This document shows positions 1 to 64,000 of a stretch of 64,000 bases of DNA, one piece after another. The DNA comes from Mesoaciditoga lauensis cd-1655R = DSM 25116 (GTDB lineage Bacteria; Thermotogota; Thermotogae; Mesoaciditogales; Mesoaciditogaceae). The number at the start of each line of letters is the position of its first letter. The first letter of the stretch is position 1. The stretch lies in the NCBI RefSeq assembly GCF_000745455.1, contig NZ_KN050690.1, positions 38,831-102,830 of the forward strand. Reading direction: 5' to 3'. The position numbers were made by a program, and so were the translations under genes. The notes below the pieces were generated by a model. The model had not been told where the DNA came from. It made no database searches and was given only the letters and a program-made list of their open reading frames with translations.

Positions 1-4
1 ACAT

Positions 5-34
5 GTTTCCATTCCTCATAGGTAATATAAAAAC
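5..34 (-). CRISPR. Single CRISPR repeat, leader-proximal end of an array lying outside the window
   Basis: A 30-nt unit begins GTTTCCATTCCTCATAGG and ends with TATAAAAAC on the plus strand. It has the layout of type I-B repeats in thermophilic Firmicutes and Thermotogota, which begin GTTTC and end AAAAC. Read on the minus strand, the last eight bases ATGGAAAC would be the crRNA 5' handle, so the array would be transcribed leftward, away from cas2. Only one repeat and four spacer bases fall inside the window, so repetition cannot be seen here. The assignment rests on the motif and on its position beside cas2. Confidence 0.75.
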
Positions 35-202
35 CCATAATATCCCTAAAAAATAAGAACTTTTTGAGAATGTACTCAGATTATTGATGAACTTTTTATC
101 TTTGAATTTTTTTATTTTCTTTTTCATTATGCTATTACTAGAACTTTTTCTGCTTCTGTCGATCTCTTGGCATTTTTGCATCATTAGAGGTCGACAGATT
201 TT
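35..202 (-). promoter_or_regulatory. CRISPR leader (probable)
   Basis: These 168 bases lie between the cas2 stop codon and the first repeat. They are strongly A/T-rich with long T and A runs and contain no convincing gene. Position and composition fit a leader that directs array transcription and new spacer insertion at the adjacent repeat. A TATTAT sequence lies just before the repeat on the minus strand, but I see no clear -35 partner. The 99-residue frame on the plus strand across this stretch is low-complexity and is not credible as a gene. Confidence 0.55.
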
Positions 203-475
203 TCACAACAAAATATCTGGTGTTCCTTTTTCAACACCTATGCTTTCTTTCTTTAGGATTCTTTTAGAATCAAAAATGTACCAAGTAACGCTATCTTCTT
301 CAGAGTTTATTATATTTTCTATTTTGCTCTTTAATATTTTGAACTTTGCTTCCGTTATTTCGCCTTCAAGGAGGGAATTCTGAACCCAAGTGAGGTATTC
401 TCTCGATTTTTTCAGAACCTTATTGACTCTCTTTTCATTTATATCGTAGGCCATTATTACGTACATGACTACCAC
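203..475 (-). CDS. cas2: CRISPR-associated endonuclease Cas2
   Basis: This 90-residue protein matches Cas2 in size and pattern. It starts with a hydrophobic strand ending in the conserved aspartate (YVIMAYDI), followed by a helix and the motif WVQNSLLEGEIT, typical of the Cas2 ferredoxin fold. Cas2 dimers bridge two Cas1 dimers in the complex that inserts new spacers. It is the last gene of the cas operon, overlaps the end of cas1 by 7 bases and abuts the leader. It is probably structural rather than catalytic in integration, as is known for the family. Confidence 0.93.
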   Translation of the reverse strand: MVVMYVIMAYDINEKRVNKVLKKSREYLTWVQNSLLEGEITEAKFKILKSKIENIINSEEDSVTWYIFDSKRILKKESIGVEKGTPDILL

Positions 476-1470
476 TCCATAACAAAAGGCTTGTATTCTT
501 TTTCATTGAGAATATGCTTGATTACCTTGTATGCTTCATGTCTTATAAGGGTTCTATATGAGACGTTGCGCTTTAATTTTGAGTGCTTTATAGTTGCATT
601 AAGATGTGCTTCATAATTTTTTATAAATTTTACTTTTCCTGAATTATCAAGATGAATTCCGCCTTTTACACGTTTAAAATCGCTTTCGGTTATTTCACCT
701 CTATTTATCAATGAGAATATTGTTCTGTCAACTATCACTGGTTTAAATATTTCAGCTATATCGAGATTCAAGGAAAATCTCCTGAAGTTGGAAGAATGAA
801 GATACCCAATTCTTGGATCAAGAGGAGTCTTGTAAATTTCGGTCAAAACTGTTGAGTACATTAGTGCATTACCAAAACTTATCATTGTATTCATAAAGTT
901 TGTAGGTGGCCTTCTTTCACGCGTTCCAATCTTAAATTCTGGTTTTTTGACTATGCTGTCCATTGCCGAATAGTAAACTTCCCTATAATTTCCTTCAATT
1001 GCCATGAGTTCATCAACATTTTCTACCTCCTCAACCTTTGATCTTAACTCTCCCATTTTTTCGATTTGATCATCAACTTTAAATCCCTTTCTTTTGTAGT
1101 AAAAAACAAATCGTTTCATGTTCATCATGGCACCATTTATGAATCTCTTAGCAAGATCAAGTTTCTTTTCTTCTTCAAGATAAAACTTACTTTGATTAAT
1201 TATTGTTATGCCATTTGAATTATATTCATAAGGATAAAATGAGCCTATATATCGTTCATAGTGATTATAGAAATGCATTGGGATTTTCTTAGCAGCAAGA
1301 AATTCAAGAAGTCTTTTATTAATATTCAAATCTCCAAAAATTTTTATTTCAAGTAAATTTTCAACGGGAATGTACTTCGTTCTTTCATTGTTTTCTCCTT
1401 TAAATGCTATTGTGTTTCCTTTTCTGGAAAGAGTTCCACTTTTAAAAATGTAAATTGGATCTCCCATCAT
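469..1470 (-). CDS. cas1: CRISPR-associated integrase Cas1
   Basis: The 333-residue protein has the usual Cas1 length and two-domain layout: an N-terminal beta domain and a helical catalytic domain. The metal-binding residues are visible as Glu in IEGNYR (about residue 160), His in GYLHSS (about 226) and Asp/Glu in LDIAEIFKP (about 240). Cas1 catalyses integration of protospacers at the leader-repeat junction. It overlaps cas4 by 4 bases and cas2 by 7 bases, so the three adaptation genes are translationally coupled. Type I-B assignment follows from the neighbours. Confidence 0.95.
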   Translation of the reverse strand: MMGDPIYIFKSGTLSRKGNTIAFKGENNERTKYIPVENLLEIKIFGDLNINKRLLEFLAAKKIPMHFYNHYERYIGSFYPYEYNSNGITIINQSKFYLEEEKKLDLAKRFINGAMMNMKRFVFYYKRKGFKVDDQIEKMGELRSKVEEVENVDELMAIEGNYREVYYSAMDSIVKKPEFKIGTRERRPPTNFMNTMISFGNALMYSTVLTEIYKTPLDPRIGYLHSSNFRRFSLNLDIAEIFKPVIVDRTIFSLINRGEITESDFKRVKGGIHLDNSGKVKFIKNYEAHLNATIKHSKLKRNVSYRTLIRHEAYKVIKHILNEKEYKPFVMEW

Positions 1471-1979
1471 TCTTCACCTGCCCAACAAAAATCTGAAAAT
1501 CCGCATTTTGCACACCATGGTTTCCACTCGGGTTTAGGAGGTATCTCAAGTTTTTCAAGTTCTTTCACGCCTTTTATAATCTTTTCTATCTCTTTTAAAG
1601 TTTCGGAATTCAGTTCCACATCTATCTTTTTCCTCTCTTTAGGAATCATTATTTGCCCCTTGGCTTCTACTCCAAGATCTTTCAAAATTTTGAGATAGTA
1701 GAGGAGCTGAATACGTGCTCCTTTAACAGAATGGGAGGATTTTTTTATTTCTCCTACTATCGTGCAAATTCCCTCTTCCCAAATCACATCAACTCTAGCC
1801 CCTGGAAGTTCTATTTCTTTTGTTCCTTTTTTAGAATACGAATTTTGATGTAAAAATCTTCCAAGTTCTATATAAGAATTGTCTCTTTCTGGAACAAATC
1901 TTCTTAAAACTAACCATGCTTCTCTCTTGCAAACAGAATAGGCCAATACAGCATATCCCGTTATGATATCCTCATTCAT
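1467..1979 (-). CDS. cas4: CRISPR-associated exonuclease Cas4
   Basis: The 170-residue protein has Cas4's Fe-S cluster cysteines: one near the N terminus (SVCKREAW) and three at the C terminus (PWCAKCGFSDFC). Between them is the RecB-type nuclease core with ARVDVIW and IVGEIKKS supplying the metal-binding Asp and the Glu-x-Lys. Cas4 trims prespacers and checks the PAM so that spacers are inserted in the right orientation. It sits between cas3 and cas1, the usual place in I-B operons, overlapping cas3 by 8 bases and cas1 by 4. Confidence 0.93.
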   Translation of the reverse strand: MNEDIITGYAVLAYSVCKREAWLVLRRFVPERDNSYIELGRFLHQNSYSKKGTKEIELPGARVDVIWEEGICTIVGEIKKSSHSVKGARIQLLYYLKILKDLGVEAKGQIMIPKERKKIDVELNSETLKEIEKIIKGVKELEKLEIPPKPEWKPWCAKCGFSDFCWAGEE

Positions 1980-4134
1980 CTATCTCATCTTCTTTGGGAG
2001 GAATAAAACCACAGTCCATTTTGTAAATCCTATTAATTCCTTTTTTTCTAATGAGCCATATTCCATACTGAAGTTCTTCCACTTCTGATTCAAAATCAGC
2101 AATCATAATTCCATTACTTTTTCTATTCCAAGCTTCCATATATTTTTGGGGAACGTTAATAGCGTAATCTTGTAGCTCTTTCCAAATTCTTTTTCGTTCA
2201 GCGAGATTCTCAAGTGTTCTATCCATATCGAGAAAACTATCAAGAATTTTTTCTATTTTTCCGTTAATATCGACAAAGACGAGAGCTTCTTTTCTATCTT
2301 CAATGAGAGGCTGATAATATCCCCATTCACCATCATTTATCATGTACCATGGCCCTTCCTGTGCCACAGAATTTAAAACTTTCTGATAATACTTTGAAAG
2401 CATTCCTGATATCTCACTCTCAGAAATTTTACTCAGTCCAGAAAGCACTTCCTCTGTTTTTGACAACAACACTTTTCCATAAACAGCAGGTGCAAACGGT
2501 TTTTCGTTTTCATCCACGATTTTTGCAATGGTAACAACCCCAACTTCCCTTTTCATATTACGATTACATCGCCCCGCCACTTGAACAATGCTATCCAAAG
2601 GACCAATATCTCTAAAAACCCATTCGAAATCCAAATCTACGCCCGCTTCGACAACCTGTGTCGATATTAGTGAATGTTTTTTCCCGCTTTTTTCAAGCTC
2701 TTTCAGTTTTTTTATCCTCTTTCGCCTTTCTATAGGAATTACCCATGTTGACAAGAAGAAAACCTCACCTTCAAGCTTTTCTTTATATTTTTCATATGCC
2801 ACAAGAGCGGATTTTTTAGTGTTAAAAACCATAAGTCCTGAGCCTTTGAAATCGATAAAATTTTCTATATCCTCAATTTTCTTTTTGCCGTTAATTATGT
2901 TGTAAAAATGCCTGGAACGAGGCATCCTCACAGTTGGGGCTATTTCTATCCCTTTTACAAGTTGAGGCTGGGTTGCCGTCATCATTATAAAAAATGTTCC
3001 ATACTCCTTAGAAAGAAATTCAAGGGTTTTTCCAAAACCAGACCAATATTTTGAATCCAAAGATTGAGGTTCATCGAGTATCACAGCAGCATCTTTTAGA
3101 CGGTGGAAATCCATTGTATCGTTAGCCTTTGGCGAATAAAGAACTTCCCAAAACTTTGCAAGTGTTGTGACCACCACCGAAGATCTCCAATACCTAAAAT
3201 AAGAAATAAATTTCTCTAAATTTGTCATTTCTTCAGTATCTTTTAATGGGTTCACAAGATGGTGATCCTCTTGAACTTCTTCAAACATTTCTTTTGCAAC
3301 AATCGTATTTTGCTCTACTATGCTTATAAATGGAAGAACGTATATTATTGTCTTCAAATTGAATTTTTCGGAAATTAACGATGCTATTTGAAAACCTGTA
3401 ATGGTTTTTCCGGCACCGGTTGGGAGGGTGAGAGTGTATATTCCCGGCCCCACAATTTTTTCTTTGGCTCTTTTAATTGTGGTATTTCTCACATTTTCCC
3501 TCCATTGAGAAATATTGTTTGAAGGAAATGACGAAATGTACGCTTGCAACTTTTCTGATCTGAATCTTGGCTTTTTAAAATGTATTTTTTCAGAATTAGA
3601 AGCATCGAGTCTGTCGGCAGTTATGAGTATTGAATAGATGGTTTTGAATTTCAACCAATCTTTGATGTCAAATTCTTTTTGAAAAAACTCAAAAGTTAAA
3701 TACATCAGCTCTTCCTTTGAAAGAGTTTTAAATTTTTCGCCAGCAAACTCTTTTATCCGTGGCGAAAAATTCTCTCGAACTTCTGAAGAATTCCAAAAGG
3801 TCTTCGCCTCGCTTAAATCAACTACGGCCGTATGATGCCTTCTTACAATCTCTGCATCCATTAAATTCTTTGTTTCGTTTAGAACGAAGAAAGAGGAAGG
3901 TTCGGAATGTCCAAATCTTCCTCTTCCAGTATGCAGGTAAGTTTGAAATTTTTTATGTGCTTTTGCCACATCATGCATAAGGGCAACATTTTCCACATTC
4001 CCATCTAAATTGTGGAACTTTTTTATTTCTTCAGCTTTTTCAAGAACGCCTTCAAGATGAACGATTAATTCTTTTTTAGGATTATTATGACTGTCTTTAC
4101 CATTCAGGAAACCATACGACCGTATCCTTACCAA
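1972..4134 (-). CDS. cas3: CRISPR-associated helicase-nuclease Cas3
   Basis: In this 720-residue protein an HD nuclease domain comes first (VALMHDVAKAHKKF near residue 52, RRHHTA near 98). A superfamily 2 helicase follows, with Walker A LPTGAGKT (about 239), a DExx motif reading ILDEPQ and motif III MTATQP. Late motifs include QVAGRCNR. Cas3 is recruited by Cascade to unwind and degrade the target strand. The frame opens at 4134 and overlaps the end of cas5 by 38 bases, so a later start is possible, but SHNNPKKELIVHLEGV just after the start resembles the family N terminus. Confidence 0.94.
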   Translation of the reverse strand: MVRIRSYGFLNGKDSHNNPKKELIVHLEGVLEKAEEIKKFHNLDGNVENVALMHDVAKAHKKFQTYLHTGRGRFGHSEPSSFFVLNETKNLMDAEIVRRHHTAVVDLSEAKTFWNSSEVRENFSPRIKEFAGEKFKTLSKEELMYLTFEFFQKEFDIKDWLKFKTIYSILITADRLDASNSEKIHFKKPRFRSEKLQAYISSFPSNNISQWRENVRNTTIKRAKEKIVGPGIYTLTLPTGAGKTITGFQIASLISEKFNLKTIIYVLPFISIVEQNTIVAKEMFEEVQEDHHLVNPLKDTEEMTNLEKFISYFRYWRSSVVVTTLAKFWEVLYSPKANDTMDFHRLKDAAVILDEPQSLDSKYWSGFGKTLEFLSKEYGTFFIMMTATQPQLVKGIEIAPTVRMPRSRHFYNIINGKKKIEDIENFIDFKGSGLMVFNTKKSALVAYEKYKEKLEGEVFFLSTWVIPIERRKRIKKLKELEKSGKKHSLISTQVVEAGVDLDFEWVFRDIGPLDSIVQVAGRCNRNMKREVGVVTIAKIVDENEKPFAPAVYGKVLLSKTEEVLSGLSKISESEISGMLSKYYQKVLNSVAQEGPWYMINDGEWGYYQPLIEDRKEALVFVDINGKIEKILDSFLDMDRTLENLAERKRIWKELQDYAINVPQKYMEAWNRKSNGIMIADFESEVEELQYGIWLIRKKGINRIYKMDCGFIPPKEDEIDE

Positions 4135-4831
4135 CTCTTGACACCTCTAACTTTCCGGCTTTTTTAATGAAGATGCCCTGTCGTTTTTTATTTGCAGAAT
4201 ACAGAACTGTGATGACCCTTTCCAAATTTCTTTCATTATCCATTTTAAACGGGACTATCTCTCTGTGTAATCCCCCGGATTTTAGTACGTCTACTTCTAC
4301 ACCATCTGAAATGTCTTCATCATATGGAACTATCGTCTCCGTTACAAAATTTTCCTTTGAGTTTTCTTTGTTTTCAAATCTTCCCACGTATTTTATTTCA
4401 GCAATAGCATAGGCAACTCCTAAATAAGGCGTGTATACGAAACTGTTTTTAGAAAGATATTTTTCAAGTTGTTCTTCTATTGGGCCATTGACGTATATTC
4501 TATAAGCCGGATCTTTCACAAATTGGTGTTTTATCTGTATATGTGGGTTTTTTTGTGGTTCTTTTACATTCCAAAAGTTAAGTGTAGTTTTGTACCACTT
4601 TATGTCTGAGATGAGTTTTATTCCCACTTTATTTCCAGATATTTTTTCCCAAAAGTTCGCAGAGTAAGCGTAATCCTGCGCACCATTTTCCAAGCCAACA
4701 ATAGCACTTATGATCCCGGCAACAGCACTTGGTGGAGGAAAAGGATATGAAACTGATGATGTTGTTGTGTAAGGTTTTCTGAACATCGCAACGGAACCTG
4801 CCACATCAAAAACGACAGGCAAAAGGATCAC
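4097..4831 (-). CDS. cas5: Cascade subunit Cas5 (type I-B)
   Basis: The 244-residue RAMP protein has the Cas5 N-terminal signature: a beta strand, FDVAGSVAMFRKPYTTT, then SYPFPPPSAVAGIISA. Cas5 caps the 5' end of the crRNA in Cascade and holds the handle. The gene overlaps cas7 by 4 bases upstream and cas3 by 38 bases downstream, so it is translated as part of the interference block. The sequence best fits the I-B (Cas5h) group, which is consistent with Cas7 and Cas8b next to it. Confidence 0.93.
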   Translation of the reverse strand: MILLPVVFDVAGSVAMFRKPYTTTSSVSYPFPPPSAVAGIISAIVGLENGAQDYAYSANFWEKISGNKVGIKLISDIKWYKTTLNFWNVKEPQKNPHIQIKHQFVKDPAYRIYVNGPIEEQLEKYLSKNSFVYTPYLGVAYAIAEIKYVGRFENKENSKENFVTETIVPYDEDISDGVEVDVLKSGGLHREIVPFKMDNERNLERVITVLYSANKKRQGIFIKKAGKLEVSRVGKDTVVWFPEW

Positions 4832-5730
4832 CTCTTTTCGATAGAAACGATCTCACCAAGCGTTTCTAAACTTTCAAGGCCTTTGAATTTCATTTCCTCG
4901 TTAATATTCACTCTCACATGTTCGATCTTGTCTTTGATCTTATTTATGTCCATTGCAAGCTCCGAAATATCCAACACGAAATCTTTTGGGGTTCTTATAG
5001 CGAGCTGTTCTTCTTCACTAAGAGGGGTTCCATCGTCTTTTATGAGCTTTATCTTTTCATCAAGAGACCCTATACGGCTTTCAAAACCTTCTTTATATTC
5101 GATCTCTATCATCATTCTTGAACGATGTTCCATCTTACTTCGTGTTATAAGATTATTTGTGCCATTCCACAAGGCATTTTTCATTTTATCAAGATCATCT
5201 TCCGCTGCCCCGGTTGCCTTTGAAGCGTTTTGATTAGCTATGGCATAAACCGCCATTATGGCAAAGGGAACCTTGTACTCGTTTCTAAAAGTCCTATTTT
5301 CGCTGTTGTCGCTTGTGGCAAAACCTCCCGTACCCTGGACAAAATCGACTTTCACTTTATTTAATGAGCGCGCCCATTTAAACTGTACTGGACCCGTCCA
5401 GGAAAAAGATTCGTTTCCAAGTGCAAACGTGACACCGAAAAGGCGCGCGTCTATACATTTTTCCATGGTTTCTCTGCCTGTGGACGTATTAAGTTGTTTT
5501 TTCAATTCCTCAAATCGGGCTTTAAGTGTTTTTGGCTCTCCGTCTATAAAAACCGCTTCATTTTCTCGAATAAGTTGATCACGAATTGTTCTCTTTATCC
5601 TGACATCTGAAGCAAGAACTTGTTGCGTTTCTTCATCATACCTTGGATAGTTGGCGTTAAGAGGATCTCCGTTGGGGTTACCATCTTTTACTGAATACAC
5701 AAAAAGGATTTCTCTTCTTCCTTTAAACAT
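4828..5730 (-). CDS. cas7: Cascade backbone subunit Cas7 (Csh2 type)
   Basis: The 300-residue protein begins with the diagnostic Csh2/Csd2 motif VKDGNPNGDPLNANYPR and then SDVRIKRTIRDQL. Cas7 polymerises along the crRNA spacer and forms the Cascade backbone. The Csh2 form belongs to type I-B systems. It follows the 135-residue small subunit gene after a 3-base gap and overlaps cas5 by 4 bases. The several subunits needed per complex suggest it should be the best expressed cas gene, but nothing in the sequence shows this directly. Confidence 0.95.
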   Translation of the reverse strand: MFKGRREILFVYSVKDGNPNGDPLNANYPRYDEETQQVLASDVRIKRTIRDQLIRENEAVFIDGEPKTLKARFEELKKQLNTSTGRETMEKCIDARLFGVTFALGNESFSWTGPVQFKWARSLNKVKVDFVQGTGGFATSDNSENRTFRNEYKVPFAIMAVYAIANQNASKATGAAEDDLDKMKNALWNGTNNLITRSKMEHRSRMMIEIEYKEGFESRIGSLDEKIKLIKDDGTPLSEEEQLAIRTPKDFVLDISELAMDINKIKDKIEHVRVNINEEMKFKGLESLETLGEIVSIEKR

Positions 5731-5733
5731 TTA

Positions 5734-6141
5734 TCATTCCTCCTCCTTTTTCTTGAAAATTTTCCCCCAAAAATATTCTTTTGAATTCATAAATGCTACT
5801 GTAAATGCGAAATTACCATCGACGCCTAGATCTTTTGAACCACCATTCAGCATGAGCTCGCCTGCTTTGCTTGCCAGAGCGGATATCATGCTAGAATAAT
5901 CAATCCTGTAGGCCTTTGTGAGTTCAGGGATTCTTGACATATGTTTTTTCAGTTCCCTTAGACTCATCTTTCCAAAGTTGATCTGCTTAAACAATGGCGT
6001 ATCTTCCACTTTTTTCCCGTTTGAATATTCAAGCTGCGCATTTGCAAGTGTGCCAAGAGCTACGCCCGCAAGAAAAACCCCCCTTCCGAAATCTGTTTGA
6101 AGATATTTATCCTGGAGTTTTTCGAAAAAATCTGTGTTCAT
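5734..6141 (-). CDS. Probable stand-alone Cascade small subunit (Cas11b-like)
   Basis: The 135-residue, probably all-helical protein lies between cas8b and cas7. Segments such as GRGVFLAGVALGTLANAQ and FKQINFGKMSLRELKKH recall the C-terminal part of long Cas8b/Csh1 proteins, the region that in I-B systems acts as the small subunit and is usually made by internal translation of cas8b. Here it has its own ATG with a strong ribosome binding site (GGAGGTGAGAAA) overlapping the cas8b stop as ATGA. Cas8b (490) plus this protein (135) gives about the length of a fused Cas8b. The small-subunit role is inferred from position, size and resemblance. Confidence 0.7.
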   Translation of the reverse strand: MNTDFFEKLQDKYLQTDFGRGVFLAGVALGTLANAQLEYSNGKKVEDTPLFKQINFGKMSLRELKKHMSRIPELTKAYRIDYSSMISALASKAGELMLNGGSKDLGVDGNFAFTVAFMNSKEYFWGKIFKKKEEE

Positions 6142-7610
6142 TTTCTCACCTCCGAATTGAAACGAGATATAAAATCGATCATAAGGAACATATCTTTTAT
6201 TTCGGAATCTCTTTTTACACCACTGTTATCTTCTGAACTGTAAAGCAATTTTGGAATAAGTTGTACAAACAATGCCTTTATAGATTCAACATTTATCTTT
6301 TCTTTGTTTAGCAGTTTTCCTATGATTTCAATCGAAAAATCTCTCAAAACCTTCAAATCCGCTTTATTTTTCTTTCCACCATCTTTTCCAAAAGATGTTA
6401 TGGTCTGATATACAAACTTCAAAACCCTACTGAGTTTTTTCTGTTTTTCGTTATCTCCGACAGCATTAAGACTTTCTCTCCAACATTTTTCTATCATTCT
6501 TAAATGGGTAGGTGGTACATCTTCAATCATCAGGTGAACGATTTCTTGAGCGTTGTTTGGTTCCCAAAAAACGAAATGAAAGAGAAGATTTTCATTTTTG
6601 AATTTTGCAAAGCTATCAAACATGTCCTCTATTCCGGTATTTTCTTTGGCCACATACTCTTTGAATTGATTCACAACATTTTTCAAAGACGAAGAAGAAT
6701 CCGACCCTATTATTTCTGGAATGCACCATATCCTCATTCCTGGGATGGTACGCATATCCATAAATTCTCTGTCAAGACGTTCCCTTCCATTTGAAAAAAT
6801 GGCAAAACAATCAGTGCATATTGGAAAGACTTTTGAAGACGAATTTTTGTCCAATGCTGGAAGAAAGCTTTTTTTATCGAAAGTTGCGAAATTGAAAACT
6901 TTATCAAGGTTTACAGTAGAGGCTGTTTCTTTTCCACACATGGAACATTTTACAGTTTTTCCTTTTCCTATTTGAGAATCAATTTTCTCTTTGAAATATT
7001 TCTTGAAAGCTGGGATTTCACCGGGATAAAGAAATTTTTCATCCACATCTACTCCAAAAATTATTAAGTGAGACTCGTTTTCAGAAAAAAGATCAACAAT
7101 TTGATCTATTTCATCTTCCAATCCTTTCATTATCCTATCTACGCTTCCTGCAGTGAAATATCCACTATTCTCGTAATCCATGAGCATCTTATTTTTTATT
7201 TTGTAAAAATGTGTTTTGTTCTCTTTTGACCAGTCTCCTTTTTCACCGATAAAAGTAGCTTTTCTTTTGTTTTCATCTTTTGAAGGTTTCCCGATTTTAA
7301 GGATTGGCGTGAATTTCCATGAAGTATTTGCCCCTACAGGATCACGATACAAGTACTTATTTTTCCACTTTAGAATGTCTTTCTCTCCACTCATGAAGTC
7401 TACTAAATCAATGCTATTCACCCCAAGAACTTTTATAGGATTTTCATTAACATTTTCAACACGTAAGTGTACTCTTATCTCATTGCCTCCCTTTTTATGT
7501 TCATTATTTTTTCCGGTTTTCTCAAATGGAAGTGGTAGTTTTAAAAAAGAACTTAAAGTGTCCCTTTCCTCTTGCTTTCCGAGTTCATACACCGCGTTTA
7601 AGAATCCCAC
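6138..7610 (-). CDS. cas8b: Cascade large subunit Cas8b/Csh1 (TM1802-like)
   Basis: The 490-residue protein contains a zinc-finger pair typical of the TM1802/Csh1 family: CSMCGKETAS (about residue 220) and PICTDCFAIF (about 265). Early segments (FLNAVYELGK, then YRDPVGANTSWKFTP) also fit the family. Cas8b recognises the PAM and recruits Cas3. It is shorter than many Csh1 proteins because the C-terminal helical part appears to be a separate gene downstream. It overlaps cas6 by 13 bases and the small-subunit gene by 4 bases. Confidence 0.88.
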   Translation of the reverse strand: MGFLNAVYELGKQEERDTLSSFLKLPLPFEKTGKNNEHKKGGNEIRVHLRVENVNENPIKVLGVNSIDLVDFMSGEKDILKWKNKYLYRDPVGANTSWKFTPILKIGKPSKDENKRKATFIGEKGDWSKENKTHFYKIKNKMLMDYENSGYFTAGSVDRIMKGLEDEIDQIVDLFSENESHLIIFGVDVDEKFLYPGEIPAFKKYFKEKIDSQIGKGKTVKCSMCGKETASTVNLDKVFNFATFDKKSFLPALDKNSSSKVFPICTDCFAIFSNGRERLDREFMDMRTIPGMRIWCIPEIIGSDSSSSLKNVVNQFKEYVAKENTGIEDMFDSFAKFKNENLLFHFVFWEPNNAQEIVHLMIEDVPPTHLRMIEKCWRESLNAVGDNEKQKKLSRVLKFVYQTITSFGKDGGKKNKADLKVLRDFSIEIIGKLLNKEKINVESIKALFVQLIPKLLYSSEDNSGVKRDSEIKDMFLMIDFISRFNSEVRK

Positions 7611-8329
7611 ATTTTCACCTCCTCAAGCACAATTAGTCCAAACCCCTGAGAATTCTTCGCACCCAAACCCGTGGAAAGAGCAAGATCAAGCATTTTTTTG
7701 TCACCAGTTAACCTGAATTTCCCGCTCCATCCTTTTATCATGAAATTCTTGTAAAAAGTTACCGTTAATTTCTCCTTACCTGAATCCAAGGGTTCAATAT
7801 AAAAATCTTTTGGTTCAATGTTTAAGATATTTGCCTTTTTAAAAAGATTGAGTTTAACAAGCGATATGAAGTCAGGATCTTGTGGAGAATAAAATTGAGT
7901 TTGACCGTTAAAAAGTGTTCTGTAAACGGTGATTGGCGAAAAGGTTTTAACATTTATTGTGGTATTTAAAATATTTTCATAAATAGGGGAAATTTCTGTA
8001 AGAAAGAGTTCGTTGTTTCCAATCCTCAGAATCTGATTCTTTAACATAGAATTCACCATGGCTTCGACAAGATCTTTTATTGGAGAAGAGAAGAAAAGGA
8101 ATAATGGAGATTGAAATTCTATCATTTTATCGCGTATTTTAAATCTTTTAGAAAATAGCCTGGAGAAGGAAAAAAGTTTAAATTGCCTTTTTCGGTAAGG
8201 AAATCCTTTGTCATGAAGATCGGGAAATCGATTTTTTACGAGATTATAAATCATAGATTGAACAATATAATTGTAGGCTATAGGAATCAAAATTGGTTTT
8301 TCAGAAAAAAATGTAAGTCTGACTTTCAT
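7598..8329 (-). CDS. cas6: CRISPR pre-crRNA endoribonuclease Cas6
   Basis: With the start at 8329 the protein has 243 residues and begins MKVRLTFFSEKPILIP. The frame is open 153 bases further upstream, but a strong AAAAAGGGGGG site directly precedes this ATG and the extension does not look like Cas6. The glycine-rich loop near the C terminus (STGLGAKNSQGFG) is the Cas6 RNA-binding signature. Cas6 cuts the array transcript within each repeat to leave an 8-nt 5' handle. It is the first gene of the operon, 59 bases below a good promoter, and overlaps cas8b by 13 bases. Confidence 0.92.
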   Translation of the reverse strand: MKVRLTFFSEKPILIPIAYNYIVQSMIYNLVKNRFPDLHDKGFPYRKRQFKLFSFSRLFSKRFKIRDKMIEFQSPLFLFFSSPIKDLVEAMVNSMLKNQILRIGNNELFLTEISPIYENILNTTINVKTFSPITVYRTLFNGQTQFYSPQDPDFISLVKLNLFKKANILNIEPKDFYIEPLDSGKEKLTVTFYKNFMIKGWSGKFRLTGDKKMLDLALSTGLGAKNSQGFGLIVLEEVKMWDS

Positions 8330-8387
8330 CTTCCCCCCTTTTTGCACTCTCCTATTTACAAACCTGATTGTTATCCCGTACTCCCTT

Positions 8388-8416
8388 ATAATAAACTTTA
8401 AGTTAAATTGAGTCAA
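8388..8416 (-). promoter_or_regulatory. Promoter of the cas operon
   Basis: On the minus strand TTGACT (8416-8411) is followed after exactly 17 bases by TATTAT (8393-8388), a near-consensus sigma-70 type promoter. It lies about 59 bases upstream of the cas6 ATG and would drive the whole nine-gene operon. A fragment of the dispersed repeat (TTGTGCGTGAA) sits directly upstream at about 8433. Confidence 0.75.
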
Positions 8417-8424
8417 CCCTATAC

Positions 8425-8470
8425 TTACCTTGTGCGTGAAGTTTAAGAAATCAACTGGAAAGTCGTCAGT
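8425..8470. repeat. Repeat fragment with TTGTGCGT end motif
   Basis: The stretch reads CTTGTGCGTGAAGTTTAAG followed by AAATCAACTGGAAA. The same string recurs with small changes at about 52217-52260 and, without the TTGTGCGT part, at about 56567-56590. It looks like a decayed end of one of the dispersed elements. It lies just upstream of the cas promoter. Confidence 0.5.
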
Positions 8471-8586
8471 ATTGAAGGTCAAGAGGAAAAACGAATCCTT
8501 CTCGCCATTTTAAGGACACCTTATTCCCGCGTGCGGAAGAAGTGGTGATAAAATCGGCGTAGATAGTTGAATCTTAGTTATGGACT

Positions 8587-8930
8587 TACATTGTGCGTCA
8601 ATGCTACAAAGTATTTCAAAAAAGGATTAAATCTCGCCTTCGAAGTACTTGTCAGAACATATGAGCTCTCCATCTGGAAATTCATAAATATGAGGTTGAG
8701 AGGCACAGGACGTGCCGAGAAAGCGAAGCACTCATGGACGAGTGTCTGAGCGTGCCTCATATTTTGAATTGTAAGATGGAAAAAAGAGCGAATCCGTTCT
8801 GACAGGACTTCGAAAAAATTACCTTGGTCGCTTGGAAAGCGGTAGTAAAATGTCAAAGGATGCTATTATTCGAAATATGTTATCCACACAAATTCGCAGA
8901 GAACTATAAAAAACTCACATTGTGCGTGAG
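8587..8930 (+). repeat. R1 element, long form, copy A
   Basis: About 344 bp, noncoding, and most of the 617-base gap between cas6 and mnmA. It starts with TTGTGCGTCAATGCTACAAA and ends at CTCACATTGTGCGTGAG. Two long arms pair imperfectly: CGAAGTACTTGTCAGAAC (8640) against GTTCTGACAGGACTTCG (8797), and further in AATATGAGG against CCTCATATT. Between them is a core with two small hairpins, GGCAC-AGGAC-GTGCC (8702-8716) and CACTC-ATGGAC-GAGTG (8730-8745). Frames on both strands here are by-products of the repeat. The rest of the gap (8470-8586) shows nothing recognisable. Confidence 0.85.
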
Positions 8931-8946
8931 TGATTCGCTATTCATT

Positions 8947-9990
8947 TCAACTATTTACCATCGTTCCTCCACCCAAAAGATATTTCCCATCATAAAATGC
9001 CAATAATTGCCCCGGAACTGGTAAAACCTTTTCTGAAAATTTCACAACAGTTCTTTCACCAAAATTCACATGACACGGCACCTTTTTTGTGGTGCTTCTT
9101 ACTTTACATTCACAATCCACTTCTTCGGGCAAATCCACTTGAAGGTTCACATCAACAACTTGTGCGCTCTTTTTGTAAAGCTCTTCTTTTTTTCCAACGA
9201 CGACTATATTCTTTGATGCTATTATGTCAACAACATACACTCGCTCGCCAACTGCGACGCCCAATCCTTTTCTTTGTCCTATGGTGTAAAGTTGATAGCC
9301 TTCATGCTCTCCTACCACTTTTCCACTTGTATCTATGATCTTCCCCTTTTTGAGAGGAACGCCACTTTTTTTAAAAAACGATCTCATGTCGCCGTCGGGT
9401 ATGAAACACACATCCTGGCTGTCTGGTTTTGAAGAAACCACCAAATCGTTATCTTGGGCTATCTTCCTCACTTCATCTTTTTTGTATTCACCTATCGGTA
9501 GTAGCAATCCTTTTAATATTTCTTTTTGAACAAGCGCCAAAAAGTAGGATTGATCTTTTTTTTCATCTTTTGCCACTAAGAGTCTTCCATTATCTATTCG
9601 CGTGTAATGACCGGTCGCATATAACTCAGCTCCTACTTTGTCAGCAAATTTTTTCAGATAAAAGAATTTTATCTTTCTATTGCACTTCACACAAGGATTG
9701 GGCGTTAAACCATGTTGATATCCCTTAATAAAATCTTCTATTATTTCTTTTTTGAATTCTTTGTGGATATCGATCACGTGTAATTCAACGTCCAATTTTT
9801 GAGCTATCTTTTTCACATCTCTTGTATCATCAGGGCTACAACAGACTTTATGAATCAATTTGTACTGAGAAAAGAAAATATCCGGTTCCGTTTTAAAATG
9901 CACGCCAACCACTTTATAGCCTCTTTGTTTTAAAAGCCATGCTGTCACAGCACTGTCTACTCCGCCGCTCATTGCAACTGCAACTTCCAT
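8947..9990 (-). CDS. mnmA: tRNA-specific 2-thiouridylase MnmA
   Basis: With the start at 9990 the protein has 347 residues and begins MEVAVAMSGGVDSAV, the PP-loop ATP-binding motif. An AAAGGTG site precedes this ATG; the ten-residue extension in the open frame is unlikely. The two catalytic cysteines are visible in TPNPCVKCN (about 95) and SQDVCFIPDG (about 195). The C-terminal beta-barrel ends YLLGGGTM. MnmA thiolates U34 of Lys, Glu and Gln tRNAs using persulfide sulfur. It stands alone, divergent from the rhomboid-rpoN operon. Confidence 0.95.
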   Translation of the reverse strand: MEVAVAMSGGVDSAVTAWLLKQRGYKVVGVHFKTEPDIFFSQYKLIHKVCCSPDDTRDVKKIAQKLDVELHVIDIHKEFKKEIIEDFIKGYQHGLTPNPCVKCNRKIKFFYLKKFADKVGAELYATGHYTRIDNGRLLVAKDEKKDQSYFLALVQKEILKGLLLPIGEYKKDEVRKIAQDNDLVVSSKPDSQDVCFIPDGDMRSFFKKSGVPLKKGKIIDTSGKVVGEHEGYQLYTIGQRKGLGVAVGERVYVVDIIASKNIVVVGKKEELYKKSAQVVDVNLQVDLPEEVDCECKVRSTTKKVPCHVNFGERTVVKFSEKVLPVPGQLLAFYDGKYLLGGGTMVNS

Positions 9991-10025
9991 ATTTTCACCT
10001 TTTCCACCTTTCCAGATCATGATCT

Positions 10026-10053
10026 TTGATTTTATTCTTTCAAATGTTATAAT
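10026..10053 (+). promoter_or_regulatory. Promoter of the rhomboid-rpoN operon
   Basis: TTGATT (10026-10031), 16 bases, then TATAAT (10048-10053). The element lies 24 bases before the chosen rhomboid start, in the short divergent gap with mnmA. Confidence 0.65.
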
Positions 10054-10077
10054 TTTGAAAAGTAAAGGGTGATCTAT

Positions 10078-10998
10078 TTGAAAAAATTTTCCTGGACCGT
10101 ATCTATAATACTAATTAATTTTGTCATTTTGGTGTCGATCGAACTTTTAGGCGGGCCAACGATTTACAACCTCCTAAAATTTGGAGGTCAATGGGGTCCG
10201 CTTGTTGCCAACGGTGAATGGTATAGAGTTGTTACGGCAATGTTTGTCCACGCTGGATGGCTCCATCTTTTGTTCAACATGTACGCTTTGTACTATTTAG
10301 GTTTGCTCGTTGAAGGCATATACGGTTCATCTAAATTCTTGTTTGTTTATTTTATCACAGGTGTCGTTGGAAATTTGTTGAGCCAGGTTTTCTATTTTTC
10401 AGTCCCATCGGTAGGGGCAAGCGGTGCAATATTCGGGCTTGTAGGGCTGCTTTTATCGGCAACGTATTTTAGAAAAGATTTTCCATCGGTTTTGAGGAGA
10501 AGCTTACTTGTTTCCCTAGTTCCAATGGTGATTTTCAACATCGCATATGGGTTTATACCAGGCACAGACATAAACAACGCGGCACACTTAGGTGGCTTCG
10601 CAACAGGTTTGTTCTTGGGTTATCTCATTTCACCAGGACAAAGTTGGGCATGGAAGAAAAAAGTATGGAAAACATTGGAAATAGGGGTATTGCTTACTAC
10701 TGTTGCATCATTTGTAGGTCTCGCCAACAACAATTCCATAGTAACTTTGCAACCAACTGTAAACTTCGCCAATTCTTACTCAAAGATCATATACGAGCTT
10801 GATAACGGATATACCCCTTCAAAAATAGAAATAGAACTTTTAAAACCTTTTGATAAAGAAACAACCGCTTTAAAAAACGATCTGGATTCATACTTAGAAA
10901 ACGGTACGCCTTCTTTAAACATCTTAAATCAAGAATATGAAAGGTGGATAGAAAAGGTGAAAACAAGGTACAAAGGCTTGATAAGGAGCACAGAATGA
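10078..10998 (+). CDS. Rhomboid family intramembrane serine protease
   Basis: The protein has about 306 residues, with the TTG start at 10078 preferred because AAAGGGTG lies at the right distance before it; a GTG at 10069 is the alternative. Several membrane helices surround the motifs HAGWLHLLFNMYALYYLG, GASGAIFGLVG (catalytic Ser) and NNAAHLGGFATG (catalytic His). These are the Ser-His dyad and gate-region signatures of S54 proteases, which cleave transmembrane substrates. A soluble C-terminal tail of about 90 residues follows. The substrate is unknown. The stop overlaps the rpoN start as ATGA. Confidence 0.9.
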   Translation: MKKFSWTVSIILINFVILVSIELLGGPTIYNLLKFGGQWGPLVANGEWYRVVTAMFVHAGWLHLLFNMYALYYLGLLVEGIYGSSKFLFVYFITGVVGNLLSQVFYFSVPSVGASGAIFGLVGLLLSATYFRKDFPSVLRRSLLVSLVPMVIFNIAYGFIPGTDINNAAHLGGFATGLFLGYLISPGQSWAWKKKVWKTLEIGVLLTTVASFVGLANNNSIVTLQPTVNFANSYSKIIYELDNGYTPSKIEIELLKPFDKETTALKNDLDSYLENGTPSLNILNQEYERWIEKVKTRYKGLIRSTE

Positions 10999-12269
10999 AA
11001 AACAGAATTTCTCAGAATTTGAAACTGTCAAACAGACTTATATTGACAAATAAAGTTTTACTTTCTTTACATTTGCTAGAAGAAAACGTCATGGACTTGG
11101 AAGAAGAGATCACGGAAATAATAGAGGAAAATCCATTTTTAGAAGCTGAGTTTCAGACTCCGCGTATAAGGGCAAATAAAAAGAAAGCCGGTGAAAATTC
11201 TGAAGATGCAATGGAAAACACCGGCATGCGGGGGAAAACTCTTAGAACGCACTTAATTGAACAGATATATGCTTTGAACATAGAAAACGAATTGGAAGAG
11301 ATAATTTTAACGTTGGTGGATTTATTGGATATTCATGGTTTTTTAACCATGTCTCCGTCTGAAATAGCGAATGAATTCAACTTTGAAGAAGAAAAAGTCC
11401 GCAAAATGATAGAACTTCTCAAAAGCTTAGATCCACCTGGCGTAGGATGTGAAAACGTTAAGGAGGCCCTTTTGCAGCAAACCGACGATGTGAATGTGAA
11501 AACTTTGATAGAGAACATTGAAGAATTGCAAAGGGATCCACATAGCCTGATGAAGAAGTTGAATCTTTCGATGGAAGAATTTGAAGAAAGTGTTCAAAAA
11601 TTGAAATCGTTGAACCCCTATCCCGCCAACGGCTTTGCCGATTCGGAATACACGAAATACGTTGAGCCAGATATAGTGGTGATTGAATCAAATGGCAAAT
11701 ATTCGGTTTTTGTAAACGAAATATTCGACGTTAAGATATCCGCTTCAAACGTGTATGAAAAGTTGATGGAATCTGAAGATGAAGAGAACAGAAAATTTGC
11801 CAAAGAGCTGTTTGACAAAGCTAAGAATTTTGTAGATTCTCTTAATAGAAGACGAGAAACGCTGTTGAAATTGGGAAAGATATTGGTAGAAAAAGAAAAA
11901 AGCTTTTTGGAAGGCTCAAGAGTTGTTCCACTGAGAATATCCGAAATAGCAAACGAAATCGAACTAAGCCTTTCAACAGTTGCAAGAGCGGTTTCAACCA
12001 AGTACATAAAAACGCCTCGAGGAGTTTATCCTTTAAAGTTCTTCTTTTCAAGAGCCGTTTATTCTTCAAACAACGGAAAAGTTTCAAGAGACGAGGTAAA
12101 AGACAAAATAAAATACATCATCGATAACGAGGATAAGAGGAAGCCTTTGACGGATGAACAAATCGTTGAAAGGTTGAAGTCTCAAGGCATAAAACTGAGC
12201 AGAAGAGTTGTTGCAAAATACAGAGAAGAACTCATGATACCTTCTTCTAACAAAAGGAGAATGAAGTGA
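10995..12269 (+). CDS. rpoN: RNA polymerase sigma-54 factor
   Basis: The 424-residue protein starts at ATG 10995, preceded by AAGGAG and overlapping the rhomboid stop. The N terminus has the activator-interacting region I (ISQNLKLSNRLILTNKVLLS and IIEENPFLE). The core-binding region and helix-turn-helix (LRISEIANEIELSLSTVARAVS) follow, and the C-terminal RpoN box reads LSRRVVAKYRE, close to the usual ARRTVAKYRE. It recruits polymerase to -24/-12 promoters and needs an AAA+ activator, none of which is encoded in this window. Its position inside a metabolic operon is unremarkable. Confidence 0.95.
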   Translation: MKNRISQNLKLSNRLILTNKVLLSLHLLEENVMDLEEEITEIIEENPFLEAEFQTPRIRANKKKAGENSEDAMENTGMRGKTLRTHLIEQIYALNIENELEEIILTLVDLLDIHGFLTMSPSEIANEFNFEEEKVRKMIELLKSLDPPGVGCENVKEALLQQTDDVNVKTLIENIEELQRDPHSLMKKLNLSMEEFEESVQKLKSLNPYPANGFADSEYTKYVEPDIVVIESNGKYSVFVNEIFDVKISASNVYEKLMESEDEENRKFAKELFDKAKNFVDSLNRRRETLLKLGKILVEKEKSFLEGSRVVPLRISEIANEIELSLSTVARAVSTKYIKTPRGVYPLKFFFSRAVYSSNNGKVSRDEVKDKIKYIIDNEDKRKPLTDEQIVERLKSQGIKLSRRVVAKYREELMIPSSNKRRMK

Positions 12270-12937
12270 AGACGATAATTTTTGCAGGCGGAGAATATAC
12301 CCACCCCGTTTTTTACGAGAAGATATCTCAAAAATGCGATTTCAAAATAGCCGCGGATTCGGGAGCGGAATTCATGAGGAAGATAAAGATTTTTCCAGAT
12401 CTTCTCATAGGAGACATGGACTCCATAACGGAAAAAACTCTGATCTTTTACGAAAAGCAAGGTGTTAAGGTAAAAAGATTTCCATCCCATAAAGACGAGA
12501 TAGACACCGAGTTGGCGTTGAATGAAGCCATAGAAAACGGATCAGATCTTATTTTAATAGCTGGTGCTTTTGGCAATAGATTGGATCAAACGATAGCGGT
12601 TTTCAGGTTGATGCAAAGGGCCAAGAACATAGTCCTTTTCAACGAGAAATTGTATGCGATATGGATAGAGAAGAAGATAACCCTTTCAAGTGCAAAGGGT
12701 GAACTATGGTCCGTTATCCCTTTGAGGAAAGATGTTAACAACGTGAGTTTGAGTGGCTTTGAATACTCCATAAAAGATAGAAAGATGGAGTATCTGAAAC
12801 CTTATGGCGTTAGCAACGAAGCTTTGGGCGAAAAAGTTACGATCGATCCAGGGAATGGCGATCTGTTGATTTTCAGATATCACGATGGAAAAATAGATTG
12901 GGTGGAGGAGTTATTTGAAATTTTTAAAGCGAGGTGA
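12266..12937 (+). CDS. thiN: Thiamine pyrophosphokinase
   Basis: The 223-residue protein begins at a GTG overlapping the rpoN stop. The N-terminal domain has IAADSGAEF, LLIGDMDSI and HKDEIDTELAL, the acidic metal/ATP-binding motifs of thiamine pyrophosphokinase, then AGAFGNRLDQTIA. The C-terminal beta domain would bind thiamine. The enzyme transfers pyrophosphate from ATP to thiamine to make ThDP, the cofactor of the pyruvate oxidoreductase encoded a few kilobases downstream. It overlaps the next gene's open frame by 4 bases. Confidence 0.92.
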   Translation: MKTIIFAGGEYTHPVFYEKISQKCDFKIAADSGAEFMRKIKIFPDLLIGDMDSITEKTLIFYEKQGVKVKRFPSHKDEIDTELALNEAIENGSDLILIAGAFGNRLDQTIAVFRLMQRAKNIVLFNEKLYAIWIEKKITLSSAKGELWSVIPLRKDVNNVSLSGFEYSIKDRKMEYLKPYGVSNEALGEKVTIDPGNGDLLIFRYHDGKIDWVEELFEIFKAR

Positions 12938-12942
12938 GCAAT

Positions 12943-13809
12943 ATGGATGGAGGAAAGACGATACGGCAGTTGAAAAAAGAGGCGATGGTTTTAAAGATCA
13001 AAGGCTACTACAACATGAGAAAGTCAGAATTGGTGGAAGCCATATCGAAGCGAAAGATGGAACTCGCCAAGATGTCTCATGAGTTGAAAAACATGAAAAT
13101 TCACCAGCTTCGAACTTTTGCCAAAAAAATAGGGCTGAAGATGTCAAGGAAAACAACTAAGAACGATCTTGTGAAGATGATCTCAGAGGTATTTTCAAAT
13201 TGGAAAGAGGGAGAAGGTGAAAACAAAAAACCCGTAGGAGTTACTTCAACGTTTACACCTTCCAAATCTGAAAAAAAGATCACATCCACAATCACCTTGC
13301 CATCATCCTATAATACGGACAAGCTTGTTGGATTAGAAGTCAACCCCAATTGGATACATTTCTATTGGGATTTTAAAGAGGAAACAAAGAAGGTGTTGAA
13401 AGCCCATTCCCCAGTTGTGTTGAGAATTTACGATGTAACTTACATAAACTTCAATGGGGCAAACGCAAACCGCACCTTTGAATTGGAATTGGATCCCGAA
13501 ACTAGAAAATACTACGTCCAGGTTCCAAATGCAGCTGCTGATTACATAGCAGAGCTGGGGTATAAAGAAGGAGATCGCTTTGTTCCAATTCTGAGATCCA
13601 ATTTGGTTTCCACGCCTCCATCCTCGCCAAGAATTTCTCAGATGGAGATCTGGATGGACTTGAAAACACAGCAAAGATTCTCTGAAATAGGCGTTCTCAA
13701 AGGAATAAGTCATGTAGAAAAGCTTGTTGGAGTTTCATCCATGCCACCTTCCAATAAGGCATCAGGAGGAGGTTCCTTTATTTGGATGAGTGGGAGGAAA
13801 AAATCATGA
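12943..13809 (+). CDS. DUF4912 domain protein with SAP-like N terminus
   Basis: The 288-residue protein starts at ATG 12943 behind GAGGTG; a GTG at 12934 is less well placed. Residues 1-85 are basic and helical with two SAP/Rho-N-like repeats (TIRQLKKEAMVLKIKGYYNM and MKIHQLRTFAKKIGLKM), which often bind nucleic acid. The second half is a DUF4912 domain (VNPNWIHFYWDF, VVLRIYDVTYI, YIAELGY). Its biochemical function is not known. It overlaps the GH57 gene by 4 bases; such pairing with alpha-glucan enzymes suggests a link to glycogen metabolism, but this is inference. Confidence 0.75.
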   Translation: MDGGKTIRQLKKEAMVLKIKGYYNMRKSELVEAISKRKMELAKMSHELKNMKIHQLRTFAKKIGLKMSRKTTKNDLVKMISEVFSNWKEGEGENKKPVGVTSTFTPSKSEKKITSTITLPSSYNTDKLVGLEVNPNWIHFYWDFKEETKKVLKAHSPVVLRIYDVTYINFNGANANRTFELELDPETRKYYVQVPNAAADYIAELGYKEGDRFVPILRSNLVSTPPSSPRISQMEIWMDLKTQQRFSEIGVLKGISHVEKLVGVSSMPPSNKASGGGSFIWMSGRKKS

Positions 13810-15389
13810 AGGGAAAGTTTTTGGTGATGCTCCATGCTCATCTTCCTTACGTAAATCATCCAGATCACCCTTACTTCATGGAGGAGAATTGGCTGTTTGA
13901 AGCCATGACGGAAACTTACATTCCTCTTCTCATGACGTTCAAGCGCTTGTTGAGGGACAACGTCCCGTTCGGTGTAACGATGTCTTTAACTCCACCCTTG
14001 CTTGAAATGTTATCCAACAAAACGCTTCAAGAAAAGTATCGTAAGCATCTCATTTCTCTGATAGAGCTGGCCGAAAAAGAGGTAAAAATTACCAAAAATG
14101 AAGAACCTTTGAAGCATTTGTGCGCCAAGAAATACTTGAACGACTTCAAAGAAACTCTTGATTTCTTTGATTCGTGTAACGGGAATCTTATAAAAGAATT
14201 CCAGGAAGTGGAAAAGAGCGGGAATCTAGAGCTGATAACCTGTAACGCCACTCACGGCTTCTTACCGTTAATGAGAATTAATCCGAAGGCTGTTCATGCC
14301 CAAGTTGCTTTGGGAGTAAAAGCTTTTAAGGAAAGAGTTGGAAAAGATCCGAAAGGTATGTGGCTTGCCGAATGTGGGTACTATCCCGGTTTGGATAAAG
14401 AATTAGCCGAACAAGGAATAAATTTCTTCTTCGTTGACTCACATGCACTGTGGTATGGAGACGTTCCACCTCGCTACGATGTTTACAGACCTGTTATGAC
14501 TCCCCACAACGTTTTTGTCTTTGCAAGGGATCCAGAATCAAGCGAACAAGTGTGGTCCGCTCAATTCGGGTACCCGGGCGATTTTAATTACCGAGAATTT
14601 TACAGGGACATAGGGTTTGATAGGGATTTGGATTACATAAGACCTTACATAGATCCGGCAGGAAATAGAACAAATACGGGAATAAAGTATTACAAAATCA
14701 CCGGGAACGTCGGTCTGAGCGATAAAGCGTTGTACGATCCAGAGATGGCATTGAAAACAGCACAAAACCATGCAAGAGACTTTGTGAACAAAAAATCGGA
14801 TCAAGCCCAGCGTTTAATGCACTCTATGGAAATAGAACCCGTAATAGTTGCCCCTTTCGATGCTGAGCTTTTTGGTCATTGGTGGTATGAAGGCCCATAT
14901 TTTTTGGAATTCTTGTTTAGGGAAATGGCAAATTCACCTTACGTGGAATCATCAACTCCGTCGAAGGTCATATCCACTTTGGAAAGCGTACAGGTTCTCA
15001 CACCTGCCATGTCAACGTGGGGAGCCAACGGTTACAATGAGACCTGGTTGAATGGAACGAACGATTGGATATATCCACATCTACACCAGGCGGAAAGAAA
15101 CATGACGGAATTGGCGCAAAAATACAAAGACGCCACTGATCCGTTGTACATTCGAGCTTTGAATATGTGCGCGAGGGAGCTCATGCTGGCAGAGTCGAGT
15201 GATTGGGCGTTCATAATGACGACGGGGACAACTGTTGAATATGCTGTTAACAGAACCAAAACACATTTATCACGTTTCCTTGAGTTATATGACGCAATAA
15301 AAGAGCATAATATAAATGAAAAATTGTTAGAATATTACGAGTGGATAGATCCCATCTTTCCTTACATGGATTACAGACTTTACGCGTGA
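13806..15389 (+). CDS. GH57 1,4-alpha-glucan branching enzyme
   Basis: With ATG 13806, behind GGGAGG, the protein has 527 residues. It carries the family GH57 motifs in order: HAHLPYV (motif 1), the catalytic nucleophile in GMWLAECGYYPG, the acid/base Asp in APFDAELFGHWWYEG, and SSDWAFI near the C terminus. This set matches the archaeal/Thermotogal GH57 branching enzymes rather than GH57 amylases. It would introduce alpha-1,6 branches in glycogen in the cytoplasm; no signal peptide is present. Exact specificity between branching enzyme and 4-alpha-glucanotransferase is the main uncertainty. Confidence 0.87.
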   Translation: MKGKFLVMLHAHLPYVNHPDHPYFMEENWLFEAMTETYIPLLMTFKRLLRDNVPFGVTMSLTPPLLEMLSNKTLQEKYRKHLISLIELAEKEVKITKNEEPLKHLCAKKYLNDFKETLDFFDSCNGNLIKEFQEVEKSGNLELITCNATHGFLPLMRINPKAVHAQVALGVKAFKERVGKDPKGMWLAECGYYPGLDKELAEQGINFFFVDSHALWYGDVPPRYDVYRPVMTPHNVFVFARDPESSEQVWSAQFGYPGDFNYREFYRDIGFDRDLDYIRPYIDPAGNRTNTGIKYYKITGNVGLSDKALYDPEMALKTAQNHARDFVNKKSDQAQRLMHSMEIEPVIVAPFDAELFGHWWYEGPYFLEFLFREMANSPYVESSTPSKVISTLESVQVLTPAMSTWGANGYNETWLNGTNDWIYPHLHQAERNMTELAQKYKDATDPLYIRALNMCARELMLAESSDWAFIMTTGTTVEYAVNRTKTHLSRFLELYDAIKEHNINEKLLEYYEWIDPIFPYMDYRLYA

Positions 15390-15461
15390 GGCGGAATGCT
15401 GAGATGGTAATAAGGGCGTAAACAATACGTCTCGAAAAAAAGAGTAGGAGGTAAGTAAAAG

Positions 15462-18400
15462 ATGGCAAAAGAAATGAAAACGATGGACGGAAATACCGCA
15501 GCGGCCCATGTTGCATATGCATTTACGGAAGTTGCGGCTATATTTCCGATCACCCCTTCCTCTCCTATGGCCGAATTGGTAGACTATTGGTCAGCAAAGG
15601 GAAGAAAAAACGTCTTTGGTCAAAGGGTAAAAGTCGTAGAAATGCAATCTGAAGGGGGCGCCTCTGGAGCTGTTCACGGTTCCCTTGCAGCGGGAGCTTT
15701 AACAACAACGTTCACGGCTTCGCAGGGATTGCTCTTGATGATTCCTAACATGTACAAAATAGCAGGAGAACTTTTGCCTGGGGTATTCCATGTGGCGGCT
15801 CGTTCAATAGCCGGACATGCCCTATCGATATTCGGCGATCATTCAGATGTCATGGCAACTCGCCAAACGGGTTTTGCGCTCTTGGCCTCTGGAAGTGTTC
15901 AGGAAGTCATGGATCTTGGAAGCATAGCCCATCTTTCGGCTATAAAATCACGCATTCCATTCTTGCATTTCTTCGATGGATTCAGAACATCTCACGAAGT
16001 ACAAAAAATAGAGGTTTTGGATTACGATGATCTGGCAAAGCTTTTGGATTACGATGCTGTCAAGGCGTTCAAGGATAGAGCTTTGAACCCAGAGCATCCA
16101 AAGACGATGGGGACTGCTCAAAATCCGGATATCTATTTCCAAGCAAAAGAATCCGCCAACAGATTCTACGAAGCCACGCCGGATATAGTTGCGGAATACA
16201 TGAAAGAGATATCTAAATTGACTGGCAGAGAGTACAAACCATTTAACTACTATGGGGATCCAGAAGCTGAAAGGGTAATCGTTGCCATGGGTTCTGTAAC
16301 GGAAACTGCCGAAGAAACCGTCGATTACCTCATGAAAAAAGGAGAAAAGGTTGGACTCATAAAGGTTCATCTTTACAGACCTTTCTCTGAAAAATACTTC
16401 TTTGACGTCTTACCAAAAACCGTCAAAGTCATAGGTGTACTTGACAGGACAAAAGAACCAGGTTCTCTTGGCGAACCTCTGTACGAAGATGTACGTACGA
16501 TGTTCTATGGAAAGGAAAATGCACCTGTCATCGTTGGAGGTCGCTACGGATTGAGTTCAAAAGATACGACACCATCTCAGATAAATGCCGTATTTGAGAA
16601 TTTGAGAAATTCCACTCCAAAGGATCATTTCACGATAGGCATAATTGACGACGTGACACACACATCATTGGAAGTAAAAGAAGAGATATCCACAGAGGAT
16701 CCAGAAACGATCAGATGCAAATTCTGGGGATTCGGTTCTGATGGAACGGTGGGTGCTAACAAACAGGCGATAAAGATCATAGGTGATAACACCGATTTCT
16801 ACGCCCAGGGATACTTCTCTTACGATTCTAAGAAATCAGGAGGCGTTACCGTCTCTCACCTTAGATTTGGTAAAAATCCTATCAGATCTACCTATCTTAT
16901 AAACACCGCCGATTACATAGCCTGTCACAAACAGTCTTACGTTTACAGATACGACGTACTTAGCGGTTTGAAAAAGGGTGGCACGTTTGTTTTAAACACG
17001 AATTGGTCGGAAAAAGATCTGGACACCTATTTGCCCGCAAAGATGAAGAAGTACATCGCCGAAAACGATATAAACTTCTACATCATAGATGCCACTAAGA
17101 TAGCGATGGAAATAGGACTTGGAACAAGGATAAATATGATAATGCAATCCGCATTCTTTAAACTTGCCAACGTCATTCCGATAGATGACGCTGTCAAATA
17201 TCTCAAAGATGCCATTCAAAAGACATACGGAAGAAAAGGTGAAGACGTTGTCAAGATGAATTACGAAGCCGTTGACCGTGGAATAAACGCTTTGGTCAAA
17301 GTGAACGTTCCATCTTCCTGGAAGAACGCAGAAGAGAAGAAACAAGAAACGGCAGACGAAGACAAACCGGAGTTCGTCAAGAACGTTGCCGATGTTATAA
17401 ACAGGCTTGAAGGAGACAAATTGCCAGTTTCCACGTTTGTTGGAAGAGAAAATGGAGAATTTCCAAACGGTTTGGCCGCTTATGAAAAACGTGGCGTCGC
17501 TGTTATGGTACCGGAGTGGGATGTTAGCAAATGTATCCAATGTAACATGTGTGCGTTTGCTTGTCCTCACGCTGTCATAAGACCATTCCTTCTGAACGAA
17601 GAAGAAGCTGCAAAAGCTCCGGCAGATTTCGTTACCAAGAAAGCTCTGGGTAAGGGAATGGAAAACCTACAGTACAGGATACAAGTTTCCCCTCTCGATT
17701 GTACTGGCTGTGGAGTTTGTGTGGATGTCTGTCCGGCACCCGGAAAAGCTCTTACCATGAAACCTCTGGAAACTCAAGAAAAAGAGATAGAGAACTGGAA
17801 TTTTGCCATAAAAGAAGTTTCTGAAAAGAAACCAATGCCCGTTGAAACGGTTAAGGGAAGCCAATTCTCCAAACCTTTGATGGAATTCTCTGGTGCTTGT
17901 GCAGGTTGTGGAGAAACTCCTTACGTGAAGTTGGCAACCCAGCTCTTTGGCGACAGGATGATAATAGCCAACGCAACCGGTTGTTCATCCATTTGGGGTG
18001 CGTCTGCTCCTTCAACGCCTTACACAGTTAACTCTCAGGGATACGGCCCAGCATGGGCAAATTCTTTGTTTGAAGATAACGCCGAATACGGTCTTGGAAT
18101 GGCAATTGCCGTGAGACAGATCAGGGATAGGCTTGAAGAGCTTATGAAAGAACTCTTGACTCTGGATATCCCACAGGACATGAAAGCACCTTTTGAAGCC
18201 TGGATAAAAGGAAGAGAGGATGCAAACGCTTCCAAAGCGGCAACGCTTGAAATTTTGAAAGTACTCGATAAAGATGTTCAAAATTCAAGGGCTAAAGAAA
18301 TACTTCGAATGATCAAAGAAAGAAAAGACATGCTTATCAAGAAGTCCATATGGGCCATTGGTGGAGACGGATGGGCATACGACATAGGTTACGGCGGCTT

Positions 18401-18989
18401 GGATCACGTGCTCGCATCCGGTGAAGATATAAACGTTCTCGTTTTGGATACCGAAGTGTACTCCAACACCGGTGGACAATCATCGAAGGCAACCCCTGAA
18501 GCTGCTATCGCGAAATTCGCAGCATCTGGTAAAAAGACGAAGAAGAAAGATTTAGGCCTTATGGCGATGGCATACGGGTACGTTTACGTTGCACAAGTTG
18601 CAATGGGTGCCGACAACAACCAGCTCGTAAAAGCCATGACGGAAGCTGAGAAATACCATGGACCGTCTCTCATAATAGCTTACGCTCCTTGTATAGCCCA
18701 CGGTATAAAAGCCGGAATGAACAAGACTCAGGAACAGGAAAAGAGAGCCGTGAAAGCCGGTTATTGGCATCTTTACAGATACAATCCTCTCTTGAAAGAA
18801 GAAGGAAAGAATCCGTTCATTCTTGATTCTAAGGAGCCGACAGAATCGTTCAGGGATTTCCTCATGAGTGAAGTAAGGTTTGCCTCGCTTAAGCTGGAAT
18901 TCCCGGATGAAGCAGAAGAACTTTACCAAAAGGCGGAAAAAGACGCCAGGGAACGGTACGAAACTTACAAGAGACTCGCGTCTATGTAA
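15462..18989 (+). CDS. nifJ: Single-chain pyruvate:ferredoxin (flavodoxin) oxidoreductase
   Basis: The 1175-residue homodimeric-type enzyme starts behind a strong AGGAGG. Domains in order: pyrimidine-binding domain (ITPSSPMAELVDYWS), transketolase C-like domain, gamma domain, two 4Fe-4S clusters (CIQCNMCAFACPHAV and CTGCGVCVDVCP, about residues 690-765), then the ThDP domain with CAGCGETPYVK and GGDGWAYDIGYGGLDHVL, ending with the third-cluster region. It oxidises pyruvate to acetyl-CoA and CO2, passing electrons to ferredoxin. It is a monocistronic unit by its spacing and flanking hairpin. Thermotoga uses a four-subunit version, so this form is informative for lineage. Confidence 0.96.
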   Translation: MAKEMKTMDGNTAAAHVAYAFTEVAAIFPITPSSPMAELVDYWSAKGRKNVFGQRVKVVEMQSEGGASGAVHGSLAAGALTTTFTASQGLLLMIPNMYKIAGELLPGVFHVAARSIAGHALSIFGDHSDVMATRQTGFALLASGSVQEVMDLGSIAHLSAIKSRIPFLHFFDGFRTSHEVQKIEVLDYDDLAKLLDYDAVKAFKDRALNPEHPKTMGTAQNPDIYFQAKESANRFYEATPDIVAEYMKEISKLTGREYKPFNYYGDPEAERVIVAMGSVTETAEETVDYLMKKGEKVGLIKVHLYRPFSEKYFFDVLPKTVKVIGVLDRTKEPGSLGEPLYEDVRTMFYGKENAPVIVGGRYGLSSKDTTPSQINAVFENLRNSTPKDHFTIGIIDDVTHTSLEVKEEISTEDPETIRCKFWGFGSDGTVGANKQAIKIIGDNTDFYAQGYFSYDSKKSGGVTVSHLRFGKNPIRSTYLINTADYIACHKQSYVYRYDVLSGLKKGGTFVLNTNWSEKDLDTYLPAKMKKYIAENDINFYIIDATKIAMEIGLGTRINMIMQSAFFKLANVIPIDDAVKYLKDAIQKTYGRKGEDVVKMNYEAVDRGINALVKVNVPSSWKNAEEKKQETADEDKPEFVKNVADVINRLEGDKLPVSTFVGRENGEFPNGLAAYEKRGVAVMVPEWDVSKCIQCNMCAFACPHAVIRPFLLNEEEAAKAPADFVTKKALGKGMENLQYRIQVSPLDCTGCGVCVDVCPAPGKALTMKPLETQEKEIENWNFAIKEVSEKKPMPVETVKGSQFSKPLMEFSGACAGCGETPYVKLATQLFGDRMIIANATGCSSIWGASAPSTPYTVNSQGYGPAWANSLFEDNAEYGLGMAIAVRQIRDRLEELMKELLTLDIPQDMKAPFEAWIKGREDANASKAATLEILKVLDKDVQNSRAKEILRMIKERKDMLIKKSIWAIGGDGWAYDIGYGGLDHVLASGEDINVLVLDTEVYSNTGGQSSKATPEAAIAKFAASGKKTKKKDLGLMAMAYGYVYVAQVAMGADNNQLVKAMTEAEKYHGPSLIIAYAPCIAHGIKAGMNKTQEQEKRAVKAGYWHLYRYNPLLKEEGKNPFILDSKEPTESFRDFLMSEVRFASLKLEFPDEAEELYQKAEKDARERYETYKRLASM

Positions 18990-19031
18990 TAAATTAACTC
19001 TTTTTTAACAAGATAACATGGTAAAATTTTA

Positions 19032-19055
19032 GGGCGAATGTGATCACATTCGCCC
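19032..19055 (+). terminator. Perfect palindrome after nifJ, probable terminator hairpin
   Basis: GGGCGAATGTGA is followed immediately by its exact complement, giving a 12-bp palindrome 42 bases after the nifJ stop. The flank on the minus-strand side is T-rich; the plus-strand side has only a weak T run, so termination strength is uncertain. The central TGTGATCACA also occurs at about 26069. Confidence 0.55.
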
Positions 19056-19094
19056 TAATTCATTTGACAATTTTTTGAGAAATGAGGAAAAAAT

Positions 19095-19394
19095 ATGGGG
19101 GAAAAATCAAGGGAATACCTTGCTGGGTGGTTGTTAAATCATCGTCCTAACTTTGTGATAATTCATACAGAGAATTCCACAAGTTTTTTTCAACATCCAT
19201 CATCTATAACGTTAAAATGTCAGGGGAAAGGTTACATCTTCTCCGTGCTAACTGAGAGAGGCACTTATGAAACTGAGTTAAAAGAGAATTTTAACGCTTT
19301 CTGTCCAGATAAATACACGGAGGATTCCATTTCTATCATGGACATGAAAAGGAGAATTGAAATCATAGAGCGGTACCAGAAAGACGGTACCTAA
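19095..19394 (+). CDS. Small hypothetical protein
   Basis: A 99-residue protein that I do not recognise. It starts at ATG 19095 behind GAGGAAA. The sequence mixes a hydrophobic strand (FVIIHTENS), beta-like segments (SITLKCQGKGYIFSVLTERG) and a basic helical end (MDMKRRIEIIERYQ), with no signal peptide or membrane helix. It stands alone between the nifJ terminator and an R1 element. The even composition and the good ribosome binding site favour a real gene, but it is short. Confidence 0.5.
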   Translation: MGEKSREYLAGWLLNHRPNFVIIHTENSTSFFQHPSSITLKCQGKGYIFSVLTERGTYETELKENFNAFCPDKYTEDSISIMDMKRRIEIIERYQKDGT

Positions 19395-19435
19395 CTTCTA
19401 TCAAAGTGATTTACTTTCGGTAATTATTCATTAAC

Positions 19436-19800
19436 TTATCTTGTGCACGAACATTACGAAAGGTATCACAAGAGACATTAAAAAATTCTCTATAAGAACA
19501 TGTGAGCGACGTTTGACAATATTTTTTGATTTAGCCCCCGCTTTTCAAGCGGCCAAGATATTTTTTCGAAGTCCCATCAGAACGAATTCGCTCTTTTGTC
19601 CATCCTACGACTTAAAAAAAAACGAGGCACGCTCAGACACTCGTCCATGAGTGCTTCGCTTTCTCAACACAGCCGTGTGTTTTCCAACCTCGTTTTTATG
19701 AGTCTTCAGAGGGAAAGCTCATATGTTCTGACAAGTACTTCGAGGGTGAGATTTAATCCTTTTTTTGAAATGCTTTGTAAAATTGACGCACAACGTGAGT
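19436..19800 (-). repeat. R1 element, long form, copy B
   Basis: About 365 bp in the opposite orientation to copy A. Its plus-strand left edge reads TTGTGCACGAACATTACGAA and its right edge ends GACGCACAACGTGAG, so the ends are inverted versions of a TTGTGCGT motif. The arms pair as in copy A. The first core hairpin here is AACACA-GCCG-TGTGTT (about 19666-19681), replacing GGCAC/GTGCC with matched changes on both sides. The second hairpin is CACTC-GTCCAT-GAGTG. No credible gene lies inside. Confidence 0.85.
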
Positions 19801-19912
19801 GATCATTAAAATATTAGATTTCTAGCACTTAAAATGCTGAAAAATGCCATCATTTGAAAATATCCTCCAAATCTCAAAGTGTCTCTTTCTTTTGTGGTAA
19901 AATCATTATAAA

Positions 19913-20221
19913 CTCATGTTGTGCGTCGATGTTAAGCAATTAACAAAAGGCTAATAAAAACAGCAAATAAGGCCTTGTTCAATGCGAAATAAAATTTTCT
20001 GTTTTTCTCTTAAATTCTTGAATCACAAAGAAAAATGCAAAAAATACATTTTGTTGTTCCCAAAATAGACGTGATGACATTCAAGGAGAATGGATTATTT
20101 TGTTCAAATCAAATTTACTTAATGAGACTTAATGAGTTTGTCTTTTTTCAGATTTTATGGGCTTTTAGAATGATTCGCTTTGCATCTCTATTACTTCCTT
20201 AATCTTCACGCACAACGTGAG
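19913..20221. repeat. 309-bp element bounded by inverted TTGTGCGT ends
   Basis: The left end reads CTCATGTTGTGCGTCGATG then TTAAG. The right end on the opposite strand reads CTCACGTTGTGCGTGAAG then ATTAAG. The ends match those of R1 long copies, but the 270 bases between them are unrelated A/T-rich DNA without the R1 core or a convincing gene. This is what a shared pair of terminal signals around different cargo would look like. It lies 41 bases upstream of the degV start. The stretch 19801-19912 shows nothing recognisable. Confidence 0.55.
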
Positions 20222-20262
20222 ATTATAAATATGATAAAATGTCAAAATTTGGAGGAAATCAA

Positions 20263-21126
20263 ATGAAAATAAAAATTCTTGTGGACAGCACTGCTGATAT
20301 AAGAGAAGATTGGCTAACAAAATATGATGCCGATCTTGTTCCGCTAAAAGTTGTATGGGCTGATGGGACTTCTGAAGATGATGAAAGAGATCCCAAAGCT
20401 TTGATTGATTTTTACGAGCGACTGAGAAATGCAAATGAAATACCAAAAACATCCCAGCCAACGGTATTTGAATTTCTTCAAAGATATAGAAGTGCCGAAC
20501 AGGCAGGATATGAGGGTGTGGTAGTGATAACCCTCTCTTCAAAGATGTCGGGAACTGCAAATTCTGCCTCTACGGCCGCGAAAGAAGCTCGCATTCCCGT
20601 CGAAGTGTTTGACACGAAACTCGCTTCAAGTGTTAACGCCCTTATCGTGAGAAGAGCTCGAGAGCTTGCAGATGAAGGGAAAAACCCTAAAGAAATTGTG
20701 GAAACTCTCCAACAAGAAAGAAATTCAAAAAGATTCCAAGCTCTTTTTTACGTTTCTGATTTTAACTATCTGGTACGCGGGGGTCGTGTTTCAAGATTTC
20801 AAGGATTTCTGGGCACCATGTTTAAGATAAAAGTTGGATTATGGATAAATTATAAAGGGGAAATGATCCCATTCGACAAAGTAAGGGGAAAGTCGAAGGC
20901 ATATGAGCTTCTAGTGGAAAAGGTCAACAAAGAAATTCCATTTCATAGTAAGGTAAGAGTGGCAATGATCCATGCAGATGCGGAAGCAGAAGCAAAAGAG
21001 TTGCTGGAAAAGTTGAAAGAGCATTATGAAGTGGTAGATGAATCTTTTCATAGAACTGGCAAGGTTATAACAACCCACGTTGGCCCAGGAATGTGTGGCT
21101 TTGGCATGCAATGGTTAGTTGAATAA
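20263..21126 (+). CDS. DegV family fatty acid-binding protein
   Basis: With the ATG at 20263, directly after GGAGGAAATCAA, the protein has 287 residues; the upstream eight-residue extension is unlikely. It opens with KILVDSTADI and continues with SQPTVFEFLQRYRSAEQAGY and VVVITLSSKMSGTANSA, the first-domain fatty acid-binding motifs of DegV/FakB. The second domain ends HVGPGMCGFGM. FakB proteins present fatty acids to the kinase FakA; no fakA is seen here. It is followed after 17 bases by a hotdog thioesterase, a plausible lipid-metabolism partner. Confidence 0.9.
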   Translation: MKIKILVDSTADIREDWLTKYDADLVPLKVVWADGTSEDDERDPKALIDFYERLRNANEIPKTSQPTVFEFLQRYRSAEQAGYEGVVVITLSSKMSGTANSASTAAKEARIPVEVFDTKLASSVNALIVRRARELADEGKNPKEIVETLQQERNSKRFQALFYVSDFNYLVRGGRVSRFQGFLGTMFKIKVGLWINYKGEMIPFDKVRGKSKAYELLVEKVNKEIPFHSKVRVAMIHADAEAEAKELLEKLKEHYEVVDESFHRTGKVITTHVGPGMCGFGMQWLVE

Positions 21127-21143
21127 AAGGGGAAGGTGAAAAA

Positions 21144-21497
21144 GTGGAAAAGATGATCCTCGAGAAGGTTGTGACACCCAAGGATTGTGCTACAAATTTG
21201 AAAAGCGGGGAAGTGGAAGTACTTTCCACCCCAACAGTTTTAGCGTGGATGGAGGAAGCATCTGCAGAACTCTCAAAAAAAATTTTGAATGAGGATGAAA
21301 CGACGGTAGGCGCTCATGTTGAGTTGGATCATTTGGCGCCTGCTTTTATTGGAGACAAGGTCATCATAGAGTCATCTCTAGTTGAAAAAGGAAAGAAAAA
21401 ACTTTCGTTCAACATTACCGCGAAAAAAGGCGAAACCATTTTGGCAAAAGCGTTTCATGTAAGGGTTATAGTGAATAAAAGGAAGTTTTCAAAATGA
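21144..21497 (+). CDS. Hotdog-fold thioesterase, FlK-like
   Basis: The 117-residue protein starts at GTG behind GGAAGGTG. Segments STPTVLAWMEEASAELS and GAHVELDHLAPAFIGDKV carry the Thr, Glu and His arrangement of fluoroacetyl-CoA thioesterase-like hotdog proteins. The natural acyl-CoA substrate of such family members outside Streptomyces is unknown; fluoroacetate resistance should not be assumed. The stop codon overlaps the adeC start as ATGA, so it is co-translated with the purine genes. Confidence 0.8.
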   Translation: MEKMILEKVVTPKDCATNLKSGEVEVLSTPTVLAWMEEASAELSKKILNEDETTVGAHVELDHLAPAFIGDKVIIESSLVEKGKKKLSFNITAKKGETILAKAFHVRVIVNKRKFSK

Positions 21498-23224
21498 AAA
21501 TAGAAAACATAATACCGGTTGCGCTGGGGAAAGTCCCGGCGGATGTGCTTTTGAAAAATTGTAAGATAGTTAACGTTTTCAGTGGAGAAATAGAAGAAGG
21601 AAACATAGCACTTTATCGCAAGAGAATTGCTGGGATAGGAGATTACCATGACGCAAAAGAAATCATAGATGTAAAAGGCGCTTACGTTGTACCTGGATTG
21701 ATAGATGCCCATCTTCATATAGAAAGTTCCATGGTGGAACCCGTAGAATTTGCCCGGGCAGTTCTTTCAAGAGGGACGACAACGGTGATAGCCGACCCTC
21801 ATGAGATCGCGAACGTCATGGGAGTGTCCGGTATAGAATACATGCTTCAATATACGGAAGGCGTTCCATTGAACATCTACATGATGATACCTTCCTGCGT
21901 GCCGGCAACGGACATGGAAATAAGTGGGGCTAACATTTCATCCGTTGATACGATAACGCTTGTGACTAAGTATCCTAGAGTGCTTGGGCTGGGAGAAGTC
22001 ATGAACTATCCTGGAATTCTAAATGTTGATCATGATCTGATAACGAGAATAGAGATAATGCGCCACCTTTACAAGAAAGTAGATGGCCACGCGCCGGGTT
22101 TGTCAAAAAAGGAATTAAACGCTTACATCTCGGCCTTTATAAGATCAGATCACGAATGCACAACGGAAGAAGAAGCACTGGAAAAGATTTCGCGTGGCAT
22201 GCAAGTCTTCATCAGGGAAGGAAGTGTCGCGCGAAACTTGGATGACTTGATAGGAGCGGTTAACGAACAAAACGAGAGGTTCTTCTCTTTTTGTACCGAT
22301 GATCGCCATCCGGACGACATAGTTAAAGATGGTCACATAGACAACATGGTACGCCGCGCGATTTCAAAGGGTGTTAAACCAATCACGGCGATAAGGATGG
22401 CAAGTATAAACACCGCCCTTCACTACGGCTTGCGAAGTATGGGTGCCATAGCTCCTTCGTACAAGGCAGACATGATAGTAACTGATTCGTTGGAGAATTT
22501 CTATCCCCATATCGTCATAAAGGATTCGCAGGTAATAGCAAAAGATGGAAAGATAATCTCGCAATTCAAAGGAAATGAAGGCCATAAATTTATAGCGAAG
22601 ATGGATGGAAACTTCAAAACGCCCCATATTTCCGTAGATGATCTGAAAATAGAATCAGACGCCAAAAAGACTCGTGCTATCCAGATTTTCAACAACAGTT
22701 TGGTGACAGAAGAAAAGATCTTCGATTTCCCTCCAAACGAAATACCGAATATAAAAATGGATGTGCTAAAAATAGCCGTGGTAAGTAGATATACTCCACA
22801 AAAGTCTATAGCCGTCGGGGCGGTTCATGGATTGGGTTTAAAAAGTGGAGCCATTGCCACATCTGTTGGACATGATTCCCATAACATGTCTGTTGTGGGA
22901 ACAAATGATGTGGATATGATGATAGCGATAAACAAGATAATAGACATGCACGGTGGAATAGTCGTTGTGGAAAATGGCAAAATTCTGGCTGAACTTCCAC
23001 TTCCAATAGCGGGATTGATGTCGGATCTTCCAATGGAGGAAGTTGCAAATAGAATAGAAAAACTGAAAGAAGCTTCCAAATCGTTAGGCTCTCTTCTAGA
23101 GGATCCTTTTATGGTTCTCTCATTTATTCAGCTCGCCGTGATACCAAAATTGAGAATAACAAATCTTGGTTTGGTCGATGCGGAAAAACATGAATTCGTC
23201 AGCTTAGGATACGAGGGGGAATGA
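21494..23224 (+). CDS. adeC: Adenine deaminase
   Basis: The 576-residue amidohydrolase begins with a beta domain and the metal site GLIDAHLHIESSM. ADPHEIANVMG, GHAPGLSKKELNAY and CTDDRHPDDIV follow, all characteristic of AdeC. The C-terminal domain contains SVGHDSHNMSVVGTND. It converts adenine to hypoxanthine plus ammonia with a binuclear metal centre. It overlaps the thioesterase by 4 bases and is followed after 3 bases by a molybdenum hydroxylase subunit that could act on hypoxanthine. Confidence 0.95.
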   Translation: MKIENIIPVALGKVPADVLLKNCKIVNVFSGEIEEGNIALYRKRIAGIGDYHDAKEIIDVKGAYVVPGLIDAHLHIESSMVEPVEFARAVLSRGTTTVIADPHEIANVMGVSGIEYMLQYTEGVPLNIYMMIPSCVPATDMEISGANISSVDTITLVTKYPRVLGLGEVMNYPGILNVDHDLITRIEIMRHLYKKVDGHAPGLSKKELNAYISAFIRSDHECTTEEEALEKISRGMQVFIREGSVARNLDDLIGAVNEQNERFFSFCTDDRHPDDIVKDGHIDNMVRRAISKGVKPITAIRMASINTALHYGLRSMGAIAPSYKADMIVTDSLENFYPHIVIKDSQVIAKDGKIISQFKGNEGHKFIAKMDGNFKTPHISVDDLKIESDAKKTRAIQIFNNSLVTEEKIFDFPPNEIPNIKMDVLKIAVVSRYTPQKSIAVGAVHGLGLKSGAIATSVGHDSHNMSVVGTNDVDMMIAINKIIDMHGGIVVVENGKILAELPLPIAGLMSDLPMEEVANRIEKLKEASKSLGSLLEDPFMVLSFIQLAVIPKLRITNLGLVDAEKHEFVSLGYEGE

Positions 23225-23227
23225 TAA

Positions 23228-25546
23228 ATGTCTAAATTGACCACAGAAGAAAACACTTTCTCCATCATTGGAAAGAAAATACCAAGGGTGGATGCCATTC
23301 AAAAGGTAAAAGGAGAGGCGAAATTTGTAGCGGACTTTGACGTTAAAGATATGCTGTACGGCGTACTTGTCCTTTCAAAGCATGCTCGAGCACGGGTAAA
23401 GAAAATAGATACCTCCAAAGCGAAAAGTTTGGAAGGTGTAAAGGCAGTTTTAACGTACAAGGATGTCCCAGGAGAAAACCAATTGGGGGAAGTCGTAAAC
23501 GACATGCCATGTCTTGTGCCCGAAGGTGAAGAAGTTAAATATCACGGAGATGTGGTGGCTTTAGTTGCAGCAGAAAGCCTTCAAATCGCAAAAAAAGCGG
23601 CCGAACTTGTTGAGGTAGAATACGAGGAATTGCAGCCCGTTTTAACTATAGAAGAGGCTTTGAAAAACGAGATAAAGGTTCATCCTAAGGGAAATATTCT
23701 TACTTCGAAGAAAATACGAAAAGGAAACGTTGAAAACGGATTCTTCGAATCAGATCTTGTGATAGAAGATGATTTTTACGCCCACTACCAAGAGCAAGCT
23801 TATTTGGAGCCGCAAGGCGTACTCACACTTTACGACAACAATTACGGCTTAACCGTCTACGGTTCAATGCAATGTCCGTACTACGTGCAAGAAATGGTAC
23901 CGAGGGTTTTGGGCATTTCAATGAACGAAGTAAGGGTCATTCAAGCCGAAACCGGTGGGGCGTTTGGAGGAAAAGAGGATGTTCCATCCTACGTTGCCGC
24001 TCAATGTTCGCTTCTAACTTATCATACGAAAAGGCCTGTTTTGCTTACCTATTCAAGGGAAGTAGACATCCAAACGACTAGCAAACGCCATCCCATAAAG
24101 TCCCACTACAAAATCGGGGTGACAAAGGATGGAAAGATAAAAGCGATTGAAGTAACAGCTCATATGGACATGGGCGCTTACGCGACCCTTTCTCCGATAG
24201 TCATGTACAGAAGCCTTGTTCACGCCGCTGGGGCGTACGAAATTCCAAATGTCAAAGTGGATATTGACGGTGTTTACACGAACAAAGTGCCTTGTGGTGC
24301 CTTTCGTGGATTTGGAAGTCCCCAGGTGCTCTTCGCTGTAGAATCCATTGTGGACGAAGCCGCCAAAAGGTTGAACATAGATCCGATAGAATTTCGTTTG
24401 AAAAACGCCCTTCGTGTGGGAAGCAGAACCTCTACAGATCAACTTCTGGAAGAATCAGTGGGAGCCGTTGAAACCTTGGAACATGCTGCAAAGATTTCGA
24501 ATTATCCCGAATTGAAGAAAAGGGTGGAAGAATTCAATTCTCACAACACGTTTAAGAAAAGGGGAATTGGTGTTTCCCATATAATTTACGGCATGGCTTT
24601 GGGAGCGGCCGGTCAACATTTGGATGCAGCAGGCTCTTTGATACAAGTTCATAAGGATGGCAGCGTAAACATTCACATAGGAAACACGGAAATGGGTCAA
24701 GGCGCTAAGACGGTTATAGCGATGATAGCCTCAGAGGCCTTGGGACAAAAGATAGAGAAAATAAGGGTGGATAACCCCGATACCTCCTACGTTCAAGACA
24801 GCGGACCAACGGTCGCATCCCGCGCAACGGTTTTCAGCGGTAATGCTGTAAAGGAAGCTGCGGAAAAGATCAAGGCAAGGATGATAGAACGTTTTGCAAA
24901 GATGAATGACATTCAAGTATCAGACGTCGTTGTTGAAGATGGGATCTTCAAGAGTGCTTACGATCTCAACGGACAAAAAATGTCTTTCGATGAGTTAGCC
25001 AAGGAGTGTTATAATTCCAACATAAAAATGGTCGAAAAAGGTTGGTTCGTCTCTCCTAAATTACATTGGGATCCTGAAACGGGAATAGGTGAAGCCTACA
25101 TAACGTACGCCTACGCCACACAAATAGTGGTGGTGGAAGTGGATTTGTTAACCGGCAAAAGCCAGGTGGTGCAAGCGTACACTTCGCACGATGTTGGTAA
25201 GAAGCTCAATCCCAACGGCCTAATAGGCCAAGTGCAAGGCGGTTTTGTCCAGGGAATGGGATATGGGCTCTTTGAAGACATAAAAACGGTTGATGGGAAA
25301 ATCGTAACGGACAATTTCAACACTTACATAATACCAACCGTTATGGATATTCCTCAAAAGTTGGAGATAGATTTCGTTGAAGATGAATATTCACACGGCC
25401 CCTTTGGTGCTAAAGGAATAGGTGAACCGTCGTTGATGCCTACACCAGCGGCTGTGGCGAATGCGATTTCTGCTGCAATAGGAAAAAGGGTAAAGCGTAT
25501 ACCGGCAACCGCGGAATACGTTCTAAATCTTATAGATGAAAAATAA
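23228..25546 (+). CDS. Xanthine dehydrogenase family molybdopterin-binding subunit
   Basis: The 772-residue protein has the N-terminal aldehyde oxidase/xanthine dehydrogenase a/b hammerhead domain (IPRVDAIQKVKGEAKFVADF). The Mo-binding domain follows with ETGGAFGGKEDV, CGAFRGFGSPQ, NTEMGQGAKT and the catalytic Glu in GAKGIGEPSLMP. The length is that of the large subunit of three-subunit enzymes. The FAD and 2Fe-2S subunits needed for electron transfer are not next to it. Directly following adeC, it probably oxidises hypoxanthine/xanthine, but the substrate is inferred from context. Confidence 0.9.
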   Translation: MSKLTTEENTFSIIGKKIPRVDAIQKVKGEAKFVADFDVKDMLYGVLVLSKHARARVKKIDTSKAKSLEGVKAVLTYKDVPGENQLGEVVNDMPCLVPEGEEVKYHGDVVALVAAESLQIAKKAAELVEVEYEELQPVLTIEEALKNEIKVHPKGNILTSKKIRKGNVENGFFESDLVIEDDFYAHYQEQAYLEPQGVLTLYDNNYGLTVYGSMQCPYYVQEMVPRVLGISMNEVRVIQAETGGAFGGKEDVPSYVAAQCSLLTYHTKRPVLLTYSREVDIQTTSKRHPIKSHYKIGVTKDGKIKAIEVTAHMDMGAYATLSPIVMYRSLVHAAGAYEIPNVKVDIDGVYTNKVPCGAFRGFGSPQVLFAVESIVDEAAKRLNIDPIEFRLKNALRVGSRTSTDQLLEESVGAVETLEHAAKISNYPELKKRVEEFNSHNTFKKRGIGVSHIIYGMALGAAGQHLDAAGSLIQVHKDGSVNIHIGNTEMGQGAKTVIAMIASEALGQKIEKIRVDNPDTSYVQDSGPTVASRATVFSGNAVKEAAEKIKARMIERFAKMNDIQVSDVVVEDGIFKSAYDLNGQKMSFDELAKECYNSNIKMVEKGWFVSPKLHWDPETGIGEAYITYAYATQIVVVEVDLLTGKSQVVQAYTSHDVGKKLNPNGLIGQVQGGFVQGMGYGLFEDIKTVDGKIVTDNFNTYIIPTVMDIPQKLEIDFVEDEYSHGPFGAKGIGEPSLMPTPAAVANAISAAIGKRVKRIPATAEYVLNLIDEK

Positions 25547-25609
25547 TTTCATTCTCTTAATGTGCGTGAAAGGATTTTAAGAGGAAAGACGATCATTGAA
25601 AAAAGAATT

Positions 25610-25784
25610 TTGAAGTTTTGTCAAAACTGATTCAGACGTATATCCATACAAGATGCTCATAACAGAGCCCGCTGCATACAAACATCCTGTTAGATTCGCT
25701 TTCTCGGCACATCCTGTGCCTCCAACTCTGTTATTTCGCATCTTGTATGGCGTCTTCATATGTTTTGACAGAAACTTCAAAAAA
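25610..25784 (-). repeat. R2 hairpin element, copy 1
   Basis: About 175 bp that folds back on itself in successive perfect stretches: GAAGTTT/AAACTTC, GTCAAAAC/GTTTTGAC, CCATACAAGATG/CATCTTGTATGG and TAACAGAG/CTCTGTTA. The loop carries GGCACAGGATGTGCCGAGAA on the minus strand followed by AGCGAATCTAAC, sharing the GGCAC..GTGCCGAGAAAGCGAA string with R1. Nothing in it codes for protein. It is joined to the R1 copy that follows by a conserved A/G-rich linker. The bases 25547-25609 before it contain a lone TGTGCGTGAA but nothing else. Confidence 0.8.
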
Positions 25785-25818
25785 GGGGAAAAAAAGGCAG
25801 AGAAAAGCATAATTAATC

Positions 25819-25993
25819 CGAAACACTCGCCATCACGGATTCACTCTTTTATCCATCTTACGACTCAGAAAACGAGGCACGCTCAGACACTCATCCATGA
25901 GTGCTTCGCTTTCTCAACACGTCCGTGTGTTTCCCAACCTCGTTTTATGAGTCTCCAGATGGAGAGCTCATAAGTGCCGGAAAGTGGTTCGAA
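25819..25993 (-). repeat. R1 element, short form, copy C
   Basis: About 175 bp. The arms include TTTATCCATCT paired with AGATGGA, GACTC with GAGTC and AAAACGAGG with CCTCGTTTT. The core has hairpins AACACG-TCCG-TGTGTT (about 25915-25930) and ACTCAT-CC-ATGAGT (about 25889-25902), the latter a fully matched version of the imperfect stem in other copies. This short form lacks the outer TTGTGCGT ends of copies A, B and F. With the R2 copy before it, it fills most of the gap between the Mo-hydroxylase and the PLP enzyme. Confidence 0.8.
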
Positions 25994-26105
25994 GAGATAT
26001 AAAGTTCATTGAGCAGTTTTTTGTTCTCTGATTAATTAAGTTGAGACACATTAAGAGTTTTTATTTTATGTGATCACAACCATATTTTACACGGGAGGTA
26101 ATAAA

Positions 26106-27503
26106 ATGAGTTCTAAAAAAGTCATAGGCCCAACATTTGAAGAGATGTTGCACCCGGAAAAAATCGATCCTAAGGTGAGAAAACTCGCACTGCAGAAATT
26201 CAAAGAAGATCCACTCGATCCGATCAACTTCTTCAACATTACGTGGAAAGGACCTGATAACAAAATAAAGTACGTCGTTTTACCGAAAGAATTAACAGGG
26301 GTGGATGCCAATATAATAGTCATGTACGGCAGGGACTTTCCGACGGGAAGCCATAAGGTTGGAGCAACTTACTCCATAATGGCGGAAAAAGTTATAAGAG
26401 ATGAGGTAGATCCTTCTTACCATACGCTCGTGTGGCCATCCACAGGAAATTACGGTATAGGTGGAGCGTGGGTAGGATGCCGCATGAAATTTGACTCTGT
26501 TGTCATCCTTCCAGAGGAGATGAGCAAAGAAAGGTTTGACATCATAAGATCTTACGGTGCGCGCGTCATAGCCACTCCGGGATGCGAATCTAACGTCAAG
26601 GAAATATACGATAAGGCCAAGGAATTGAAGGCAGAAAACCCAGAAAAGGTGAGAATCCTCAATCAGTTTGAAGAATTTGGAAATTACAGATTCCATTACT
26701 ACGTAACCGGTAACACGATGCTTGAATTAGTCAAGAACGAAAAGATAGGAAACGGAAGAATTGCCGCCATCGTATCGGGTGTGGGTTCGGCAGGAACCAT
26801 AGCCTGTGGCGACAGGGTAAAACAGGAATTCCCAGAAACCAAAGTGGTTACTCTTGAGCCAATTCAATGTCCTACCATCTCAATGAACGGCTATGGTGGA
26901 CATGATATCCAAGGTATCGGCGACAAACATGTTACCTGGATTCATCACGTTACGAACAGCGATGCCGTTATCGCTGTAGACGATATGGAATCGAAGAAAG
27001 GCCTTCAGTTACTTACCGATGAGGTTGGAAAGTCTTTCTTGAAGGAGTTCATCTCTGCGGAACAAGTTGAGGAAATGGCAACCATCTTTGGAATTTCTGG
27101 GGTCGCAAACGTTTTGGGCGCGATAAAAGTTGCAAAAGAATATGGATACGGCCCCAACGATAACATATTGACGATCGCGACGGATACGGTAGAAAGATAT
27201 CGTAGCGTTATGGCTGATCTTGACAAGAGATTTGGAAAAATGGATAGAACTGAAGCAAAAGCACGTTTTGAGTCTATATTCATGGGAGTGAAAACGGATT
27301 GGTTCTTCGAGGGAACGCTTGAAAACAGAAGAAGATGGCACAATCTTAAATATTATACCTGGGTTGAACAGCAGGGGAAAACCGTTGAGGAACTCAACGA
27401 GCAGCTCAAAGAGGAATATTGGGAGAAACAACAAGCCATGGTGAAAGAAACGGATAAACTCATCATGGAATATCGCGAAAGAGAGGGAATATATGGCCTT
27501 TGA
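26106..27503 (+). CDS. PLP-dependent enzyme, cysteine synthase-like fold (type II)
   Basis: The 465-residue protein starts at ATG 26106 behind GGGAGG. It has the fold-type II PLP layout: lysine in FPTGSHKVGATYS (about residue 80), WPSTGNYGIGGAW, and a phosphate-binding loop SGVGSAGTIACG. A long C-terminal helical extension of about 80 residues ends in coiled-coil-like EELNEQLKEEYWEKQQ. It resembles uncharacterised cysteine synthase/threonine synthase relatives; the substrate cannot be named from sequence. It stands alone between the repeat block and the helicase. Confidence 0.82.
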   Translation: MSSKKVIGPTFEEMLHPEKIDPKVRKLALQKFKEDPLDPINFFNITWKGPDNKIKYVVLPKELTGVDANIIVMYGRDFPTGSHKVGATYSIMAEKVIRDEVDPSYHTLVWPSTGNYGIGGAWVGCRMKFDSVVILPEEMSKERFDIIRSYGARVIATPGCESNVKEIYDKAKELKAENPEKVRILNQFEEFGNYRFHYYVTGNTMLELVKNEKIGNGRIAAIVSGVGSAGTIACGDRVKQEFPETKVVTLEPIQCPTISMNGYGGHDIQGIGDKHVTWIHHVTNSDAVIAVDDMESKKGLQLLTDEVGKSFLKEFISAEQVEEMATIFGISGVANVLGAIKVAKEYGYGPNDNILTIATDTVERYRSVMADLDKRFGKMDRTEAKARFESIFMGVKTDWFFEGTLENRRRWHNLKYYTWVEQQGKTVEELNEQLKEEYWEKQQAMVKETDKLIMEYREREGIYGL

Positions 27504-27533
27504 TCGCTCTTTCCAAAAAAAGAGGGAAGAACT

Positions 27534-29462
27534 TTGAAAAAGGTTGACAAAATTTACAACATCGAATTTTCTTCTAACGTGTCTGAAAATATCTTAGATA
27601 ATTTAGATGAAGAACAACGTGCCGCTGTGTTAGATGAAGGCGGCACTTCTTTGGTTGTTGCGGGTCCTGGCTCTGGCAAAACTAAAACCATCACACACAA
27701 GATAGCGTTTCTTGTGTCAAAAGGAATAAAACCTCATGAGATATTGCTTGTTACTTTCACAAGGGCCGCTGCACGCGAGATGATAACAAGAGCACAACAG
27801 GTATCTCGAAATGAACTCAAAGGTATGCTGGCGGGAACTTTTCATCACGTATGCAATTACCTTCTCAGAAAATACGCTGATTTCATGAAATTAGATCCGA
27901 ATTTTTCCATATTAGACGAAGAAGATGCAAAAACTCTTGTTAAACAGGCAAGAAGTTCTGTGGTGGAAAAAGAAGAAAAATTTCCGTCGCCTTCTCTTTT
28001 GAAGAAATTGTTCTCATTAAGCGTGAATTTAGACATGGATATGGAAGATGTGATTTCAGAGAGATTTTCCTATCTTTATCCACTTATAGACAAGATAAAA
28101 GAAGTTGGAAAAAAGTACGAAGAATTAAAGGTAGAACTTTCACTTTTGGATTACGATGATCTTCTAAGTTACGCAAACCAACTCTTAGATGTCAAAAAGG
28201 TGCGTGAAAGGGAAGCATCAAGATTCAAATGGGTGCTTGTAGACGAGTTTCAAGACACCAACAAAATTCAGTACGAACTCGTAACCAAACTCTCGTCTGT
28301 TCACGGCAATCTCATGGTCGTTGGCGACGATGCACAAAGCATCTATTCGTTCAGAGGTGCGCGGTATGAGAACATATTCGATCTTTCCCACAAAGAAGGA
28401 ATAAAAGTTTACAAGATACAGACAAATTATCGCAGTTCGCCCGAGATAGTATCCCTCATAAACGTTCTTATTCCAAACAACGTATTTCAAAAGAAATTAA
28501 AGGCAGTGAAACCTCACTTCCAAAGGCCCATAGTGGTGAGCACATGGGATTCTTACGAGGAAGCCGAGTTTGTGTCAAATAAAATATCTGAACTCATAAA
28601 AGAAGGAATAAAAAAGGAAGACATAGCGGTGCTTTACAGAGCACATTCACACTCTTTGGACGTTCAAATGGAACTTTCCAAATCTAACATTCCCTTTCGT
28701 ATAAAATCCGGCATAAAATTCACGGAATCCATGCATGTTAAAGATATTTTGGCTTTTTTGAGGGTTTTGAACAATCCCAAGGATGAACTATCCTGGAGAA
28801 GGTTGCTCCAGCTTTTCACTGGCATAGGTAAAAAAGGAGCAGACAAGATAGTATCTTTCATAACTAAGGAAGAAGATCCGATAAAAAGGATGAAAGAGAT
28901 CGGAAAATTTGGTAGGAAATATGAAAAAATAGAAGAGCTTTTCAAGGAATTGAAGAAGTATTCAACGCCTTCTCAATTGATAAAATATATTTACAGCGCA
29001 TTTTATTCTGATTACTTGGCAATGACTTTCTTAGACTTCAAAGATAGGCAAGCCGATATTGAAAGACTCATGGAAATCTCTGAAAGATATATCAACATAA
29101 CCGATTTTCTTTCAGATCTTGCCATAACAGAAGATACCGATCTCAAAAATGATCTTCAAGATGATTCAAAGATCACTTTAACAACGGTACATCAAGCAAA
29201 AGGACTGGAATGGGAAGCTGTTTTCGTTTTATCGGTAAACCCGGGGGATTTTCCATCTTTTATGGGAATAAAGAGTGGTAATTTGGACGAAGAATGGAGG
29301 ATATTCTACGTTGCTATAACGCGAGCTAAAAAATACCTGTACATATGTCGTCAAATGAGTTCAAATTCAAAAGCGATGTATTCTGGAAAAATGTTGGGAG
29401 AAGAATACGATTTCGTTGAGAGCATTCCTCCTTCTTTATATGAGCGCTGGTCTGTAAGGTAA
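27534..29462 (+). CDS. UvrD/Rep/PcrA family DNA helicase
   Basis: The 642-residue protein starts at TTG behind GAGGGAAG. Superfamily 1A motifs appear in order: Q motif LDEEQRAAVLDE, Walker A VAGPGSGKTKT, Ia LLVTFTRAAAREM, Walker B LVDEFQDTNKIQYEL, motif III GDDAQSIYSFRGA, IV QTNYRSS, V TTVHQAKGLEW and VI FYVAITRAKKYL. It unwinds 3'-5' in repair or replication restart. The accessory domains are shorter than in E. coli UvrD. It is followed after 13 bases by the GGDEF protein, in an apparent operon with upp. Confidence 0.93.
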   Translation: MKKVDKIYNIEFSSNVSENILDNLDEEQRAAVLDEGGTSLVVAGPGSGKTKTITHKIAFLVSKGIKPHEILLVTFTRAAAREMITRAQQVSRNELKGMLAGTFHHVCNYLLRKYADFMKLDPNFSILDEEDAKTLVKQARSSVVEKEEKFPSPSLLKKLFSLSVNLDMDMEDVISERFSYLYPLIDKIKEVGKKYEELKVELSLLDYDDLLSYANQLLDVKKVREREASRFKWVLVDEFQDTNKIQYELVTKLSSVHGNLMVVGDDAQSIYSFRGARYENIFDLSHKEGIKVYKIQTNYRSSPEIVSLINVLIPNNVFQKKLKAVKPHFQRPIVVSTWDSYEEAEFVSNKISELIKEGIKKEDIAVLYRAHSHSLDVQMELSKSNIPFRIKSGIKFTESMHVKDILAFLRVLNNPKDELSWRRLLQLFTGIGKKGADKIVSFITKEEDPIKRMKEIGKFGRKYEKIEELFKELKKYSTPSQLIKYIYSAFYSDYLAMTFLDFKDRQADIERLMEISERYINITDFLSDLAITEDTDLKNDLQDDSKITLTTVHQAKGLEWEAVFVLSVNPGDFPSFMGIKSGNLDEEWRIFYVAITRAKKYLYICRQMSSNSKAMYSGKMLGEEYDFVESIPPSLYERWSVR

Positions 29463-29475
29463 AGGGGGTAAGATT

Positions 29476-33314
<3,839 letters not shown>

Positions 33315-33340
33315 CTCCTACTTGCGGAGGTGATATCGTT

Positions 33341-34645
33341 GTGAAACAGTATAGCAGGAAACAGTTGCGGGAGACGGTTTCGGGGTATCTCTTTGTTTTG
33401 CCTGCCTTGGTCGTTATGTCCATTTTCGTTTTCTGGCCGGTAGGATATTCGTTTTATCTCTCTTTTTTCAACTGGAATTATGCCCATCTTAAGAGCCCTC
33501 AATTCATAGGGTTTGGAAATTACGTTCAGCTTTTTCAATTAGATTCACCCCCTCCATATTCATTTTTAAAAGCGCTGGCTTACAGCGTTGTGTACATAAG
33601 CATAACGATCATTTTGACGTATGCCGTTTTTCTCCTTGTTCATCTATTAAAAGAAAAAAAAGTCAAAACCTTGGAAACGTCGTATATATTCGGAGCGGCC
33701 GCTTTAAGCATTTTCTTCGCCAAAACAACTATCCAGCATTTGGATAAAAATCTTTACATATCGCTCATTTTTTTGATCGCGGCTGTTATTTTGTTCTTTT
33801 TCAAAACGAGTCCTTTTGTCTCTTCAATGAAAGAGCACTGGGGATTGACGCTTCTTTCTCTGACAGCCTCTTATCTGTTTTTGAGGTATGCATTTCCCAG
33901 CCCTTACGGCGTTTATCAATGGCTAAACATCATCAAAGATAACGGTGATTTCATAAAATCCCTATGGAATACAGCTTATTATGTTATCCTTTACGTACCT
34001 ATAAACATATTCTTATCTTTGTTGGTTGCTTTGCTTTTAAACAGACTGAAATTGTTTAAAGCGATCTTGAGAACCTCATATTTCATGCCCTTTGTCACAT
34101 CTATAGTTGCCATAAGTTTGGTTTGGCAGTGGATATACAACGATCAATTTGGTCTTTTGAATTACATGTTGTCCATCTTTGGCTTGCCCACCCAAGCATG
34201 GCTGAAAAACGAAGTCTGGACCATACCAACTATCGCTGTAATGTCAATATGGAAAACCATAGGATACAACGCGATAATATTCTTGGCTGGCCTTCAGTCC
34301 ATAGACAAGTTTTATTACGAGGCGGCAGACATAGATGGTGCTACCGACACCCAAAAATTCTTTTACATAACGTGGCCCTTGCTTTCACCAATGACATTCT
34401 TCGTTTTAATCGTGTCCGTTATAGGAGCCTTTAAAGTATTCACGCAAGTATACGTTTTGTATCAAGGGGTTCCGGGACCTTACAACAACAGTGGTTTGAC
34501 GATAGTTTATTACATATTCAACGAATTTTACGGGGACCAACAAATGGGTTTGGCATCAGCAGCAGCTTACGTGCTCTTTGGGATAATATTGGTCTTTACC
34601 TTGATTCAATTCAGGGCTAGTCGTAAAAGAGTAGAATACACATGA
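33341..34645 (+). CDS. Sugar ABC transporter permease, MalF-like, with extra membrane module
   Basis: The 434-residue protein starts at GTG behind GGAGGTG. TM1 (YLFVLPALVVMSIFVFWPV) is followed by a family-typical FIGFGNY segment. An insertion of roughly 110 residues with about four hydrophobic stretches (for example YISITIILTYAVFLLV and NLYISLIFLIAAVILFF) comes before the permease core resumes at FIKSLWNTAYYVI. The EAA loop that contacts the ATPase reads YYEAADIDGATDTQKFFYIT. It would pair with the MalG-like protein downstream to import an oligosaccharide. No binding protein or ATPase gene adjoins it. Confidence 0.88.
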   Translation: MKQYSRKQLRETVSGYLFVLPALVVMSIFVFWPVGYSFYLSFFNWNYAHLKSPQFIGFGNYVQLFQLDSPPPYSFLKALAYSVVYISITIILTYAVFLLVHLLKEKKVKTLETSYIFGAAALSIFFAKTTIQHLDKNLYISLIFLIAAVILFFFKTSPFVSSMKEHWGLTLLSLTASYLFLRYAFPSPYGVYQWLNIIKDNGDFIKSLWNTAYYVILYVPINIFLSLLVALLLNRLKLFKAILRTSYFMPFVTSIVAISLVWQWIYNDQFGLLNYMLSIFGLPTQAWLKNEVWTIPTIAVMSIWKTIGYNAIIFLAGLQSIDKFYYEAADIDGATDTQKFFYITWPLLSPMTFFVLIVSVIGAFKVFTQVYVLYQGVPGPYNNSGLTIVYYIFNEFYGDQQMGLASAAAYVLFGIILVFTLIQFRASRKRVEYT

Positions 34646-34655
34646 GGTGACGATG

Positions 34656-37040
34656 ATGAAGATGAAAAACGGATTCGTGGAAATGATCCTTTACATAATA
34701 GCATTTGCCGGAGCGGCCATCATGCTTATGCCATTTGTATGGATGGTGGACACTTCTTTAAAACTTCCAGAAGAAGTCCAGGTTTGGCCACCTACCTGGG
34801 GCACCGAAAACGCGTTGAACACGAGGTACATTCCTGCTGCCATAGATCATTCAGCTTACGCTGGTGTGAACTACGCAGCCTTGAGCCTTCAACAATTTTT
34901 GACATCTGGAAATTCTAGAAAGAAAACCCTTCCAAATCTTTTAACGGTAAAACTCGTGGGGACTCCTCCAATAAGAGGAACGTTCCATTTGCTTTTAAAA
35001 GAAGGGAAGGATAATCCGAAGTATGCAGATTCCATAAACAAAAATGAGTTTTACTCCGTAATCTCAAAGATAGATGCAAGAAAATACCCATCCGAATTTG
35101 AAAATGAGTTCAAAAAACTTAAAAATTTGGAATCGATGCCAACGGAATACATGAAGGAATTCATAACGATCTTCAAATACGGAAACAATCCCATACTTTC
35201 AAGGGTAAATTTCGTAAACGGTGTAGACAAAAGTGGAGAAACTGCGCAAACCTTTATGAAAAGATTCGGCCCCATTTTGGCTAGAAATCCAAGATTGGCA
35301 ATTCAGAAAAACGATCCCGATAAAGTTGTAGAGGAAAAGAAGATCTTAAAAGATTTTTTCTCATCGGATGAATATGAAAAAAGCTTGAAGTCATTCTTGA
35401 AGGATATTCAGAATGTGAAAAAAGGGCTTGGTACCCTTTCTTCTGATAAAGGCAAGCTAATTTCAGATTTTAACGACCTTCTCACGAAAATAGATGTGAG
35501 AGAAAGATTGATTCAAAAATTTGGGTCCGTTGATTCATCTCTGAATACCGTCTTGAAAGTGTACGATTCAAGAGCTGTTCAACCTCTGAAAGAATGGATG
35601 AACCTGTTACTTTCGTTCGATGATCTTGAAGGATTTTACAACTCTTCAAGAAAATTATCACTTAAAAATCCGGAATTGGATTTTACCTTTTTATCTCCTG
35701 AACAGAAAAAACGTAATTTGGAAGAGGCTTTTAAGAAAGCAAATGTGCCATCTTATTATCTAAACATTGCCAACAAAATAGTTGAAAGTGGAAAAAGTGC
35801 CAATTTCCTGAATTCTTTCATAAAAACTTTGAATTCAGATGTAAAAGGCAACCTCACAAAAATGGGATACACTCCTCAAAAGTCCGCTTTCATATTTGGG
35901 AAGCTTTCTTCGATAACGTCAAGCATGAAAATACTCTACTCTTCACTTTCCAGTGATGAGGCGAAAAAAATGGATAGCTTAATTGCAGAAGACGCTTCTA
36001 ATTTCTCTTTACTTGCCAGTAAGATAAATGAAGAATTCTCTTCCAAATATCCAAATTCCACCCGAGTATTGGTGGGGCAACTCGAATCCGTCGATGATTA
36101 TCTTTCATCTATGGGAAAAGCGAAAATATCTATTGAGAAGCTCTTGAAAAAAACCTGGGATGATCAAAAAGCCATTTTGAAATTCACGGATATTTACAAC
36201 GACGTCTATTACACCATGAAAATTTTAAAAGCACCTTCCATCGTTAGCAAAGTTGAATACTTCCCTACCAATGGAAAGATAAAGATATACTTCAAAGATG
36301 TGAACAGCGTTTGGTTCTTCGATGCAAATGTTCACGTAAAAGCCACCTTTTCTTTTTCGGAAGTGTTCGCAAATCTCTTTCAAAATTACGTTGACGCGTG
36401 GAACGCCGCACCTTTCGCAAGATACTATTTAAACACCGTTTTCGTTGCAACCGTTACGACGTTCCTCAACATCGTCGTCGGTGTTATGGCAGCTTTCGCA
36501 TTTTCAAAGCTACACTTCAAAGGAAGGAATTTCCTATTCATACTTTTCCTGGCGACTATGATGATACCGGGAGAAGTTTTGCTGGTCCCGAATTTTATCA
36601 CGATCGTGAAATTTGGGTGGTTTAACACCTATTACGCCTTGATAGTGCCCTGGATAGCCAGTGCCTTTGTCATCTTCTTGATGAGGCAAAATTTCATGAG
36701 CGTGCCCGATGAATTGTTCGATGCGGCTAAAATAGATGGGGCCTCCAAATGGAGATTTTTATGGACCATCCTGGTGCCTCTCTCAAGACCTGTTATAATT
36801 ACGGGAGCGCTGCTGAATTTCGTTGGAAGCTGGAATGCATTTTTATGGGTGTTGATAGTAACAAGTACGCCTTCAATGCGTACGCTGCCCGTAGGGCTCC
36901 AAAATTTCAGCAGTAATGCAGGTACGATGTATAATCAATTAATGGCCGCTTCCACTTTTTCGATGTTGCCAATTGTCATACTTTTCTTGTTTGCTCAAAA
37001 GTATTTCATACAAGGTATAGCTCGAAGTGGCCTAAAATGA
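34656..37040 (+). CDS. Sugar ABC transporter permease, MalG-like, with about 520-residue extracytoplasmic insertion
   Basis: The protein has 794 residues against about 280 for a normal MalG. ATG 34656 gives the best spacing from GAGGTG; 34647 and 34653 are alternatives. TM1 (ILYIIAFAGAAIMLMPFVWM) ends at about residue 30. A largely helical, Lys/Ser-rich region of about 520 residues follows before the usual VDAWNAAPFARYYLNTVFV. The remaining five helices and EAA loop (LFDAAKIDGASKWRFLWTI) are normal. The insertion sits in the loop facing the outside, so it may contact the binding protein or sense substrate. I recall long MalG forms in Thermotogota but cannot compare here. Confidence 0.88.
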   Translation: MKMKNGFVEMILYIIAFAGAAIMLMPFVWMVDTSLKLPEEVQVWPPTWGTENALNTRYIPAAIDHSAYAGVNYAALSLQQFLTSGNSRKKTLPNLLTVKLVGTPPIRGTFHLLLKEGKDNPKYADSINKNEFYSVISKIDARKYPSEFENEFKKLKNLESMPTEYMKEFITIFKYGNNPILSRVNFVNGVDKSGETAQTFMKRFGPILARNPRLAIQKNDPDKVVEEKKILKDFFSSDEYEKSLKSFLKDIQNVKKGLGTLSSDKGKLISDFNDLLTKIDVRERLIQKFGSVDSSLNTVLKVYDSRAVQPLKEWMNLLLSFDDLEGFYNSSRKLSLKNPELDFTFLSPEQKKRNLEEAFKKANVPSYYLNIANKIVESGKSANFLNSFIKTLNSDVKGNLTKMGYTPQKSAFIFGKLSSITSSMKILYSSLSSDEAKKMDSLIAEDASNFSLLASKINEEFSSKYPNSTRVLVGQLESVDDYLSSMGKAKISIEKLLKKTWDDQKAILKFTDIYNDVYYTMKILKAPSIVSKVEYFPTNGKIKIYFKDVNSVWFFDANVHVKATFSFSEVFANLFQNYVDAWNAAPFARYYLNTVFVATVTTFLNIVVGVMAAFAFSKLHFKGRNFLFILFLATMMIPGEVLLVPNFITIVKFGWFNTYYALIVPWIASAFVIFLMRQNFMSVPDELFDAAKIDGASKWRFLWTILVPLSRPVIITGALLNFVGSWNAFLWVLIVTSTPSMRTLPVGLQNFSSNAGTMYNQLMAASTFSMLPIVILFLFAQKYFIQGIARSGLK

Positions 37041-37055
37041 TGGAGGTGTCTTTCT

Positions 37056-37868
37056 TTGAAAAAAGTAACAGTATTGGGTGGGGTTGCCATTCTGTTGTTG
37101 GTAATGATAATAGCTCTTAGCGGGTGTTTTAACACCCAATCTACGTTAGCATACGATTTTTATTCTCAATCCACACCAGCGTCTGTTTTGCATGTGTACA
37201 TATCTATAATTTCTATACGTGCAGATGAAATTAACAACACAACAACGTTTCCAACGCCTAGAAAAATAGATCTTGTTTCCAACGACGTACAAAAAATAGT
37301 TCCCAATATAGGAGTTACCGCTCCACTGAGTATACATCATTTGAAATTCGTTGTGAACCCTGTTGCCACGGTAGTGTACGCTACTTCAAACGCCAGCAAC
37401 ATAACTAAAACTTTCAACATTTCAAACACGACGGTGGATTTTTATGGATACTCAACACAACAAATGGAAAAGTCTTCATTTAAAATAAACGGGGTTGGGC
37501 AAAACAAAAGCGCTTTGATAGTATGGGATCTTTCTAATTTCTCAAGCCCATCAACAACAAACATAACGTTAAATGGAATGGCATTTGATGAAGATGGGCT
37601 GATAAAGTTAAGCGTAAAATACAGAGCACCATTTGATAAAGTTTACTTTGCAAAAATTTCTGACGTGCCAAATACCTTTGAATTTTCCAAAAAATGTGAT
37701 GAGGATAACTACGATCGTTTAAACGATGAATATAAGTTCACTTTGTATCCTTTCCGTTCGCCAGCTAGCACCTACCAAGCGAATCTATCTATAAACACCG
37801 CCACGCAAACGCTGGTGTCAACGGAAATAAGTATAGGCTCCTCAGATATCACCATCACACTTCCATGA
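37056..37868 (+). CDS. Predicted lipoprotein, function unknown
   Basis: The 270-residue protein starts at TTG behind GGAGGTG. A signal peptide (VAILLLVMIIALSGC) ends in a lipobox with the acylated Cys at about 24. The mature part is beta-rich and full of Ser/Thr/Asn (NNTTTFPTP, SNASNITKTFNISNTT), like surface proteins. It faintly resembles DUF4382-type lipoproteins, but I am not sure. It lies 15 bases after the permease gene, so it is probably co-transcribed; it is not a MalE-type binding protein by size or sequence. Confidence 0.75.
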   Translation: MKKVTVLGGVAILLLVMIIALSGCFNTQSTLAYDFYSQSTPASVLHVYISIISIRADEINNTTTFPTPRKIDLVSNDVQKIVPNIGVTAPLSIHHLKFVVNPVATVVYATSNASNITKTFNISNTTVDFYGYSTQQMEKSSFKINGVGQNKSALIVWDLSNFSSPSTTNITLNGMAFDEDGLIKLSVKYRAPFDKVYFAKISDVPNTFEFSKKCDEDNYDRLNDEYKFTLYPFRSPASTYQANLSINTATQTLVSTEISIGSSDITITLP

Positions 37869-37884
37869 AAAGAAGTAAAGAGAA

Positions 37885-38154
37885 GTGAAAAGAAAGAGAA
37901 CATATTTCATCTATATTTTACTTGCAGGCTTTATCGCATGGTTGCTGTATTTTGACGTTGTCTCTTACATGAATTTCAAGGTGGAAAATTTAAAGTATCG
38001 ACAGGCTCTGAAAGAATACGAAAAAGCCAAAAATGATCTAAACATGTTGGAAAAAGAGCTAAAGGAGTTGCAAAAACAAATTGAAAGTAGTGGTAACAAC
38101 ATCTCACAAACCAACTCATCAACAGGTACTTCAAGCTCTGAAAATAGCAAGTGA
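37885..38154 (+). CDS. Small membrane-anchored coiled-coil protein, FtsB/DivIC-like
   Basis: The 89-residue protein starts at GTG 37885. It has a short basic start, one membrane helix (YFIYILLAGFIAWLLYFDVV) and a heptad-rich helix (YEKAKNDLNMLEKELKELQK) ending in a Ser/Asn-rich tail. This is the architecture of FtsB/DivIC septum proteins, which bridge FtsQ and FtsL, but many unrelated small proteins share it. Its last 74 bases overlap the methyltransferase gene in another frame. The assignment to division is tentative. Confidence 0.55.
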   Translation: MKRKRTYFIYILLAGFIAWLLYFDVVSYMNFKVENLKYRQALKEYEKAKNDLNMLEKELKELQKQIESSGNNISQTNSSTGTSSSENSK

Positions 38155-38836
38155 GTTGGGTGCACGTTACGTATCAAGGCGTCATCTCATTCCAAGAAAA
38201 GACGAAACTGTTTTGATAGTTGAAAGTGATAGATTATCAGCGGTAAAAGATGGAAAAAGATTTTTCTTCCATCCTTCTCTTGCGGTGATAAGAAAATCGA
38301 ACCTCGATACGGGAGAAAGGGATTACTTAATAGAATCGCTTAATTTAAATGGAAATGAAGAAGTTTTAGACTGTACATTGGGTTTGGGAAGTGAAGCTAT
38401 ATTGATATCACACTTCTTGCCAGAGGGAAAGGTTATAGGCCTTGAAAAATCTCCCATCATAAAGATGATAGTGGAGGACGGTATAAAGCGAAAAGAAAAA
38501 CTTTACAAATGGATACAAAAAGCTGTTGAAAGAATTGAAATAATGAATGCTGACTATAAAGAGTTCATTCGCAAAACGAGGAGAAAATTCGATTGCGTTT
38601 ATGCTGATCCTATGTTTGAGCATCCAAGTTATGACTCCTCTGCCATGAATTCAATGAGGCCTTTCGCGGATAACTCCGCAATAGATGTGGAAGATATAGA
38701 AATCATGAAAAACATCGCAAAAAAGCGCGTGGTGGTAAAAGCAAAATGGAACGACTCCATATTTGAAAGATATAACTTTGACAGGGTTATGGGAAGTGCA
38801 AAAAGTGGTATAGGATATGGAGTGATAGAAGTTTGA
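38081..38836 (+). CDS. Class I SAM-dependent methyltransferase, RsmJ/YpiP-like
   Basis: The 251-residue protein starts at TTG 38081. VVTTSHKPTHQQVLQAL at the N terminus resembles the start of RsmJ-like proteins, which favours this start despite the 74-base overlap with the upstream gene. The SAM site reads EVLDCTLGLGSEAILISH, followed by GLEKSPIIK, and the catalytic region DCVYADPMFEHPS resembles the DPMFP motif of RsmJ. A 16S rRNA guanine methyltransferase role is likely but not proven. The stop overlaps the miaA start by 4 bases. Confidence 0.78.
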   Translation: MKVVVTTSHKPTHQQVLQALKIASELGARYVSRRHLIPRKDETVLIVESDRLSAVKDGKRFFFHPSLAVIRKSNLDTGERDYLIESLNLNGNEEVLDCTLGLGSEAILISHFLPEGKVIGLEKSPIIKMIVEDGIKRKEKLYKWIQKAVERIEIMNADYKEFIRKTRRKFDCVYADPMFEHPSYDSSAMNSMRPFADNSAIDVEDIEIMKNIAKKRVVVKAKWNDSIFERYNFDRVMGSAKSGIGYGVIEV

Positions 38837-39741
38837 AAATCCCCATATTCACTGGTCCAACTGGCGTTGGAAAAAGTGCTTTTGCGGTGGAATTTGCGAA
38901 AAAAACCAACGGTGAGATAGTTTCCGTGGATTCTATGCAAATTTATAAGCACATGAATGTGGGAACCGCCAAAGTAAAGGAAAAAGAGAAAAAAGGTGTC
39001 CCTCACCATATGATCGACGTTCTCAAACCAAACGAGGAATTTGACGTAGAACGTTTTAGAAAAAGGGTTTTAGAAATCGTTGAAGAAATAATCAAACGCA
39101 AAAGCAAACCCGTTTTAGTTGGCGGAAGTGGATTGTATGTTCATGCGATAAAATATGGTATATTTGAAGGCCCATCAAAGAACAAAACTATTCGTTCAAA
39201 CCTTGAAAAAATAGAAAAAGAATCGCCCGGTGCGCTGAGAAGGTTGTTAAAAAAAGTAGATCCAATCGCATACGAAAAATTCGAAGAAAACGACAAACTT
39301 AGAGCGATAAGAGCGCTGGAAGTTTACATACTAAGTGGGCAACCCATTTCAACACTTTGGAATAAGCGAAAAGAAGACAAGCGTTTCATAATATTCGTGC
39401 TGAACATGAAGCGGGAAGCCTTATATGATAGGATAAATAAAAGAGTTGATAAGATGTTTAAGGAAGGTCTCGTAGAAGAGGTAAAAAAGCTAATCGAAAT
39501 GGGCTTTTCGAAAGATCTTCCGGCGATGAAATCTATTGGATATAAAGAAGTGGTAAAATATCTTGAGGGAGAAATGAGTTTTGAGGAATGCAAAGAAGAG
39601 ATAAAAAAGCAAACAAGGCGCTTTGCCAAAAGACAACTCACTTGGTTTAGAAAATACGATGATGCAGTATGGTTGGATCTTTCCGAAAAAAAGGAAGATC
39701 TATTTGATAAAGTCTTAAAAAAATTAAATTGGGGGGATTAA
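38833..39741 (+). CDS. miaA: tRNA dimethylallyltransferase MiaA
   Basis: The 302-residue protein starts at TTG overlapping the preceding stop. The P-loop [41 protein letters not shown] and [11 protein letters not shown] are all MiaA signatures. The C-terminal part has [16 protein letters not shown]. It adds a dimethylallyl group to A37 of tRNAs reading UNN codons. The order miaA-hfq-hflX that follows is a widely conserved bacterial cluster. Confidence 0.96.
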
Positions 39742-39742
39742 T

Positions 39743-40021
39743 GTGAAAGAGAGACAGAATTTACAAGACAGGCTGTTGAACTTCCTTAGGAAGAAGCGGA
39801 TAGAGGCAAAGGTATACCTGGTTAACGGTTTTCAGGTAAAAGGTTTTATAAAGTCATTTGATAACTACACGGTACTGATAGAAAGCGGCAAGCAGCAGAA
39901 CATGGTTTACAAGCATGCCATAAGTACCGTAATACCGTTAGAATACATCAAGCTCTCCGAAATAACGGAAGAATCTGAAGAAGGCGAAGAGAGCGAAAGT
40001 CAAGAGACGGAGGAAAATTGA
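39743..40021 (+). CDS. hfq: RNA chaperone Hfq
   Basis: The 92-residue protein starts at GTG one base after miaA. The Sm1 motif is [20 protein letters not shown] and the Sm2 motif is [10 protein letters not shown]. The C-terminal tail of about 20 residues is almost entirely Glu, Ser and Thr, an acidic tip that in other Hfq proteins limits RNA residence. It forms a hexamer that pairs small RNAs with targets. It overlaps hflX by 4 bases. Confidence 0.95.
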
Positions 40022-41253
40022 AAAGGGCAATTCTCATCAGTGTTTCGTACTCAAAAAAAGAAAATGTGGAGAAAAACCTTTTAGAGTTGGAAGAACTGGC
40101 CAGATCAATAGGAATTTCGAGCGTTGCAAAGTTTTGGCAGTTTTTGGATAAACCTTTGAATACTTACATGGGAAAAGGAAAATTGGAAAAGGTTGCGAAC
40201 TACATAAAACTTTACGAAGCAGATGGAATTGTGGCAGACGACGAACTCAGTGTTGTTCAAAAAACGAAGCTGGAAGAACTTTTAAAAGTAAAGGTCCTTG
40301 ACAGAACCGAGATAATTTTGAGAAACTTTTCACGCAGCGCAAGAACCAGTGAGGGAAAAGCGGAGGTTGAACTTGCAACGCTGGAATATCGCCTTTCGCA
40401 TTTGAAAGGTTCGAATTCACGACTTTCAAGGACTGGTGGAGGAATTGGTACCAGAGGGCCTGGTGAATCCAAACTTGAAGTTGACAGAAGAGCAATCCGT
40501 GAAAGAATAAGAAATTTGAAGAAGAGAATTCTAAAGCTTTCCAAAAACAGAGACATAAAAAAGAGAAAAAGAAATTATTCTCTTCTTCCAAAAGTATCGA
40601 TAGCTGGATACACGAACGCTGGAAAATCCATGCTTTTAAACAAGTTGAGTGGTTTTGAAGTGCCAAGTGAAGATAAGCTCTTCACGACGTTAGATCCCAC
40701 CACAAAAAAAGTGTGGCTTGGTGAAAACGTTTTTGCGTTGATGTCTGATACGGTTGGTTTTATTTCAAAGCTACCGACTCAACTTGTCAACGCTTTTCAT
40801 TCAACACTTGAAGAAGTGGTGGATTCTGATTTGATCCTTCTGGTGGTTGATGGAAGCGATGAATTGATCGAAAGAAAGCTTGAGATATCGAAAAGGGTTT
40901 TAAAAGAGATAGGAGCAGAGGATATTCCGCAAATTCTTGTGATAAACAAGATAGATCTCTGCGACAAATCTTGTTTGGAAAAGTTGTCCCGCGAATATCC
41001 TAAAGCGATCTTCATATCGGCAAAAAAAGGTATATATTTAGACGAATTAATGAGTCATATAAGAGAAGTGGTTACTCAAAAGTATGTGGAAAAAGATTTT
41101 GAATTTTCGAATGAAAGTTGGGCCAGAATCTCTAAAATGAGTGGGGTTCGCATATTAAGCGTCGAACATGGTAATTACGTAAAAGCAAGGCTAAAAATTC
41201 ATCCCACCATTTTAAACAGAGTATTGGAGGAAAGTGATGTTCTTTCATCGTAA
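40018..41253 (+). CDS. hflX: Ribosome-associated GTPase HflX
   Basis: The 411-residue protein starts at TTG overlapping the hfq stop. The N-terminal HflX domain includes [20 protein letters not shown] and the glycine-rich [19 protein letters not shown] linker. The G domain follows with G1 GYTNAGKS, G3 [11 protein letters not shown] and G4 VINKIDLC. HflX rescues stalled ribosomes and dissociates 70S particles under stress. Its neighbours miaA and hfq match the conserved cluster in many bacteria. Confidence 0.95.
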
Positions 41254-41572
41254 AGCAAAAAAAGAAAAAAAAGAAGGGCCGTTTTATCCAGAAGAAAATA
41301 GTTTGGTGGCGTACGTTCAGAGCAACAAGGGCTCCCTTTTTAAGTCTTACTTCAGAAAAGGATATGATTTCAGAGCCAATTATGGCCAGGAAGGTGCACC
41401 TATCGTTTTGGATAAAGAACTTCTTGGTAACAGTTTTGAAGATAGGGTTTTCATCCACGCGGAGTTCGATGAGAATTACAAATTAAAATCTTATAAAATA
41501 GACAAAGGTCGATTTTTGACCCCTGAAGAATACGAAGAACTTTTAAAATCAAAGGAGGAAAAGGAAAAGTGA
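41237..41572 (+). CDS. Small hypothetical protein between hflX and metK
   Basis: The 111-residue protein starts at ATG 41237 behind GGAGGAAAG and overlaps the hflX stop by 17 bases. The start is very basic ([11 protein letters not shown]) and the end is charged and helical ([18 protein letters not shown]). The middle, [18 protein letters not shown] to [10 protein letters not shown], looks like a small beta-containing domain. No family is recognised. Tight packing with hflX and metK supports a real gene. Confidence 0.7.
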
Positions 41573-42756
41573 AAAAGCTCTTTACAAGTGAAAGCGTTAC
41601 AGAAGGACATCCAGATAAGATCGCAGATCAGATATCGGATGCCATTTTGGATGAAGCGCTCGCTCAAGATCCACAAAGCCGCGTAGCGGTTGAAACGTTT
41701 GTTATAAGAGGAGAAGTTATGGTTGGAGGGCAGATGACAACCAAAGCTTACATCGATATTCCAACCATAGTGCGCCAGACCGTGTTGGATATTGGATACA
41801 CGAGGGCAAAATACGGATTCGACGGAGAAACTTGTGCGGTTATCACCGCGATTGACGAACAGTCTCCAGATATAGCGTTGGGTGTAGATACCGCTTTGGA
41901 ATTCAAAGAAGGAGAAAAAACAGAAGATCCATTGGATAAAATAGGTGCTGGTGACCAAGGGATCATGTTTGGATACGCTTCTAATGAAACGGAAGAATAC
42001 ATGCCTTTGAGCATATCTTTGGCTCACAAGCTTGCCAGAAAATTGACAGAGGTTAGAAAAAATAAAGTTTTAGACTTCTTAAGGCCAGATGGAAAAACAC
42101 AAGTTACGGTTGAATTCGATGGAGATGGCAAACCGATAGCCGTAGATGCCATCGTCGTTTCAACTCAACATGATCCAACCGTATCGGAAATCGACTTGAA
42201 GAACGGCATTCGTGAAGAAGTTATAAACAAAATAGTTCCTCAAAATTACATGACAAAGAACACAAAAATATACATCAATCCAACGGGAAGATTCGTTATA
42301 GGTGGCCCCATGGCTGACACGGGTTTAACTGGAAGGAAAATAATAGTTGACACTTATGGCGGAGTTGCACCACATGGTGGAGGAGCTTTTAGTGGAAAAG
42401 ACCCAACCAAAGTGGATAGATCCGCTTCGTACATGGCAAGATACGTTGCCAAAAATGTGGTTGCAGCTGGTTTGGCAAGCAAATGTCTTGTACAATTGGC
42501 TTACGCAATAGGCGTGGCAAGGCCCGTATCGATATTCGTTGATACTTTTGGAACTGGTGTCGTGGATGACATTGAACTCACGAAAATCATAAACGAGCTC
42601 TTCGATTTCAGACCTGGCGCCATAATAAAGAATCTGGATCTCTTAAGGCCCATGTACAAAAAAGTGGCAGCTTATGGGCACTTTGGAAGAGACGATCTGG
42701 ACCTTCCGTGGGAAAGATTGGACAAGGTTGCCGAACTAAAAGCAGCTGTTAAATAA
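41569..42756 (+). CDS. metK: S-adenosylmethionine synthetase
   Basis: The 395-residue protein starts at GTG behind GGAGGAAAAGG. Signatures [32 protein letters not shown] and [16 protein letters not shown] are complete. It makes SAM from methionine and ATP. A SAM-dependent methyltransferase and ahcY, which recycles the product, lie within 8 kb. A strong terminator follows the gene, closing the operon that starts at or before the FtsB-like gene. No SAM riboswitch is seen. Confidence 0.97.
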
Positions 42757-42776
42757 GAAAAGAGATTTGAAAACGA

Positions 42777-42804
42777 GCTCCCTGCCGAAAAGCAGGGAGC
42801 TTTT
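42777..42804 (+). terminator. Intrinsic terminator after metK
   Basis: GCTCCCTGC, loop CGAAAA, GCAGGGAGC, then TTTT: a 9-bp perfect stem with a short T run, 20 bases after the metK stop. Confidence 0.9.
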
Positions 42805-42899
42805 GTTGATATGCCGTATTAAGTCGTAAGAAGTGAGAAACAAGTGTAGAAAGTAAGAAAGCGTAATGTCATGGCATCCGGTTTTCTTTACAAAACTCT

Positions 42900-42995
42900 C
42901 CCCCTTTGTCGACTTCGTCGACACTTCCCCCACAAGTGGGGGCAAAGTTATATAAAAACAACTCCATCGACATTTTGCCTTTTATGATGAGAAAT
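42900..42995 (+). repeat. R3 double hairpin, copy 1, with A/T tail
   Basis: Two adjacent perfect stems: TGTCGAC-TTC-GTCGACA and CCCCCAC-AA-GTGGGGG. A conserved tail follows with ATATAAAAACAACTCCATCG and GCCTTTTATGATGAGAAAT. The same tail links R3 to an R1 copy at about 45270-45320. The first stem carries different but matched bases from other R3 copies. The stretch 42805-42899 before it shows nothing recognisable. Confidence 0.8.
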
Positions 42996-43029
42996 CGAAT
43001 CTAACAGTTTTTTCCACCCCTTTTCTTAT

Positions 43030-43206
43030 TTCGAAACACCTGCCAGCACTCATGAACTCGCCATCCGGAGACTCATAAAACGAGGTTGGGAAACACATGG
43101 ATGTGTTGAGAAAGCGAAGCAGTCATGGACGAGTGTCTGAGCGTGTCTTGTTTTTTGAGTCGTAAGATGGATAAAAGAGTGAATCGTGCTGGCAAGTGTT
43201 TCGATA
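43030..43206 (+). repeat. R1 element, short form, copy D
   Basis: About 177 bp. The outer arms are TTTCGAAACACCTGCCAGCAC against GTGCTGGCAAGTGTTTCGA, and inner arms GACTC/GAGTC and AAACGAGG against its degenerate partner. Core hairpin 1 is AACACA-TGGA-TGTGTT, a six-pair variant. Hairpin 2 is altered to AGTC-ATGGAC-GAGT. It follows the R3 copy through the shared tail and lies between metK and the glutaredoxin promoter. Confidence 0.8.
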
Positions 43207-43258
43207 AAGATCGCCTTTTCACACATATCAGGAGTAAATTTCAATATGACATATCATC

Positions 43259-43287
43259 TTGATAAAACAAGATTTATTTGGTATAAT
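43259..43287 (+). promoter_or_regulatory. Strong promoter for the glutaredoxin gene
   Basis: TTGATA (43259-43264), 17 bases, TATAAT (43282-43287), a near-perfect sigma-70 promoter 54 bases before the glutaredoxin start. Confidence 0.8.
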
Positions 43288-43340
43288 ATAAAAAACATAC
43301 CCCTCCCCGGTATATAAAAAATGTAAATGGAGGTGTGATG

Positions 43341-43580
43341 ATGGCACTGAAAATAAAGATATATTCCACACCATCATGTCCTCATTGTAGGGCAGCCAAG
43401 AACTATTTCAAATCTTTAGGGCTTCCTTTTAAGGATGTGGATGTTTCTAAAAATCCCAAAGAAGCCGAATTAATGGTGAAAAAAACCCATCAATATGGAG
43501 TTCCTGTAATAGAAATAGGAAACCAAGTTGTGGTGGGTTTCAACCGCTCTAAAATAAACAGGTTGTTGGGAGTGAACTGA
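43341..43580 (+). CDS. Glutaredoxin-like protein (NrdH/Uxx family type)
   Basis: The 79-residue thioredoxin-fold protein begins MALKIKIYSTPSCPHCRAAK, with a CPHC redox site. It has the cis-proline region YGVPVIEIGNQVVVGF. ATG 43341 gives the best spacing from GGAGGTG; ATG 43338 is possible. It is a small cytoplasmic dithiol protein that probably reduces disulfides, with partner unknown. It is a single-gene unit with a good promoter and its own terminator. Confidence 0.9.
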   Translation: MALKIKIYSTPSCPHCRAAKNYFKSLGLPFKDVDVSKNPKEAELMVKKTHQYGVPVIEIGNQVVVGFNRSKINRLLGVN

Positions 43581-43600
43581 AAGGGCCTCAGGCCCTTTTC
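43581..43600 (+). terminator. Intrinsic terminator after the glutaredoxin gene
   Basis: AAGGGCC-TCA-GGCCCTT followed by TTC. It starts at the base after the stop codon. The next open frame starts only 9 bases later, so that gene needs read-through or its own start signal. Confidence 0.8.
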
Positions 43601-43608
43601 GTTCTCTT

Positions 43609-43968
43609 ATGATTCAGATATTCTTCATAATTTTGGTTGTAGCCATAATATATTGGCTTCTGACTTCCGCAAAGAAAACTTCTCTTCAAACCCCAAGTCA
43701 CATTCACATACACATAGCATCTCTAAAAAAAGAACTTTTTCTTTCTACACATTCATATCAAAGGATAATTGAACGTGGAATAACTTTAAAAGAACTTAAG
43801 AATATGTTGGAATCCAAAGATTCAGTGGCAGTCTTTCAGAAGAATGGAAGAATAAGAATCTCCAACGGCATACTTACCGCTATTCTAGGAGTAGATGGAG
43901 AAGATCTAGTTTTGGTAACAACTTTTAGAAATTCTTCTCATCCTCAAAATGATAGGCAACAACACTGA
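43609..43968 (+). CDS. Membrane-anchored DUF4258-like protein
   Basis: The 119-residue protein has an N-terminal membrane helix (IFFIILVVAIIYWLLTSA) followed by a DUF4258-like domain: LSTHSYQRIIERGITLKELK then GRIRISNGILTAILGV and LVLVTTFR. DUF4258 is distantly related to toxin-type RelE/BECR folds, but most members are uncharacterised. The ribosome binding site is weak and the gene follows a terminator directly. It converges on, and overlaps by 44 bases, the PP-loop gene on the other strand. Confidence 0.6.
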   Translation: MIQIFFIILVVAIIYWLLTSAKKTSLQTPSHIHIHIASLKKELFLSTHSYQRIIERGITLKELKNMLESKDSVAVFQKNGRIRISNGILTAILGVDGEDLVLVTTFRNSSHPQNDRQQH

Positions 43969-44908
43969 AAGTTTTGAGACGGTTGTTCCTGGACAATTTC
44001 CAATTTATTTTTATTGGGGAAGAAAAATCGGGGGCAAGCCTTCCATGTTCTATCCAATAGCGTGAATTCTTGTTGTTAAAAATCCCAGGATTTGCCAAAA
44101 CATCAAGGACAATTGGTTTGTCAACAAAATCCACTTCCGATATCTCTTCTATCTTTACGAGTTCATTTTTCAATTCATTTTTGAAGCTCTCAGAAGGATA
44201 AGGCTTTAAATTCACCAGTGCTATATTTTTTGAAAGAGGCCCGATGATCTTCACGTTTGCAGTGGAAAAATCCATCTTATCTTTTTCTATCATTCTCATC
44301 AAAAGTACATTTGCTTTGTATACCGCTTTCCCGTGGTAATCAAAAACTGCCATCATCTTCAAAAGATGTTTCAAAATGCATCCTTCCCTGCCCGAATTTT
44401 CCCCTATCTTCGTTACTCTTATGTTCAAACAATTGGCGATTTTTTTTACTTCATCGCGAGATATGGAAAAAAGAGGAGAATAAAAACCGTTGTGAATTTT
44501 CAAACCCCATTTTCCCCACGTGTCTTCGCTTTCAGCACCAGTGGCCACAAGATCACCTTTGGCATATTCCTTAATGCTGATAAGCTTGGGCCCGCGTGTG
44601 CACGCATTACATGAAGGCCCTTGTTTCCAAATTTTGGCCTGCCATTGGGTGGCATCCACAAACGTGTGCTTCAAACCTAGGGAACGCGCAAACTCTTTTG
44701 TTATCTCCAAAGTCTTTGGATATGTGAAATAAAAGCGAGTGGTAACAAGCTCTACCCTCTCTTTTCCTAGTGCATTTTTAGCCAATGCGGCAACAACGCT
44801 TGAATCCAAGCCGCCAGAAAAAGCCACGTAAAGCTTTTGAGAGCCAGATTCATTAACGACATTTGTTATATCTTCAACCAACTGTTTTATGATTCTTTCA
44901 CAATCTAT
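43925..44908 (-). CDS. PP-loop superfamily ATPase (LarE/ThiI-like)
   Basis: The protein has about 327 residues if translation starts at ATA 44908. The PP-loop is YVAFSGGLDSSVVAALAKNA. The segments ELVTTRFYFTYPKTLEI and KHTFVDATQW follow, and a CxxC pair in GPSCNACTRGPK suggests sulfur or metal chemistry. It adenylates a substrate, perhaps in sulfur transfer or tRNA modification. No ATG, GTG or TTG lies in frame after the good GGAGGTG site; the only one upstream (GTG 44959) precedes the apparent transcription start. So the start is unusual or the sequence has an error. Confidence 0.72.
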   Translation of the reverse strand: MDCERIIKQLVEDITNVVNESGSQKLYVAFSGGLDSSVVAALAKNALGKERVELVTTRFYFTYPKTLEITKEFARSLGLKHTFVDATQWQAKIWKQGPSCNACTRGPKLISIKEYAKGDLVATGAESEDTWGKWGLKIHNGFYSPLFSISRDEVKKIANCLNIRVTKIGENSGREGCILKHLLKMMAVFDYHGKAVYKANVLLMRMIEKDKMDFSTANVKIIGPLSKNIALVNLKPYPSESFKNELKNELVKIEEISEVDFVDKPIVLDVLANPGIFNNKNSRYWIEHGRLAPDFSSPIKINWKLSRNNRLKTFSVVAYHFEDEKNF

Positions 44909-44945
44909 GAAAACGCACCTCCAAATCGCTAAAAATCCCTCCCAT

Positions 44946-44973
44946 ATTATAGACACCACCTTTAAGAAATCAA
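44946..44973 (-). promoter_or_regulatory. Promoter of the PP-loop ATPase gene
   Basis: On the minus strand TTGATT (44973-44968), 16 bases, TATAAT (44951-44946). Transcription would begin near 44940, downstream of the GTG at 44959, which argues against that codon as the start. Confidence 0.6.
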
Positions 44974-45170
44974 TCAGATTCTCACTCTTAAATTATGCAA
45001 GTCTGAATATGGAAACTCTCAAGCCCTTGAATATAGCTTGAATCCCTTGAAATTGCTTTTAAAAGCCAAACAGGTATTCTATGAACAATAAAGTCTTTCA
45101 ATCCTATCCTGTCTTTGACATTAAACCAGAATTGAGAAATCATTCGTGGTGTGAAGGGTTAGTCTTGTAT

Positions 45171-45316
45171 CCCCCTTTGTCGGCTTCGCCGACACTTCCC
45201 CCGCACACGGGGGCAGACTTCTCGTATAAAATGACTTCGTCGGCATTTCCCCCACAAGTGGGGGCAAAGTTATATAAAAACAACTCCATCGACATTTTGC
45301 CTTTTATGATGAGAAA
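45171..45316 (+). repeat. R3 double hairpins in tandem, copy 2
   Basis: The first unit has TGTCGGC-TTC-GCCGACA and CCCCCG-CACA-CGGGGG. A second unit about 60 bases later keeps a broken first stem (TCGTCGGCATTT) and an intact CCCCCAC-AA-GTGGGGG, followed by the same A/T tail as copy 1. The bases 44974-45170 before it show nothing recognisable. Confidence 0.8.
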
Positions 45317-45350
45317 TTGAATCTAACAGGTTTTTTCCACCCTTTCCCCT

Positions 45351-45525
45351 TTCGAAACACTTGCCGGCACTTATGAACTCTCCATCTGAAGACTCTAAAA
45401 ACGAGGTTGGAAAACACATGGACGTGTTGAGAAAGCGAAGCACTCATGGACGAGTGCCTGAGCGTGCCTCGTTTTTTGAGTTGTAAGATGGATAAAAGAG
45501 TGAATTCGTGCTGGCTGGGTTTCGG
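45351..45525 (+). repeat. R1 element, short form, copy E
   Basis: About 175 bp with arms TTTCGAAACACTTGCCGGCAC and GTGCTGGCTGGGTTTCGGA. Core hairpins are AACAC-ATGGAC-GTGTT and CACTC-ATGGAC-GAGTG. It follows R3 through the shared tail and is joined to the R2 copy below by the same A/G-rich linker seen at 25785-25818 and 50597-50633. Confidence 0.8.
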
Positions 45526-45562
45526 ATTAATTATGCTTTTCTCTGCCTTTCTCTCTCCTTTT

Positions 45563-45737
45563 TTTGAAGTTTCTGTCAAAACAGATGAAGACGCCATACA
45601 AGATGTGAAATAACAGAGTTGGAGGCACACGACGTGCCGAGAAAGCGAATCTAACAGGATGTTTGTATGCAGCGGGCTCTGTTATGAACATCTTGTATGG
45701 GTATGCGTCTGAATCAGTTTTGACAAAACTTCAAAAA
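45563..45737 (+). repeat. R2 hairpin element, copy 2
   Basis: About 175 bp, opposite orientation to copy 1. Perfect paired stretches are GTCAAAAC/GTTTTGAC, CCATACAAGATG/CATCTTGTATGG and TAACAGAG/CTCTGTTA. The loop has GGCAC-ACGAC-GTGCC and then GAGAAAGCGAATCTAACAGG. It ends 44 bases before the ltaE stop codon on the opposite strand. Confidence 0.8.
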
Positions 45738-45780
45738 ATATCTGCAATGCGAACACTTAACTTCTACACACATCTAGAAG

Positions 45781-46812
45781 TTAGGACTTTAAGAACCTTT
45801 TAACGAGATTTACAACTTTTTCCAAATCTTCCCTTGATACGTCTTTGTTCGTCACAAATCTATATTCTCCTTCTTCAGGAGGATTGATCTTCACACCGTT
45901 TTCGAGCATGTAAGAAACAAACTCCTTGTCATCAAATTTTACCAGAAATCTGAAAAAAACCATGTTTATGTCTCGGCGGTCTTTTTGTACCTCTACTTCA
46001 TCAATTTCATCTAAAGATCTTGCGAGCAAATCGGCATTTTCATGGTCTTCACATAATCTATCCACCATTTCTTCCAATGCCACAATTCCGGCGGCTGCCA
46101 AAAATCCAACCTGACGCATCCCGCCACCCATGAGCTTTCGGCCTTTTCTCGCCTTTAATATAAACTCTTTGGTACCGGCAAGGATGGAACCCACGGGAGC
46201 CGCTAAGCCTTTTGAAAGGCAAAACATGACGCTGTCCACGTGAGAGGCTATCTCTTTTGCATCAACTCCAAGGGCACAAGCGGCATTGAATATTCTGGCA
46301 CCATCCAAGTGAATTTTCATACCCTTTGAATGAGCCAATTCTTCAATCTTTTTCATAATCTCCAAGTTCACAACGGTTCCCATTCCATGAGCGTTTTCCA
46401 GACAAATCAAAGTGGTTGGAGGATAGTGAATATCTTCATCTCTTATCAGGGAATTTATCTCATCAATATCTGGGATGCCATTTTGAGATATGTACTCTCT
46501 CAATTGGACTCCAGCTATTACGGCACTTGCTCCCACTTCGTGAAGCACTATATGGGAATTTCTATCCACTATGACCTCATCACCACGTTTTGTGTGTGTG
46601 AACAAGGCAAGCTCGTTGCCAAACGTCCCAGAGGGAACAAAAAGGGCAGCTTTTTTTCCTACTTTTTCAGCAGCTAACTTTTCCAATTTTTTGACCGTTG
46701 GATCGTCCTCGTAAACATCGTCTCCAACTTCTGCTTTGTACATCGCTTCCCTCATTTTTTGAGTTGGAAGCGTAACCGTATCGCTACGAATATCTATATA
46801 ACGCATATTCAT
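45781..46812 (-). CDS. ltaE: Low-specificity L-threonine aldolase
   Basis: The 343-residue fold-type I PLP enzyme starts YIDIRSDTVTLPTQKMREAM, with EVGDDVYEDDPTV and VPSGTFGNELALF. The PLP lysine lies in MFCLSKGLAAPVGS (about residue 200). It splits threonine or allo-threonine to glycine and acetaldehyde. The glycine could feed the glycine cleavage system encoded further along. The ATG overlaps the stop of the D-aminopeptidase gene, so the two are translationally coupled. Confidence 0.94.
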   Translation of the reverse strand: MNMRYIDIRSDTVTLPTQKMREAMYKAEVGDDVYEDDPTVKKLEKLAAEKVGKKAALFVPSGTFGNELALFTHTKRGDEVIVDRNSHIVLHEVGASAVIAGVQLREYISQNGIPDIDEINSLIRDEDIHYPPTTLICLENAHGMGTVVNLEIMKKIEELAHSKGMKIHLDGARIFNAACALGVDAKEIASHVDSVMFCLSKGLAAPVGSILAGTKEFILKARKGRKLMGGGMRQVGFLAAAGIVALEEMVDRLCEDHENADLLARSLDEIDEVEVQKDRRDINMVFFRFLVKFDDKEFVSYMLENGVKINPPEEGEYRFVTNKDVSREDLEKVVNLVKRFLKS

Positions 46813-47660
46813 CTACCCATTTCAGTCGCTATCCTTGAAGCGTATATCACAGCTAGCAGAAGTTGCATGATGTCTTTGTAAGAACTTGAAACGTACTTTA
46901 TCGTGTATCCGTTTACCCTTTCAACCCCAGGGGTAAGAGAAGCTTCATCAGCCATCTCGGTAGATCTGAAAGTTATCTCCAGAGTGTAAGGTGCTTCCAA
47001 TTTGTAAGGTTTCACTTCGCCTTTTTCGGTTTTCTCCAACGCTTTTTTGGTTGCTTCAATAACTTCGCGTTTCACAACGTTTTTAGGCTTCATTATGGCT
47101 GCGAATCTGCTCAATCCTTTCTTGGTTTCAACCAAAACGGTATCCGGCATGATGGGCTTTAACTCTTCAACAAGTGCGTGGTCCCCTATCACCATTGAAA
47201 CTGGTGCTCCAAATTCGGCTGCGAAAGCTGCATTTATCGTCGTTTCGTTCATTCTTATACCGTTTATCTTCAAACTATGAACGGCCGTGTTGGAGTAAGT
47301 GTGATCCATCGTTCCGTGTAACGCTCCCACTCCAGCGTGATATCCCACAAAAAACACCGTTGAAAAAGAAGAATCCATTCCTGCCATCATGTAATAATCG
47401 CGCAACCCCCCTCTGACGAGATAAAGCCTGTCATCCAGGGCGGTAAAATCGTACGACATGTTTTCGCCCAAAGAATGAGAATCACAGATCAAAATTTGGT
47501 CTATCTTGGAATTCTGGGGAGAACTTTTTATTCCTTCAAGCACCCATTCCATCGTTTCTTCCATGTATCTTCCAAGATACCTCTTGTCTTTGATGTCCAC
47601 ATGATGCCACGCGCTTATTCCTGGTAATCCTTCCATGTCCGTTGAAACAAATATTCTCAT
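46809..47660 (-). CDS. dppA: M55 family D-aminopeptidase, DppA-like
   Basis: The protein has 283 residues with ATG 47660 behind GAGGAGG; the 28-residue extension in the open frame lies over the promoter region and is rejected. The family zinc ligands are visible in FVSTDMEGLPG, ICDSHSLGENM and FVGYHAGVGALHGTMDHTYS. DppA-type enzymes form a decamer and release D-amino acids from D-Ala-containing peptides, possibly in cell-wall recycling. It forms an operon with ltaE. The activity towards D-peptides is family knowledge, not shown here. Confidence 0.92.
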   Translation of the reverse strand: MRIFVSTDMEGLPGISAWHHVDIKDKRYLGRYMEETMEWVLEGIKSSPQNSKIDQILICDSHSLGENMSYDFTALDDRLYLVRGGLRDYYMMAGMDSSFSTVFFVGYHAGVGALHGTMDHTYSNTAVHSLKINGIRMNETTINAAFAAEFGAPVSMVIGDHALVEELKPIMPDTVLVETKKGLSRFAAIMKPKNVVKREVIEATKKALEKTEKGEVKPYKLEAPYTLEITFRSTEMADEASLTPGVERVNGYTIKYVSSSYKDIMQLLLAVIYASRIATEMGR

Positions 47661-47675
47661 CTTCTTTCCCTCCTC

Positions 47676-47705
47676 TTGACAAATTAAGTACGCTTGTATT
47701 ATAAT
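47676..47705 (+). promoter_or_regulatory. Promoter of tRNA-Asn
   Basis: TTGACA (47676-47681), 18 bases, TATAAT (47700-47705). The mature tRNA begins 13 bases after the -10 box. The region also separates the divergent dppA gene. Confidence 0.75.
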
Positions 47706-47717
47706 CCATTTGTCCGT

Positions 47718-47793
47718 TCCACCATAGCTCAATCGGTAGAGCATCCGGCTGTTAACCGGAGGGTTGTAGGTTCGAGTCCTACTGGTGGAGCCA
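47718..47793 (+). tRNA. tRNA-Asn (anticodon GTT)
   Basis: 76 nt. The acceptor stem pairs TCCACCA with TGGTGGA. The D arm is GCTCAATCGGTAGAGC, the anticodon arm TCCGG-CTGTTAA-CCGGA gives anticodon GTT, and the T arm is GTAGGTTCGAGTCCTAC. Discriminator G and an encoded CCA follow. A run of seven Ts right after CCA could end transcription. Confidence 0.97.
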
Positions 47794-47827
47794 TTTTTTT
47801 ATATTTTTAATTCTGAAAGGACTTGGC

Positions 47828-48235
47828 ATGACTCAAAACGAAAAGCTTCTTGAAGAAATGCTTCAAATACTTCATAAAATAACTAAAAAAGGCAGAAAGA
47901 TCAAAAAGACGTTAGATCTGGTTGAAGCCTTTGATAAAACCAATTTTGCCGTGTATTCAATAGGAAAAGACAAGATAAACCTTTTGAATAATGTGGAAGG
48001 ATTCCCCAAAAGCGTACGCTATTCCGCCAAAAAAGGAGATAGTGCCGTTTCAAATATCGCACGATATTTCGGAGTAGATCCAGAAAAAAATCTGTTAGAA
48101 TTTGTTCTTTGGGAAAAAGATGCACATCTTCTATTTGTCAGAAAGATGATCTCTAAAGACGAAGAATTTCATGTTCGGTTAGCGTGGACATTTTTTGGAA
48201 CGATAAAAAATCTTTTAAGGTTAAATCTTTCATGA
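47828..48235 (+). CDS. Hypothetical protein
   Basis: A 135-residue protein, family not recognised, starting at ATG 47828 behind AAAGGA. Residues 1-30 are a basic amphipathic helix (EEMLQILHKITKKGRKIKK), followed by an alpha/beta region (TNFAVYSIGKDKINLLNNVE and LLEFVLWEKDAHLLFVRK). The layout slightly resembles small sensor-type domains but no motif supports it. Its stop overlaps the next gene's ATG by 4 bases. Confidence 0.65.
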   Translation: MTQNEKLLEEMLQILHKITKKGRKIKKTLDLVEAFDKTNFAVYSIGKDKINLLNNVEGFPKSVRYSAKKGDSAVSNIARYFGVDPEKNLLEFVLWEKDAHLLFVRKMISKDEEFHVRLAWTFFGTIKNLLRLNLS

Positions 48236-48534
48236 AGTACATTTCCACTTTTTTCGTCATTCTGGGATTGTTTCTCGTTTTCTATTCTCTTATATCTTAC
48301 AGCCCTTCATTTTTCTTTCCCTTCAATTGGATAGGGCTTGTTCTTTTAATACTCTCCATTTCATTTCTCATTTTACGTTTTAAAACTCCTAAATTATCGC
48401 AATACGCCCTTTTCATTTTAGGGCTTTTGGTGATGATCAACGCCTATTTCTATTTCAAGCAATGTTCGAATTTAAAAGGATTCGAAGTAATAGGAGGATT
48501 TTTAATATCCGTTTTTTCCCTTTTCTTAAAATAA
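48232..48534 (+). CDS. Small predicted membrane protein
   Basis: The 100-residue protein starts at ATG 48232 in an ATGA overlap with the gene before. Three or four hydrophobic helices are visible: YISTFFVILGLFLVFYSLI, WIGLVLLILSISFLILRF, YALFILGLLVMINAYFYF and VIGGFLISVFSLFL. No family is recognised. The translational overlap suggests it works with the soluble protein upstream. It ends 4 bases before an R1 element. Confidence 0.65.
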   Translation: MKYISTFFVILGLFLVFYSLISYSPSFFFPFNWIGLVLLILSISFLILRFKTPKLSQYALFILGLLVMINAYFYFKQCSNLKGFEVIGGFLISVFSLFLK

Positions 48535-48537
48535 AAT

Positions 48538-48903
48538 CTCACATTGTGCATCAATGCTACAAAGTATTTCAAAAAGAGATTAAATCCCACTCTCGAAGTA
48601 CTTGTCAGAACATATGAGCTCCCCATCTGGAAATTCACAAATATGAGGTTGAAAGGCACAGGACGTGCCGAGAAAGCGAAGCACTCATGGACGAGTGTCT
48701 GAGCGTGCCTTGTATTTTGAATTGAAAGACGGAAAGAAGAGCGAATCCGTTCTGGCATGACTTCGAAAAAATCGTCTTGCTCGCTTGGAAAGCGGGTTCT
48801 AAATCTAAAAGCGTTGCATTCAAATGTTGCCCACATTTTTTATAAATAATTTTTGTAATGTCTCTTGTAATACCTTTTGTAATGTTTACGCACAACATAA
48901 GAT
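48538..48903 (+). repeat. R1 element, long form, copy F
   Basis: 366 bp, the best-preserved long copy. The left end reads CTCACATTGTGCATCAATGC then TACAAAG. The right end read on the minus strand is CTTATGTTGTGCGTAAACAT then TACAAAAG, giving imperfect terminal inverted repeats of about 22 bases. The arms and core are as in copy A, with core hairpin GGCAC-AGGAC-GTGCC. It almost fills the gap between the membrane protein and ahcY. Confidence 0.85.
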
Positions 48904-48989
48904 AAAATGTATTTCTCCTTTTCAAACGATTTTATGTTATGATTTGGTAAGATAGGAAACAACGAATGAAGAACGAAGGAGGAATGTAA

Positions 48990-50198
48990 ATGGACATAGG
49001 AAGTGCAAAACTTGAATGGGTCGCCCAAAGAATGGAAGTTATAAACACACTTGTAAAAAAATACGAGGCTGAACAGCCCTTAAAAGGTGTAAAAGTTGCC
49101 GTGTCAGTACATTTAGAAGCAAAAACTGGATATCTAGCTTTATCCATTGCAAAGCTGGGTGCAGATGTTACCGTAACAGGTTCAAACCCTCTGAGCACTC
49201 AAGATGAAATAGTGGCCGAATTGAAAAAAAGAGGTCTTCGTGTAAATGCTGAACGCACACATGATGTGAGCGTTTATGAAAACAATTTACAAAAAACGCT
49301 GGATTTCAAGCCAAATGTAATAGTTGATGATGGCGCAGATCTAACCGTTACCGCTCATGAAAAGAGAAAAGAAGTGCTTGAAAACTTGTGGGGCGTCTGT
49401 GAAGAAACCACAAGTGGTGTTAAAAGGATAAAGGCACTTGAAAACTTCAACAAACTCGCGGTCCCCGCAATATTGGTGAACGATGCCGCCACAAAACATC
49501 TTTTCGATAACAGATATGGGACTGGACAGTCAGTATGGGATTCCATAATGCGAAACACCAATATGAACATTGCAGAAAAAAGAGTGGTTGTCGCAGGATA
49601 CGGATGGTGTGGAAAAGGCGTTGCAATGAGGGCAAAAGGCTTGGGAGCCCGCGTGATAGTAACAGAAGTTGATGAAGTGAAATCGTTGGAAGCCTTCATG
49701 GATGGCTTTGAAGTCATGCCAATGAAAAAAGCGGCGGAAATTGGCGATATCTTCGTAACGGTTACAGGCAACACCGACGTGATAAGGGCAGAGCATTTTG
49801 AAAAGATGAAAGACGGAGCAATTCTGACAAACGCGGGTCATTTCGATGTTGAAGTATCCGTCTCCGACTTGAAAAAAGTGGCAACTTCTTCGCGCGAAGC
49901 GAGGCCAAATGTTACAGAATACGTCGTTAATGGCAAGAGGCTCTATCTGATAGGAGAAGGAAGGCTTGTAAATCTTGCAGCGGCAGATGGCCATCCTGTT
50001 GAAATCATGGATCTTTCCTTTGCCGTTCAGCTTTTAAGCGTTTTGAAAATAGCACGTGATCATGAAAAGATGGAAGCCAAAACGTACGCCGTCCCACCAG
50101 AAATAGATTATGAAATCGCTTCAACGAAGCTAAAGCTTCTTGGAATAGAAATAGACACCTTAACCGAAAAACAGAAAAAATACCTGAATAGTTGGTAA
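48990..50198 (+). CDS. ahcY: S-adenosylhomocysteine hydrolase
   Basis: The 402-residue protein starts at ATG 48990 behind AAGGAGGAATG. It contains HLEAKTGYLALSIAKLGADV, NPLSTQDEIVAEL, EETTSGVKRI, the NAD-binding loop GYGWCGKGVAMRAKGLGA and NAGHFDVEV. The length fits the shorter bacterial/archaeal type lacking the 40-residue insertion. It hydrolyses SAH to homocysteine and adenosine, relieving product inhibition of methyltransferases. It is monocistronic with its own terminator. Confidence 0.96.
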   Translation: MDIGSAKLEWVAQRMEVINTLVKKYEAEQPLKGVKVAVSVHLEAKTGYLALSIAKLGADVTVTGSNPLSTQDEIVAELKKRGLRVNAERTHDVSVYENNLQKTLDFKPNVIVDDGADLTVTAHEKRKEVLENLWGVCEETTSGVKRIKALENFNKLAVPAILVNDAATKHLFDNRYGTGQSVWDSIMRNTNMNIAEKRVVVAGYGWCGKGVAMRAKGLGARVIVTEVDEVKSLEAFMDGFEVMPMKKAAEIGDIFVTVTGNTDVIRAEHFEKMKDGAILTNAGHFDVEVSVSDLKKVATSSREARPNVTEYVVNGKRLYLIGEGRLVNLAAADGHPVEIMDLSFAVQLLSVLKIARDHEKMEAKTYAVPPEIDYEIASTKLKLLGIEIDTLTEKQKKYLNSW

Positions 50199-50201
50199 CC
50201 A

Positions 50202-50228
50202 AAAAGCCTCTCTAAGAGAGGCTTTTTT
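50202..50228 (+). terminator. Intrinsic terminator after ahcY
   Basis: AAAAGCCTCTC-TAA-GAGAGGCTTTT then TT, 4 bases after the stop codon; A and T runs on both sides would allow function in either direction. Confidence 0.9.
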
Positions 50229-50296
50229 AATTCTTATGTTGTGTATGAATGTAACAATTTCAGTTTTGGATAAAAAGCGATCGATGAAAATATTTA

Positions 50297-50471
50297 TCGA
50301 AACACTTGCCAGCACGAATTCACTCTTTTATCCATCTTACGACTCAAAAAACGAGGCACGCTCAGACACTCATCCATGAGTGCTTCGCTTTTTCAACACG
50401 TCCATGTGTTTTCCAACCTCGTTTTTAGAGTCTTCAGATGGAGAGTTCATAAGTGGTGGCAATTGTTTCGA
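50297..50471 (-). repeat. R1 element, short form, copy G
   Basis: About 175 bp, same orientation as copies B and C. Arms start TCGAAACACTTGCCAGCACG and end GGTGGCAATTGTTTCGA. Core hairpins read on the plus strand are ACTCAT-CC-ATGAGT and AACAC-GTCCAT-GTGTT. A degenerate TTGTGTATGAATGTAAC end-like motif lies upstream at about 50239. Confidence 0.8.
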
Positions 50472-50497
50472 AAAGAAAAAGGAGAGAAAAGAAAAAA

Positions 50498-50690
50498 GCT
50501 CTGTTAGATTCGCTTTCTCGGCACGTCCTGTGCCTCCAACTCTGTTATTTCGCATCTTGTATGGCGTCTTCATATGTTTTGACAGAAACTTCAAAAAAGG
50601 GGATAGAAAGGCGAAGAAAAACGTAATTAATCAAAACCCAGCCAGCACGAATTCACTCTTTTACCCATCTTACGACTCAAAAAACAAGGT
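50498..50690 (-). repeat. Truncated R2 joined to a truncated R1
   Basis: 50498-50596 is an R2 copy missing one outer arm: it starts at CTCTGTTAGATTCGC, so TAACAGAG/CTCTGTTA still pairs but the long stem lacks its partner. The usual linker follows, then 50634-50690 is the first arm of a short R1 cut off after GACTCAAAAAACAAGG. The truncation suggests recombination or deletion between copies. Confidence 0.7.
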
Positions 50691-50703
50691 TTGAAATCAT
50701 TTT

Positions 50704-50935
50704 AATCCTTCCAGTCTGTGGGCGGGGACTTGAAGACATCATGAGTTTTAATTTGCTCGCGCTTGCATACCGACGAAACTAACGTAGGGACGTAGTAAAA
50801 TGAAATCCTCTCTCCAATTCGTTGGTGATTTTCTCCGAGTTTTGGGAGACTCAAGAGAGATCTTTTCAAATTGAAAAGTCTGCCCCCCGCTTGCGGGGGA
50901 AGTGTCGGCGGAGCCGACAAAGGGGGAAAGAAATT
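50704..50935 (-). repeat. R3 long unit, partial copy 3
   Basis: Starts with CCAGTCTGTGGGCGGGGACT then CATCATGAGTTTTAATTTG, as in the long R3 unit at 52380-52430. It ends with the double hairpin CCCCCGC-TT-GCGGGGG and TGTCGGC-GGA-GCCGACA. The middle 100 bases differ from the other copies. The bases 50936-51095 that follow contain only degenerate TCAC/TTAC-type low-complexity DNA. Confidence 0.65.
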
Positions 50936-51095
50936 GGGGATCCTGGAGAAATTACCATTCGCTCTTAGTCGTTCTTAACCATCCACTTCTTACGGCTCAC
51001 GGATCACTGTTCACTATTTACTCATAAGCGTTGGATTTATTGATGGTAATCACTTAACATCGATGCACATGATGAGTTAATTCCCCGAAATGTTG

Positions 51096-51950
51096 TTATA
51101 TCTTCTTCCATCTGCCTGGCAACACTTGTGACACCATTTTTTGCTTTTCAAGATGCGACAAAATCGCACTTACAAATGATCTAAACAAATAAAACGTTCC
51201 ACTGTTCAAGCTGATACTCATCATTTCAACAATATTAAATGAAATTTCTTCAACAGATTTTGTATCTTCAAGAACATCTAAGGTGGCGTTTATAAATGAG
51301 TGGAGCGTTGAACGCGTTTTTTCTATATCTTCATGCGGATCGTTTGTTATATTTCCGTGAGACGGCACGTAAACGTCTGCATTTGTCTTTTCCAAAAAGT
51401 CAAGAGAATTCAGGAACTTTCCTACATCTACCAGATAAGGGTAAGAGTATTTCTCAAGCACTTCCCGACCAAAATAAGCATCTCCGCAGAAAAGGACATC
51501 ATCTATTTTAAAACCTGTCATTCCTAGGGAATGACCGATCAACGGAATGGGTTCTATATATTTTGGTAAGTCAGCTTCTTCGAGAGGAAGAGGATGCGAC
51601 GAATGTGCTTTGTAAAAACTAGCTCTCAACGATTTTGGGGGAGTTGCACCGTAAAGGTAAAAACTTTCCAGGATGGGATCTCTTATGAACGCCACTTCTA
51701 ACTTATCACTGAATATCTTGGCACCATTTTTTTCAAAAAAGGAATTCCCTTGGATGTGATCGGCGTGCGAATGCGTGTTCAATACTATCTTTTTTTCTTC
51801 ACCCAGTTCGCTAAAAAGTTCCCTGGCAAATTTGGTATTTGAGCCAGTATCTATCACGTACAACGTTCCATCAATTTCTATTATTCCAACGTTTGTGCTT
51901 CCCTCTTTTACGGATACCCCTTCTTTTATGCTTTTCAGCAATTCACTCAT
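51096..51950 (-). CDS. MBL-fold metallo-hydrolase
   Basis: The 284-residue protein starts at ATG 51950 behind AGAGGGG. The metal site reads NTHSHADHIQGN (about residue 60), with further ligands in LIGHSLGMTG, FCGDAYFG and VPSHGNI. It belongs to the metallo-beta-lactamase superfamily with a dinuclear zinc or iron centre and a helical C-terminal part of about 70 residues. The substrate cannot be told. It follows the tRNA-Gly gene and its terminator on the same strand and appears to be a single-gene unit. Confidence 0.88.
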   Translation of the reverse strand: MSELLKSIKEGVSVKEGSTNVGIIEIDGTLYVIDTGSNTKFARELFSELGEEKKIVLNTHSHADHIQGNSFFEKNGAKIFSDKLEVAFIRDPILESFYLYGATPPKSLRASFYKAHSSHPLPLEEADLPKYIEPIPLIGHSLGMTGFKIDDVLFCGDAYFGREVLEKYSYPYLVDVGKFLNSLDFLEKTNADVYVPSHGNITNDPHEDIEKTRSTLHSFINATLDVLEDTKSVEEISFNIVEMMSISLNSGTFYLFRSFVSAILSHLEKQKMVSQVLPGRWKKI

Positions 51951-51970
51951 CCCCTCTTTTAGGACTTTTA

Positions 51971-51997
51971 CAAAAAAAGCAGTCCCTTTTGGACTGC
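51971..51997 (-). terminator. Intrinsic terminator after tRNA-Gly
   Basis: Read on the minus strand, GCAGTCC-AAAAG-GGACTGC is followed by TTTTTTT, 27 bases after the tRNA end and just ahead of the MBL gene start. Confidence 0.85.
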
Positions 51998-52023
51998 GAT
52001 GTGCTTGACAACCTTAGGTAATC

Positions 52024-52099
52024 TGGAGCGGCCAACGGGACTCGAACCCGCGACCCTCAGCTTGGGAAGCTGATGCTCTACCAACTGAGCTATGGCCGC
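52024..52099 (-). tRNA. tRNA-Gly (anticodon CCC)
   Basis: 76 nt on the minus strand. The acceptor stem pairs GCGGCCA with TGGCCGC, the D arm is GCTCAGTTGGTAGAGC, and the anticodon arm TCAGC-TTCCCAA-GCTGA gives anticodon CCC. The T arm is CGCGGGTTCGAGTCCCG. Discriminator T, as expected for glycine, and an encoded CCA follow. Confidence 0.95.
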
Positions 52100-52109
52100 A
52101 TACATTCGA

Positions 52110-52138
52110 ATTTTACCATAATGTAGTTCAGAGATCAA
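52110..52138 (-). promoter_or_regulatory. Promoter of tRNA-Gly
   Basis: On the minus strand TTGATC (52138-52133), 17 bases, TAAAAT (52115-52110), 11 bases before the mature tRNA 5' end. Confidence 0.7.
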
Positions 52139-52274
52139 AACCATACCGCTCACTATTTACTATTCATTTTTTACTATATACGGCTTACCATTAACTCTTA
52201 ATGTACGTCAAGTTTAACTCACGTTGCGTGTGAAAATTAAGAAATCAATTGGAGATCCGTTAGCATTGAAACCA

Positions 52275-52515
52275 TTTTGATCAGCCCTCCCCGTCAACTA
52301 ACGTTGCTCGCGGCTTCGCCTTGGTCGGAAAAGCGAAAGAGACATTGCAACTATGCAATTTCGCTCCCCTCCCAGTCTGTAAGAGGGGACTTGAATACAT
52401 CATGAGTTTTAATTTGGTTGCATTTGCGCAGAAAATGCCAACGAAACCATTTCTATAAGAAGTCTGCTCCCGCTTGCGGGGGAAGTGACGGCGAAGCCGG
52501 CGAAGGGGGTCTCAA
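52275..52515 (-). repeat. R3 long unit, copy 4
   Basis: About 240 bp. It begins GATCAGCCCTCCCCGTCAAC and carries GCGAAA...ATTGCA-ACTA-TGCAAT-TTCGC, a stem with an internal loop, then CTCCCCTC..GAGGGGAC pairing. It ends with the CCCGC-TT-GCGGG hairpin and a degenerate TGACGGC-GAA-GCCGGCG. A near-identical copy lies inverted at 56630-56875. Upstream (52200-52265) are end-motif fragments including CTCACGTTGCGTGTGAA. Confidence 0.75.
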
Positions 52516-52544
52516 GTCTTGACATGGAACTGAAGAGAAGAGGT

Positions 52545-52677
52545 AACAAATCCGTTCTAACAGGACTTCGAAAAAAATGTCTTGGCCGCTTGGAAAGTGG
52601 ATTCTAAATCAAAATGTTGTATTCAAATGTTCTCCATGTAACACTACTTTTCGTAATGTTCACGTACAATGTGGGAG
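52545..52677 (+). repeat. Right-hand fragment of a long R1 element
   Basis: Begins AATCCGTTCTAACAGGACTTCG, the right inner arm of copies A and F, continues with TTGGCCGCTTGGAAAG and ends at TAATGTTCACGTACAATGTG, a TTGTGCGT-type end. The core and the left half are absent, so this is a truncated copy. Confidence 0.7.
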
Positions 52678-52684
52678 TTATTTT

Positions 52685-52720
52685 AAAGACAAAACCGCCT
52701 TGATAGGCGGTCTTGTCTTT
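52685..52720 (-). terminator. Intrinsic terminator of the oxidative-stress operon
   Basis: On the minus strand AAAGACAAGACCGCC-TATCAA-GGCGGTTTTGTCTTT forms a 15-position stem with one mismatch or wobble pair, ending in a T-rich stretch. It lies 20 bases after the rubrerythrin stop. Confidence 0.9.
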
Positions 52721-52739
52721 AAATGTTAAAAAATCCAAC

Positions 52740-53252
52740 TCAAGCGGAAAATTCAACGAATTTTTCTTTTGGTGCTCCACAAACGGGGCATTTGTCTGGC
52801 AAGTCTCCACCTTCATGGGTGTAACCACACACGGGACAAATGAAAACTTTTTCCGCGGCGTAATCCTTACCTTTTTCAACCAATTCTTTTGCCTTCATGT
52901 ACATCTTTTGATGAATCTTTTCAGCTTCTAACGCGTAATGTGTGGTACGCACAGCTTCCTTTTCACCTTGAAAATTAGCTGTGTTGTTGTAAACTGGGTA
53001 CATTTCCTCTATCTCAAAGCTTTCTCCATCTATTCCTGCCTGAACGTTGTCGACAGTATCGCCAACAAGTCCTAACGCTTTCAAGTGATTTTTTGCGTGC
53101 ACGTACTCTGCGTAAGCAATAGCTTTAAACAAATTAGCCAGCTTCTTCATTCCCTTTTTCTCAGCCTCTTCGGCAAAGATAGTGTACTTCATATGAGCTT
53201 GGGATTCACCGGCAAAAGCCGCCTTTAAAAATTCCTCTGTCATCTTTTTCAT
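52740..53252 (-). CDS. rbr: Rubrerythrin
   Basis: The 170-residue protein has a four-helix diiron domain ([45 protein letters not shown]) and a C-terminal rubredoxin domain with two CxxC pairs ([12 protein letters not shown] and [12 protein letters not shown]). It reduces hydrogen peroxide to water in anaerobes, with electrons from rubredoxin or an NADH-linked reductase. It overlaps ftn by 4 bases and is the last gene of the Fur/PerR-headed operon. Confidence 0.96.
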
Positions 53253-53773
53253 GCTTGTTCCTCCCCTTGCGTAGTAGTCACTGCTGGACGTTGTCCAAGT
53301 TCCCTATCAAGCATGTAAAGGCCGTTTGGAGAATCTTTAACGAAATTTATCTTGTCAACGATCTCAGATGTGTTGGCCTCTTCTTCAACCTGCTCGTTTA
53401 TAAACCACTGCAAAAGTGCTAATGTGGCATGATCTTTTTCTTCCATGGCAAGATTTGCCAGATCGTTTATCAAGGAGGTTATGTATTGTTCATGCTTGTA
53501 TGCGTCCTCAAAAACTTCCAACATGGAATTCCATTCTTTTTGAGGCTCTTTTATGGCTTTTAAAACTACTCTTGCTCCTCTTTCGTTCATGTAGGCGTAA
53601 AATTTCATTGCATGGCTTATCTCTTCTTGATATTGGATTTCCATCCACTTAGCAGCGCCTTTTAGCTTTTGTGATTCAAGATAAGAGGCCATTGCTAAAT
53701 AGAGATATGCAGAATAGAATTCTTCATTTATCTGCTTGTTTATAGCTTCCGCCATTTTTTCACTCAGTTTCAT
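53249..53773 (-). CDS. ftn: Ferritin
   Basis: The 174-residue non-haem ferritin has the ferroxidase ligands in [37 protein letters not shown] and [14 protein letters not shown]. It stores iron as a mineral inside a 24-subunit shell and consumes oxidants as it loads. It lies 5 bases after the superoxide reductase gene and overlaps rubrerythrin by 4 bases. Limiting free iron alongside peroxide removal fits the operon's theme. Confidence 0.96.
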
Positions 53774-53778
53774 TTAAA

Positions 53779-54162
53779 TCACCCTTTCCACAGGCCATGT
53801 ATGGAGCAATATTCCCTCGCTTCTAATTTCATATCATCTGAAACTTTCAAATCAAAGATGGCTTCTGGGGCATCACCGGGTTTTAAGAATTGCCTGTAAG
53901 ATTTTCCATCCACTATGAGTTCTATCCACTCTATGTAATGCTTTTCATCCATTGGATGTGGCACACTTCCAACTTTGACTTTCACCTTGTCTTCCATCTT
54001 TTCTATAACGGGTACGTGCTTTTCAACGGCCGAATCTGCTGTTTTCTCTTCGTACAATTTCATAGGCTTGCCGCAGCATACGAGCTCGCCTGCCCCCTCA
54101 TGTAAGACTTCTACAATATTTCCACAAATTTCACATTTGTAAATCTGTTTCTTTTCAGTCAT
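53779..54162 (-). CDS. dfx: Superoxide reductase (desulfoferrodoxin, two-iron form)
   Basis: The 127-residue protein starts at ATG 54162 behind AAGGAGGG. The N-terminal desulforedoxin domain has [16 protein letters not shown] and LVCCGKPM. The catalytic domain has [27 protein letters not shown] and a C-terminal [12 protein letters not shown] supplying the Cys and His ligands of the square-pyramidal iron. It reduces superoxide to peroxide without making oxygen, feeding the peroxide-removing enzymes beside it. Confidence 0.96.
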
Positions 54163-54184
54163 GTTCAAACCCTCCTTGTTGAAG

Positions 54185-54844
54185 TTATGCTTTTTTATGG
54201 CAAAGCCACCAGTCGAAACATTTTATTTCTCCTCTTGCCTGTGCTTCCTCTCTTTCTTTGATTTCATCAAACGATGAAGCCGGTCCAATTATCACTTCAT
54301 CTTCAACTATCTCATTATTTGGCCAATTTGCCGGTATTGCCACTCCTTCTTTATCTGCCAATTGCAAACCTTTAACCATCCTAAGGATTTCGTCCATGTT
54401 TCTTCCAAGTTCTTGTGGATAATAGAGCATGGCTCTTATCACACTGTCTGGATCAACCACAAAAACTGCTCGAACCGTGTTTGTTCCTTTTGCAGGATGA
54501 ATTATTCCCAATTCGTTGGCAACTTTTCCCGTGTCATCTGCTATGATTGGGAACTTTATATCGTAATCAAGGTTTTCCTTTATCCATTCAACCCATTTGA
54601 TATGAGAAAACACCTGGTCAATGCTTAGCCCTATAAGTCCACAGTTTAATTTTTCAAATTCTTCATACCTCTTTTGGAATGCAACGAACTCCGTTGTACA
54701 CACCGGCGTAAAGTCAGCTGGATGACTGAAAAGAATGAACCATCTTCCCTTGAATTCGTCTGGTAACTTGAGTTTTCCGTGCGTCGTTTGAACCTCTACT
54801 TCTGGAAATTTGTCACCTATTAAAGGCATTTTTCTTTCTTCCAT
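54185..54844 (-). CDS. Peroxiredoxin (Prx6/archaeal AhpC type)
   Basis: The 219-residue protein has the peroxidatic Cys in [15 protein letters not shown] (about residue 49) and the long C-terminal domain of the Prx6 group. It ends with [12 protein letters not shown], the pair of extra cysteines seen in archaeal-type decameric peroxiredoxins. It reduces peroxides with electrons from a thioredoxin-like donor. It lies between the flavodiiron protein and superoxide reductase genes. Confidence 0.94.
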
Positions 54845-54867
54845 CTTTCATCACTCCTTTTCATTTT

Positions 54868-56055
54868 TCATTTAACGTATTCACAGTTTTCATGCTTTTT
54901 AAGAATTTCTTCCGATAAATTGTCCAAAGATTTGAAATCTTCGGCTTTTGGATATCCTTTGATCAGAACAGGTTCAAGCATTTCCACCTTAAGATTAGGC
55001 GTTAACGCCTTTGCCTGGTTCACAGCTTGACCTGCCCATCCGTAGGAACCTATGAAAGTTCCAAATTTCACCTTAGGCCTTATGGCATTTATGAATGACA
55101 AAACGTAAGCTGCTACTGGATGAAGCCCAACCAATACCGTTGGAGATGCCACCACTATTGTGGCAGCGTCCACCAAGGACATGGCCACCTCTCCGATATC
55201 TGCAGTTATAACGTTGTAGGGCCTAACTTCCACGTCTCTTTGCATTAGTGCACTTGTAAGATGATCAACTATCTTCCGCGTACTGCCATGCATCGAAACG
55301 TATGGAATGACAACTTTGTTCTTAACGTTTTCCGAAACCCATTCTTTATATGCGTTCAGGATCAATTTCGGTTTATCGTAAACCTGACCATGAGTTGGTG
55401 CTATGAAATCGATATCATACTCTTCGATTTTCTTCAAATTACTCCTTATTGGCATTCTAAAAGGCATCATGATCTCAGCGTAATAGCGCTTTGCATCTTC
55501 AACCGCTTTGGCCTCATTTTTAACGAACAGATCGCTTGAAGCGATATGAGAGCCAAAGAAATCACCGGTGAACATGATCTTGTCTTCCACCAAATAAGTA
55601 GACATCGTTTCCGGCCAATGCACCCATGGGGTAAAAACGAATTTAAGCGTTTTGTTTCCTAACGACAGCGTGTCGCCATCTTTGATCGTTATGAATTTTT
55701 CATCATCTATAAGAAGCAGATCTTTTTCGAATCCCTTGCATTTTTGATTGGTAACAACTTTTGCCATTGGAAATGCTTCCAAAACCTTCGGAATCGCTCC
55801 TGAATGGTCTTGTTCTGCGTGATTCGATACTATGTAGTCTATACGTTTTACATTCAACTCTTTTAAATTTTCAAAAAGTTCCTCTTCTTTTTCGGGATCT
55901 ACCGTGTCAATCAGTGCCGTTTTCTCACTTCCAAATATAACGTAAGAGTTGTAACTCGTTCCATCTGGAAGTGGTATTATTTCATCAAAAAGGGTTCTAT
56001 CCCAATCAATAGCACCCACGGCGTAGACATCTTTTTTTACCTTTCTAACGGCCAT
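54868..56055 (-). CDS. fprA: Flavodiiron protein (FprA, A-type flavoprotein)
   Basis: The protein has 395 residues with ATG 56055, behind AAGGAGC. The N-terminal metallo-beta-lactamase-like diiron domain has SNHAEQDHSGAI, WVHWPETMSTYL and FTGDFFGSH. The C-terminal flavodoxin domain has PYVSMHGSTRKIVDHLTSAL and GSYGWAGQAV for FMN. It reduces oxygen to water (or nitric oxide) in anaerobes. No extra rubredoxin domain is fused. It overlaps the regulator gene by about 11 bases. Confidence 0.95.
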   Translation of the reverse strand: MAVRKVKKDVYAVGAIDWDRTLFDEIIPLPDGTSYNSYVIFGSEKTALIDTVDPEKEEELFENLKELNVKRIDYIVSNHAEQDHSGAIPKVLEAFPMAKVVTNQKCKGFEKDLLLIDDEKFITIKDGDTLSLGNKTLKFVFTPWVHWPETMSTYLVEDKIMFTGDFFGSHIASSDLFVKNEAKAVEDAKRYYAEIMMPFRMPIRSNLKKIEEYDIDFIAPTHGQVYDKPKLILNAYKEWVSENVKNKVVIPYVSMHGSTRKIVDHLTSALMQRDVEVRPYNVITADIGEVAMSLVDAATIVVASPTVLVGLHPVAAYVLSFINAIRPKVKFGTFIGSYGWAGQAVNQAKALTPNLKVEMLEPVLIKGYPKAEDFKSLDNLSEEILKKHENCEYVK

Positions 56056-56494
56056 AGCTTTCACGCTCCTTTTTTTCTTCTAATTTCTTTTGACAATCTG
56101 GACAAACACCTAAAAATTCTAAATGATATCCCACGACATCATATCCGGTTATCTTTTCTACCATGGAAGTTGATTCGTTTATCGCATTTCTCACTTTCTC
56201 TAGCATGGAAAAAGGCACATCATCTATACGTCCACATTTTACACATCTTATGTGAAAGTGTGGCTGAACGTTGGCATCAAATCTTTTTTGAGTGCTTCGC
56301 GGACCTAATTTTCTTATCAATCCCTGCTCTGCCAATTCCTCCAAATTCCTGTAAATGGTGCTTATGCTCACATTTGGAAGTTTTCTTTTCACCAACATGT
56401 AAAGTTCGTCGGCGGACAAATGTCCTTTTGAGTTCCTTAACTCTTCAAGAATGACTTTCCTTTGATTGGTCATTCTCCATCTTTTTTGTAACAT
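56045..56494 (-). CDS. Fur family regulator, probably PerR-like
   Basis: The 149-residue protein has an N-terminal winged helix (RMTNQRKVILEELRNSKGHL, NVSISTIYRNLEELAEQGLI) and a dimer domain with regulatory-metal ligands (HFHIRCVKCGRIDDV) and two structural CxxC pairs, the second in GVCPDCQKK. As first gene of an operon encoding only oxidative-stress proteins, it is more likely a peroxide or iron sensor (PerR/Fur) than a zinc regulator. It probably represses its own promoter through the palindrome just upstream. Confidence 0.93.
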   Translation of the reverse strand: MLQKRWRMTNQRKVILEELRNSKGHLSADELYMLVKRKLPNVSISTIYRNLEELAEQGLIRKLGPRSTQKRFDANVQPHFHIRCVKCGRIDDVPFSMLEKVRNAINESTSMVEKITGYDVVGYHLEFLGVCPDCQKKLEEKKERESYGR

Positions 56495-56527
56495 GTTCTT
56501 TGCCTCTTTCGCATTTTTTGTGAATGA

Positions 56528-56567
56528 TTATCATTTGTATGATAACACCAAATTTTAAAAAAGTCAA
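56528..56567 (-). promoter_or_regulatory. Promoter and Fur/PerR-type operator
   Basis: On the minus strand TTGACT (56567-56562), 17 bases, TATCAT (56544-56539). The -10 box lies inside a perfect inverted repeat, TTATCAT-TTGT-ATGATAA (56528-56545), which resembles Fur/PerR boxes in base content. Protein bound there would block polymerase. It is 34 bases upstream of the regulator's ATG. Confidence 0.75.
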
Positions 56568-56629
56568 GTTTAAGAAATTAATTGGAAGACGAATGGTGAA
56601 GAAGATTAGAAAGTAAAAAATCATGATAT

Positions 56630-56875
56630 AACCCCCTTTGGCAGCTCTGCTGCCACTTCCCCCATAAATGGGGGCAGACTTCTTATATAAAATGGCTTCA
56701 TTGATACTTTCCCAAGCAATCGGCGGCAAATTAAAACTCATAGCGTCTTTAAGTCCCCTCTCACAGACTGGGAGGGGAGCGAAATTGCATAGTTGCAATG
56801 TCTCTTTCGCTTTTCCGACCAAGGCGAAGCCGCGAGCAACGCTAGTTGACGGGGAGGGTTGATCAAAAGGGTTTC
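56630..56875 (+). repeat. R3 long unit, copy 5 (inverted relative to copy 4)
   Basis: Starts with the double hairpin TGGCAGC-TCT-GCTGCCA and CCCCCAT-AA-ATGGGGG and ends with AGTTGACGGGGAGGGTTGATC. The roughly 110 bases 56755-56870 are almost identical to 52287-52400 on the opposite strand. Both hairpins carry stem bases that differ from the other copies in matched pairs. Confidence 0.8.
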
Positions 56876-56902
56876 AAACCTTAGAAAATTCAGTGTCATA
56901 TG

Positions 56903-57120
56903 TGCCCCCTTCGTCGGCTTCGCCGACACTTCCCCCGCAAGCGGGGGCAGACCTTGCATAAAACCTCATTGACATCTTGCCTTTTATAATGAAAAAGCGA
57001 AGCACTCACGGATGAGTGTCTGAGCGTGTCTCATATTTGTAGATCCTGAATAGTTTCTTCGAAACTTTCAGAATACTCTAGTAAATCAAGAGTGAATCCG
57101 TGCTGACAAGCATTTCGATA
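56903..57120 (+). repeat. R3 double hairpin joined to a decayed R1 (copy H)
   Basis: 56903-56955 has TGTCGGC-TTC... in the form CGTCGGC-TTC-GCCGACA plus CCCCCGC-AA-GCGGGGG. The GCCTTTTATAATGAAAAAGC tail then runs directly into the R1 core hairpin CACTCA-CGGA-TGAGTG. The first R1 hairpin and left arm are missing, and the right arm contains a new hairpin AGTTTC-TTC-GAAACT. The bases 57121-57240 after it show no recognisable feature. Confidence 0.7.
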
Positions 57121-57240
57121 AAAAGATCACCTTTTCACATTAAAATCGCTATTTTCGCGCGCGTTAGGAGAACCGTCGTTTTCTCACATGCCAAAAGAGA
57201 ATTTAAAATCCGACAAAACTTAAAAAATTCTTTAAAAATA

Positions 57241-57254
57241 TGATCTTCGAAGAT
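57241..57254. promoter_or_regulatory. Palindrome upstream of the glycine cleavage cluster
   Basis: GATCTTC-GAAGATC is a perfect 14-bp palindrome followed by GCTTTTTG, 35 bases before the amidotransferase ATG. It could be an operator or a weak terminator; no -35/-10 pair of good quality is visible. No glycine riboswitch sequence is seen here. Confidence 0.35.
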
Positions 57255-57288
57255 CGCTTTTTGTGATATCATTTCAATGGTGATAAAA

Positions 57289-57969
57289 ATGTGTAGAATG
57301 GTTTCAGTTATTTCAATTAAAAGTGTAAATATAGAACCTTATTTTAATGCCTTAATTGAACAGGCTAAGAATGGGAGTTTTTCTCCTCATGGAGACGGTT
57401 GGGGAATGGCCTTGTACACCCAGGATGAATTCGTGTTGAAAAAGAGTTCAAAGGCCATTTGGCAATTTAAAGTAAATTCAGAAAAAGCGAAAATAGCCAT
57501 AATTCACGCGAGAAAAACAACTTCGTCAGAGATCAAAACATCATTTACCCATCCTTTCGTCTCATCAAGCAACGGAAAAGATTGGTCCTTTGCACACAAC
57601 GGTTCTATCAAAAACTTCCCAAAATCATCCATCATAGACACTCAATTTTATTTTAAAAGATTCCTCTCACACCTGTCAGATAACGTTGATACCGTGGATG
57701 CCATGAAAAAAGCTGTCGAAGATATAGAGAAAAAGTATGAATACACTTCATTGAACGTTCTTATTTCAAACGGCGAAGATCTTTACGCTTTTAGAAAGGT
57801 GTCAAAATCAGACGATGATTATCATTCGATCTTTTACAAAGTGGAAAACGATCGTGCCGTTTTTTCAACGGAGAAATTCGGTGGGAATTGGAAAGTCTTA
57901 AACAACGATGAATACGCACATGCAAAAACGGACGGGGAAAGGATACTCTTCGAAGTGAAAGGATGGTGA
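57289..57969 (+). CDS. Class II glutamine amidotransferase (GATase2-type)
   Basis: The 226-residue protein starts at ATG 57289 so that Cys2 becomes the N-terminal nucleophile after Met removal (MCRMVSVISI). The longer frame would bury it. The family motifs SPHGDGWGMALY, AIIHARKTTSS, FTHPFV and WSFAHNGSIKNF are present. The domain stands alone with no synthetase part, like YafJ-type proteins, so the acceptor of the released ammonia is unknown. It leads the glycine cleavage cluster, 3 bases before the DUF2007 gene. Confidence 0.87.
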   Translation: MCRMVSVISIKSVNIEPYFNALIEQAKNGSFSPHGDGWGMALYTQDEFVLKKSSKAIWQFKVNSEKAKIAIIHARKTTSSEIKTSFTHPFVSSSNGKDWSFAHNGSIKNFPKSSIIDTQFYFKRFLSHLSDNVDTVDAMKKAVEDIEKKYEYTSLNVLISNGEDLYAFRKVSKSDDDYHSIFYKVENDRAVFSTEKFGGNWKVLNNDEYAHAKTDGERILFEVKGW

Positions 57970-57972
57970 TCT

Positions 57973-58233
57973 ATGAGTAAAGATAATGAGGATAAATGGG
58001 TTGTGCTGGAACTGTACGAAAATGGAATTAAAGCTGAAATAGCAAAAGGATTTTTGGAGGAAAATGGAATTTTCGTTCAAATACGGGATTCCACCGTTCC
58101 TTACGGTGGAAGCGCGTACTTTGGTCAAGAAAGTCCAAAAGAATTACTGGTGTTAAAAGAAAATCTGGAAGAGGCAAAAAAGCTCCTCGAAGAAATCAAA
58201 AATAAAAATGAGAAGAGTGAAAAGGAGGAATAA
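57973..58233 (+). CDS. DUF2007 domain protein
   Basis: The 86-residue protein has the DUF2007 pattern: WVVLELYENGIKAEIAKGFL, ENGIFVQIRD, then ELLVLKENLEEAKKLLEEI. The family has a ferredoxin-like fold and is annotated as a putative signal-transducing protein without a proven role. It starts behind AGGATGGTGAT and ends one base before the gcvT ATG, so it is co-transcribed with the glycine cleavage genes. Confidence 0.8.
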   Translation: MSKDNEDKWVVLELYENGIKAEIAKGFLEENGIFVQIRDSTVPYGGSAYFGQESPKELLVLKENLEEAKKLLEEIKNKNEKSEKEE

Positions 58234-58234
58234 A

Positions 58235-59341
58235 ATGGACCTTAAAAAGACGCCTCTTAACGCGGAACACAAGAGGCTAGGCGCAAAGATGGTAGACTTC
58301 GGTGGTTGGGAGATGCCTGTTCAGTACACTTCTATCCTGGAAGAACACAAAGCTGTAAGGGAGAGGGCAGGCGTTTTTGATGTCTCTCACATGGGAGAAA
58401 TTCTAGTAGAAGGAAAAGATGCAATACCATTTGTCGATCATCTGATCGTGAACTCCGTTTCCAAACTCAAAAGTGGGCAGATTTGTTACAGCCCTATGTG
58501 CTACGAAAACGCAACCATCGTGGATGACCTTTTGGCTTACAGATTTTCAGAAACAAAGATTTTCCTCGTTGTAAACGCTTCAAACACGGATAAAGATTTT
58601 GACTGGATAAAGAAACAAAGCAAGGACTACGATGTCGAAGTTACCAACCTTTCAGATCAATACGCGCAAATTGCGTTTCAGGGACCAAAAGCAGAAGAAA
58701 TATTGAACCAAATTTCAGGAGTAAAGCTTTCAGACATAGAATTCTATCATTTCACCACTGGTAGAATAAACGGTATTGAATGCATCGTTTCAAGAACGGG
58801 TTACACAGGTGAAGACGGTTTTGAATTGTATTTCACCCCAGACGCGGCAGAAGCCATGTGGAGAAAGTTACTGGAAATTGGAAAGCCGTACGACGTCAAG
58901 CCAGCAGGACTTGGTGCCAGGGATACACTCAGATTCGAAGCTTGCTACATGCTCTATGGAAACGACATAGATGATACGACCACTCCATTGGAAGCTGGAT
59001 TAAAATGGACGATAGATTTCAGCAAGAAAGATTTCAACGGCAAAGAGGTATTGGTAAAACAAAAGGAAGAAGGCTTAACCCGCAGATTAAGGGGATTGGA
59101 AATTTCCAAAGGAATAGCTCGCCATGGATACAAGGTGTTTTCGGCGGATGGAAAAGAGATAGGTTACGTCACAAGCGGCACGAAATCCCCAACGTTGGGT
59201 AAATCTTTGGCCATGGCCTATTTGGCGAAGGGATACACAAAGCTTGGAACGGAAGTTTTCGTGGAAATACATGGAAAACGTGTGAGTGCGAATGTGATAA
59301 AAATGCCTTTCTATAGAGGTAGCGTAAAATCCGGAAAATAA
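58235..59341 (+). CDS. gcvT: Glycine cleavage T protein (aminomethyltransferase)
   Basis: The 368-residue protein starts at ATG 58235 behind AAAAGGAGG. Signatures are KMVDFGGWEMPVQY, GVFDVSHMGEILVEG, FQGPKAEEIL, SRTGYTGEDGFELYF and AGLGARDTLRFEACYMLYG. It transfers the aminomethyl carbon from lipoyl-GcvH to tetrahydrofolate, releasing ammonia. It is followed by gcvH after 27 bases. Confidence 0.97.
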   Translation: MDLKKTPLNAEHKRLGAKMVDFGGWEMPVQYTSILEEHKAVRERAGVFDVSHMGEILVEGKDAIPFVDHLIVNSVSKLKSGQICYSPMCYENATIVDDLLAYRFSETKIFLVVNASNTDKDFDWIKKQSKDYDVEVTNLSDQYAQIAFQGPKAEEILNQISGVKLSDIEFYHFTTGRINGIECIVSRTGYTGEDGFELYFTPDAAEAMWRKLLEIGKPYDVKPAGLGARDTLRFEACYMLYGNDIDDTTTPLEAGLKWTIDFSKKDFNGKEVLVKQKEEGLTRRLRGLEISKGIARHGYKVFSADGKEIGYVTSGTKSPTLGKSLAMAYLAKGYTKLGTEVFVEIHGKRVSANVIKMPFYRGSVKSGK

Positions 59342-59368
59342 TTTTATAAAAAGAGGAGGATTTAAAAG

Positions 59369-59734
59369 ATGAAAAAATACACCGAATCTCACGAATGGGT
59401 CGAACTGGATGGAAAAGTTGCGACGGTAGGAATTTCCGATCACGCTCAAAACGAACTTGGAGACATAGTTTACGTTGAATTACCAGAAGTTGGAAAAGAA
59501 GTAAAAGCTGGCGAAACACTTTGCTCAGTTGAATCCGTGAAATCCGCAAGCGACGTTTACGCGCCGGTAAGTGGAAAAGTCGTTGAAGTAAACGAAGAAC
59601 TCGAAAACGCACCAGAAACGATAAACAAATCCGCCGAAAAAGATGGCTGGATAGCGAAAATAGAAGTTTCCGATCCTTCTGAATTGGACAAATTGTTAAG
59701 TGAAGAGGAATACAAAAAAAAGATAGCTGAATAA
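59369..59734 (+). CDS. gcvH: Glycine cleavage H protein
   Basis: The 121-residue lipoyl carrier begins [14 protein letters not shown] and has the lipoylated lysine in [18 protein letters not shown] (about residue 60). It shuttles the aminomethyl group between the P and T proteins and returns electrons to the L protein. The start is preceded by AAGAGGAGG. A hairpin separates it from gcvPA. No lipoyl ligase or dihydrolipoamide dehydrogenase gene is in the window. Confidence 0.97.
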
Positions 59735-59748
59735 TTTTCAAATTGCCA

Positions 59749-59774
59749 AAAGGGCGGTTCTTAGAATCGCCCTT
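59749..59774 (+). terminator. Hairpin between gcvH and gcvPA
   Basis: AAGGGCGGTTCT pairs with AGAATCGCCCTT through one G-T wobble. Only a short A/T stretch follows, so it may reduce rather than stop transcription, giving more GcvTH than GcvP, or it may stabilise the 3' end of the upstream message. Confidence 0.55.
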
Positions 59775-59803
59775 AAATCATATCGAGAAAAGAGGGATAA
59801 GTC

Positions 59804-61168
59804 ATGAACTCTTACATTCCTCACACAGAAGACGAAGTCGAGGAAATGTTAAAAGCGATAGGAGTCAAAAGCGTAAACGAACTTTTCTCTCCTCTTCCTC
59901 AAGACAGACGCGTTAAAACCATGGGGTTAGATGATCCCAAAGATGAATACAGCGTCTTTTTGAAGTTAAAAGAATTGGCTTCAAAAAACGCGGATGCGCA
60001 GCGTTACACTTATTTTATGGGTGGTGGCATATACAACCATGTGATTCCTTCCGCCGTTCACCAAATAGTTTCGCGAGGCGATTTTTACACAGCTTACACG
60101 CCTTATCAAGCGGAAGTTTCCCAGGGTTCACTCCAAATGATGTTCGAATTTCAAACGATGATGTGCGAACTAACCGGAATGGGAATTTCTAACGCTTCCA
60201 TGTACGATGGTGCATCGGCAACCGCCGAAGCCGCGCTCATGGCGGCAAGATTCATGAAAAAAGACAAGATACTCGTTGCCGATTCACTTCATCCCGAATA
60301 CCTTCAAACCATAAATACGTACGTAAGTGGGCCTCAGTTGAAAATAGAAACCATTCAACACGACGAAAGCGGCATGCTTTCGGTTGAAGATTTGAAAGCA
60401 AAAATAGATGAAGAAACTGCGGGTGTTATCGTTCAATATCCGAATTTCTTCGGTGTCATCGAGGATCTGAAAGCCATAAGGGAAGCGTCAAAAGACGTTC
60501 TCATGATCGTCGTGGTTAACCCCATCTCTTTGGGAGTGTTGGAAGCTCCTGGAAACTTTGGAGCGGACATCGTTACGGGAGATGGACAACCGCTTGGAAT
60601 TCCAATGAATTTTGGAGGCCCTTCCTTCGGAATATTCGCAATAAGGGACGATAAAAGATTGGTCAGAACGATGCCTGGAAGGATAATAGGAGAAACGGTG
60701 GATGTGGATGGAAAACGCGGGTACGTTATGACACTTCAAGCAAGAGAGCAGCATATACGCCGCGCAAAGGCCACATCCAACATCTGCTCAAATCACGCAT
60801 TGGGAACGCTTTACGCCGCCACGTATCTTTCGTTGGTAGGACCCGAAGGATTAAGAGAAATAGGCGAAAACAACATTTCGAAATCCCACTATCTCTTGGA
60901 GCGTCTCGAAAAAACCGGACACTTTAAAAGGAAATTCAGTGGGGAATTCTTCAACGAATTCGTCGTGGAAACAGATCTCAACATATTCAAGCTTAAGAGA
61001 AAACTCCTTAAAAATGACATAATAGGGCCTTTAGATCTCGGGATGTTCGGTGGAACAAAGAGCAAACTGAAAAAGCTCCTTTCCAAAAACGATCTGCTTT
61101 TCTGTACCACGGAAGCAAATACCGCCGAAGACATAGAGCGCTTGCTTTCCGTTGTGGAGGCGATGTGA
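59804..61168 (+). CDS. gcvPA: Glycine dehydrogenase (decarboxylating) subunit 1
   Basis: The 454-residue protein starts [18 protein letters not shown], with [40 protein letters not shown] and [16 protein letters not shown]. This is the N-terminal half of glycine decarboxylase, encoded separately as in many Firmicutes and thermophiles. It contributes to the PLP active site but lacks the PLP lysine. It overlaps the frame of gcvPB's leader; its stop is one base before the gcvPB ATG. Confidence 0.97.
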
Positions 61169-61169
61169 G

Positions 61170-62603
61170 ATGGAATTGATATTCGAAATATCCAAAAAAG
61201 GCAGAAGGGGATTCATTCCTCCAAAGATGGACGTAAAGCCGTACAAGATTAACTCCAAATTCGCCAGAAAAAACGCACCAAAGCTTCCTGAAGTTACCGA
61301 AGGAGACGTTGTAAGGCACTACACAAACCTCTCAAGGCTAAATTACGCAGTCGACACGGGCTTCTATCCGTTGGGCTCTTGTACGATGAAATACAATCCC
61401 AAATTGAACGAAAGGGTTGCAAGCTTCCCAGGATTCTCTGAGATACATCCGTATCAGGATCAGAAGACCATCCAAGGCGCGCTCGAACTCATGTATGAAC
61501 TTGAAGAAGCTCTCAAAAAAATAACGGGCATGGACGCGATGACGCTTCAACCCGCAGCTGGCGCGCACGGCGAATACACCGGAATAGCCATAATAAGGCA
61601 ATACCACAGAAGCAGAAGAGACTTTAAAAGGGACGAAATCATAGTTCCAGATTCCGCTCACGGAACAAACCCGGCCTCTTCGGCGATGAATGGCTTCAAA
61701 GTGATAGAGATAAAGTCAGACGATCATGGAATGGTCGATGTTAACGAACTGAAAAAAGTGGTTGGCCCTCATACGGCAGGCATGATGCTTACCAATCCAA
61801 ACACGTTGGGTATATTTGAAGAAAACATCCTGGAAATAGCCAAAACCGTTCACGATGCCGGCGGCTTGATGTATTACGACGGCGCGAACCTTAACGCCAT
61901 AATGGGACAGGTTAGACCTGGCGATATGGGATTTGACGTTGTCCATCTCAATCTCCACAAAACCTTCTCAACGCCTCATGGCATGGGTGGACCAGGCTCT
62001 GGACCGGTTGGAGTTAAAGAATTCCTTAAAGATTTCTTGCCGGTTCCAAGGGTCGTCAAGAAAAAAGACAAGTACGCACTTGATTATTCAAGCAAAAAAA
62101 CCATCGGCAGGGTGAGAAGCTTCTACGGAAACTTCACGGTTTTGGTCAAAGCTTACGCTTACATCCTTACGATGGGCGAAGAAGGAATAAAACGCGCAAG
62201 CGAAATGGCGGTACTCAACGCCAATTACTTAAGAGTGGCCATTTCCAAGCTCCTTGAAGTACCTCATAACAGTATATGCATGCACGAATTCGTGGCAAGC
62301 ACGACGCCACTTCAAGACAAGGGAATAAAGGCGTTGGACGTTGTGAAACGCATGCTTGACTACGGAATTCATCCACCGACGGTTTACTTTCCACTCATCG
62401 TTCATGAAGACATCATGGTAGAACCTACGGAAACGGAATCGAAAGATACGCTCGATAGATTCATAGAAATAGTAAAAGAAATAGTGGAAGAAGCCAAAAA
62501 AGACCCAGAAAACCTTAAAACCGCACCGCATACAACGCCGGTTAGGCGTCTGGACGACACACGCGCCGCAAGATATCCCGTTTTGAGGTGGAAATCAGAA
62601 TGA
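61170..62603 (+). CDS. gcvPB: Glycine dehydrogenase (decarboxylating) subunit 2
   Basis: The 477-residue protein starts at ATG 61170 ([18 protein letters not shown]); the six-residue extension in the frame is unlikely. It has [30 protein letters not shown] and the PLP lysine in [19 protein letters not shown] (about residue 268). With GcvPA it decarboxylates glycine and loads the aminomethyl group on GcvH. The stop overlaps the ATG of the MutS-like gene. Confidence 0.97.
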
Positions 62604-64000
62604 TAAGAAAAACGCCGGAGCAATCCGCTCCGGCATTTTTCGATGAACAAACCAAGAATTTCATCTCATTCGAAGAAATCGTAAATCCCTTCAAACCCCT
62701 AAGCATCTTCGCAAAAAAGGATTTTCTTCATCTTCAACCCCTAAACGAAGAGGAATTGAAAACGAATTATGAATTCTTGAGAAAAGTTGAAAAATGTGAA
62801 AAATCCAGAAACAGAATAGAGCACATTTTAAGCGACTTTCACGAAATTTCGGCAAGCTTGAAAACTCTGGAAAAAGGCACATCCACAAGCGTGGACATCT
62901 TTGAGATAAAAAGGTTCATTCATCATCATAAAATTTTGAAAGAGTTAACCGATAGCTGTCTTGGAGGATATTTCACTTCACTGCAAGATATATGGGAAAT
63001 ACTTGACCCACAAAACAGCGCCTCCTATGCCTTCGCCCCTTTCAACGAAACCATAGAAAAACTGACAAAAAAGTGCGTAAAACTTCAATCGAAAATAGGT
63101 GCTCTTTACAAAGTGCAAGCGGAAAAGGTCGAAAAAGCATTTGGGATAAAAGTAAAAGATAGGAAGTTCATCTTGAAAAGAAGAAAATCCAAAGAAATAC
63201 TCTCTTCAGATTTGGTAATGGTGGAAAGAGAGGGAATACAAAGTTACACGTTCGTTCTGAGGCCCACAGATGAAATACTGTCGCTTGAAAGGGAACTATC
63301 GGATTGTGAAAACGCACTGAAAATCGCTCAGGATAAAGAGGTAAAGCGCCTTTGCGATACGCTTTCACAGCACGTAGAACGTTTAAAAGAAGAAAAGCGT
63401 AAGATATCCGAACTTGATCTGTCGCTTGCAAAGCTTCGTGGATTGAAATGGGGGTGGACTTACCCTGAATTCGATTCAAAAATGGACATACGCTTCGCAT
63501 TTCATCCCGAAATAAAACACAGTGTTGAAGAAATGGAATACACTTACACGCCCTTAAACGGTGTATTTGAAAAAGGCTTAACGATGATCTTCGGTCCGAA
63601 CATGGGAGGCAAAACGACGACGCTCAAAACTATCGGTTTACTTTGCGCGTTGGCATCTTATGGATTCTTGGTGCCAGCGAAATCCGTTATTTTGCCATAC
63701 ATAAAATGGATAAGGTACATAGGATCAGACGAAGGAAACAACGGCCTTTCGAAATTTGCAAAACAGATGGATTCCATGGCAAAAACGATTTCCTTTCCTC
63801 AAAACGGACTTATCTTGATAGATGAATTCGGTGCAGGCACGAATCCTTACGAAGGCGAAGCGCTGGCAACTGCCCTGGCCAAAGAACTTAATAGAAGAAA
63901 TGATTTTTCGATAATGGTTACTCACTACAGAAAAACGATAGAAGATGTGAAATGCAAAAAGTACACGATGGGGCGTATAAATTTTGAAGATGAAATCACG
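62600..64000 (+). CDS. MutS-like ATPase, 3' end beyond the window
   Basis: At least 467 residues, open from ATG 62600 (ATGA overlap with gcvPB) to the window end. The first 320 residues are helical and charged, with no mismatch-recognition domain. The ATPase core has Walker [15 protein letters not shown] (about 333), a [18 protein letters not shown] Walker B/D-loop and VTHYRKT. This fits MutS-related proteins lacking domain I. One such subgroup, found with lysine fermentation genes, is thought to reactivate an aminomutase; others act on recombination intermediates. A terminator-like hairpin lies within its first 15 codons. Confidence 0.8.
62614..62641 (+). terminator. Terminator-like hairpin at the end of the gcv operon, inside the next gene
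   Basis: GCCGGAGC-AATCC-GCTCCGGC is followed by ATTTTTC. The 8-bp GC-rich stem and T run have the form of an intrinsic terminator 11 bases after the gcvPB stop, yet it falls within codons 5-14 of the MutS-like frame. It may attenuate transcription into that gene. Confidence 0.65.

Follow-up and report, generated by a model that had tools for sequence, protein, structure and literature searches.

A stand-alone gene that very probably encodes the small subunit Cas11b in a type I-B CRISPR-Cas operon of Mesoaciditoga lauensis

Described small subunits and the operon of this locus

The closest described relative of the locus reported here is the type I-B1 Cas8b/Cas11b (TM1802 family) of Thermotoga maritima, with which it shares the protein family (PF09484), the subunit set and the phylum. 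According to its description, a 15.1 kDa Cas11 was needed for the co-purification of Cas8b1, and this Cas11 lies inside cas8b1 behind a cryptic internal start that was inactive in E. coli (PMC13199841); here, in contrast, the small protein has its own gene and Cas8b is without the corresponding domain. For type I-C, Cas11c is described as an internal product of cas8c, with Cas8c retaining the domain (PMC7684278), and the Cas8b of the present locus again differs in being without it. The same paper assigns two Cas11c to the D. vulgaris complex and places the domain identical to Cas11c at residues 489-612 of D. vulgaris Cas8c (PMC7684278). The type I-B complex of Synechocystis is given as Cas8b1-Cas11b3, with a belly made up of the Cas8b C-terminal domain and three Cas11b (PMC11096372).

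Types I-A (Csa5) and I-E (Cse2) encode the small subunit in a separate gene of the cas operon, as would be the case here, but the gene described below is visibly the cut-off end of a cas8b. Two papers attribute a cas11 gene to types I-A and I-E, whereas type I-B is described as being without a stand-alone cas11 and making the protein inside cas8b (PMC13199841, PMC11899642).

The analysed DNA, called the window throughout, was a stretch of 64,000 nucleotides from M. lauensis cd-1655R = DSM 25116 (contig NZ_KN050690.1, positions 38,831 to 102,830). An operon is located on its minus strand in the order cas6-cas8b-cas11b-cas7-cas5-cas3-cas4-cas1-cas2, followed by a CRISPR repeat at 5-34. With cas3, cas5b, cas6, cas7b (Csh2) and cas8b found together with cas1, cas2 and cas4, the locus is a type I-B CRISPR-Cas system by gene content. 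The features are as follows (window coordinates):

5..34, plus strand: final repeat of the CRISPR array, most of which is located beyond the window (Rfam CRISPR-DR2, 40.9 bits)
203..475, minus strand: cas2 (PADLOC Cas2b, E 4.2e-32)
469..1470, minus strand: cas1 (PADLOC Cas1b, E 5e-127)
1467..1979, minus strand: cas4 (PADLOC Cas4b, E 6.8e-49)
1972..4134, minus strand: cas3, HD and helicase (TIGR01587, E 8.3e-34; TIGR01596, E 2.3e-15)
4097..4831, minus strand: cas5b (TIGR02592, E 1.9e-36, over cut-off)
4828..5730, minus strand: cas7b, Csh2 (TIGR02590, E 3.4e-70, over cut-off)
5734..6141, minus strand: putative cas11b, the stand-alone small-subunit gene of 135 aa (PF09484, PADLOC PDLC01518, AlphaFold2 fold)
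6138..6141, minus strand: ATGA overlap of the cas11b start and the cas8b stop (direct reading)
6148..6153, minus strand: Shine-Dalgarno GGAGGT of cas11b (direct reading; duplex -15.4 kcal/mol)
6138..7610, minus strand: cas8b without small-subunit domain, 490 aa, GTG start (PF09484, AlphaFold2 model)
7598..8329, minus strand: cas6, 243 aa when read from 8329, the probable start (TIGR01877, E 2.8e-36)

Both frames, their lengths (490 and 135 aa), their strand and the ATGA overlap had been described in an earlier note on this DNA and were all confirmed, as was the strong ribosome-binding site that it had assigned to the small gene (GGAGGT at 6153-6148, forming a duplex of -15.4 kcal/mol with the 16S tail). 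Three further copies of the CRISPR repeat were located at L084:6920-7080, beside the window, and part of the array is masked. The listed open reading frame of cas6 (7598-8482) is too long; the PADLOC family match starts at residue 52, which corresponds to the ATG at 8329. The sequence AAGGGGGGAA lies immediately upstream of this ATG, and the start stands behind AAGGGGGG.

Profile and fold evidence for the two proteins

Judged by the Pfam profile PF09484 (Cas_TM1802), the large and the small protein are consecutive parts of one family, with the 490-aa protein matching model positions 2-467 of 602 (E 5.8e-46) and the 135-aa protein matching positions 491-596 of 602 (E 1.2e-13, 51.2 bits versus a gathering score of 25.1). 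The 490-aa chain contains the N-terminal and middle profile match of Cas8b (TM1802/Csh1) and reaches only as far as position 467 of the 602-position model, such that the C-terminal small-subunit domain is absent from it and the remainder is encoded by the separate gene. The earlier note had equated the sum of the two lengths with the usual fused length; the sum, 490 + 135 = 625 aa, comes close to it but is slightly longer than the 23 in-group fused frames (500 to 619 aa).

The small protein was covered end to end by the PADLOC profile PDLC01518 (positions 1-131 of 134, E 1.5e-56). This is a stand-alone model, and PADLOC-DB thus already contains the stand-alone family, yet the label reads Cas8b, CAS-I-B effector large subunit, and not small subunit. 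Alignment of the 22 small proteins from split loci to 23 fused C-terminal domains using hhalign gave a probability of 99.2 and an E-value of 1.3e-18 (for a single comparison), and homology to the Cas8b C-terminal domain is indicated by PF09484 and hhalign alike. Among the profile matches of the window proteins up to E 10, no Csa5 or Cse2 family was found, weak matches being dropped by the HMMER filters. The large protein scored 93.5 bits with NCBIfam TIGR02556, under the cut-off of 156.95. The small protein likewise scored 31.2 bits against NCBIfam, under a curated cut-off of 104.05, and annotation resting on these models may leave both proteins unnamed.

AlphaFold2 gave a helical model of the small protein (six sequences, pLDDT 88.9, pTM 0.86). 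Using Foldseek, the first 10 rows all came from type I-C Cascades, being Cas8c or chains of Cas11c size (E 0.12-1.5), and using VIA the first 11 rows were Cas8c C-terminal domains or Cas11c-size chains (Z 6.0-7.4), followed by an unrelated row at 3.6. In the VIA alignments the model was matched with Cas8c 490-608 (or 449-582) and with entire small-subunit chains. Scores of this size (Foldseek E at least 0.12, Z below 8) are possible by chance for helical bundles, and what speaks for the match is only the gap down to Z 3.6 and the top rows being all of one kind. The small protein is therefore described as having a predicted small-subunit helical-bundle fold, like that of Cas11c and the Cas8c C-terminal domain. 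The resemblance to Cas11 or Cas8b C-terminal helices on which the earlier note had staked its reading is thereby present in PF09484, in hhalign and in the fold match.

The model of the large protein was poor (pLDDT 66, pTM 0.52); its best five rows were Cas8c, residues 1-485 or 1-449, with Z 8.9-9.4 over 214-237 residues. Type I-C was the best fold match for both window proteins, which jointly cover Cas8c 1-484 (Z 9.4 over 226 residues) and 490-608. Set against the published domain at 489-612, this division places the boundary between the two genes at the small-subunit boundary of Cas8. The solved type I-B complex 8h67 was not among the listed rows of the small model and reached only Z 3.9 with the large model. 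Among PDB sequences, a profile of six small proteins retrieved no Cascade protein (8 weak rows) and a profile of the large protein retrieved 0 rows.

Distribution and origin of the split

The split arrangement with a complete small gene was found in 22 genomes of Thermotogota, Bacillota and one unplaced lineage, or in 23 when a genome with the small gene cut by a contig end is included (G023/L060, kept outside all counts of 22). Matches to PDLC01518 were bimodal, with the 22 split loci at 145-200 bits in frames of 136-206 aa and the others at no more than 40.5 bits and fused, save for contig-end fragments. Within the phylum of the window (103 genomes, PDLC01518), six genomes carried the split type (173-189 bits) in open frames 140-167 aa long, and in one more the gene was cut at a contig end; the remaining matches scored at most 40.5 bits and lay, with few exceptions, in frames of 547-622 aa, the frame in G094 being broken. 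Split relatives obtained from a scan of named genomes were a Thermotoga sp. MAG, two other Thermotogota MAGs, Desulfallas sp. Bu1-1 (Bacillota) and an unplaced bacterium. For the Bacillota relative G103, the split occurred in 4 of 113 genomes of the class and in 12 of 398 genomes of the phylum (G103 included), and for the unplaced-lineage relative G104 in 1 of 9 genomes of the phylum. Identity of the small protein among split relatives went down to 46%.

A search of 390 related genomes recovered the split type from six already-known Thermotogota genomes and from no others, and the 3 matches beyond the phylum were all fused. Among 14 control genomes there were 0 matches to PDLC01518 and 3 to PDLC01623, a protein search of plasmids gave no match, and 118 pattern matches in viral contigs included 0 that were confirmed. 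Independent splits outside the clade were looked for using PDLC01623 in 390 genomes (66 with a match), where the two-piece patterns were doubtful only and were dropped: the pieces lay at contig ends in G091 (L120 runs off the contig), were accompanied by runs of N in G455 (L119) or internal stops in G094, or were two stretches inside one open frame (G050, G351). Loci L119-L121 were left out of all analyses. The search profiles represent this Cas8b family, and splits in other Cas8b variants could escape them. The window genome (C17, L069) and G005 (C143, L064) each have, beside the split cas8b, another of type I-B that is fused and belongs to the other clade; the split and fused types thus occur together in one cell line.

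Of 26 fused genes, those of the outgroup among them, 25 had their strongest in-frame Shine-Dalgarno with a start 120-165 aa from the end, compared with 3.4 expected, and in the exception (L071) the second-best start lay there. Chance is ruled out by these counts as the source of the internal start; the naive probability, 7.8e-23, takes no account of relatedness and was set aside. In the alignment, the internal start and the opening residues of the split gene fall together. At the split junctions a strong Shine-Dalgarno was present in 22 of 22 loci (-10.2 to -20.2 kcal/mol, median -13.6), whereas 2.4% of 723 start triplets within the split large genes reached -10. Internal starts of fused genes were equally strong (median -13.5, n=23, versus -13.6, n=22; Mann-Whitney p 0.45). 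The proposal in the earlier note that the split matters by giving the small subunit a start signal of its own is not supported by this comparison: fused systems already yield free Cas11b from an equally strong start, so the split adds no new start signal. The change that it brings is the loss of the covalently attached small-subunit copy on Cas8b.

A maximum-likelihood tree was calculated for 46 loci, the Cas8 trees being made without L056 and L104 (large gene cut). The 20 split loci formed one clade (100/99) that was recovered in 200 of 200 bootstrap trees, the tree needing one state change, and in a quick Cas7 tree of 31 loci, 11 split loci were set apart by one branch (SH-aLRT 94). In the maximum-likelihood tree the split clade is sister to all 23 in-group fused loci, a position which, like the separate small-subunit genes reported for types I-A and I-E (PMC13199841, PMC11899642), would agree with a separate gene being ancestral and the fused relatives derived. 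Such a history is unlikely, however, as all three outgroup loci carry a fused gene with the internal start at the corresponding place, which would require two fusions versus one fission on a root that is weak. The outgroup lies on long branches (for which the tree program warns), and the choice between fission and ancestral separateness therefore rests on parsimony and the internal starts. Given an internal start at the homologous place in fused genes, the natural reading is that the start pre-existed and that one lineage turned it into a gene. The best reading of the aligned genes is thus a split that would have arisen once, through a single ancient fission at an internal start that was already in place; the natural, old division of cas8b with a separately encoded small subunit that the earlier note had proposed is upheld by the 22 genomes and the PF09484 halves.

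A free small subunit in the split clade

The gene at window 6141-5734 is very probably a stand-alone cas11b, in which the internal start of cas8b has been made a true gene start in this clade. In type I-B relatives, one gene yields, via the internal start, both full-length Cas8b with its C-terminal helical domain and that domain alone (Cas11b). In the split clade, cas8b would have gained a stop directly ahead of the internal start, with the downstream part shifted to a different reading frame. Both proteins would then join Cascade, and with no tethered domain on Cas8b, free Cas11b may occupy both the place beside Cas8b and the remaining belly positions that hold the non-target strand, so that each complex would contain roughly one Cas11b more than that of a fused system. 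In the split clade the free form appears to be the only one in which the small subunit is made. We consider it rather more probable than not that PAM recognition (Cas8b) and the belly (identical free Cas11b, one extra per complex) are fully uncoupled, with outputs that are tunable independently, and that this arrangement arose once and spread between phyla.

The sequence of the small protein equals the missing domain with nothing beyond it, and the protein could on that account merely replace the Cas8b C-terminal domain in trans, at one copy per complex and without forming a longer belly. This is decidedly improbable, given that the same domain forms both the Cas8 end and the free copies in the solved I-B and I-C complexes (PMC11096372; PMC7684278), and that a free gene with a strong start is able to supply several copies.

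Production of Cas11b would proceed by translational coupling and from its own ribosome-binding site. Overlap of the two genes at many loci suggests coupling (4 bp in 10 loci, 26 bp in 4, 1 bp in 2, and 11 and 32 bp in one each), and the genes are separated by gaps of 1, 2, 4 and 22 bp in one locus each, so that coupling through overlap is not required. The start codon of the small gene was ATG in 17 loci, TTG in 3 and GTG in 2. Rather than starting in frame within cas8b, the small gene of every one of the 22 loci had a frame, a start codon and a ribosome-binding site of its own, with a frame relation to cas8b of +2 in 13 loci and +1 in 9. At some loci the open stretch of the small frame extends well ahead of the start (28 codons in the window, up to 65), which would agree with programmed frameshifting that still yields some fused Cas8b-Cas11 beside free Cas11. 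We hold this to be highly improbable: the frame relation varies (13 versus 9 loci), the small frame is open only 0-2 codons ahead of the start in L051, L059, L108 and L110, and the genes of L052 are 22 bp apart.

Substitution rates indicate that purifying selection acts on both split genes. The dN/dS of the small gene was 0.066 (L053/L054), 0.097 (L058/L059) and 0.062 (L055/L058) in the three pairs with computable dS, dS being saturated in 5 of 16 gene pairs, including the small gene of the window versus L050 (pS 0.83, pN 0.111). Known type I-B relatives are fused, including the second cas8b of the window genome, but an error of sequencing or assembly, or a frameshift of recent date in a cas8b that is otherwise fused, is next to inconceivable in view of the 22 split genomes with two frame relations, varied junctions and a ribosome-binding site each, the bimodal PDLC01518 matches and the selection on both genes, with genome number and selection ruling out a sequencing error or pseudogene outright. 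The close relatives that were found (79-51% identical) are split as well and not uninterrupted, against the frameshift that the earlier note had allowed for.

The family is already known at the profile level (PADLOC, under the other label); what appears to be new is its nature as a stand-alone small subunit, together with the single origin and the link with the internal start. A two-piece Cas8b of C. thermocellum was reportedly treated by Richter et al. 2017. No description of a stand-alone cas11b gene was found in the open-access (PMC) literature, subscription papers lying outside the scope of the search. With a stand-alone cas11b, the whole clade departs from the published statement that type I-B has none. 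It would offer a clean genetic setting, absent in fused systems, in which cas11 can be deleted, mutated or titrated with cas8 untouched, and in which one can ask if the tethered Cas8 copy is needed for assembly, R-loop locking or Cas3 recruitment. It would also provide a natural, ready-made Cas11 gene for expression, which the T. maritima system lacked in E. coli, and the clade would document a gene born out of an internal translation start.

Two further observations were made. In fused cas8b genes (e.g., L061, L063, L075, L080), a Lys/Gly-Gly stretch a few residues ahead of the internal start is the ribosome-binding site as it appears in the protein, and could help to find hidden cas11 starts. 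Separately, a dispersed repeat of ~75-90 bp that opens with CTCACATTGTGCGTCAATGTTACAAGG was located at 8585-8670 and 48538 of the window and at L084:3605-3700 and 6106-6189. In its own genome, 41 copies were counted among the matches listed, at 85-94% identity (262 first-look candidates, 40 scored), and its core had five partial matches within the window versus 0.05 expected; the repeat may be a small mobile or REP-like element.
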